NCBI GenBank assembly: GCA_018716225.1
Contig: DVKE01000061.1
Coordinates: forward strand, 1-34,801
Source: Candidatus Onthousia faecigallinarum
GTDB lineage: Bacteria > Bacillota_I > Bacilli_A > RF39 > UBA660
DNA length: 34,801 bases
Reading direction: 5' to 3'
The translations under genes and the position numbers were made by a program. The notes beneath the pieces were generated by a model. That model was not told the origin of the DNA. It made no database searches and was given only the letters and a program-made list of their open reading frames with translations. Below, one piece after another: positions 1-34,801 of the stretch. Numbering within the stretch: the stretch's first letter is position 1; each line of letters starts with the position of its first letter.

Positions 1-196
1 TCTAAAGTGCCACCCCATTTAACATATAGTTAACTTTGCTTTTTTTCATTTTATCAACTTCTTTTCTCTATCTTGCTTAATTTAATCTTAACATAATTTA
101 GAACCTATCACAAGTATATTTTTTAGCAGAAAAAGAAGGACTTTTTTCTTTCTCCTTATTGTAAACTTAATATTTTAGGGTGTTAGCTTAACTTTT
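1..196. other. AT-rich intergenic stretch downstream of obg
   Basis: No gene is visible between the window edge and the obg stop codon. The sequence is T-rich on the plus strand. A weak purine/pyrimidine hairpin around 126-156 could fold on the minus strand after obg, but it lacks a clean U-run, so I do not call a terminator. Confidence 0.5.
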
Positions 197-1471
197 TTAT
201 TTTCGATATTCAAAATAAAAGTCTAAAATGCGAACCATATCTCCTTCTTTAGCACCCAATTCTTCTAACTTATCATCAATTCCCATCCGACTTACTCGTC
301 TGGCAAAACGCATTTGGCCTTCTTCGGTATTCAGTTTGGCCATTTTAAACAATTTTTCAATCTTATCACCCTTAATAACCCAAACATCATCTTCTTTTTC
401 AATGGTAAAGGGTTGTTCTTCTTTAAATTGATATAAAACATGGCTTTCAAAAGCATCTTCATCATATAAGTTTTCTTCTTTGATGGTATCAAGAAGATCG
501 GCTAGATAATCGATAACTTCTTGGAGTCCTTGACCATTCATAGCGGTAATAGCAAAGATCTTTTTATCTTTTACTTTTTCTTTAAATTTCTTTAAATTCT
601 CCTCAGCATTTGGTAAATCCATTTTATTGGCAAGAATGACCATTGGTCGTTTCATTAGTTTCGGATTGAATTTTTCAAGTTCTTGATTAATCGTTTGATA
701 GTCTTCATAAGGATCCCGCATTTCACTTCCTGACATATCAAGGACATGAAGAAGGACTCTTGTTCTTTCAATATGACGAAGAAAGCGATCACCTAATCCT
801 TCTCCAACACTAGCTCCTTCAATTAAGCCAGGTAAGTCTGCCATGACAAAACTTTTTCCATTGCTCGCTCTCACTACTCCAAGATTAGGAGTTAAAGTTG
901 TAAAGTGATAAGCTGCTATTTTCGGTTTTGAGCGTGATACTTTGGAGATGATGGTACTTTTTCCTACACTAGGAAGTCCTACGAGTCCTACATCTGCTAG
1001 GAGTTTTAATTCTATTTTTAAATGACGTTCTTCCCCTGGTTCTCCATTTTCTGAAAAATTCGGGGCGGGATTGGCTTGGGTTTTAAAGGCCATATTGCCT
1101 CTTCCTCCTCTACCACCTTTCGCTACAACGACTTGATCATCTTTCTTTTTTAAGTCTGCTAGAATTAAATTGGTATCAAGATCGGTTATTACGGTTCCTT
1201 GCGGAACTTTTACAATAATATCCTCGGCTCCTTTTCCATTTTGATTCTTTCCTCTGCCATTTTCCCCTTTTTTACCTCGAATTACTTTTTGATAACGTAA
1301 ATCAAGTAAGGTATGTAGTCCTTCATCGACTTTAAAAATAATATTGGAACCACGTCCTCCATTTCCTCCAAAGGGACCTCCCATGGGAACATATTTTTCT
1401 CGCCGAAAGGCAGTACAACCATCCCCTCCCGATCCTGCTATGACATAAAGCTCTACTTCATCCACAAACAT
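197..1471 (-). CDS. obg: Obg family ribosome-associated GTPase
   Basis: This 424-residue protein is the conserved GTPase that binds the 50S subunit and links ribosome assembly to the stringent response (family knowledge). The N-terminal Gly-rich Obg fold covers about residues 1-158 and starts MFVDEVELYVIAGSGGDGC. The G domain follows, with G1 GLPSVGKST at about 165-173, G3 DLPGL at about 212-216 and G4 NKMDL at about 284. The last ~75 residues form the OCT domain found in Firmicutes. I chose the ATG at 1469-1471, 12 codons inside the longest frame, because GGGGAGG lies 6 nt upstream and all Obg proteins start with this motif. It lies just downstream of the degV-like gene on the same strand, only a few metres of sequence (about 50 nt) apart. 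Confidence 0.97.
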   Translation of the reverse strand: MFVDEVELYVIAGSGGDGCTAFRREKYVPMGGPFGGNGGRGSNIIFKVDEGLHTLLDLRYQKVIRGKKGENGRGKNQNGKGAEDIIVKVPQGTVITDLDTNLILADLKKKDDQVVVAKGGRGGRGNMAFKTQANPAPNFSENGEPGEERHLKIELKLLADVGLVGLPSVGKSTIISKVSRSKPKIAAYHFTTLTPNLGVVRASNGKSFVMADLPGLIEGASVGEGLGDRFLRHIERTRVLLHVLDMSGSEMRDPYEDYQTINQELEKFNPKLMKRPMVILANKMDLPNAEENLKKFKEKVKDKKIFAITAMNGQGLQEVIDYLADLLDTIKEENLYDEDAFESHVLYQFKEEQPFTIEKEDDVWVIKGDKIEKLFKMAKLNTEEGQMRFARRVSRMGIDDKLEELGAKEGDMVRILDFYFEYRK

Positions 1472-1497
1472 AATAATCCTCCCCTTTAAGTACTCAT

Positions 1498-1526
1498 AGT
1501 ATAACAAAAAGAAAAAAGATCTACAA
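1498..1526 (-). promoter_or_regulatory. Possible obg promoter
   Basis: On the minus strand TATACT (1498-1503) is preceded, 17 nt away, by TTGTAG (1521-1526), which matches only half of the -35 consensus. It overlaps the terminator of the upstream gene. Moderate to weak. Confidence 0.35.
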
Positions 1527-1531
1527 GATCC
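1510..1531 (-). terminator. Terminator overlapping the end of the DegV gene
   Basis: On the minus strand a 6-bp stem (GGATCT/AGATCT, including one G-U pair) with a three-base loop is followed by six U residues. The stop codon of the DegV-family gene is inside the right arm. Confidence 0.5.
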
Positions 1532-2420
1532 CTTTCTTCTTTTTCACTAGACTAATGCCACCTAAATCAGGACTGCCATAAGCTGCCACTACTCCATTGA
1601 TATCTTTTCGGATGATTTTCTTAAAATAGTGTAAACTCTCTAAATATTCTTTTATATCATCCATTGAAGTTTTTTCTTCTTCTAAAGTACCTATCACAGC
1701 ATAAGTGGGATCGTAGTCTTCCATATTATCTTTTGATATGATTTCTTCCGCTAGCTTTCGCATGCCTGATCCTGTTTTACAGCGCATCAAAGCTTTCGTA
1801 TACAAATTTCCTTCTTGATTAAAGTCAACCCGAAATTTGACGCTCGCTAGTTTAAAAACTTTAGCACTAACTAACAAAGCCTTTTCTTTGAAACATAATT
1901 CTGATTTATTTCTGCCACTACGAATAAAACCTTCTGGATTCGGAACATAAAAGCTTGTTTGAATCCTTCTTTTTAACTTTTGCAATTCTTTGATCAGTTC
2001 CTCTTTATTCTTTGTTTTCCTTACGAAGTCCTTTGCTAATTCTAATAAAAGAGTCCCTCCAGTAGCTCCTGTAAAAGAATCGATTACATAAACTTTATTT
2101 TCATAATCTTTCTTTAATTCTTCGGCTACAAAATGAGCAGTATTGACACTACCTTCACTAATACCACTACTCATCGATAAGTGAATGACATCTTCACCTT
2201 TTTCTAAGTGTTCTACAAATTTTTTTCGATAATCTTCTATACAAGGAGCAGTCGTTTGAAATACACTTCCCAATTTTGTTTGTTCTAAAATTTCATGAGA
2301 ATTTATTTCAAAGATATCTTTATATTCTTCTTTCTTATCTTTTATAACAATCGCAGGAATCATATTTTCTTCATCTAGCGGATCCATTCCACTATCCGAG
2401 GTAATTACAATTTTTTTCAT
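1521..2420 (-). CDS. DegV family fatty-acid-binding protein
   Basis: The 299-residue product has the DegV layout. It opens MKKIVITSDSGMD, the first ligand-loop motif, and has TTAPC at about residues 83-87 and HLSMSSGISEGS at about 103-114, which correspond to the loops that contact the fatty-acid carboxylate in this family. Length is close to the usual 280-290. DegV/FakB proteins bind fatty acids and, where the kinase FakA is present, present them for phosphorylation and entry into phospholipid synthesis; no fakA is in this window, so the ligand and partner are inferred. The start has GTGAGGCG 5 nt upstream and a good promoter lies at 2440-2468, divergent from rel. Confidence 0.9.
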   Translation of the reverse strand: MKKIVITSDSGMDPLDEENMIPAIVIKDKKEEYKDIFEINSHEILEQTKLGSVFQTTAPCIEDYRKKFVEHLEKGEDVIHLSMSSGISEGSVNTAHFVAEELKKDYENKVYVIDSFTGATGGTLLLELAKDFVRKTKNKEELIKELQKLKRRIQTSFYVPNPEGFIRSGRNKSELCFKEKALLVSAKVFKLASVKFRVDFNQEGNLYTKALMRCKTGSGMRKLAEEIISKDNMEDYDPTYAVIGTLEEEKTSMDDIKEYLESLHYFKKIIRKDINGVVAAYGSPDLGGISLVKKKKGIL

Positions 2421-2439
2421 ATTATCGCCTCACAAGCTG

Positions 2440-2468
2440 ATCATAACAAGACGAGAAAAGAAAGTCAA
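2440..2468 (-). promoter_or_regulatory. Promoter of the DegV-family gene
   Basis: Minus strand: TTGACT (2463-2468), 17-nt spacer, TATGAT (2440-2445). It lies back to back with the plus-strand rel promoter, about 35 nt away. Confidence 0.75.
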
Positions 2469-2503
2469 TCTTTTCTCTTCTGCAAAAAATTACATATTTA
2501 GGG

Positions 2504-2532
2504 TTGACAAAAGAAGAAAGAATCGATATGAT
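2504..2532 (+). promoter_or_regulatory. Promoter of the rel leader
   Basis: A perfect TTGACA at 2504-2509, a 17-nt spacer and TATGAT at 2527-2532. The predicted start of transcription is about 2539, exactly where the 5' arm of the leader RNA closing helix begins. Confidence 0.85.
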
Positions 2533-2538
2533 GATAGC

Positions 2539-2683
2539 AATATTTCGGAGGTGCTTATGGGGAAAAACGAAAAGAAGTCATTTGTTTTCTTATGCCAAAA
2601 AACGCTTGAATTCTTTCGAAATCTTTGTGTGCCTAGAAATATTACGTTTTGTGGAAACCATTCTGCTTGGTTTCCGTTTTTTT
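2539..2683 (+). ncRNA. Structured 5' leader of rel (attenuator candidate)
   Basis: The leader can fold with a long closing helix: AATATTTC (2539-2546) pairs with GAAATATT (2636-2643), and after a small internal loop AGGTGC (2549-2554) pairs with GTGCCT (2629-2634, two G-U pairs). This helix ends 8 nt before an intrinsic terminator hairpin (2653-2675) with a seven-U run. That is the layout of an aptamer or sensor domain plus expression platform. The closing helix also hides the ribosome binding site GGAGGTGC of the short upstream ORF. I found no match to the T-box, ykkC, ZTP, THF, purine or ydaO consensus motifs I know. The function is inferred; the RNA could also accumulate as a 145-nt terminated transcript. 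Confidence 0.55.
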
Positions 2684-2703
2684 GTATGGAGGTGGAAAAA
2701 TGA
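2557..2703 (+). CDS. 48-codon upstream ORF coupled to rel
   Basis: This ORF starts ATG at 2557 after GGAGGTG with 4-nt spacing, begins MGKNEKKSFVFLCQK, and ends TGA at 2701-2703, overlapping the rel start as ATGA. The terminator hairpin lies inside its codons 33-40, so a ribosome translating it would physically prevent the hairpin from forming, and would deliver ribosomes to the rel start. The sequence is rich in Phe and Lys with three Cys, which fits a leader peptide better than a folded protein. Translation is inferred from the binding site and the overlap; no homology is recognised. The frame may simply be open by chance, since the RNA structures constrain the same bases. Confidence 0.45.
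   Translation: MGKNEKKSFVFLCQKTLEFFRNLCVPRNITFCGNHSAWFPFFCMEVEK
2651..2683 (+). terminator. Intrinsic terminator between rel promoter and rel start
   Basis: GGAAACCA (2653-2660) pairs perfectly with TGGTTTCC (2668-2675) around a 7-nt loop and is followed by seven T (2677-2683). It is upstream of the rel ATG, so it can only act as an attenuator or end a short RNA. Confidence 0.8.
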
Positions 2704-4139
2704 TAACGAAAGAAGATCTTTTTAAACGAATTAAGGAATATAATCCGAACGAATTAGAAATGATTCAAAAGGCTTATGATTATGCTAAATTTCTTCATCA
2801 GGGACAAACAAGACAAAGTGGAGAACCTTATATCTCCCATCCTTTAAATGTCGCTTATATTCTAGCTGAAATGCATGCGGATCGCGATACCGTCTGTGCC
2901 GCTCTTTTACATGATACGTTAGAAGATACGAAAACAGATAAAGAAGACATTGCTGAAATGTTTGGTAAAGATGTTACCAATTTAGTAGATGGGGTTACCA
3001 AAATTAGCAAAATGAATTTCTCTACCAAACAAGAACAAAACATGGCAAATACTAGAAAAATCATTACCAGTCTTACTAACGATGTACGTATTATCATCAT
3101 TAAGTTAGCAGACCGACTTCATAATATGCGAACGCTTCAATTTAAATCAGAATTCAAACAGAAAGAAAATTCTCTAGAAACCTTAGAGATCTTTGTTCCC
3201 CTTGCCTATCGTATTGGGGCTTATCGAATGAAAAGTGAATTAGAAGATTTATCGTTACAATATTTAAAACCTGGCATTTATCTTAAATTACAGGAAAAGA
3301 AAAACCAAATCGAAGAACATAGTAAAGAGGATCTTCAAGAAATGCTTTATAAAATTAAAATGGTTTTAGACGATAAAAACATGCCAAACGAGATCAAAAT
3401 ACGAACCAAAAATATTTATGGTATTTATAAACGATTGCAAGCGGGGCATCATTTGGATGATATTCACGATCTGTTTGCGTTTAAAATCATGGTAGAAGAA
3501 GAATTAAACTGTTACACTACCTTGGGACTCATTCACAAATTATATCACCCGATTAATAATAAATTCAAAGATTATATTTCTAACCCTAAAACGAATATGT
3601 ATCAGTCGCTTCACAGTACGGTATTTGGAGAAGGTGGAAAACTTATCCAAACGCAAATTCGAACTTTTGATATGGATAAAATTGCTTCTTTTGGGCTCAC
3701 TGCTTATTGGGATATTAACAAAGGAAAAGCAAGAGAAAAAATGCAAGAAGATCTTTCTCACAAATATCAATTTTATCAATCTTTAGTGGAAATTGATCGC
3801 AGTTTTTCTGATAATAAGGCGTTTGTAGAGCAAGTAAAAAAAGAATTGTTTAGCACAACTGTTTATGTTTATGCTCCTGATGGAACTATCATTGAATTAC
3901 CACAAGGTTCCACTCCCATCGATTTTGCTTATGAAATAAGTAGTGATCTAGGTAATACAATGATTGGTGCCTTTATAAATAACAAACAAGTAGACGTTGA
4001 CTATGTATTGCAAAATAAAGATCGCGTAAAAATTGTGACCGATCCTCTTTCTTTTGGACCTAGAGAATCTTGGCTTACTAAGGTAAAGACAACCAAAGCG
4101 AAACAAAAACTATTGCAGATGAGAAAAATGTTACATTAA
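2700..4139 (+). CDS. rel: Truncated Rel-type (p)ppGpp synthetase/hydrolase
   Basis: The 479-residue enzyme makes and degrades (p)ppGpp. The HD hydrolase domain keeps its metal ligands (H47, H71-D72, and D138 in ADRLHN). The synthetase domain (about 230-340) has MYQSLHSTV at 300-308 and KFKD at 288-291, the RxKD-like loop typical of bifunctional enzymes rather than E. coli RelA. A TGS domain spans about 386-447. The protein then stops after the conserved GPRESWL segment and one helix. Full-length Rel proteins are about 730 residues and continue with helical, zinc-finger and ACT/RRM domains that contact the ribosome; here these are absent. The start is the ATG at 2700, with GGAGGTGG 5 nt upstream; a longer frame from 2649 has no binding site. 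Regulation may instead come from the leader RNA. Confidence 0.93.
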   Translation: MITKEDLFKRIKEYNPNELEMIQKAYDYAKFLHQGQTRQSGEPYISHPLNVAYILAEMHADRDTVCAALLHDTLEDTKTDKEDIAEMFGKDVTNLVDGVTKISKMNFSTKQEQNMANTRKIITSLTNDVRIIIIKLADRLHNMRTLQFKSEFKQKENSLETLEIFVPLAYRIGAYRMKSELEDLSLQYLKPGIYLKLQEKKNQIEEHSKEDLQEMLYKIKMVLDDKNMPNEIKIRTKNIYGIYKRLQAGHHLDDIHDLFAFKIMVEEELNCYTTLGLIHKLYHPINNKFKDYISNPKTNMYQSLHSTVFGEGGKLIQTQIRTFDMDKIASFGLTAYWDINKGKAREKMQEDLSHKYQFYQSLVEIDRSFSDNKAFVEQVKKELFSTTVYVYAPDGTIIELPQGSTPIDFAYEISSDLGNTMIGAFINNKQVDVDYVLQNKDRVKIVTDPLSFGPRESWLTKVKTTKAKQKLLQMRKMLH

Positions 4140-4149
4140 TTCAATTTTT

Positions 4150-4186
4150 ACTTACACGATTTTCTTTTTTGTGCTACTATATGAAA
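4150..4186 (+). promoter_or_regulatory. Possible promoter of the DUF2798-like gene
   Basis: CTTACA followed after 18 nt by TACTAT (about 4151-4180), each matching four of six consensus bases. It is weak but sits right before the hairpin leader, and there is no other candidate between rel and the next gene. Confidence 0.35.
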
Positions 4187-4297
4187 GAAAACAGATTTAT
4201 GGTCTCATTGGAAACGACACATCGAAAAGAAATTGATCGATGCTAACGAACAACACATAACGTGCTGTTTTTGTTTGGAAGAAAGGAGGAAGAAAAA
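4187..4297 (+). promoter_or_regulatory. Two-hairpin leader before the DUF2798-like gene
   Basis: This 110-nt stretch holds a hairpin with a 6-bp perfect stem (CATCGA 4220-4225 with TCGATG 4237-4242, 11-nt loop) and a second one (AACAACAC 4249-4256 with GTGCTGTT 4262-4269, one A-C mismatch, 5-nt loop) followed directly by T residues up to 4272. The second looks like a weak intrinsic terminator in front of the ribosome binding site. The arrangement suggests attenuation, but I recognise no known riboswitch. Confidence 0.35.
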
Positions 4298-4777
4298 ATG
4301 CCAAAAACAAAATTTCAAGATTTTATTTATACTCTTATTATGGCTTTTGTGATGGTTTATGCAATGATTTGTTATAATATTGCCATGCATACAGGAGGAC
4401 TGCAAAACTTTGCTTTTGTCGAGGCTTTTAAAGAAGTCATTTATATGTGGCCCATTGCCATTCTTTTGGAATTTTTCCTGATTGGGAAAATCGCTCACAA
4501 AGTAACGTTTAAAGCACTTGATCCAAAAAAGCAACCAACGATTCTAATCCAATATGTTATTTCCATCGTCATTGTATCTTTTATGTGTCCTATTATGAGT
4601 TTGGTTGCTACCATTTTAATCAATCAGCAAAGTCTTAATACTTTTATAGCTAGTTGGTTCCAAGCGATGGTCATAAGCTTCCCTATGGCTTTATGCTTTC
4701 AACTATTTTATGCTGGACCTTTGGTAAGATTTCTATTTAAATTAATATTTAAAAACAAACAAAGCGAAAATGCCTAG
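4298..4777 (+). CDS. Small four-helix membrane protein, DUF2798-like
   Basis: The 159-residue protein has four hydrophobic segments, at about residues 8-27, 46-65, 86-108 and 122-145, and few charged residues between them. The C-terminal motif AGPLVRFLFKLIF and the overall plan resemble the DUF2798 family of uncharacterised bacterial inner-membrane proteins; I make this assignment from memory of the pattern, so it is moderate. The ATG at 4298 is preceded by AAAGGAGG; an upstream GTG in the same frame at 4262 falls in the terminator-like hairpin and is not used. It is followed by a strong terminator that overlaps its stop codon. Function unknown. Confidence 0.65.
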   Translation: MPKTKFQDFIYTLIMAFVMVYAMICYNIAMHTGGLQNFAFVEAFKEVIYMWPIAILLEFFLIGKIAHKVTFKALDPKKQPTILIQYVISIVIVSFMCPIMSLVATILINQQSLNTFIASWFQAMVISFPMALCFQLFYAGPLVRFLFKLIFKNKQSENA

Positions 4778-4788
4778 TTTGTTTTTTG
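4751..4788 (+). terminator. Terminator of the DUF2798-like gene
   Basis: AAAAACAAAC (4751-4760) pairs with GTTTGTTTTT (4777-4786), with a 16-nt loop holding the stop codon, and runs into T residues. It separates the plus-strand unit from the convergent minus-strand gene. Confidence 0.75.
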
Positions 4789-4815
4789 TTGCAAAAAGAT
4801 TCTATCCTACAAAGA

Positions 4816-6030
4816 TTATTTTTTATACAATTTTAGTTTTTTGATCGGATGATGATCGATTAAGTTATCCCTTGTAAGATAAGAAATTAATTCCTTTGGA
4901 ATATTTTCTGCTCCATAATAATGCATCATATTGTATAAAGCAAGGGATTGATTCGAAGTATCTTTCAAAGCATTTTTAAAATAATCTATCTTCTGTTCAT
5001 ATTTTAAAGAAAATCGAAAATAATTTTGAAAGAGTGGTGGTAAAAAACGAACCGCATCTTGATAACCATTTTGTTCTAATAATACTCTTTCTGCTTCTAA
5101 TGTATCAATAAGATAACCAAGACTATCAGTAGATTCACTTTGCATTTTTTTATAGTGGAAATGTTCTCTTTTGATTTGTTCTTGATATCTATCCCACTTT
5201 TCTTTTGAAAAATCTTTCCGAAATTGTTCTGGGAAATTAACATAAATGTCTGGAGTAAACCGAACAAAAGGAATGTAGTCTTTATAAAAATGATGAGGTC
5301 CTTCTTCATAGAAAAGATCATTTAAATATACAGAAGAAACTTTTTCTTTCAAAGATTCCTTTCCTCTACTCACGGAAGCTTCTTCAAATTCGATCTCGCT
5401 ATATTTATCTTTTAAAATATAATATACAAGGAAAAACCTTTCACTTAAAAACTTCATCTTTGCTTTGGGATAGCAAAGTTTAACATGATAAAAATGGCTT
5501 CGAAAACTTTGTTCTTTTCTATCAAGTAAAGTTATTTTCGATTCGATAAAATCTTTCTCTGTTAAAGGCCTGATATCAAAATAACCACTTTCTGGAATAT
5601 GACTTGCTAAATATTGTTTAAACATTTCAAAATTAAGATAGTTATAGCCATATCTTTCATTAACAGCTTTTAATAAAAGTTTCTCCATTCTATCCGAATC
5701 AAAATACTCTATTTTTCTATAAAAGTCGAAAAAGTCTTTCGTTAATAAAGCACCTTTTCTTTCCTCTTCCTCTTCACTATTGATTGACTGGAGAACCTCT
5801 TCGATATCAAAGAAATCTGCTATATTATCATCAGGATTCAAAAATAGTATCAAATCCAAGGGAGATAATGGAATATTATGTTTTTTAAAAATAACAGGCA
5901 ACTCAGATAACATAACTGCTTTAGCGATCTCGTTATTACGAAAACGAGAAGCACTACCCAAAAAATAATTAATAGGAGTAAACTGAGGACAACAAATATT
6001 TTTATAATAGGTTATTTCTTCTAAATACAT
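4816..6030 (-). CDS. Unrecognised 404-residue soluble protein
   Basis: I do not recognise this protein. It begins MYLEEITYYKNICCPQ, is rich in Phe, Tyr, Lys and Glu, has no signal peptide or membrane segment, and looks mainly alpha-helical, with an acidic stretch (about 87-97) near the middle of the first third. A pair of Cys lies near the N-terminus and His residues cluster near 280-295 and the C-terminus. The ATG at 6030 has AAGGA 8 nt upstream, better placed than the GTG two codons earlier. It has its own promoter (6055-6083) and is a single-gene unit between convergent rel/DUF2798 genes and the ftsW end. It could be a lineage-specific regulatory or structural protein; no function is claimed. 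Confidence 0.75.
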   Translation of the reverse strand: MYLEEITYYKNICCPQFTPINYFLGSASRFRNNEIAKAVMLSELPVIFKKHNIPLSPLDLILFLNPDDNIADFFDIEEVLQSINSEEEEERKGALLTKDFFDFYRKIEYFDSDRMEKLLLKAVNERYGYNYLNFEMFKQYLASHIPESGYFDIRPLTEKDFIESKITLLDRKEQSFRSHFYHVKLCYPKAKMKFLSERFFLVYYILKDKYSEIEFEEASVSRGKESLKEKVSSVYLNDLFYEEGPHHFYKDYIPFVRFTPDIYVNFPEQFRKDFSKEKWDRYQEQIKREHFHYKKMQSESTDSLGYLIDTLEAERVLLEQNGYQDAVRFLPPLFQNYFRFSLKYEQKIDYFKNALKDTSNQSLALYNMMHYYGAENIPKELISYLTRDNLIDHHPIKKLKLYKK

Positions 6031-6054
6031 AAACACTTTCCTTCCTTTTCTAAT

Positions 6055-6083
6055 AAAATAGCATTAAATTGGAATATTATCAA
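6055..6083 (-). promoter_or_regulatory. Promoter of the 404-residue protein gene
   Basis: Minus strand: TTGATA (6078-6083), 17-nt spacer, TATTTT (6055-6060), placed 25 nt before the start codon. Confidence 0.6.
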
Positions 6084-6111
6084 GCGAAGGAAAAAGAAAG
6101 GTTTAGAAACT

Positions 6112-7203
6112 CTATTCATGACCTGCTCTTGATATATTTAAAAGAATTCCTACACTTACCATGCTAATTAATAGAGAACTTCCGCCATAGGATAAAAATG
6201 GTAAGGTTACCCCTGTTACCGGGATTAAACCAATTACAACTGCCAAATTCATACCAGCTTGAAAAATCATTTGAAAAACCATTCCAAACGAAAGGTATTT
6301 GGCAAAAAGATTTTGAGAGTGCAAAGCAATTTTTACGCCTCGATATAAAATAAAAGCAAAAAGTACACAAACAAGGATACAGCCAATCACCCCAAATTCT
6401 TCACAAATAATAGAAAAAATAAAATCCGTCTGGGGTTCTGGAAGATAAAAATGTTTTTGACGAGATTGTAGAAAGCCTTGTCCTAATAGTCCTCCGGGTC
6501 CAATGGCATACATGGATTGGATCATTTGAAAGCCTGTTCCTAGCGGATCCGCCCAAGGATCCAAAAAGGAAGTAATACGATCCATTCGATAAGGAGCGAT
6601 CGCTATTAAAATACAAACGCCAACACAACCTAAAATTCCCATGCCATAGAAAAACTTCATATTGACTCCTGCCACAAACAAAAGAGCGATCACACTCATC
6701 ATTAAGACAAGACCCGTTCCAAGATCTGGTTGTAACATAATCAGCCCAAAACAAACAATCGCTACTCCTAAAATGGGAAGTACTCCTTGTTTATAACTTT
6801 TCAAAAACTTATTACTACGCACGAGATAACGACTAGTAAAAATAATGATCGCTAACTTAGCCGCTTCACTTGGTTGGATTCCAAAAGGTCCAATTCCAAA
6901 CCAAGACCGACTTCCATTACGAACACTACCAATACCGGGAATTAAAACGAATATCAATAATAAAAAGCAAATACCTAATATGATATTTGCCTTTTTTTCA
7001 TATACTTTGTAATCTATCTTTGAAACAATGTACATTATGATAAATCCTGCTACGGTAAATAATGCTTGCTGTTTCACATAGTGAAAACTATCTTGAAACT
7101 TATATTCTGCCCAAATGCTAGAAGCAGAATAAATCATTATGAGTCCAAATATTATTAGAAGTGTTACGGCGATTACCAAAGGCAAATCAACCTTTTTCTT
7201 CAC
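6112..7203 (-). CDS. ftsW: FtsW/SpoVE-type SEDS peptidoglycan polymerase
   Basis: The 363-residue integral membrane protein belongs to the SEDS family, which polymerises lipid II into glycan strands together with a class B penicillin-binding protein. About ten membrane segments are visible. Family signatures are NGSRSWFGIGPFGIQPSE (96-113), QPDLGT (158-163), DPWADPLGTGFQ (215-226), the loop PEPQTDFIFS (255-264) with D260 at the position of the catalytic aspartate of RodA, and the C-terminal PFLSYGGSS. The start is GTG at 7201-7203 after AAAGGGTGA. It follows mraY by 17 nt, so the two are one operon. FtsW, SpoVE and RodA are hard to tell apart by sequence; the mraY linkage, as in the dcw cluster, favours FtsW or SpoVE, and the shape-determining RodA is less likely. 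Confidence 0.93.
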   Translation of the reverse strand: MKKKVDLPLVIAVTLLIIFGLIMIYSASSIWAEYKFQDSFHYVKQQALFTVAGFIIMYIVSKIDYKVYEKKANIILGICFLLLIFVLIPGIGSVRNGSRSWFGIGPFGIQPSEAAKLAIIIFTSRYLVRSNKFLKSYKQGVLPILGVAIVCFGLIMLQPDLGTGLVLMMSVIALLFVAGVNMKFFYGMGILGCVGVCILIAIAPYRMDRITSFLDPWADPLGTGFQMIQSMYAIGPGGLLGQGFLQSRQKHFYLPEPQTDFIFSIICEEFGVIGCILVCVLFAFILYRGVKIALHSQNLFAKYLSFGMVFQMIFQAGMNLAVVIGLIPVTGVTLPFLSYGGSSLLISMVSVGILLNISRAGHE

Positions 7204-7220
7204 TCAATTTCACCCTTTCT

Positions 7221-8201
7221 CTATAGCCAAACGCCAAACAAAATACCACCCATAGCAAATAAAAGTCCAAAAACACAGAATAACTTAACAATATCCGTTT
7301 CTGCCCAACCTAATTTTTCAAAATGATGGTGCAAAGGTGTCATCAAGAAAAGCTTTCGCTTGAATACTTTTACCCAAAACACTTGCAAAATGACAGATAA
7401 GGTTTCAATCACAAAGACAAGCGCAACGACCAATAAAGTGAGTTCTCGATGAGTAAGAATCGCAACCGCTCCCATCACTCCTCCTAAAGCAAGGCTTCCC
7501 GTGTCTCCCATAAAAACTTTCGCAGGGTACATATTATAAATTAGAAATCCAGCCAAACTACCAACTAAGACAAGGCAAAAGATTCCAATATCCTCAAAAC
7601 CAACCATAAAGGAAATAAGAGCAAAAGCAATAAAAGCAATGGCAGAAAGGCTTCCCGCTAATCCATCAAGTCCATCCGTAATATTAACAGCATTACTAGA
7701 ACCAATCAAAATAAAGAGAATAAACAAGCCATAAAACCAACCCATCTCTAAGTCAATATGAAGGGTTCCTACTACCCAAGAAGTCTGCCCTCCATTTCGC
7801 ATATAAATATAAAAGAAAATCGTGGAAATAATAATTTGCCCAAATAATTTTTGATAAGTCGTTAAACCTTCATTGTTATGCCTTCGAATAGACAGAAAAT
7901 CATCTAAAAAACCAATGATAGCAAAACCACAAAAAACAATTAATACGATCGCTAAATTATCAGAATAAGGAATCTTTCCCGTTATCCATAGTCCTAACGT
8001 AATTAGTACCGTAGGAATAATGAAAATCAATCCTCCCATCGTAGGAGTCCCTTCTTTTTTACGATGGCTTTCCCCTACGAAAGCACTAATTCGCTGCCCT
8101 ACTTTTAATCTTTTTAATAACGGTATTAATACAAGCCCAAGACAAGCACTCAATAAAAAGCCAACCATGACCGCAAATACCGCTTTGGTTAATAATAACA
8201 T
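7221..8201 (-). CDS. mraY: MraY, phospho-MurNAc-pentapeptide transferase
   Basis: The 326-residue membrane enzyme transfers phospho-MurNAc-pentapeptide from UDP onto undecaprenyl phosphate, giving lipid I. It has ten predicted membrane segments and all the family motifs: KKEGTPTMGG (48-57), GFLDDF with D100 and D101 at the active site, NITDGLDGLAG (173-183) with the conserved aspartates, and PLHHHFEKLGW with the three histidines at 291-293. Length is typical. The start has GGGAGAGTG upstream and a promoter at 8227-8255. It heads a two-gene unit with ftsW; murD and murG, which flank these genes in many dcw clusters, are missing here. Confidence 0.97.
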   Translation of the reverse strand: MLLLTKAVFAVMVGFLLSACLGLVLIPLLKRLKVGQRISAFVGESHRKKEGTPTMGGLIFIIPTVLITLGLWITGKIPYSDNLAIVLIVFCGFAIIGFLDDFLSIRRHNNEGLTTYQKLFGQIIISTIFFYIYMRNGGQTSWVVGTLHIDLEMGWFYGLFILFILIGSSNAVNITDGLDGLAGSLSAIAFIAFALISFMVGFEDIGIFCLVLVGSLAGFLIYNMYPAKVFMGDTGSLALGGVMGAVAILTHRELTLLVVALVFVIETLSVILQVFWVKVFKRKLFLMTPLHHHFEKLGWAETDIVKLFCVFGLLFAMGGILFGVWL

Positions 8202-8226
8202 TTTTTCACTCTCCCGTTTCCTTTGT

Positions 8227-8255
8227 ATTATATCACACGGAATTCATTCTGTTTA
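8227..8255 (-). promoter_or_regulatory. Promoter of mraY-ftsW
   Basis: Minus strand: TAAACA (8250-8255), 17-nt spacer, perfect TATAAT (8227-8232), 25 nt before the mraY start. Confidence 0.7.
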
Positions 8256-8319
8256 GAATAAATGCATTTTTGTGACACCTCTTTTACAGTATTTCTACCT
8301 TAATTTATGAAGAGAAAAC

Positions 8320-8350
8320 AAAAAATAGAAGAGATTTTACCTCTCTTCTA
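8320..8350 (-). terminator. Terminator of the SGNH-like gene
   Basis: Minus strand: TAGAAGAGA/TCTCTTCTA, a perfect 9-bp stem (8326-8334 and 8342-8350) with a 7-nt loop and six U residues. The stop codon is in the left arm. Confidence 0.85.
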
Positions 8351-9443
8351 CCGTTTCGCATATTGAGCGACATTCTTTTGACCAATATAGTAAAAATCAT
8401 AAGGACTGCGATTTTTTAAATAAGCTTTCGCTCTTTTTAAGAAAGGAACCGGATCTTGGCCTTGTTTCTCTAAATCTTGACATTTTTCTTCAATTGCTTC
8501 TCCTACAAAGCCATAACTCCAATCTTCACTCTTTCTTTTTAAACTTTCCTCAATCTTTCTACTTTCTTGTAATAAAGTACGATCTAATTGAATCAAATTC
8601 TTTGTAGCAGCATAGTTTTCATTAATGGTATGAAGAATATGAGCTTCAAAATTTTCATAATCTTTTTCATCATAATGAATATCAAACGTTAAAGATCCAT
8701 CGGTCGTATGATAAAAGAAACGTCTTGCAGGTGATGATACATAAACGACATTAGAATAATTTTTGGCCATTTTCTTTAATTTTGGTCCGATTGCCATAGT
8801 ACTAATAGGTAACTTTCCTAAGTTGGGGGCATCAACATAAATAAACCTGAGTATCGGTACCATAATTACGATTTAAGATATGAATATATTTTAAAATAGA
8901 TTCAATACTAGTGCAGTCTTTTCTTATTCCATGCATTAAGCGATGAGATAATATGCCACCACGTGTGTTATTATCAAGAAAAGATCCCGTCGCCCCATTA
9001 TAGATAATGATATTAGAAACATCTATTCCTTTTTCCCTTAAAATATCTTGCATCGTTCTTTCTTGCTTTTTTCCTTCTGGATAATAACGACCAAATTCTC
9101 TTTCTGTAATTTTCTCACCACTTTTTGGCATCCAAGTATCATCAATATAGGCATAATGATTCATATCTTTTTCCGTTTTCCCAGTTAATAACCATTCAAG
9201 GACATTTTCATCATTGTTATTTTCGAAACGAGAAAATTGACTTAATTGCAATTCTATAGCGTAGTCTTTCAAAACATCTTCTAAGGTTTTATTCCGGAGA
9301 AGAAGTGGTTTCGTTTGACCAGCCATAGAATAACCAGAAGCAATTGAATTTCCACCGCTACTTAAGTTTAATTTTTTCACCTCATTTTTCTTTAAAGTCT
9401 CAGCAAGACCAATATTTTCCAAAATTAAATCATTTCTTTTCAT
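8348..9443 (-). pseudogene. Frameshifted SGNH-like hydrolase gene
   Basis: Two overlapping frames together encode one protein of about 364 residues. The first starts MKRNDLI at 9443 behind GAGGGG and a consensus promoter; it runs to residue 203. Removing one T from the TTT at 8843-8845 joins it smoothly as DTQV-IYVDAPNLGKL to the second frame, which continues to 8350. The first part has SGGNSIASGYSMAG (about 27-40), like the GDS nucleophile block of SGNH/GDSL esterases, and IIIYNGATGSF (about 146-156), like a later block; this family call is tentative. The rest is helical and charged. Promoter, ribosome site and terminator are all intact, so this may be a recent mutation, a sequencing error, or, less likely, a programmed frameshift. 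Confidence 0.6.
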
Positions 9444-9469
9444 AACCTATCCCCTCTTTAATTGTGCTA

Positions 9470-9498
9470 ATTATACCACAAAAAGGTGATTTTGTCAA
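9470..9498 (-). promoter_or_regulatory. Consensus promoter of the SGNH-like gene
   Basis: Minus strand: perfect TTGACA (9493-9498), 17-nt spacer, perfect TATAAT (9470-9475). It is the strongest sigma-A type promoter in the window. Confidence 0.88.
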
Positions 9499-9519
9499 TT
9501 TTTTCTAAATAAATCAAGG

Positions 9520-9544
9520 AAAAAGAGACTCTTCTAAAGTCTCT
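9520..9544 (-). terminator. Terminator of the ABC exporter operon
   Basis: Minus strand: AGAGACT/AGTCTCT (9524-9530 and 9538-9544), 7-nt loop, five U residues, directly after the stop of the second ABC gene. Confidence 0.8.
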
Positions 9545-9547
9545 CTT

Positions 9548-11395
9548 CTATTCTGAAATGCTTTCAAATTGCGAATTATAAAGGTCGGCATAAAAGCCAT
9601 TTTTCTTTAATAATTCTTCATGGGTTCCTTGTTCTACAATATCGCCATCTTTCATGACTAAAATAAGATTGGCATTTTTAATGGTGGATAAACGGTGAGC
9701 GATGACAAAGCTGGTTCTTCCTTCCATTAATTGATCCATTGCTTGTTGAATCAACTGCTCCATTCTAGTATCAACACTACTAGTCGCTTCGTCTAGAATT
9801 AAGATTTTTGGATCTTTTAAAATGACACGGGCAATGGTTAAAAGTTGTTTTTGTCCTTGGGAAACATTATCACTTTCTTCATTTAAAACCATATTATAAC
9901 CATCTGGTAATGTCCGAATGAAGTGATCGACATGAGATGCGATCGCAGCATCTTCTACTTGTTCATCGGTCGCTTTTAAATTACCATAACGAATATTTTC
10001 CATAATGGTATCACTATATAACCAAGTATCTTGTAAAACCATACCGAATAAACTTCGTAAATCGTCTCGTTTCATATCTTTAATATTCACACCATCAATA
10101 TTGATACTTCCACTGTCGACATCATAAAAGCGCATCAATAGTTTTACAATCGTTGTCTTTCCTGCTCCGGTTGGACCAACAATTGCGATCTTCTGCCCTT
10201 TTTTCATGGTAGCATTAAAATCATGAATAATAATTCTATTCTTATTGTACCCAAAAGAAACATGATCAAAGTTTACTATATTACCCATTTTACTTAAGTC
10301 ATAAGTGACATTTTCTACATCTTTCACCTCTTCTTTTTCGTCTAAGAATTCAAATACCCTTTCACTCGCTGCCATCATCGATTGTAAGAGGTTACCTACT
10401 TGAGCAATTTGGGCAAGTGGATTCATAAACTGACGAATGTATTGAGAGAATGATAAAATATCACCAACGGCAATTTGATTTTGAATAACTAACCAGCCAC
10501 CTAAAATCGAAACAATAACATAACCAATATTTCCAATAAATTGCATAATCGGATGCATCATACCAGAGAAGAATTGACTCTTCCAAGCCGTCCGATAAAG
10601 CGCTTCATTGGTCTTATCAAACTTTTCTTGAACTTTTTCTTGGCTATTAAATAGATTAACAATATCATGTCCAGAATATGTTTCTTCAATCGTACCATTG
10701 ATATCTCCTAAATATTCTTGTTGAGCCATAAAGTATTTTTGACTATGTTTCATAATAAACATCATTAAGAATAAAGCGACAGGAACAATTAAGAAGGTAA
10801 CAAGCGTCATCAAAGGACTAATCGTAAGCATCATAATCAAAACCCCAATTAAAGTAGTAATCGAAGTAATGACTTGTGTCAAACTCTGATCCAAACTCTG
10901 CGATAAGGTATCTACATCATTTGTTACCCGTGATAGAATTTCTCCTGTTGTTTTACTTTCAAAATAAGCAAGGGGTAAACGGTGCATTTTTTTGGAAATC
11001 TGATCCCTTAAATTATAGGCAACTTTTTGGTTTACTCCACTCATAATTAAGCCTTGTAAATAAGAGAAAATCATACTAATAATATAAAGTCCAAGTAAGG
11101 TTAATAAGATGCCAGCAATTTTTGAAAAATCAATTCCAGCGGATGCTCCCGTAATTTTTCCAATCAAGCCATTGAAAATTTCAGTCGTAGCATTTCCTAA
11201 TATTTTAGGACCGACAATGGAAAAGACGGCACTTACAACTGCAAAAAGGATAACAAAGAAAATACTAACTTTATACGTTCCTAAATAATGCAATAATTTT
11301 TTCGCAGTTCCTTTGAAATCTTTGGCCTTTTCTCCCGTTCCAGCCATAGGACCTCTTCCCATCATCGGCTTTCTTTTAGTTTGTACTTTGGCCAT
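9548..11395 (-). CDS. ABC exporter half-transporter with catalytic site
   Basis: This 615-residue subunit has a six-helix membrane domain (about 40-340) and a C-terminal nucleotide-binding domain. Walker A is GPTGAGKTT (407-415), Walker B ILILDE with the catalytic Glu at 536, and the switch His is in FVIAHR (H567). Its signature motif is VSQGQK (512 on) instead of LSGGQ. With the partner encoded just upstream it forms a heterodimeric exporter of the LmrCD/TM287-288 type, in which this Walker A/B faces the partner's good signature and makes the working site. The N-terminus is Lys-, Gly- and Met-rich (KRKPMMGRGPMAG). The start overlaps the upstream gene by 20 nt, after AAAGGAGG. Substrate unknown; the TetR gene in the operon suggests toxic or lipophilic compounds. 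Confidence 0.94.
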   Translation of the reverse strand: MAKVQTKRKPMMGRGPMAGTGEKAKDFKGTAKKLLHYLGTYKVSIFFVILFAVVSAVFSIVGPKILGNATTEIFNGLIGKITGASAGIDFSKIAGILLTLLGLYIISMIFSYLQGLIMSGVNQKVAYNLRDQISKKMHRLPLAYFESKTTGEILSRVTNDVDTLSQSLDQSLTQVITSITTLIGVLIMMLTISPLMTLVTFLIVPVALFLMMFIMKHSQKYFMAQQEYLGDINGTIEETYSGHDIVNLFNSQEKVQEKFDKTNEALYRTAWKSQFFSGMMHPIMQFIGNIGYVIVSILGGWLVIQNQIAVGDILSFSQYIRQFMNPLAQIAQVGNLLQSMMAASERVFEFLDEKEEVKDVENVTYDLSKMGNIVNFDHVSFGYNKNRIIIHDFNATMKKGQKIAIVGPTGAGKTTIVKLLMRFYDVDSGSINIDGVNIKDMKRDDLRSLFGMVLQDTWLYSDTIMENIRYGNLKATDEQVEDAAIASHVDHFIRTLPDGYNMVLNEESDNVSQGQKQLLTIARVILKDPKILILDEATSSVDTRMEQLIQQAMDQLMEGRTSFVIAHRLSTIKNANLILVMKDGDIVEQGTHEELLKKNGFYADLYNSQFESISE

Positions 11396-13595
11396 TTTCT
11401 AATTCCTCCTTTGACAATTGACTCTCGGCAATCTCCCGATAAACCTCACAAGTTTTTAATAACTCTTCATGACGTCCGATTCCCACAACTTTTCCTTCAT
11501 TAAGAACCACAATTTGATCAGCTTTCATGATTGTATTAATTCGTTGGGCTACAATGAAGATAGTCGCATCCTTGGCATTTTCATAAAGAGCTTTTCGAAG
11601 TAAGTAATCAGTTTTAAAATCAAGAGCCGAAAAACTATCATCAAAAATGTAAATCTCAGGATCCATCGCTACGGCTCTGGCAATCGATAGACGTTGTTTT
11701 TGTCCACCTGAAACATTGGTTCCTCCTTGACTGATCTCACTTTGATAGCCTTTCTTCTTTTCCAAAATAAAGTCTTCGGCTTGCGCAATTTGCGCTGCTT
11801 TCTTCATTTGCTCATCGGACATATTCTCATCACTAAATTTGATATTGCTTTCAATCGTACCCGAGAATAAAATTCCTTTTTGCGGAACATAACCAATTTT
11901 ATGATGTAAATCTTTTAATAAAACGTCTTTGACATTAATACCATCAACTAGTACTTCTCCTTTGGTGACATCATAAAGACGAGGAATCAAGTTAATCAAG
12001 GTACTCTTTCCGGAACCAGTACTACCAATAAAGGCCGTCGTTGTTCCTTTGGTTGCCTTAAAACTGATATCGGTTAAGACATCTTCATCGCTATCAGGAT
12101 AACGGAAGGATACATTTTTAAATTCCACTTCCCCTTGAATTCTTTTACTAAAGGTTTTCGGACGAGTTGGATCTTTAATCGATTCATCCTCTTCTAACAC
12201 TTCCATAATACGACTCGCAGAGACATTCGCTCTTGGTAGTAAAATAGAGAACATACTAATCATTAAGAAAGCCATAATGATCTGCATTGCATATTGAATA
12301 AATGCTAGCATATCCCCAACTTGAATCAAGCCTTGATCAATACCATGGGCTCCATTCCAGATAATTAAAATACAAATTCCATTCATCGTAAACATCATAG
12401 TTGGCATCATAACATTCATAACGCGGTTAACAAATAAGTTTGTTTTCTTTAAATCCACATTGGCTTTATCAAAACGTTCTTCCTCATATTTTTGATTACT
12501 AAAAGCCCTGATAACTGGAATTCCGGTAATAATTTCTCTTGTCACTTGGTTCAAGCGATCCAAAAGTTTTTGGACTTTCTTGAATTTTGGCATAGCTACA
12601 GCAAACAAAGTAATAACAATCGTGAAGACTACCGCAATTCCCACCCAAATAATCCACGTCATGGATGGCGCTGTCGTTAATACTTTTCTTACCGCACCCA
12701 AAGCTAGTATTGGGGCATAAATAAGAAGACGAAGAGTCATGACGATCATTAATTGTACCTGCTGAACATCATTGGTATTTCTGGTAATCAAAGAGGAAAT
12801 TCCAAACTTCTTATATTCCGCTCTTGAAAAACGTAAGGCTTTATCAAACTCCGCTTTCCGTACTCTTTTCGCCAAAGAAGCTCCGATTCTTGAAGCAAGT
12901 AACGATACACTAATCGTTAAGCCCATACTAAGAAGAGCAACCCCTAACATCTTAAGACCAGAAACTAAGATATAATCACTTTGAATCTTATCGGTATTTA
13001 CCCCGATCTCTTTGTATTCACTTCGAATAAAACTAGTGGCACTTTGACTCACAATGGTATCTGGCATTTCTTTAAATTGATCTTGAATATTTTTTCGCAT
13101 CGAAGAAAGATCATCTTCAGGCATCATTTTAATAATATCAATCAAATTCATCTGTTGCATTTCACTTGGAAGATTTTCCTTCATCTTTTCTTGAACAGCA
13201 ACACCTTCTTGTTCATCGGTTGTCATCATATAATCAACTAACATCGCCCGTTCAAAATCTGTATTTTCATAATCCTCATTGTCTAGGACATAAATATCTT
13301 CTTTCTCTAAGATATCATAAGGATATTCATCACTTTTCTTCGTAACTAAAGTATAATTCTTTAAGATATCTTGCCTTTCACTTGGATCGACAAAAAGAAG
13401 AATTTCTTCCAACTTACTTTTCCGAATTAACTTAGGAATGGTCTCTTCAATTCCTCCTTGCTGTACACCTACATTAATAATACGCGATGTATAATCTGGT
13501 AACGCCAGATCACAATTTACTTGAAAAATAAGTAGTACAACAATCAAAAGAATCTGAAACACATTCTTCTTTAGAAATTTAAGCAGTCTTAACAT
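11376..13595 (-). CDS. ABC exporter half-transporter with degenerate site
   Basis: The 739-residue subunit has one membrane helix at the N-terminus, then an acidic extracellular insert of about 145 residues (about 45-190), then the remaining helices and the nucleotide-binding domain. Walker A is GSTGSGKST (524-532) and the signature VSGGQK (629-632) is canonical, but Walker B reads IYIFDD, with Asp653 in place of the catalytic Glu, and the switch His is Gln684 (VAQR). This is the pattern of the non-hydrolysing site in heterodimeric exporters. The large insert between the first two helices is common in the Firmicutes members. The start overlaps the end of the TetR gene by 17 nt, with AAGGATGATG upstream. 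Substrate unknown. Confidence 0.94.
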   Translation of the reverse strand: MLRLLKFLKKNVFQILLIVVLLIFQVNCDLALPDYTSRIINVGVQQGGIEETIPKLIRKSKLEEILLFVDPSERQDILKNYTLVTKKSDEYPYDILEKEDIYVLDNEDYENTDFERAMLVDYMMTTDEQEGVAVQEKMKENLPSEMQQMNLIDIIKMMPEDDLSSMRKNIQDQFKEMPDTIVSQSATSFIRSEYKEIGVNTDKIQSDYILVSGLKMLGVALLSMGLTISVSLLASRIGASLAKRVRKAEFDKALRFSRAEYKKFGISSLITRNTNDVQQVQLMIVMTLRLLIYAPILALGAVRKVLTTAPSMTWIIWVGIAVVFTIVITLFAVAMPKFKKVQKLLDRLNQVTREIITGIPVIRAFSNQKYEEERFDKANVDLKKTNLFVNRVMNVMMPTMMFTMNGICILIIWNGAHGIDQGLIQVGDMLAFIQYAMQIIMAFLMISMFSILLPRANVSASRIMEVLEEDESIKDPTRPKTFSKRIQGEVEFKNVSFRYPDSDEDVLTDISFKATKGTTTAFIGSTGSGKSTLINLIPRLYDVTKGEVLVDGINVKDVLLKDLHHKIGYVPQKGILFSGTIESNIKFSDENMSDEQMKKAAQIAQAEDFILEKKKGYQSEISQGGTNVSGGQKQRLSIARAVAMDPEIYIFDDSFSALDFKTDYLLRKALYENAKDATIFIVAQRINTIMKADQIVVLNEGKVVGIGRHEELLKTCEVYREIAESQLSKEELENGQSTN

Positions 13596-14208
13596 CTACA
13601 TCATCCTTTCTACAAACTCCATCTTTTAAAAGAAGAAGCTGTTCACTAAAATCTTGTAATACCACATCAACCTTTTCCTTTTGATGTAATATTCGAAATG
13701 AGTTTCGCATCATAAGATGAAATACTTGCATGCATAAAATTTTAAAATGTTTTTGAGCAAGTGGGGTAAAGTCTTTTTTTTGAATTAGTTTTTCCAAACG
13801 CTCAAAAGATTGTAAAACGACTTTTCGTTTTCGTTGGGCACTCTCTTCATAAAAGTTTGTATTTTCAATGATTCGTTTCATAAAAGCTCGATTCTCTTCT
13901 AAGGAACAAAACACTAGGGCCTTAGCAAAAAAAGCATTACAGGCAGGGAAAAAATTTCCCTTTTGTTCCCTTAAAGTCTCTTCTAAGAGCAAGAATCCTT
14001 GTGATAAATAACGATCAATTAAATAGAAATACAACTCTTCTTTGCCTTTAAAATACATATAAAAGCTTCCTCTAGAAATACCAGCCTTTTTTATAATTTG
14101 ATTTAGGGAAACGGAATCATAAGAGTATTTCGTAAATTCCTCCTTAGCAGCCCCTAATAACTTTTCTTGTTTTTCCAAAGGAAGTCTTAAAAAAGTATCA
14201 CTTGGCAC
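13579..14208 (-). CDS. TetR family repressor of the ABC exporter operon
   Basis: This 209-residue regulator has the TetR helix-turn-helix (SLNQIIKKAGISRGSFYMYF, about 34-53) and an all-helical ligand-binding domain. I start it at the GTG at 14206-14208: AAGGTGA lies 4 nt upstream, family members often begin with (M)PSDTF..LP, and the predicted transcript starts at about 14231, which would leave the longer ATG at 14229 without a leader. It overlaps the first exporter gene by 17 nt. A perfect palindrome inside its promoter (14244-14260) is the likely operator, so it should repress itself and both exporter genes until a ligand binds. Confidence 0.9.
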   Translation of the reverse strand: MPSDTFLRLPLEKQEKLLGAAKEEFTKYSYDSVSLNQIIKKAGISRGSFYMYFKGKEELYFYLIDRYLSQGFLLLEETLREQKGNFFPACNAFFAKALVFCSLEENRAFMKRIIENTNFYEESAQRKRKVVLQSFERLEKLIQKKDFTPLAQKHFKILCMQVFHLMMRNSFRILHQKEKVDVVLQDFSEQLLLLKDGVCRKDDVDVKTA

Positions 14209-14237
14209 TTTTATCACCTTCTTAAGCATGCCACCTC

Positions 14238-14267
14238 ATTATATGTGACAACCTGTCACATTGTCAA
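14238..14267 (-). promoter_or_regulatory. Promoter and TetR operator of the exporter operon
   Basis: Minus strand: perfect TTGACA (14262-14267), 18-nt spacer, perfect TATAAT (14238-14243). The spacer holds the inverted repeat TGTGACA-ACC-TGTCACA (plus strand 14244-14260), which fills it almost completely. A protein bound there would block RNA polymerase. Confidence 0.85.
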
Positions 14268-14287
14268 CCAAATTCTTAAATTTTTGC

Positions 14288-14481
14288 AAAAAAAAATCCA
14301 AAGAAGCGTTCGAAGACTAACGATAAAACCTATACCTATGTACAGGTGGGTGCACATAGTCTACCTTCTAGGATCCCTAATCATAAGAAAAGGTCTTCAA
14401 CACAGGTAAGACAATCATCAGCGCTCCCGTATCGTTTCTTTAGTCGGTTTTATACTTGTGTCCATCACGACTTCTTTAGAC
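14288..14481 (-). ncRNA. Structured RNA of about 194 nt, family unassigned
   Basis: No ORF fills this stretch, yet it has everything an independent RNA gene needs. A promoter at 14488-14516 predicts a start at about 14481. The 5' end TCTAAAGAAG (14471-14480) pairs over 10 bp with the 3' end CTTCTTTGGA (14297-14306), and nine U residues follow (14288-14296). Inside, GACTAA and CGATA near the 5' side pair with TATCG and TTAGTC near the 3' side, and CTATGTGCA/TGTACATAG forms a 9-bp hairpin with a six-base loop. Size and closed-rod outline fit 6S RNA, and the raiA-type RNAs are another option, but I cannot match a consensus. It lacks the signatures of SRP RNA, tmRNA and RNase P. Confidence 0.6.
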
Positions 14482-14487
14482 AATTAA

Positions 14488-14516
14488 AGTATAGCAAGAA
14501 AAAGGAAAAATAGCAA
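14488..14516 (-). promoter_or_regulatory. Promoter of the 194-nt RNA
   Basis: Minus strand: TTGCTA (14511-14516), 17-nt spacer, TATACT (14488-14493). The predicted start falls at the 5' base of the RNA closing helix. Confidence 0.75.
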
Positions 14517-14520
14517 GGCA

Positions 14521-14546
14521 AAAAGAAAAGAAGAATTTCCCTTTTC
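14521..14546 (-). terminator. Terminator of the TPR gene pair
   Basis: Minus strand: GAAAAGGG pairs with TTCTTTTC (14525-14546, two G-U pairs) and a short U-run follows. It lies between the TPR operon and the RNA promoter. Confidence 0.5.
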
Positions 14547-14553
14547 ATTTATA

Positions 14554-16053
14554 TTATTTTACCAATTCTTTCCCCTTCTCTTCAAAAAGATCTTGCTTTA
14601 ATTTCTTTTCGACTTCTTCTAAGCGAAGAGCTGCTTCGGAATCAAGTTTTCCTCCAAAGTAGAAAGCTTTTTTCATAATAGGAATAGCATCACAAGAATA
14701 GCCTAACTGATCTAACGTTTCTAACTGTTTTAAGCGTAAAAAACTCTTGGCTTGATCCACTCCTAGCTCTTGATAAAAAGAAACAAGATAACATGGTAAT
14801 AGAGAAGTTGGCTTATCTTCTTGCATAAGAATAGAAAACGTCTTAGTTACTTCCTCAAAATCAGAATCTTCTTCCAACAAAGAATATCTTAAAGAATCCA
14901 TCACAATATCTTGATATTTTTCTTTGCCTTTTTCTTGAAGAAGCGAAGAAATGACTTTTATTCCTTTTTGATATTCTCCTTGTTGTAATAAAAGTATGGC
15001 ATTTAAAGAAGTATTTTCTTCCTTGTCTTCTTCTTTTAATTTTACAGGAGAAATTTTGGTATGAGGTGCTGATAAATTAACTTTTTTCTGTAAAGTAACC
15101 GTATCTCGCAAGATGTCTTCTAGTAAGATGACATCCCGAAGTTCTTTTTCGACATATTCTGAAACTTTATCAAAATGATTGGTTTCCACCAAAGAGAAGA
15201 GATCTGTTTTTTCAGTAGGAGACTTTGGCAATGGTTGCTCTCCTTCTAATAGCACATGTTTTTGAGCTATTTTTAACATCAAACTTTGTTCTAATGACAA
15301 TAATCCACATTTGTCTTCTTTCTGAGAAAGAGAAGTAACAATAGAAGCATAATCCCCCTTTTGATAATAATAAGTTAACTGTTTTTCCTCGATCCTCTCC
15401 CTTTTTTTGTTTGCTAAAAGCAACTGTTTCATAGCCATAACTTGTGCATCCATACGGTATGGCCCATAAATGAAGGAAGAGTTAAGGGAATGATAAGCCG
15501 TATCAAATTGACGCGCTAACACGGCTTTTCGAACAGCTTCTTTCGCTGCCAAACTATCATTGTCTTCTCTTCCCAAAGAAAAATAACTCTTTTGCAACAC
15601 TTCTTTCTCTTTCAAAGGAGAATCAACTAAATTAGCTAATAATACAAAAAACATTTCGTTATAGCACCTAGCAACTGCATTCTGCTTACTCTTATCTTGA
15701 TAAAGAGGTTCCAAATACGAAAGAGCCTTCTCATAATCTTGCGTGGATATCGAGTATAAAAACAAATGGAACAAGCAATTAGGGCCTTCGTATCCTAATT
15801 CATAACTTTTCTTAAAATAAGCAGCCGCATCTTTAAACTTTTTTCCCCGATTCAAAGCAAGCGCTTTTTCATAAAAGAAAGAGCCATCTGAAAGATTATA
15901 ATACCCAGGTTGAATTTGACACAAAGTCCCTTCTTCTAACATTGCTTCAACTTGAGAAGAAGAAAATTCAAGAGATACCAAATCACTATCCTTTATTTCG
16001 TCTTTTTCAATCAATAAAGACAAAATCCCATCTAATTTTTCCACCGAAATCAT
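14554..16053 (-). CDS. TPR-like repeat protein, 499 residues
   Basis: The product is soluble, helical and rich in Leu, Lys, Glu and Tyr. Tetratricopeptide-like pairs are visible, for example YEKALALNRGKKFKDAAAYF and DYEKALSYLEPLY in the first 120 residues, and QQGEYQKGIKVISSLL near 370. No catalytic motif is seen. The ATG at 16053 overlaps the stop of the upstream gene as ATGA and has GGGGGTG upstream, so its translation is coupled; a longer frame to 16083 lacks support. Together with the upstream gene it probably forms a scaffold or a two-component helical-repeat pair. I recognise no named family and claim no pathway. Confidence 0.75.
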   Translation of the reverse strand: MISVEKLDGILSLLIEKDEIKDSDLVSLEFSSSQVEAMLEEGTLCQIQPGYYNLSDGSFFYEKALALNRGKKFKDAAAYFKKSYELGYEGPNCLFHLFLYSISTQDYEKALSYLEPLYQDKSKQNAVARCYNEMFFVLLANLVDSPLKEKEVLQKSYFSLGREDNDSLAAKEAVRKAVLARQFDTAYHSLNSSFIYGPYRMDAQVMAMKQLLLANKKRERIEEKQLTYYYQKGDYASIVTSLSQKEDKCGLLSLEQSLMLKIAQKHVLLEGEQPLPKSPTEKTDLFSLVETNHFDKVSEYVEKELRDVILLEDILRDTVTLQKKVNLSAPHTKISPVKLKEEDKEENTSLNAILLLQQGEYQKGIKVISSLLQEKGKEKYQDIVMDSLRYSLLEEDSDFEEVTKTFSILMQEDKPTSLLPCYLVSFYQELGVDQAKSFLRLKQLETLDQLGYSCDAIPIMKKAFYFGGKLDSEAALRLEEVEKKLKQDLFEEKGKELVK

Positions 16054-17033
16054 TCTTTCACCCCCATTTTCTTTTGATAACAATATCCCTCTTTATTAAA
16101 ATCCTTCGATAAAGAAATTGGATACATCGTGATAATTTCTTCTTGATTAAAAACAACCACGGCTTCTATATCAGAACTAATTTTCCCATCCATCATTCCA
16201 ATTGGTGTTTCCATTGGAATCGCATACATACTATCTTGAGCAAAATAGATAGGTCGGCTAGCTTGTATTTTATTACGCACAACATCATATAATTTTTCAT
16301 AATCGGTCAAAGCAAAAAAGGAAGCAAATTCATTTCGATTCATAGCATTTCCTAGTTCATGCTTTTTGATATGTTGAGTAGCCATTTCTTTATTCTGTTC
16401 CGGATGTAAAATAATGTTATGTCGATAATTATCAAAAGCAATCTCTGGACTTTCCTCCAAGTTTAATTTTTTACAAATAAACTGAGAATAATAATTATAC
16501 CAAGCCCTAACTTGTTTATCTTGTAAACGAAGAGGATCGATCCGATTTAACTGGTAAAAAGCTTTCTCATAATCACCAGTTAAAATATCTAATTGAATCA
16601 ATCTTTGAAAGGCTTTAAAGTAATATTCCTGATCAAATAAAAGGGAAGAAGCTATTTTACGAGCAGTTTCATATTCTCCCGTATTCAAAAAATTTTCCAC
16701 TAATAATTTTAGGCCTTCTATTTGATTGTTGTCTTTTTGCATGAAAGAATAAATTGTCTTTTCGGCTGTTTTAAAATTATACTCATTTGTCTCAAGATTA
16801 CAATGAAGTTTTAAAAAATATGGTTCTTGCGAATCGATTTCTTCTAAAATCGTTCTAGCTTCTTGATAAAGGCTTAATTTTAAATCCAATTGAACAAGAC
16901 GATAACCGATCGCTTCTCTCTTATCTCCTTCCCGATAAAGCTCTAAATAACATTTTCTAGCGTTGGTCCAGTCTCCTTGATTAAAATATTCTTTCGCTTG
17001 CCCTTCTAATTGTTCTTTTAACTCTGTTGTCAT
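16050..17033 (-). CDS. TPR protein with an extra C-terminal domain, 327 residues
   Basis: Residues 1-190 are TPR-like helical pairs (for example AKEYFNQGDWTNARKCYLEL and NFLNTGEYETARKIASSLL). The last ~110 residues differ: a short helical linker, then a beta-rich segment with RPIYFAQDSMYAIPMETP and DIEAVVVFNQEEIITMYPIS, which could be a small ligand- or protein-binding domain. I do not recognise it. The start ATG at 17033 has an AAGGGGG motif 10 nt upstream and a good promoter (17067-17095). The stop overlaps the next TPR gene by 4 nt, so the two proteins are likely made in equal amounts and may work together. Confidence 0.75.
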   Translation of the reverse strand: MTTELKEQLEGQAKEYFNQGDWTNARKCYLELYREGDKREAIGYRLVQLDLKLSLYQEARTILEEIDSQEPYFLKLHCNLETNEYNFKTAEKTIYSFMQKDNNQIEGLKLLVENFLNTGEYETARKIASSLLFDQEYYFKAFQRLIQLDILTGDYEKAFYQLNRIDPLRLQDKQVRAWYNYYSQFICKKLNLEESPEIAFDNYRHNIILHPEQNKEMATQHIKKHELGNAMNRNEFASFFALTDYEKLYDVVRNKIQASRPIYFAQDSMYAIPMETPIGMMDGKISSDIEAVVVFNQEEIITMYPISLSKDFNKEGYCYQKKMGVKE

Positions 17034-17066
17034 AATCTTGATACCCCCTTTTCATATGTAAGGCTT

Positions 17067-17095
17067 ATTTTACCAAAAAGAGAAGAAAAAGTCAA
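17067..17095 (-). promoter_or_regulatory. Promoter of the TPR gene pair
   Basis: Minus strand: TTGACT (17090-17095), 17-nt spacer, TAAAAT (17067-17072). Confidence 0.75.
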
Positions 17096-17159
17096 ATTTC
17101 TTTGCTTCCAAAGCGCACAAGAAAAATTTGAAAAGCATATTTTACTATAGGTGATTATC

Positions 17160-17921
17160 ATGAATCTTACCTATCAAAATATTATTTTGCATTATGAAAC
17201 CTATGGAGACAAAAAAGAAGTCATTGTTATCTTACCAGGCTGGGGCGAGACAAAAAAGTCTTGGGAATGTTTGATTGATATCCTGAGGCTCGATTATACG
17301 GTTTACTTTATAGATTATCCGGGCTTTGGAAAAAGTCCTATTCCGAAAAAGACACTTACGATGTTTGATTATGCGGAACTCATTCAATATTTTTTGGAAG
17401 TAAACAAAATAAAAAAGCCAAATGTCATCGCTCACTCTTTTGGAGGTCGAATTGCTATTTTATTATCGAGTAAATATGGGATTTATATGCAAAAACTAAT
17501 TTTGATTGACAGTGCTGGGATCAAGCCAAAAAAGACTTTAAAATCAAGATTTTGCCAATTTTCTTACAAATTTTTACAAGGTCTAGCAGACTTTCTTCCT
17601 AAAAAAATAAGAACCAAAGTAAAAACTTATCTTTTTCAAAAATTTTCCTCGACAGACTATTTAAACTTAAAAGAAGAAATGCGCGAAACGTTCAAAAACA
17701 TTGTCAATCTAGATCTTACTCCCTATCTTCCTTACGTTCAAAATAAAACTCTACTTCTTTGGGGTGAATATGATCAAGATACTCCTTTAAAAGATGGTAT
17801 TAAAATGAACAAAAAAATAAGAGAAAGCGAATTAATCGTTTTCCCTCGTTGTAGTCATTTCTGTTATTTAGAAAATCCTTATGTTATTCTTAAAATTATC
17901 TTAAGCTTTTTGGAGGAGTAA
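17160..17921 (+). CDS. Alpha/beta-fold hydrolase
   Basis: The 253-residue protein has the alpha/beta hydrolase layout: oxyanion-loop PGWGE (26-30), DYPGFGKS (52-59), nucleophile elbow AHSFGG with Ser93, acidic residue in WGEYDQDTP (Asp205), and catalytic His in PRCSHF (His233). A lid-like helical segment with many Lys and Phe (about 128-175) lies between. No signal peptide, so it acts in the cytoplasm. The ATG at 17160 has AGGTGA 5 nt upstream; the GTG three codons earlier falls on that site. Members hydrolyse esters, lactones, peptides or halides; the substrate cannot be told. Its stop codon directly abuts the stop of the convergent DUF2207 gene. Confidence 0.9.
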   Translation: MNLTYQNIILHYETYGDKKEVIVILPGWGETKKSWECLIDILRLDYTVYFIDYPGFGKSPIPKKTLTMFDYAELIQYFLEVNKIKKPNVIAHSFGGRIAILLSSKYGIYMQKLILIDSAGIKPKKTLKSRFCQFSYKFLQGLADFLPKKIRTKVKTYLFQKFSSTDYLNLKEEMRETFKNIVNLDLTPYLPYVQNKTLLLWGEYDQDTPLKDGIKMNKKIRESELIVFPRCSHFCYLENPYVILKIILSFLEE

Positions 17922-19826
17922 TTAGAAACGTCCGCCTCCGCCTCCGCCTCCAAAACTTCCTCCGCCCATGGAAGCGCCACCACCAAAGCCACCACCGGAA
18001 GAAGTACGACTAGCTGCAATGGAACTACGAGAAGAAGCGATCGCTGTATGAACGGAATGATGAAGAGAATTCGATACAGCAGAATATAATAAATAATGGC
18101 TTAAAAACGGATCATAACTCATCATCATAGGATCAACACTATCAGGATATATCTCATTAATTCTAATTTTCATTTGTTTTGATAAGGTGTCAGCACAGCC
18201 TAAAACGGTCGCATACACCAAATACTTATCCCAAAGAGAAACTTCTGGTAACTCCTTTTCGTTCAAGCGCCCAAAGTCTTCTAAAAAACGTTTATGCGCC
18301 ATCCATTTTGCATAATGATCCGCTCCTTTTTTGGTATAGAATTTCTTCGTTAAGACAATAATCATTAAAATAATTCCTACAAGCCCGGCAAAAGGGGCCA
18401 ATACAAAGGAAAGATCCATTGAAAGAGAAAAGAAAGAAACAACCAAACCCAGTAAACTAACCACAACACTGATCGTTACTACAGCGGGAGCACTCTTAAA
18501 AAACTTTTCTTTTTTCCCTAACGTTTTCGCTGCTTTTATAAAAGAATTATAAGTATCCATAAAAGACCTTGCTTGAGAAAGAGACTCACCATATTTTTGA
18601 AAAGCCGTTAGATTTACTTCTTTCCCATCCCCTACTTCTTGAAATAATAAGGTTAAAGCTTCCTTTTCTGACTCCGTATAGATAGAAGTATCTTCCACTA
18701 ACAAAATTAACTTATATTCTTTCTTTTTCTTTTCATTCGAAATTTCTTCTACTTTAATGGCTTTTTTATAAATTAAGTTTAAGATGGAAGCGGATAGGCT
18801 CTCTTCGGTAACATTTTGTTTTAATAAATATTCTAATACTTCCGGACCATAATCCGCTGGAAAATCGCGATAATATTCCATCGCAAAGCTTGTTTTTTTG
18901 CTTTTTTTCGCTAAATGACAAACATAAATAGCAAGAGAAATCGCTACCACATACCAAACAATAGAAAGAAGAGTCATCATCTCATTTTCTCTTTTGATAC
19001 GTGCCCGTTCGGCATTGGCCTCATCCGCTTGTTTTTGTTCAATCTCTAAAATGCTATCCTTGGCATTCATGCCACTAAATTTGGTTGATTCAGGAATTAT
19101 ACTCTTCGGAAACATTAAACGAACACTAACCGCATTATAGGCCCCTAAAAAGTTATATTTGACATAAGCTCCTTTTTGTTCTATCGGTTCTATTTCTCCA
19201 TTCAAAGGGCCATGCAACCACACCCGAAGATCCGAAATTTGCTGAGGTAAATAAACCCTTACTTCAAAATTTCCAATATTCTCACGATAACCATCTCCTA
19301 AAACATTCCAAGCCAGTTCCGCAATATCATTATGCACTACCGCTACGTTTTTCACGGTATATTCCAAATAGAATGCCTCATGAAAGGAAGAAGGGTTGTA
19401 TATTTGAACATCAACCCCATTCCAACGGGAACGAAGAAGATATACCCCTCTATCTCCATTATGAGCATAATTTGTTTCTCGAAAATAAGAAGTAATACCA
19501 TCCATCGCTTCAAAGGAAAAATCATCTTCGGAAACACTAGATACTTTAATATCTTCAATCGAATCACCATTATAAATACTACTTCCAGCCAAATCACTTT
19601 CCTCGCCAGTAAAAGTGTTCGCATTCCTATTAAGATAATCAATTTCTCTTGTAAATCCATTATAATTTCCATTTAGTTTTACTAACTCTTGCACTTTAAT
19701 ATCTCCATTTTCTTGCAAAGAGATCTTCATATAAAATTTTTCCGTTGGCTCTTTTGCAAATACAAAAACAGGAATGAAAAAAAGGCCAAGGAAAAGAATC
19801 ATAAAGGAAAAACACTTGTGTTTCAT
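17922..19826 (-). CDS. DUF2207 membrane protein with Gly-rich tail
   Basis: This 634-residue protein begins with a signal peptide (MKHKCFSFMILFLGLFF, cleavage near AKEP). An extracytoplasmic beta-rich DUF2207 domain (about 25-250) follows, then a membrane helix (about 284-306), a cytoplasmic part, two more membrane helices (about 445-490), and a C-terminal domain ending in a Gly/Ser/Phe-rich tail with long glycine runs. This architecture is typical of the YciQ/DUF2207 family, which is commonly encoded next to lemA, as here. The function of the pair is not established; a role at the cell envelope is inferred. The start lies 53 nt after lemA, with GAGAAGGAGA upstream and a terminator in between, so its level may be lower than that of lemA. 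Confidence 0.9.
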   Translation of the reverse strand: MKHKCFSFMILFLGLFFIPVFVFAKEPTEKFYMKISLQENGDIKVQELVKLNGNYNGFTREIDYLNRNANTFTGEESDLAGSSIYNGDSIEDIKVSSVSEDDFSFEAMDGITSYFRETNYAHNGDRGVYLLRSRWNGVDVQIYNPSSFHEAFYLEYTVKNVAVVHNDIAELAWNVLGDGYRENIGNFEVRVYLPQQISDLRVWLHGPLNGEIEPIEQKGAYVKYNFLGAYNAVSVRLMFPKSIIPESTKFSGMNAKDSILEIEQKQADEANAERARIKRENEMMTLLSIVWYVVAISLAIYVCHLAKKSKKTSFAMEYYRDFPADYGPEVLEYLLKQNVTEESLSASILNLIYKKAIKVEEISNEKKKKEYKLILLVEDTSIYTESEKEALTLLFQEVGDGKEVNLTAFQKYGESLSQARSFMDTYNSFIKAAKTLGKKEKFFKSAPAVVTISVVVSLLGLVVSFFSLSMDLSFVLAPFAGLVGIILMIIVLTKKFYTKKGADHYAKWMAHKRFLEDFGRLNEKELPEVSLWDKYLVYATVLGCADTLSKQMKIRINEIYPDSVDPMMMSYDPFLSHYLLYSAVSNSLHHSVHTAIASSRSSIAASRTSSGGGFGGGASMGGGSFGGGGGGGRF

Positions 19827-19852
19827 CTTCTTTTCTCCTTCTCTTGTTTTCT

Positions 19853-19879
19853 AAAAAAGACTTGCTTTCAACAAGTCCT
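19853..19879 (-). terminator. Terminator or attenuator between lemA and the DUF2207 gene
   Basis: Minus strand: AGGACTTG/CAAGTCTT (19857-19864 with 19872-19879, one G-U pair), 7-nt loop, then six U residues. It begins right at the lemA stop codon. Confidence 0.75.
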
Positions 19880-20436
19880 TACTCAAATGATACTTTTGGT
19901 ACTTCTTTTTCTTTTTCATCCGCTTTGAAGTATTCTTCTTCCTTAAAATGACAAAGTTTCGCCACGATATTGCTTGGTATCGTTTGTACTTTATTATTAT
20001 AAGTAAGTACCGTATCATTATAGAATTGACGCATCATACTAATTTTGTCTTCCGTTTCTTTTAAATCATTTTGAAGACTCATAAAGTTCTGATTGGCTTT
20101 TAAGTCTGGATAAGCTTCTGCTAAAGCAAAAAGACGATTCAACACTTGTGATAACTCTCCATTCGCTTTCATCTCTTCTTCTTTTGTTGAAGCATTATTC
20201 ACCGCATTTCTTGCCGCAATTACATCTTTTAAAGTTCCTTGTTCATGTTTCGCATATCCTTTTACTGTTTCCACTAAATTAGGAATCAAATCGGCTCTTC
20301 TTTTTAGTTGTACATCAATTTGAGCCCATTGATCTTTCACTCTATTTCTTAGATTGACTAATGAGTTATAAGATGCAATAAACCAAAGGACTAAAATAAC
20401 AACGATCACAAGAACAACAATTAACCAAATTGGCAT
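19879..20436 (-). CDS. lemA: LemA family membrane protein
   Basis: The 185-residue protein has one N-terminal membrane helix (about 2-20) and then the long helices of the LemA fold, with [19 protein letters not shown] (about 22-40) and [20 protein letters not shown] (about 45-64), the family hallmarks. I start it at the ATG 20434-20436, with AAGGAGGAAG upstream; a frame extending 48 codons further has no binding site and an unlikely N-terminus. LemA proteins have no settled function; pairing with a DUF2207 gene is a common arrangement and suggests a joint envelope role. Confidence 0.95.
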
Positions 20437-20510
20437 ATTATCTTCCTCCTTACACTTTAAGTATATCGAATTTTTGAAAAAAGAAAAAGAGTTTTTTTCT
20501 TTCTTTACTG

Positions 20511-20516
20511 TATAAT
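20511..20516 (+). promoter_or_regulatory. Possible -10 box of sspI
   Basis: TATAAT lies 41 nt before the sspI start. No convincing -35 box is present 17 nt upstream (the region is a T-tract), so this may be a sporulation-sigma promoter that I cannot score by eye. Confidence 0.35.
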
Positions 20517-20556
20517 ATTCCCACTTTTGGTAAAAATAGTACCAGGAGATGAAAAA

Positions 20557-20790
20557 ATGACTATGAACATTCGAGACCATATTATTAATAATTTTAAAGG
20601 AGATAATTATGAAGAATTAGAAAGAGCCATCGAAGAATCGATCAAAGAACAAGATGAAGTAACGCTTCCTGGTATGGGTGTTTTCTTTGAGCTCATTTGG
20701 CAAGGAGCCGATCGCCCTTTAAAAGACCAGATGTTAGAAGTGATCAAAAAAAGAATTGCGGAAAGTACAAAAGGTACCTCGACATCTTAA
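20557..20790 (+). CDS. sspI: SspI-like small acid-soluble spore protein
   Basis: The 77-residue protein matches the pattern of B. subtilis SspI: N-terminal [10 protein letters not shown], a helical acidic middle, the [12 protein letters not shown] core (about 42-53; compare LPGLGVLFEVIW) and an amphipathic C-terminal helix. SspI is a minor spore-core protein made late in sporulation (family knowledge), so this gene indicates a sporulating organism or a recent descendant. I chose the ATG at 20557, with AGGAGAT 7 nt upstream, over the longer frame from 20527. It is convergent with miaA, and the stop codons overlap inside the loop of a shared terminator. Confidence 0.85.
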
Positions 20791-20803
20791 GGGGTACCTT
20801 TTT
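20770..20803. terminator. Bidirectional terminator holding both stop codons
   Basis: AAAGGTACC (20770-20778) pairs perfectly with GGTACCTTT (20793-20801). The plus strand continues with T residues and the minus strand reads TTTT after the stem, so it can serve sspI and miaA. The overlapping TAA codons of the two genes are in the 14-nt loop. Confidence 0.8.
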
Positions 20804-21662
20804 CGATCGCGACTAGTACTTCATGAATCGTCTTGTCAAAAGAAGTATAATTGGTTTCAAACCATAAAACGGGAAATTGATTTCGAAAGAAAGTAAATTG
20901 CCGCTTGGCATAATGTCTTGAATTTTTCTTGATTTCCTCCTTTACTTCTTCAAGAGAACATTCTCCCTTAAAATAGGGAATGAATTCTTTATAACCAATT
21001 CCCGTCTGTAAAGCTTTCGATACCGGAAAATAGTTCTTTACTTTTTCTACTTCTTCCAAAAGTCCCTCATAAAACATCTCATCTACTCGATCATTAATTC
21101 TCTCATAAAGAACCTCTCTTGGAGCTTCTAAACCAAGAAAAGTAACTGGATAAAGTAACTTGTCCCCTTTTTTCTCTAAGGATTCTTTATTTTTAATTTT
21201 ACTATAAAGCCGTTCTAATCGTCTTCGATTATTCACATGAGGAGGATCACTCACTCCTTCTTTTTTTATTTTTTCAAACAATTCTTCATTGGATAGCTCA
21301 GAAAAATCAAAAACCACTTTCTCTTTTTCAAATTGATAATCATAAAATACCGCTTTTAAATAAAGCCCTGTCCCTCCGACAAAAATAACATTTCTTCCTT
21401 GGGCTAGAAATTGATCTAATAATGATCTAGCATCTTTTTGATAATCATAAACCGTATAAGTTTTCGTTAAAGGAACAAATGATAAAAGATAATGGGGAAC
21501 CCCATCCATTTCCCTCGCTGTTACTTTCGCCGTGCCAATGTCAAGTTGCTCATATACTTGCATGGAATCAAAATTAATAATGACAGCCTCATAATATTTG
21601 GCCAAAGCAATACTTAAAGCTGTTTTCCCAACCCCAGTAGGTCCTACTATGGCTAAAATCAC
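20787..21662 (-). CDS. miaA: MiaA, tRNA dimethylallyltransferase
   Basis: The 291-residue enzyme adds the dimethylallyl group to A37 of tRNAs that read codons starting with U. The P-loop GPTGVGKTAL is at 7-16, NFDSMQVYEQLDIGTAK (about 33-49) holds the catalytic/binding Asp-Ser, and VGGTGLYLKA (about 97-106) follows; the C-terminal tRNA-binding part has QTGIGYKEF and SRHYAKRQFTFFR. Length is close to the usual 300. It starts with GTG at 21660-21662, overlapping the TGA of the upstream gene as GTGA, with GGTGGTGGCAGG upstream, so translation is coupled. Confidence 0.97.
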   Translation of the reverse strand: MILAIVGPTGVGKTALSIALAKYYEAVIINFDSMQVYEQLDIGTAKVTAREMDGVPHYLLSFVPLTKTYTVYDYQKDARSLLDQFLAQGRNVIFVGGTGLYLKAVFYDYQFEKEKVVFDFSELSNEELFEKIKKEGVSDPPHVNNRRRLERLYSKIKNKESLEKKGDKLLYPVTFLGLEAPREVLYERINDRVDEMFYEGLLEEVEKVKNYFPVSKALQTGIGYKEFIPYFKGECSLEEVKEEIKKNSRHYAKRQFTFFRNQFPVLWFETNYTSFDKTIHEVLVAIEKGTP

Positions 21663-22201
21663 CTGCCACCACCTCGAATCATATAAACCCGATAATCGCC
21701 ATCGACTTTTGTCTCTTCCGCTACATCTTTTCTGCTTCTTAATAATTGATGATAAAGAGCCCGATACTGCTTTTTTAAGTTTTTAAAATAAGAACTTCTT
21801 TTGTCAGCACATACTCCTACCGTAAAACTACCCCGTCTTAAAAACTGAGCAAGCAACTCTCCTGTTTCTTCATAACAACCATTACTAAGGAAATGCCCTG
21901 ATAAATTTTCTTCTTCCCTCAAAGGAGCCTCCGGTAACGCAAAAGAATCACTATCATATCCTAGCAACGGAATCCTTCTTTGTTTTAAAAAGGAAGAGAC
22001 CAAATAATCCTGACTACTAGCAAGCTCAATCACTTCTTTTTCTTCTGGAATAAAAGGACGAGCTACTTTCGCAAAAAGTTTATTTGCTTTTTCTATTTTT
22101 TGTAAAAAGTTTTGAAAAACCCGGACTCTTCCTGCTTTAAAAAGAAGCTCCACATCACAACCTGTTTCTTTTAAGAAACGTATTTCTAAAGGACTTTTCA
22201 T
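21659..22201 (-). CDS. Unrecognised 180-residue protein coupled to miaA
   Basis: I do not recognise this protein. It begins MKSPLEIRFLKETGCDVELL, is soluble and basic (many Arg, Lys), and has a likely alpha/beta character with SFTVGVCADKRSSYF near residue 128. No known catalytic motif is visible. The ATG at 22201 has AAAGGA about 12 nt upstream. Its last codons overlap the miaA start, which implies that the two are made together; a role in tRNA or mismatch-repair biology is only guilt by association with the mutL-miaA neighbourhood. Confidence 0.7.
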   Translation of the reverse strand: MKSPLEIRFLKETGCDVELLFKAGRVRVFQNFLQKIEKANKLFAKVARPFIPEEKEVIELASSQDYLVSSFLKQRRIPLLGYDSDSFALPEAPLREEENLSGHFLSNGCYEETGELLAQFLRRGSFTVGVCADKRSSYFKNLKKQYRALYHQLLRSRKDVAEETKVDGDYRVYMIRGGGR

Positions 22202-22291
22202 AAATAACTAACATTCCTTTCTTTTATTTCAAAAATTATACTTTATAATACCGTTGATTCTTACTCGTTGGTTTATCAGGGATTGTCTTTT

Positions 22292-23226
22292 TTATAAAAC
22301 CATCCTCTTGGCTGGATCTAAATAATTCTCTCGCAAGGTTTCTTTTGATTTTATTCCTAATTTCTCCATGATTTCATTGGCACTCATCGGAATATTATAA
22401 TCCATAACTTCCAATAATTTTTCAACATATTTATTATAGTGATTCATTTCTTGCTTGGTACTTTTTATTAATTGTTCTAACACTTCATCTATCATTTTTA
22501 ACATAAACTCTATAAACTCATTTGAATTTCCCACTTTATTACATCTATCAATGGCTTGATAATAATTTTCTTGATACTTTCTAAATTGCGATTAAATGGG
22601 AACATAGGCAAAGACTTCTTTCCAGTGAGATAAAATAACATTTTGCCAAAGTCGAGCCGTTCTGCCATTCCCGTCACAAAAAGGATGGATGAATACAAAT
22701 TCATAATGAAAAACCGAGGATAAGATTAAGGGATGTAACTGTTCTTTATTTCTTTTCATCCAATCAAACAACTGATTCATTAGAGTTTCAACCATTTCTG
22801 GTTTTGGAGCCATAAAAATACATTTATCTCCATCAAATACTCCTTCATTTCCCTTGCGAAAAACCCCTGATTCTTCTACCGTTAAATAAGTGAGCACGCC
22901 ATGAATCTTTTTTAAATCTTCAATAGAATAAGGATTCCATTCTTCCATCATGTTGTAAGCTTTATAAGCATTTTTCACTTCTTGTATTTCTTTTTGCTCG
23001 CTATCACAACTTTACCTTCTATAACATCTTTTACCTGATTGAAAGATAAAGAATTTGCTTCTATCGCAAGAGAAGAATGAATCGAATAAATTCGGTTATG
23101 CTTTCTTAGAACAGGCATTTTATTTAAATTATCATAATAATCCAAATTTCCAAGCTTCTCCATAATACTAGAAACATAATCTAACATTTGATTCGTAATG
23201 GAAAAAGGAGGTTGATATTGATTCAT
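22292..23226 (-). pseudogene. Decayed Fic family gene
   Basis: The intact ancestor would be about 310 residues: an N-terminal helix with SSLAIEANSLSFNQV (around 50-64), similar to the inhibitory SxxxE motif of Fic proteins; the Fic core with HPFCDGNGRTAR, the AMP-transfer motif; and a C-terminal winged-helix-like part. Two lesions break it: loss of one A in the A-run at 22991-22995, after which SKKEIQEVKNAY would be restored by one extra base, and an in-frame TAA at 22592-22594 after AYVPI. The start is the ATG at 23226, with GAGGTGGC upstream. Fic enzymes add AMP to Thr/Tyr of target proteins, often as toxins; here the gene is almost certainly dead, unless the window contains errors. Confidence 0.8.
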
Positions 23227-23303
23227 AAAGGCCACCTCAGTTGTTATTTCTATTTTATCAAAACGGGAAAGATTATTCAACATCTTGCTTACTATCTTGC
23301 TTA

Positions 23304-25052
23304 TTAACTCATCGCTCGTTTAAATAATCGTTCTAAATCGTAATTACTATAAGTAATAATGGTAGGTCTTCCATGAGGACAAGTGAAAGGATTTTCGCAT
23401 TTTCTTAAGGTATCGAGTAAGAACTTCATTTCCTCTTTACTAATATAATCATTCGCTTTAATACTCATCCGACAAGCCATCGTAGCTGCTGTTTTATAAA
23501 CAAAACGGTCTTTTTTAAATTCTCCTTTTTCTAACACAATCGCTAATATTTTCTCTAAACATTCTCTTTCTCTTCCCTCATAAAACCAAGTGGGGTGTCG
23601 TCGCACCACAAAGGTATGATCACCAAATTCCTCTAAGAAAATTCCAATGTTCTCTAAAACATCATAATGCTCTTTGATCTTTAAGAATTCATCTTTGGGA
23701 TACTCTAGTTTCAAAGGAACAAGTAAAGGCACCGTTTCTATTTTATCTTTTGTAAGCTCTTTTAAACACTTTTCATAATTAATCCGTTCCGCTGCCGCAT
23801 GTTGATCGATGATATACATGCCATCACTATTTTCGGCAATGATATAGGTTTTATGAACAATTCCCACCGGAAACATTTCTTTGATACGATATTCTTCTTG
23901 GTTTGACTCTTCTTTTCCCTTTTCAAAATCAAAAGAAATTTCTTCTACCAACTTCTGTTGTTTCGGCGTTTCTTCCTCTTCTAAAATACTTTTAGGAGGT
24001 TCCACCGGAAGAGAATCTTCCACTTCATAAACTGTTTCCCGATCTCTTACACTAGCATGAGGAATTAATAATAATTTCTTCAACTGCTCTTTAATCATTT
24101 TGGATACCAATTCTTTTAAGGAATCCATTTTTGAAAACTTAATATCCATTTTTTGGGGATGAATATTAATATCGATTAGAATCGGATCGACATCAATATT
24201 TAAGATTACAATGGGATATTTCTCTTTCGGAATATAAGTATGATAACTATCTAAAATGGTCCGATTTAACTCTTGATTCCGAATCACCCGTCCATTTACA
24301 AGAGTCGTCATCACATTACGGCTTGCCTTGGCCATCTCGGGATAACAAATATAGCCCGAAATAACATAATCATCATTTTCCCCATTGACTTCAATCATCT
24401 TCTTGGCCACATCAATGCCATACACCGCATAGATGACTTTTAATAAATTCCCATCCCCGGCGGTATTCAAAAGCTCTTTGCCATTATTCGATAAGACAAA
24501 CTTAACATCCGGATAAGATAAAGCCATCTTATTCATATATTCAATAATGAAAGCTAACTCAGTATAAAGATTTTTCAAATATTTTAAACGCACCGGGGTA
24601 TTATAAAACAAATCTTGCACTTTAATGGTTGTTCCTTGTTGTAAATCACAAGATGTAACCGATTCGATATGACCACCCTTAATATGAACTTCGGTTCCCA
24701 CTCCATCCCGACTTGTTTTTAAGGTAACAACCGAAACCGAAGCGATCGACGGAAGAGCTTCTCCGCGAAAGCCTAACGAAGCGATATGAAAAAGATCGTT
24801 TAAATTTTTTAGTTTGCTCGTGGCATGACGCGAAAAAGCAAGGGTTGCATCCTCCCGACTCATACCTATGCCATCATCTTCTACCACCACTTCTTTGACT
24901 CCAGAATCTACCAAACTCACCCTTATGGTATGACTTTGGGCATCGATACTATTTTCCACTAGTTCCTTTACTACATTGAAACAACGTTCCACCACTTCTC
25001 CAGCCGCAATCTTATTCGCTAATACTTCATCCATCACTTGAATGGTTCCCAT
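23304..25052 (-). CDS. mutL: MutL, mismatch repair endonuclease
   Basis: The 582-residue protein links mismatch recognition by MutS to strand cutting. The GHKL ATPase half has ENSIDA (33-38), DDGIGM (60 on), GFRGEAL (94-100) and GTTI, all intact. The C-terminal half has DQHAAAERINYE (416-427), the metal-binding motif of nicking MutL proteins found in organisms without MutH, plus ACRMSIKAND and CPHGRPT. The ATG at 25052 gives the expected MGTIQVMDE..ANKIAAGEVV start; the longer frame adds an unlikely MLKKKRVIS. It follows and overlaps the pilin-like gene by a few bases; mutS, the usual neighbour, is not in the window. Confidence 0.97.
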   Translation of the reverse strand: MGTIQVMDEVLANKIAAGEVVERCFNVVKELVENSIDAQSHTIRVSLVDSGVKEVVVEDDGIGMSREDATLAFSRHATSKLKNLNDLFHIASLGFRGEALPSIASVSVVTLKTSRDGVGTEVHIKGGHIESVTSCDLQQGTTIKVQDLFYNTPVRLKYLKNLYTELAFIIEYMNKMALSYPDVKFVLSNNGKELLNTAGDGNLLKVIYAVYGIDVAKKMIEVNGENDDYVISGYICYPEMAKASRNVMTTLVNGRVIRNQELNRTILDSYHTYIPKEKYPIVILNIDVDPILIDINIHPQKMDIKFSKMDSLKELVSKMIKEQLKKLLLIPHASVRDRETVYEVEDSLPVEPPKSILEEEETPKQQKLVEEISFDFEKGKEESNQEEYRIKEMFPVGIVHKTYIIAENSDGMYIIDQHAAAERINYEKCLKELTKDKIETVPLLVPLKLEYPKDEFLKIKEHYDVLENIGIFLEEFGDHTFVVRRHPTWFYEGRERECLEKILAIVLEKGEFKKDRFVYKTAATMACRMSIKANDYISKEEMKFLLDTLRKCENPFTCPHGRPTIITYSNYDLERLFKRAMS

Positions 25053-25072
25053 ACTAATCACTCTTTTCTTTT

Positions 25073-25474
25073 TTAACAACCTTCACTCTTATAATTACCA
25101 CAAATCAAACAAGCTTTATAATCTAAGTCAAAATTATAGCCTGTATCTTCACCTCTTGTGACAATAACAAAACTCTCATCTTGACAATTTGCTGTTTCAT
25201 TTTTTGGATCTTCCATATAATCCAAATAACCTTTTTCCACTAACATGGCAGCGGAAAGTTCTACTTCTCCCCCCTCATTGGGAAGCTCCTCCGTATGTTC
25301 TAACAAATAACTCGTCGCCGCTTCTTCCATACTGGTTTCAAATGTATCATACGTTGTATCATAAGAAGAATTTAAGACACCCGAAACCGACACCACCGCC
25401 AAGGTGACGAGAAGTGCTAAAATAATAATTGTTCCTAACAATTCTACCATCGTAAACCCTTTTTCATTCTTCAT
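25073..25474 (-). CDS. Type IV pilin-like protein between uvrC and mutL
   Basis: The 133-residue product has the prepilin signature: short basic leader MKNEKG, cleavage before FTMVE with Glu at position +5, and a hydrophobic helix of about 20 residues. A disulfide-capable Cys-rich C-terminus (CLICGNYKSEGC) follows. It could be a minor pilin, a pseudopilin of a competence or secretion system, or a lone surface protein. I start it at the ATG 25474, with GAGGAGG upstream, 11 nt inside the end of uvrC. No prepilin peptidase or pilus ATPase gene is in the window, so the machine that would use it is unknown. Confidence 0.85.
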   Translation of the reverse strand: MKNEKGFTMVELLGTIIILALLVTLAVVSVSGVLNSSYDTTYDTFETSMEEAATSYLLEHTEELPNEGGEVELSAAMLVEKGYLDYMEDPKNETANCQDESFVIVTRGEDTGYNFDLDYKACLICGNYKSEGC

Positions 25475-27242
25475 TTTCTTTTTCCTCCTCATGCAATGCG
25501 TTGAAAAGGCGCAATGCCACATCTTGATTTAAGATTTCTTTTAACTCCTCTAGACTAGCTTCCCTCATTTTTTTTAAGGATCCAAACTTTCGTAATAGCT
25601 CTTTCTTTCTGATTTCTCCAATGCCAGGAATCACATCAAGATAAGAAGAAAGCGAGCCTTTGCTTTTCAAATTACGATGATAGGTGATCGCAAAACGATG
25701 CACTTCTTCTTGAATCTTCGATAAATAAAGGAATAAATGACTATCCTTCGGAATCTCTAGAATATGAAAGTCTTGATCAATTACAATACTTGTTCGATGT
25801 TTCTTATCTTTTTTTAATCCAATAATAGGAATCGATAATCCCAAACTAGATAGAACTTCTTTCGCTACCGCCACTTGGGTTTCGCCCCCATCCATGACTA
25901 GCAGATTGGGCAAGACACTATTTTCCATCAAAGCCCTATAATATCTTCGATATAAAACTTCTCTCATCGCTCCTAAATCATCTTTCGCTTCACTCGTAAT
26001 CTTAAACTTTCGATATTCTTTTTTTAAGGGCTCAAAGTTTTGAAAAACCACCATTGCTCCTACATAAAACGTTCCAAACAAATGGGAATTATCAAACGAT
26101 TCCATTCGGGATACACTATGTACTCCTAAAAGCGTAGCTAACTCTTTTAGAGCTTTCTCTTTGGCATTTTGATCACTTTCTAACTTCTCAAGCTCTGCTT
26201 TTAATTCTAACGTTGCATTCTCTTCCCCTAAATCAAGCAGCTTCTTTAAAGCTCCCCGCTGTGGGGTTGTTACCTTTACTTCCAAATACTTTTCTAACAG
26301 ATCATGATCCACAATACTCGGAACTAAAATTTCTTTTGGCTTCATATTACGCTCATAAAAATGGATAATATACTGCATTAAATCATCTTCTTCATTATCC
26401 ATCGTTAATAAGGTCTCATGATGTTTTCCAAACAAAAGACCATTTCGTAAAAAGAAGACCGTAATTGATAAATAATTATCCTGTTTGGTGTAAGCAAATA
26501 AATCAAAATTATAATTCTTATGAAGATCAATCTTCTGTTTTGTCAAAGTAATATTAATATCATCAAGCATCGTTTTTAACTCTAATGCCCGCTCATAATT
26601 CATATTTTGACTTGCTTTTTCCATTTCACTCTTGATCTTTTCTTCAATTTCCTTACTATTTCCCTTTAAAAAGTGCACAATTTCATCCGTCATCTTCTTA
26701 ATTGTCTCTTGGGGAATTTCTTTAATACAATATCCTAAGCACTCATGAATATGATAATAAAGGCATTCTTTTTTGGGTAAATGTTCACATTTTCTTAAAG
26801 GATAAAGGCGATTTAACATCGATACCGTTTTTCTTGCCGCGGTCACATTGGGATAGGGTCCAAAAAGCTTACTAGTTCGCCTTTTTCGAGTCACATTGCG
26901 AACTACTCTTAGTCTTGGATATTTTTCATCGGTTAATTCAATATAAGGATAACTCTTATCATCCTTTAATAAGATATTATACTTTGGATCGTATTTTTTA
27001 ATCAAAGTAATCTCTAAAATCAAAGACTCCAACTCACTACTGGTTACGATATATTCAAAATCATCAATATCTTCCACTAACATGGCTGTTTTACCCGTCA
27101 CGGTACCCGTGAAATAACTTCTTAATCTTCGTCTTAAATTCTTCGCTTTGCCAACATAAATGATATGACCATTTACATCTTTCATCTGATAACTACCTGG
27201 AAGTTCAGGGACTAATTGTAATTTTTTCCGAAAATCTTTCAT
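25464..27242 (-). CDS. uvrC: UvrC, nucleotide excision repair nuclease
   Basis: The 592-residue protein makes both incisions in UvrABC repair. The GIY-YIG domain is at the N-terminus (GSYQMKDVNGHIIYVGKAKN, about 16-35), a Cys cluster (about 145-165) and a UVR-type helix (about 195-230) follow, then the RNase H-like 5' nuclease with ESFDNSHLFG and VMDGGETQV, and a helix-hairpin-helix (IPGIGEIRKKELLRKFGSL) at the end. The ATG at 27242 has GGAGG 8 nt upstream; a start six codons earlier would overlap that site. The stop overlaps the pilin-like gene. Confidence 0.96.
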   Translation of the reverse strand: MKDFRKKLQLVPELPGSYQMKDVNGHIIYVGKAKNLRRRLRSYFTGTVTGKTAMLVEDIDDFEYIVTSSELESLILEITLIKKYDPKYNILLKDDKSYPYIELTDEKYPRLRVVRNVTRKRRTSKLFGPYPNVTAARKTVSMLNRLYPLRKCEHLPKKECLYYHIHECLGYCIKEIPQETIKKMTDEIVHFLKGNSKEIEEKIKSEMEKASQNMNYERALELKTMLDDINITLTKQKIDLHKNYNFDLFAYTKQDNYLSITVFFLRNGLLFGKHHETLLTMDNEEDDLMQYIIHFYERNMKPKEILVPSIVDHDLLEKYLEVKVTTPQRGALKKLLDLGEENATLELKAELEKLESDQNAKEKALKELATLLGVHSVSRMESFDNSHLFGTFYVGAMVVFQNFEPLKKEYRKFKITSEAKDDLGAMREVLYRRYYRALMENSVLPNLLVMDGGETQVAVAKEVLSSLGLSIPIIGLKKDKKHRTSIVIDQDFHILEIPKDSHLFLYLSKIQEEVHRFAITYHRNLKSKGSLSSYLDVIPGIGEIRKKELLRKFGSLKKMREASLEELKEILNQDVALRLFNALHEEEKENEE

Positions 27243-27274
27243 CCTCTTGGCCTCCTTCATGCTTTTATTATAGC

Positions 27275-27300
27275 AAAAAAATGATCGTTTGGGATCATTT
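27275..27300 (-). terminator. Terminator of the ITPase-like gene
   Basis: Minus strand: AAATGATC/GATCATTT (27279-27286 and 27293-27300), 6-nt loop, about six U residues. TATAAT of a likely uvrC promoter follows at 27267-27272. Confidence 0.8.
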
Positions 27301-27308
27301 CTTCTGTA

Positions 27309-27923
27309 TTAACTAATTTTTTGCAATACTTTTCTTTTGTTTTTGGTTTTATACCATTTCACAAATTCTTCTACCGCTTCCACATGACCTTCTTGTTTAG
27401 AACGTCTTTCTTCTTCTGTCATTTCCGCTAGGGTTTTATCACAGTTTTGGGGAATAAAAATACTCCATAAACTTGACCATGCCTCTTGAGTACTTTCTCC
27501 TCTTTTTTCATAACTTAACTGCCCATAACGAATACCCTCGAATTTCTTTAAATCTTCTCCATCAAAATAAGCTAGACACTCCCGAAAGCAACAACTACGA
27601 TTGGTTACATCTTTCATTTGTTCTAACAAGCCATCGACTCCATATGGTTCTAGAAGATCTCTTTTGATAAAGGCGCCCGGAAAGTTCTTTCGAAGAGGAT
27701 GATTTTCTACATAAAAACCCGTATCCAACACTATACAAGGCCTATGGATTTTATCATATATTTGAAGTACTTTTTCAGCAGCAATGACAAAAATATCATC
27801 AATCTCTACTTCCCGAAAAGAAGCAGGAAGGCAGTGAACCGGTATTTCCATTTCCGAAAAGTATTGTTCCATGCGTTTTAATTTTCCTTGATCTTTTGAA
27901 GCAAAAATCAATTCTTCTTTCAT
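27309..27923 (-). CDS. Ham1/RdgB-type nucleotide pyrophosphatase-like protein
   Basis: The 204-residue protein resembles the ITPase family that removes inosine and xanthosine triphosphates. FASKDQGKLKRMEQYF (about 7-22) corresponds to the TxNxGK phosphate-binding loop; VLDTGFYVENHPLRKNFPGA (about 66-85) to the EDSGL..PG segment. The catalytic Asp region reads LDTGF rather than EDSGL, so this may be a divergent subfamily with another substrate. Its C-terminus is Lys-rich. A strong promoter lies at 27952-27980; the start ATG has AAGGAGA upstream. Confidence 0.72.
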   Translation of the reverse strand: MKEELIFASKDQGKLKRMEQYFSEMEIPVHCLPASFREVEIDDIFVIAAEKVLQIYDKIHRPCIVLDTGFYVENHPLRKNFPGAFIKRDLLEPYGVDGLLEQMKDVTNRSCCFRECLAYFDGEDLKKFEGIRYGQLSYEKRGESTQEAWSSLWSIFIPQNCDKTLAEMTEEERRSKQEGHVEAVEEFVKWYKTKNKRKVLQKIS

Positions 27924-27951
27924 ATTCTCCTTCTTTCACAATTCACCTAAT

Positions 27952-27980
27952 ATTATAAGCATAGAGAAAAAAGTTAGCAA
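27952..27980 (-). promoter_or_regulatory. Promoter of the ITPase-like gene
   Basis: Minus strand: TTGCTA (27975-27980), 17-nt spacer, perfect TATAAT (27952-27957). Confidence 0.78.
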
Positions 27981-27986
27981 GATTTT

Positions 27987-30935
27987 TTAAATGAGTTCTT
28001 CATAATCTTTTAATTTCACACTAACAAGCTTTGATACTCCAGACTCTTGCATCGTAATGCCGTATAGAGTATCCGCATATTCCATGGTTTTCTTCTTATG
28101 AGTAATAATTAAGAATTGTGTTTTATGTTTATAGTGTTCCAAGTAAGTACCAAACCGTTCGACATTCGCTTCATCCAAAGCTGCTTCTACCTCATCAAAA
28201 ATACAAAATGGAATCTTGCGAATATTTAAAATAGCAAATAAAAGACTAATCGCCGTCAATGTCTTTTCTCCTCCCGATAACAAATGAATGGTCGATAGTT
28301 TCTTGCCAGGAGGACTCGCCATAATGTTAACACCAGTTTCTAATAGATTATCCGGATCCGTTAAAGTAAGATCCGCTTCTCCCCCATGAAATAATTCTTT
28401 AAATACTTCTTTCCATTCTTTGCGAATTAACTCAAAAGTATTTAAGAATTCTTCTTTCATTACCTCATCCATTTCTCGCATAATATCTAAAAGGGTACTT
28501 TCGGCTTTTAACAAATCCTCTTTTTGATGAAATAAGAATTCATACCGTGTATGAACACGTTCATACTCTTCAATAGAAGCTAGATTGACCATTCCTAAAT
28601 CTTTTAACTTCAAACGATAACTGTTGACTTTATTCCGCGCCTCTTCTGGCTCCATCTCCAAAGAATAATTCTCTCTTGCCTTCTCATAAGTCATACTATA
28701 ATCTTCCGAAAGAGATCGCAACATCATATCTAGTTTTACATCAATCCGGTTTATTTCCATTTCCAGTTGATTTTTCTCTTCCTCTTTTTTCTTCTGAATA
28801 CTATTTTGATACTTATTATTGGCTTGAATATCTTCGATTTCTTTTTTGATCTCACTGATTTTCTTTTGGGTTGTCTTATATTTTTCTTCTAGCTTTTCTT
28901 TATAAGCACTCTTTTGATAAAAACGATCAATCAAAGTTTTTTCTTTCTCTTCTAAACCAGTTTCATCTTGTTCTAACATCTCTAAATTCCGAACAAGTTC
29001 ATCATACGTAGACCTCTCTTCCTTCTTTTTCTGTTGAAGAGAAATAATTTCTTCTTCTTTTTGTTCTTTTCGTTTCATACAAGTAAAGAATTTCTCTTCT
29101 AATTGAGAAATTTTCTCATTAATCTCCTCTAAATCGACCAAATTCTTTTTTTGAAGGGATTGTAAAGCGGAAACGCGATCTTGAAGGGATTGTTGTTCTT
29201 GCTTTAAAACAACACTACTTTTTCCTTTATAGAAAGAACCCCCAGTCATCGATCCACCCACATGTAAGACATCACCACTCAACGTGATAATTTTATATTT
29301 TTGATTAATCGTATGACTTATTTGTAAGGCACTATTCATATCCTCAGCGATTAAAATGGTTCCTAATTGATTCTCAATAATCGAACGGAAGCGGTCATCA
29401 CAAGAAACAAAATCCGAAAGAACACCACAATATCCTTTTAATGAAGAAACTTTATTTCGACTAACAGCATCTACATAACGAGAAGTGATCACATCCAAAG
29501 GAAAGAAAGTCGCCCGCCCTAAGTTGTTTTTCTTTAAAAACTGAATGGCTTCTTTCGCACAAGTTTGATTTTTAACAACCAAAAAGTTTTTACTACTAGC
29601 AAGAGCTACATCTAACGCCTTGGCATATTCCTCTTCGGTAGAAACCAAATGACCAACCGTATCATAAATTCCTTGTAAATGATCTTGTTTTAAAACTTCT
29701 CTTACCGCTTGTGGAAGATAATCCCCCCGTTCTTCTTCCGCTTTTAATAAATCAATTTTATGCTTGCAAGTTAAAATTTCCCGATCGTTTTTACTGTATT
29801 CTTGATCAAAATGCTTCTTTTGTATTTTCATTTCATTTAATTGCTGCTTTGCAGTTTCCAATTCTTCTTTCAAAGAAGTTAAGCCCTCATCTGCATTTTT
29901 TTGCTTTTCTTCTAATAGACTAAGTTCTTTTTGATAGGTACCTTTTTGCATATGCAACTGTCGAATCTGATCCGTTTGATCCACAGTACCTTTCTTTTCC
30001 CGTTCTACTTTTAAAAGATTTAATTCTCCTTTTAAATTCGATACATCTTCTGTTACTTGCAACAATTCTTTCTGCGTAAATTCTAATTCTTTTTCTTGTT
30101 GTAAAAGAGCAGTTCTCTTTTTTTCTTCTTCGCTACTAGAAACACTGCTCGAATGAAGAAAAGAAGTAATCTCCTCTTCTAATTCGGCAACCCGTTTTTT
30201 CTTCATCTCTTCTTCATGTGTAAAATGATAAATATCATAAGCAAAAAGAGCAATTTCTAACTTTTCTAGTAATTCTTTGGTATCTAAGTATTCTTTGGCT
30301 TTGTTACTTTGCTCTTCTAAAGGATGCAATTGGGCTTCTAACTCACTAATAATATCTTCTACCCGATCCAAAGAATCATGGGTGCGATCTAATTTTTTTA
30401 ACGCTTCATTCTTTCTTTTTTTATATTTTAAAATTCCAGCCGCTTCTTCAAAGATCGCTCGGCGTTCCTCTTTGCTTTCACTTAAGACCTTCTCCACTTC
30501 TCCTTGTGAAATAATATTAAATGATTCTTTCCCAATACCACTATCCAAGAATAAATCGGATATATCTTTTAAACGGCACTTTTTATTATTAATAAAATAT
30601 TCATTTTCTCCCGTACGAAATACTCGACGTTTTACCGATACTTCCGAAAAATCAAGGGGTAGATAATGATCCGTATTATCGAAAACCAGCTCTACACTAG
30701 CAGCATTTTTCGCTTTGCGAGAAGCACTTCCAGCAAAGATAACATCGCTCATCGAACCATCCCCTCGAAGCGTACGAACCGATTGTTCTCCTAATACCCA
30801 ACGTACTGCATCCACAACATTACTCTTTCCACTACCGTTTGGTCCTACAATGCAAGTAATCTCATCATTTAGGGAAATCGTCATTTTATCAGCAAACGAT
30901 TTAAACCCATTGGTTATAATTTCTTTTAAATACAT
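27987..30935 (-). CDS. smc: SMC chromosome organisation ATPase, short arms
   Basis: This 982-residue SMC protein organises the chromosome together with ScpA and ScpB. The head is complete: Walker A GPNGSGKSN (31-39), signature LSGGEKT (886 on) and Walker B FCIFDE (910-915). The hinge (about 408-567, ending GGSMTGGS) is flanked by coiled coils of about 240 residues (165-405 and 570-825). Bacterial SMCs are usually near 1,180 residues, with arms of about 330, so both arms are shortened by a similar amount. The start has GAGTGGTG upstream. scpA and scpB are not in the window. Confidence 0.95.
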   Translation of the reverse strand: MYLKEIITNGFKSFADKMTISLNDEITCIVGPNGSGKSNVVDAVRWVLGEQSVRTLRGDGSMSDVIFAGSASRKAKNAASVELVFDNTDHYLPLDFSEVSVKRRVFRTGENEYFINNKKCRLKDISDLFLDSGIGKESFNIISQGEVEKVLSESKEERRAIFEEAAGILKYKKRKNEALKKLDRTHDSLDRVEDIISELEAQLHPLEEQSNKAKEYLDTKELLEKLEIALFAYDIYHFTHEEEMKKKRVAELEEEITSFLHSSSVSSSEEEKKRTALLQQEKELEFTQKELLQVTEDVSNLKGELNLLKVEREKKGTVDQTDQIRQLHMQKGTYQKELSLLEEKQKNADEGLTSLKEELETAKQQLNEMKIQKKHFDQEYSKNDREILTCKHKIDLLKAEEERGDYLPQAVREVLKQDHLQGIYDTVGHLVSTEEEYAKALDVALASSKNFLVVKNQTCAKEAIQFLKKNNLGRATFFPLDVITSRYVDAVSRNKVSSLKGYCGVLSDFVSCDDRFRSIIENQLGTILIAEDMNSALQISHTINQKYKIITLSGDVLHVGGSMTGGSFYKGKSSVVLKQEQQSLQDRVSALQSLQKKNLVDLEEINEKISQLEEKFFTCMKRKEQKEEEIISLQQKKKEERSTYDELVRNLEMLEQDETGLEEKEKTLIDRFYQKSAYKEKLEEKYKTTQKKISEIKKEIEDIQANNKYQNSIQKKKEEEKNQLEMEINRIDVKLDMMLRSLSEDYSMTYEKARENYSLEMEPEEARNKVNSYRLKLKDLGMVNLASIEEYERVHTRYEFLFHQKEDLLKAESTLLDIMREMDEVMKEEFLNTFELIRKEWKEVFKELFHGGEADLTLTDPDNLLETGVNIMASPPGKKLSTIHLLSGGEKTLTAISLLFAILNIRKIPFCIFDEVEAALDEANVERFGTYLEHYKHKTQFLIITHKKKTMEYADTLYGITMQESGVSKLVSVKLKDYEELI

Positions 30936-31579
30936 CTAAAACACCACTCTTTATTATCTTTGAAGCAAAAAGGAAAAACAATCATTACTATTTTCCTTCT
31001 CATACTTATTTTTATAGCAACTTCTTTTGTCTTTTTATCCTCTTACCCATTTTTTTACTAGTTTCAATTTATCACACAAGCAAAAGTCCGTCAATAAATT
31101 TATCATAGATTCAAAGAAGAAAAGAAAAACGCCTGAGCCAAAATACCTGTTTTTCTTATAAGCATTTTTATTTTTTTACAACAGACAAAGAAATCTCTTG
31201 TTTCTAATACTACAATCAACCCAAGCATAACCCCATAAGCATTCATACTCCTAGTTTCCAAATTATTAAAATCAGTATTACCAATCTTATGTCTATTAAT
31301 GTATTTCTCTTCTTACTGCTATTGTTAATCTTTTTACAATAATATCCTCTTAAATTAAATAATATATAAACATCATAACAATCCCGTATCCTAGTTAAAA
31401 TATTTATTAAAGAAAACTAATTTTTAAGCACAAAAACCAAAAATATTGTGCATAAAGATTAGAAAAATATCTATATTCTAGATTTTTTCTCATTGTTTCC
31501 TTCGCTTTCAAGCTATTAAATTGTTCAATCATTCTCCCTAATAATTTTAAAAATAAGTTATACCAGCTATGTTTTTTGC
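30936..31579 (-). other. AT-rich gap between PBP fragment and smc
   Basis: This 644-nt stretch has no gene I can support. Minus-strand short ORFs exist (47 residues at 31103-31246, with TAGGAG upstream; 41 residues just after the PBP stop), but their composition is not protein-like and they match nothing I know. A 9-bp hairpin (31122-31130 with 31149-31157, AAGAAAAAC/GTTTTTCTT) may be a terminator. It could hold gene remnants. Confidence 0.5.
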
Positions 31580-32443
31580 TTAATTTCCCAGCATTAGTTT
31601 TATAGTGCTTCCGTCTTCTATTCTTTCTCCTGCTTCTGGAGATTGAGATATGACATGCTCCCCTTCTCCTGAATATTCAATTGTAAAATGCTCTAATAAT
31701 TCTTTCGCTTCTTCTTTGGTTTTACCTACAACATTTGGTATTTCATAGTAGACTTTATCGCTCCATTCCCAATCTTTTTCAATTCCTCCTTCTTGTTTGG
31801 GAATATTTAAGGCTTCAATAATATCAAGTAAAATTCTTCTAGCTATTGGTGTAGTGGTATAACTCGAAAGAAGAGCGGTGTTTTTGGGATTATCGATGGC
31901 AATATACAAAACAGCTTGTGGATCATTGCTAGGAACGATTCCAACAAAGGACATAATATAGTTATTGACTAAATAAACGCCATCTTTTACTTTTTGAGCC
32001 GTTCCTGTTTTCCCTCCAATCCGATATCCATCGATATAAGCCGCTTTCCCTCCTCCAAGTGCTACGACACTTTCCAAAGCGTAACGCATGATCTCACTTG
32101 TTTTTTCACTGATTGTCTGTCTGACTATCGTTGTTTCATTTTGATACATAACATTGCCTGTTTCCGGCTCTAAAATGTTTTTTAAGACAAAAGGTTTTAA
32201 AAGACTACCTCCATTTAAAACAGCGGAAATAGCGGTTATTTGTTGGATAGGAGTTACACTGATCCCTTGACCAAAAGCCGTAGTAGCAAGTTCAATATTA
32301 CCTACTTTGGAAAGGGGAAAAATGATCCCTTCCCCTTCTCCATTTAAGTCAATTCCTGTTTTTTTCCCAAATCCGAATTTATCTAAATACGAAAAGAGTC
32401 TTTCCTTTCCTAATAGTTGCCCCATTTTTACAAAACCAGGGTT
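31580..32443 (-). pseudogene. 3' part of a class B PBP gene, split by the element
   Basis: About 287 residues of a penicillin-binding transpeptidase remain, from NPGFVKMGQLLG to the stop. GGKTGTAQK is the KTGT active-site motif, and a PASTA domain ends the protein (IPNVVGKTKEEA to the last residue). In intact class B PBPs, NPGF directly follows the SxN motif, so the gene is cut inside that motif; upstream in the same frame a TAG follows after three codons (32453-32455). The transpeptidase Ser (SxxK) and the pedestal domain must lie beyond the element, off the right edge. A PASTA at the C-terminus fits SpoVD or PBP2b/2x. If SpoVD, the insertion would only matter in spores. Confidence 0.8.
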
Positions 32444-34190
32444 CCTTGGTGTCTAGCAAGAGATACTTTTGTCTTAAAAAATTATTGTCAAAAGACAATC
32501 TCAAGCTATAATCTCTATTTGTAATTTTTGTTTTTGTTTTTTCATCTTTATTATTCATGTTTGAATTATTATTATCTTTTTTGTTATAATCGAGTTCCAT
32601 TTCTTGATCTGGTGTTTTAAAGTTAAATATCATTTGTAATTTCAAATGCTTGCGGTCGTTATTTATTTTGCTAACAAAAACTTTATCAATGAACAAATCA
32701 AAGTATTTACCAATATTTTCTTTTATATTTAATTTTGGAGTTAATAGTTCTCTTATATTATTAGCTATTTCTTCATAATATGATGGGGTTTCTCTATTTG
32801 TTTCACGTTCAATTAAATCTCTTTTTAATGTTGAAATTGTTTCTAATATCTTCTTGTTTTTTTCCATAAATTCTTCATCTGAAATCATTTTTCTTAATGA
32901 CATATCTAATAATCTTTCTTTATAAGTTTCTTGCTCTTTTAATTTTTCTTTTAAAGTTTCTATATTATCATTATCATTGGTTTCTTTAATTAAATGTATA
33001 TAATCTGTTATTATTGTATTTAATAATTTTTCTTTATTATCTATAAATTTTTCTAATACCTCTGTAAATATTTCATCAAGATGCTTTTCAAATAATCTAG
33101 GAGTAGCACAACCCTTGATGCCGTGCCTTAAATATTCATTACATTGCCAAACTGGATTATCTTTTCTTTTACCGCTTGCACTCCTAATAAAAGTTGTATT
33201 ATGCTCCATGCAAAATATTTTTGATGTATATTTTCTATTTTCTAAATAAAATTCCTTATTCAATACATTTGCATTCCAATTACCATTTCTCTTTTTATAT
33301 ATTTCATTACATTTATTCCATAATTCTTCTGATACAATTGGTGGAATATTTCCTTTTTTATCTTTTTCAACTATCCATTCGCTTTCTGGTTTTGCAACTT
33401 TTTTATGAGTTTTATAATCTTGAACTTCGGTTAAATTTGCTGTATAAAAACCTTTGTACCTAGGATTCTTTAACATTTTCTTTAATGTTACATCACTAAA
33501 TATCTTACCCTTTCTAGTATAATAACCATTTTGTGCTAATTTCTCGCCAATTTTTTGAAACCCATATTCTCCTGTTGAATATAAATCGTATAACATTTGA
33601 ACTGCCTTTGCTTCACTTTCAATTATAGTTAATTTTCCATCTTTTTTGCTATAACCATAAAGCCCACCACCACCAACTTTCCTATCTTTAATGCTTCTTC
33701 TAACTCCAAATTTTACTCTTTCAGATAATTTTCTAACCTCATCTTGAGCCATTGATGCCATAAGAGTTAATCTAAATTCACTATCTGGGTAAATAGTGTT
33801 TATATTATCAGATATAAAAAACACTATAACACCATACTGTAATAATAATTGTGTATATTTTATGCTATCAATTGTATTACGAGCAAACCTGGATACCTCT
33901 TTTGTTAAAATCAAGTCAATTTTTCCTAATCTCGCATCTTCAATCATTCTTAAAAATTCTTCTCTTTTATATACCTGTGTACCTGAAATTCCTTCATCAC
34001 TATAACTGGCAACATGAGTCCAACTTTTAACATTGTCAATCATATCATTAAAATAATTAACTTGATTTTCTAATGAGTTTATTTGATCATCTTTATCTGT
34101 AGAAACCCTACCATAATCAGCAACTTTTAAATCCATGTCATATATTGTTTTCCCAAGTATTAATTCTTGTCTCGCTTTGATTATATCCAT
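32379..34190 (-). CDS. Large serine recombinase of a mobile element
   Basis: The 603-residue protein has the resolvase catalytic domain (YGRVSTDKDDQ, nucleophile Ser30; DEGISG at 65-70; SRFARNTID), the recombinase domain (about 170-300), a zinc ribbon (C327, H330, C350, C361) and a coiled coil (about 405-475). Such integrases insert phages and transposable elements at specific sites. The ATG at 34190 has AAAGGAG upstream. The gene lies at the very end of the element and its frame crosses the junction at about 32443: the last ~21 residues, from about residue 583, are encoded by the PBP gene in another frame. Codon use is more A/T-rich than in the neighbours, as expected for acquired DNA. Confidence 0.93.
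   Translation of the reverse strand: MDIIKARQELILGKTIYDMDLKVADYGRVSTDKDDQINSLENQVNYFNDMIDNVKSWTHVASYSDEGISGTQVYKREEFLRMIEDARLGKIDLILTKEVSRFARNTIDSIKYTQLLLQYGVIVFFISDNINTIYPDSEFRLTLMASMAQDEVRKLSERVKFGVRRSIKDRKVGGGGLYGYSKKDGKLTIIESEAKAVQMLYDLYSTGEYGFQKIGEKLAQNGYYTRKGKIFSDVTLKKMLKNPRYKGFYTANLTEVQDYKTHKKVAKPESEWIVEKDKKGNIPPIVSEELWNKCNEIYKKRNGNWNANVLNKEFYLENRKYTSKIFCMEHNTTFIRSASGKRKDNPVWQCNEYLRHGIKGCATPRLFEKHLDEIFTEVLEKFIDNKEKLLNTIITDYIHLIKETNDNDNIETLKEKLKEQETYKERLLDMSLRKMISDEEFMEKNKKILETISTLKRDLIERETNRETPSYYEEIANNIRELLTPKLNIKENIGKYFDLFIDKVFVSKINNDRKHLKLQMIFNFKTPDQEMELDYNKKDNNNSNMNNKDEKTKTKITNRDYSLRLSFDNNFLRQKYLLLDTKEPWFCKNGATIRKGKTLFVFR
32438..32455. other. Probable element/host junction (attachment site)
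   Basis: Here PBP-coding sequence (AACCCTGGTTTTG on the minus strand) meets element sequence. The shared core cannot be defined because the other end is outside the window; the core dinucleotide should lie in about 32440-32447. Confidence 0.6.
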
Positions 34191-34212
34191 TTTGCTCTCC
34201 TTTCTTATATTT

Positions 34213-34419
34213 TTACGATTTTTCTTCCAAAATAATTTTGTCCATTTTTTTAATTAATAGTTTTTGCATTTTACTATATATAGGATAGGATATTACTTTT
34301 TTTTCTAAAAGTTCCTTATTAAATGACATCCTTAATTTTAAAATGAGGTACTCTTTAGGCAATTCTTTCGAATCTGTAAAAAATTGTAATTCTTCAATCG
34401 TATTTGTATTCAAAATCAT
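34213..34419 (-). CDS. Small charged protein upstream of the recombinase
   Basis: A 66-68-residue helical, Lys- and Glu-rich protein. Its C-terminal half (EYLILKLRMSFNKELLEKKV) resembles the short helical proteins often found next to serine recombinases in mobile elements of Firmicutes. The ribosome site AGGAGG lies only 2 nt before the ATG (34417-34419) but 7 nt before an in-frame TTG (34411-34413), so the TTG may be the true start. It ends 22 nt before the recombinase start, so the two form one unit. Function unknown. Confidence 0.6.
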   Translation of the reverse strand: MILNTNTIEELQFFTDSKELPKEYLILKLRMSFNKELLEKKVISYPIYSKMQKLLIKKMDKIILEEKS

Positions 34420-34452
34420 TCCCTCCTCACATTAAGATTATTAAATTCTAAA

Positions 34453-34480
34453 CAAAAAAGAACTCAAATACTGAGTTCTT
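34453..34480 (-). terminator. Terminator upstream of the recombinase unit
   Basis: AAGAACTCA (34458-34466) pairs perfectly with TGAGTTCTT (34472-34480), 5-nt loop; the minus strand continues with six T. It would stop transcription entering the recombinase unit from the rest of the element. Confidence 0.75.
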
Positions 34481-34801
34481 ACAAAATTTGCTAGTAAAAA
34501 CTCAATATTTTCTTAATGAAAGAGAGTACCTCTATAAATCATTATTTAAAATATTAAGTTTTCAAATAACAATTTATATTATTAATAACATATTAAACAC
34601 TTTGACTTTTTTTAAAATTTTGTATTTGATTAGCTATATCAAAACCACCTAAACTTGATCCTAGTGATATAACCCGAGTTTTGTAGTTTTAAAACAAAAA
34701 AATCGCCATTTATCCCAGTGTTTATAAGGGATTGTGGTGATTTTATTTTTGTATAATCATATACCTATATTATTTATTTGTTTTCTTAACGTTTTTATTT
34801 C
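34481..34801. other. Element DNA without a clear gene
   Basis: No ORF of useful length is seen. A short minus-strand frame ending TAA at 34593-34595 reads VISLGSSLGGFDIANQIQ and may be a fragment of a lost gene, but has no start. A second strong hairpin follows (see 34695-34752). Confidence 0.4.
34695..34752. terminator. Long hairpin, probable bidirectional terminator
   Basis: AAAATCGCCA pairs with TGGTGATTTT over 10 bp (one G-U), and after a 2-nt internal loop ATCCC pairs with GGGAT around an 11-nt loop. Both strands carry T-runs after the stem. Confidence 0.7.

Follow-up and report, generated by a model that had tools for sequence, protein, structure and literature searches.

A predicted 6S RNA gene and its relatives in Candidatus Onthousia

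Known 6S RNAs and the locus under study

6S RNA (RF00013), a well-known bacterial RNA that sequesters RNA polymerase by imitating an open promoter, is described from E. coli as SsrS and from B. subtilis as 6S-1 (BsrA) and 6S-2 (BsrB). Its 5' central bubble is copied into a short product RNA (pRNA), and synthesis of the pRNA opens the P2 helix and frees the polymerase (PMC8876501). A pRNA is recognized by GG at its positions 4/5 or 5/6 and by an A just upstream (PMC8414754). Ms1, another polymerase-associated RNA, is reported to be structurally related to 6S RNA (PMC9130861); it binds core polymerase and is described from Actinobacteria. A scan with the Rfam models produced no Ms1 match at gathering level in the 34,801-nucleotide stretch of Candidatus Onthousia DNA analysed here (the window).

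Judged from its sequence, the RNA gene at 14288-14481 on the minus strand is almost certainly a 6S RNA gene, present as a single copy in this genome. It resembles the described 6S RNAs in size, closing stem, central bubble and apical stem, and equally in its P2/template block, 3' bubble hairpin, U-tail and full-length covariance-model match. The placement of the 3' hairpin opposite the 5' bubble is that seen in B. subtilis 6S-1 and in lactic acid bacteria. Unlike known 6S RNAs, the members of this genus score low with the Rfam model (approximately 34-55 bits). There is one copy here, whereas B. subtilis has two, and the gene is placed elsewhere than in lactic acid bacteria, where 6S lies between rarA and uspA (PMC8414754).

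The RF00013 match spans 14485-14291 (minus strand) and model positions 1-187 of 187, with a score of 48.2 bits (E 7.5e-7) against a gathering score of 46.4 bits, a margin of only 1.8 bits that counts against the identification. No other Rfam family in the window reached gathering level, and this was also the sole 6S match in the whole 1.15-Mb assembly. The first-pass annotation had left the RNA unassigned, naming 6S RNA as its first candidate, a raiA-type RNA as another and a new family failing both, with an Infernal search against Rfam as one of the checks. That search returned a known RNA. Since the match is above the gathering score and of full length, and nothing else reached gathering level, the 6S candidate was right, while the raiA and new-family options fall together with the 'unassigned' label.

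Size and the earlier suggestion are what speak for a raiA-type or other known structured RNA. We consider this reading most improbable, given that the 6S model matches over its full length and that raiA was matched neither at gathering level anywhere in the window nor at E values up to 1 within 14200-14600; raiA RNA was rejected on these grounds. The slim score margin, and the finding that most rescored loci of the genus lie below threshold, would also suit a new RNA family resembling 6S by chance. However, independent family members match and align well with Rfam 6S (61 bits for L007 in genome G036 and 53.7 bits for L011 in G035), and the Rfam cut-off was exceeded in 90 of 146 genomes of the order. 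A new family was rejected in view of the full-length match above gathering score, and its probability is just as slight as that of a raiA-type RNA. Weak matches to microRNA families just upstream of the RNA were dismissed as chance: they scored 20.6 and 17.4 bits, where the gathering scores are 80 and 72.

Promoter, fold and covariation

The elements of the locus, in the order in which the minus strand is read, are as follows.

14288-14481, minus strand: 6S RNA gene (ssrS/bsrA type), approximately 194 nt with U-tail; assigned from RF00013, genus-wide conservation and covariation
14511-14516, minus strand: -35-like hexamer TTGCTA, from a promoter scan with a 17-nt spacer; weakly conserved in the genus
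14488-14496, minus strand: extended -10 element TGCTATACT, found in 30/30 genus homologues with constant spacing to the RNA
14472-14481, minus strand: 5' strand of the closing helix, GUCUAAAGAA, from the sequence, folding and covariation
14446-14453, minus strand: 5' strand of the P2 helix, AUAAAACC, also part of the pRNA template; invariant in 30 sequences
14443-14456, plus strand: predicted pRNA, 5'-GUCGGUUUUAUACU, a copy of the 5' central bubble placed by homology and by the invariant template block
14430-14435, minus strand: ACGAUA in the distal 5' central bubble, one arm of a possible central-bubble-collapse helix, from its RNAalifold pairing with UAUCGU and the template-masked fold
14328-14347, minus strand: hairpin in the 3' central bubble, ACCUGUAC-AUAG-GUAUAGGU, from RNAalifold; its five inner pairs are standard in all sequences
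14323-14330, minus strand: 3' strand of the P2 helix, GGUUUUAU, invariant in 30 sequences; mean pairing probability approximately 0.8 in the free window RNA
14320-14325, minus strand: UAUCGU, the other arm of the possible collapse helix, from RNAalifold and the template-masked fold
14297-14306, minus strand: 3' strand of the closing helix, UUCUUUGGAU, from the sequence, folding and covariation
14288-14296, minus strand: terminator tail of nine U following the closing helix, read directly

The -10 hexamer TATACT (14493-14488, minus strand) is preceded by a TG motif and completes a promoter of the form TTGCTA-N17-TATACT. In all 30 genus homologues the extended -10 element stands 5 nt before the UGUCUA of the helix base, and the start predicted approximately 7 nt downstream of the -10 element (14482/14481) coincides with the base of the closing helix. 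The two strands of this helix, GUCUAAAGAA and UUCUUUGGAU, form 10 pairs, two of them G-U, and from the helix base at 14481 to the last U at 14288 the RNA measures 194 nt. No open reading frame of at least 80 amino acids across the gene was present in the ORF list. The first-pass annotation had described a promoter start exactly at the base of a 10-bp helix joining the ends, a 194-nt RNA closed by nine U and a gene free of ORFs; all of this was borne out, on the minus strand.

The 200-nt stretch 14487-14288 folds with -56.9 kcal/mol, against -42.6 +/- 4.1 for shuffled sequences (z -3.5), and 1 of 200 shuffles did as well. Covariation was assessed in 30 genus sequences, 29 of them distinct, on a 6S-type ground-state structure of 51 pairs in which the 3' bubble hairpin was trimmed, since its outer three pairs share bases with P2. 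In this structure 99.4% of the cells were paired; sliding the partner by one column lowered pairing to at most 44%, a comparison that favours the structure over its slid versions because it was partly derived from the same 30 sequences. Two-sided changes were found in 16 of the 51 pairs, where shuffles gave 4.3 and none of 500 reached the observed value, and they occurred in the closing as well as the apical helices; covariation of the stem bases in relatives, proposed as a check at first pass, is thus present.

The fold is the 6S rod, kept by covariation, with a central bubble between closing and apical stems; sequence, structure, conservation and covariation of the RNA were all shown here. 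Because the extended -10 element recurs in 30/30 sequences at a fixed distance and the helices covary, these elements lie far beyond chance. The P2 helix, named after its counterpart in B. subtilis 6S-1 (PMC8876501), never varies and therefore adds no covariation support of its own to the 6S identity.

Predicted pRNA and possible collapse helix

The template block AGUAUAAAACCGACUAAA is invariant in the genus alignment. Copied, it would yield a pRNA beginning GUCGGUUUU..., which carries GG at positions 4/5 and an A upstream and so has both hallmarks; by homology, its start is predicted at 14443 on the plus strand. By analogy with the described systems, the RNA would be made from its own housekeeping-type promoter and fold into the 6S rod, which would mimic an open promoter and occupy the RNA polymerase holoenzyme carrying the housekeeping sigma factor. 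Such occupancy would lower transcription when nutrients are scarce. Once NTPs return, the polymerase would copy the template block into the short pRNA (predicted 5'-GUCGGUUUUAUACU...), and the pRNA would open P2 and let the enzyme go. Polymerase binding, pRNA synthesis and release are all carried over here from homologous RNAs.

According to the energy model, the window RNA may behave as a switch. The collapse helix ACGAUA/UAUCGU had a mean probability of 0.16 in the free RNA and 0.93 once the template was masked to imitate bound pRNA, the RNA refolding from P2 (approximately 0.8) to the collapse helix. In approximately 3% of bubble shuffles, the bubble was complementary to the P2 3' strand over a run as long as this. 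We regard a P2-to-collapse switch of the B. subtilis type in the window RNA as suggestive only. As a trait of the whole genus the full switch was not upheld, since 26 of the 30 sequences favour the collapse helix already in the free RNA.

In those 26 sequences the modelled mean probability of the collapse helix without pRNA is at least 0.80, the exceptions being the window's sequence, L023, L028 and L034; over all 30 the mean is 0.88 free and 0.93 masked. Taken at face value, these values would describe a 6S RNA with a different release step, in which a collapse helix preformed in most Onthousia species makes for a weaker or faster-releasing polymerase trap. This is unlikely in our estimate: the window's own sequence behaves classically, the P2 strands are 100% kept, energy models are unreliable here and a bound polymerase would favour the open form. 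It is similarly doubtful that the Onthousia RNAs are a sequence subgroup, often under the Rfam cut-off and with the collapse helix competing in the free RNA, whose trapping and release may be tuned unlike those of B. subtilis.

Distribution and genomic surroundings

Homologues of the 6S RNA with 77-86% identity were found in 31 of the 35 genomes of the genus, the window's included. A partial match in a further genome, G019, stops at position 6881, which is also the end of a public record. A distinctive pattern derived from the RNA was found in 32 stretches of public genome records, those with a genus name being Candidatus Onthousia, an uncultured genus that NCBI taxonomy lists as Bacilli incertae sedis. 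Even a genus model gave no convincing match in G016, G017, G022 and G033; all four are draft assemblies, and gaps are a possible cause.

With strict filters the Rfam model reported only the window's genome and G026 among the 35. Other genus members do match RF00013 over its full length, and permissive rescoring of 20 genus loci placed 6 at or above the gathering score and 12 at 34-44 bits, with 2 unlisted at E 0.01. Since the cut-off misses most of the rescored loci (approximately 34-44 bits), 6S RNA is probably under-annotated in Onthousia, and adding its sequences to the RF00013 seed alignment would better the annotation. Our own covariance model, built from 17 sequences, found the RNA in 131 of the 146 order genomes sampled, nearly always as one match each. 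The Rfam model found it in 120 of the same genomes, the 90 given above exceeding the cut-off. Some genomes were found by one model only; for those compared by eye, the two pointed to the same places.

6S RNA has thus been retained in most members of an order of gut Bacilli with small genomes (approximately 0.6-1.7 Mb). Because most relatives have it too, the gene in the window is real but ordinary; the RNA is now assigned and opens no new mechanism. Nothing specific emerged from the titles and abstracts of papers that mention 6S RNA together with Mollicutes or Tenericutes, or of those that mention Onthousia. Genome G015 has two copies that score almost equally (233 and 232 bits) and lie on different contigs, L084 (G015:C18:22097-22293) and L088 (G015:C2:36051-36247), which reflect either duplication or contamination, estimated at 5%.

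The gene upstream of the RNA is murC-like in the two genus loci that were read, L028 and L039 (TIGR01082 in L039, E 1.3e-95, slightly under the curated cut-off), and in the alignment most members of the genus share this upstream gene end. In the window the upstream neighbour encodes a 509-aa protein (14554-16083) that matched nothing in Pfam or NCBIfam; downstream lies a TetR regulator gene (13579-14229). By eye, an alpha/beta-hydrolase-like protein lies near the RNA in the relative L024; the window also has such a gene, at 17151-17921. As the neighbours differ within the genus, the location of the 6S gene has changed, without visible change in the RNA.

Several other features of the window were recorded. 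The gene at 16050-17033, next to that for the 509-aa protein, had weak TPR matches. Just upstream of the TetR gene is a perfect consensus promoter, TTGACA-N18-TATAAT (12/12; 14238-14267, minus strand), and the TGTGACAACCTGTCACA inverted repeat inside it is likely a TetR operator. A SpoVD-like penicillin-binding protein gene appears to be split, with only its C-terminal part (model 346-636) in the window at 31583-32443 (minus strand) and the N-terminal part (model 5-347) on another contig (G000:C48:1624-2637). A large serine recombinase gene at 32379-34190 (minus strand), with below-cut-off matches to CcrC/CcrB/XisF models, overlaps the start of the C-terminal part, and it looks as if a mobile element inserted in the SpoVD-like gene. 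The same genome carries a second, near-full-length gene of the SpoVD/PBP family (L096, C6:437-2356), which may make the split copy dispensable.
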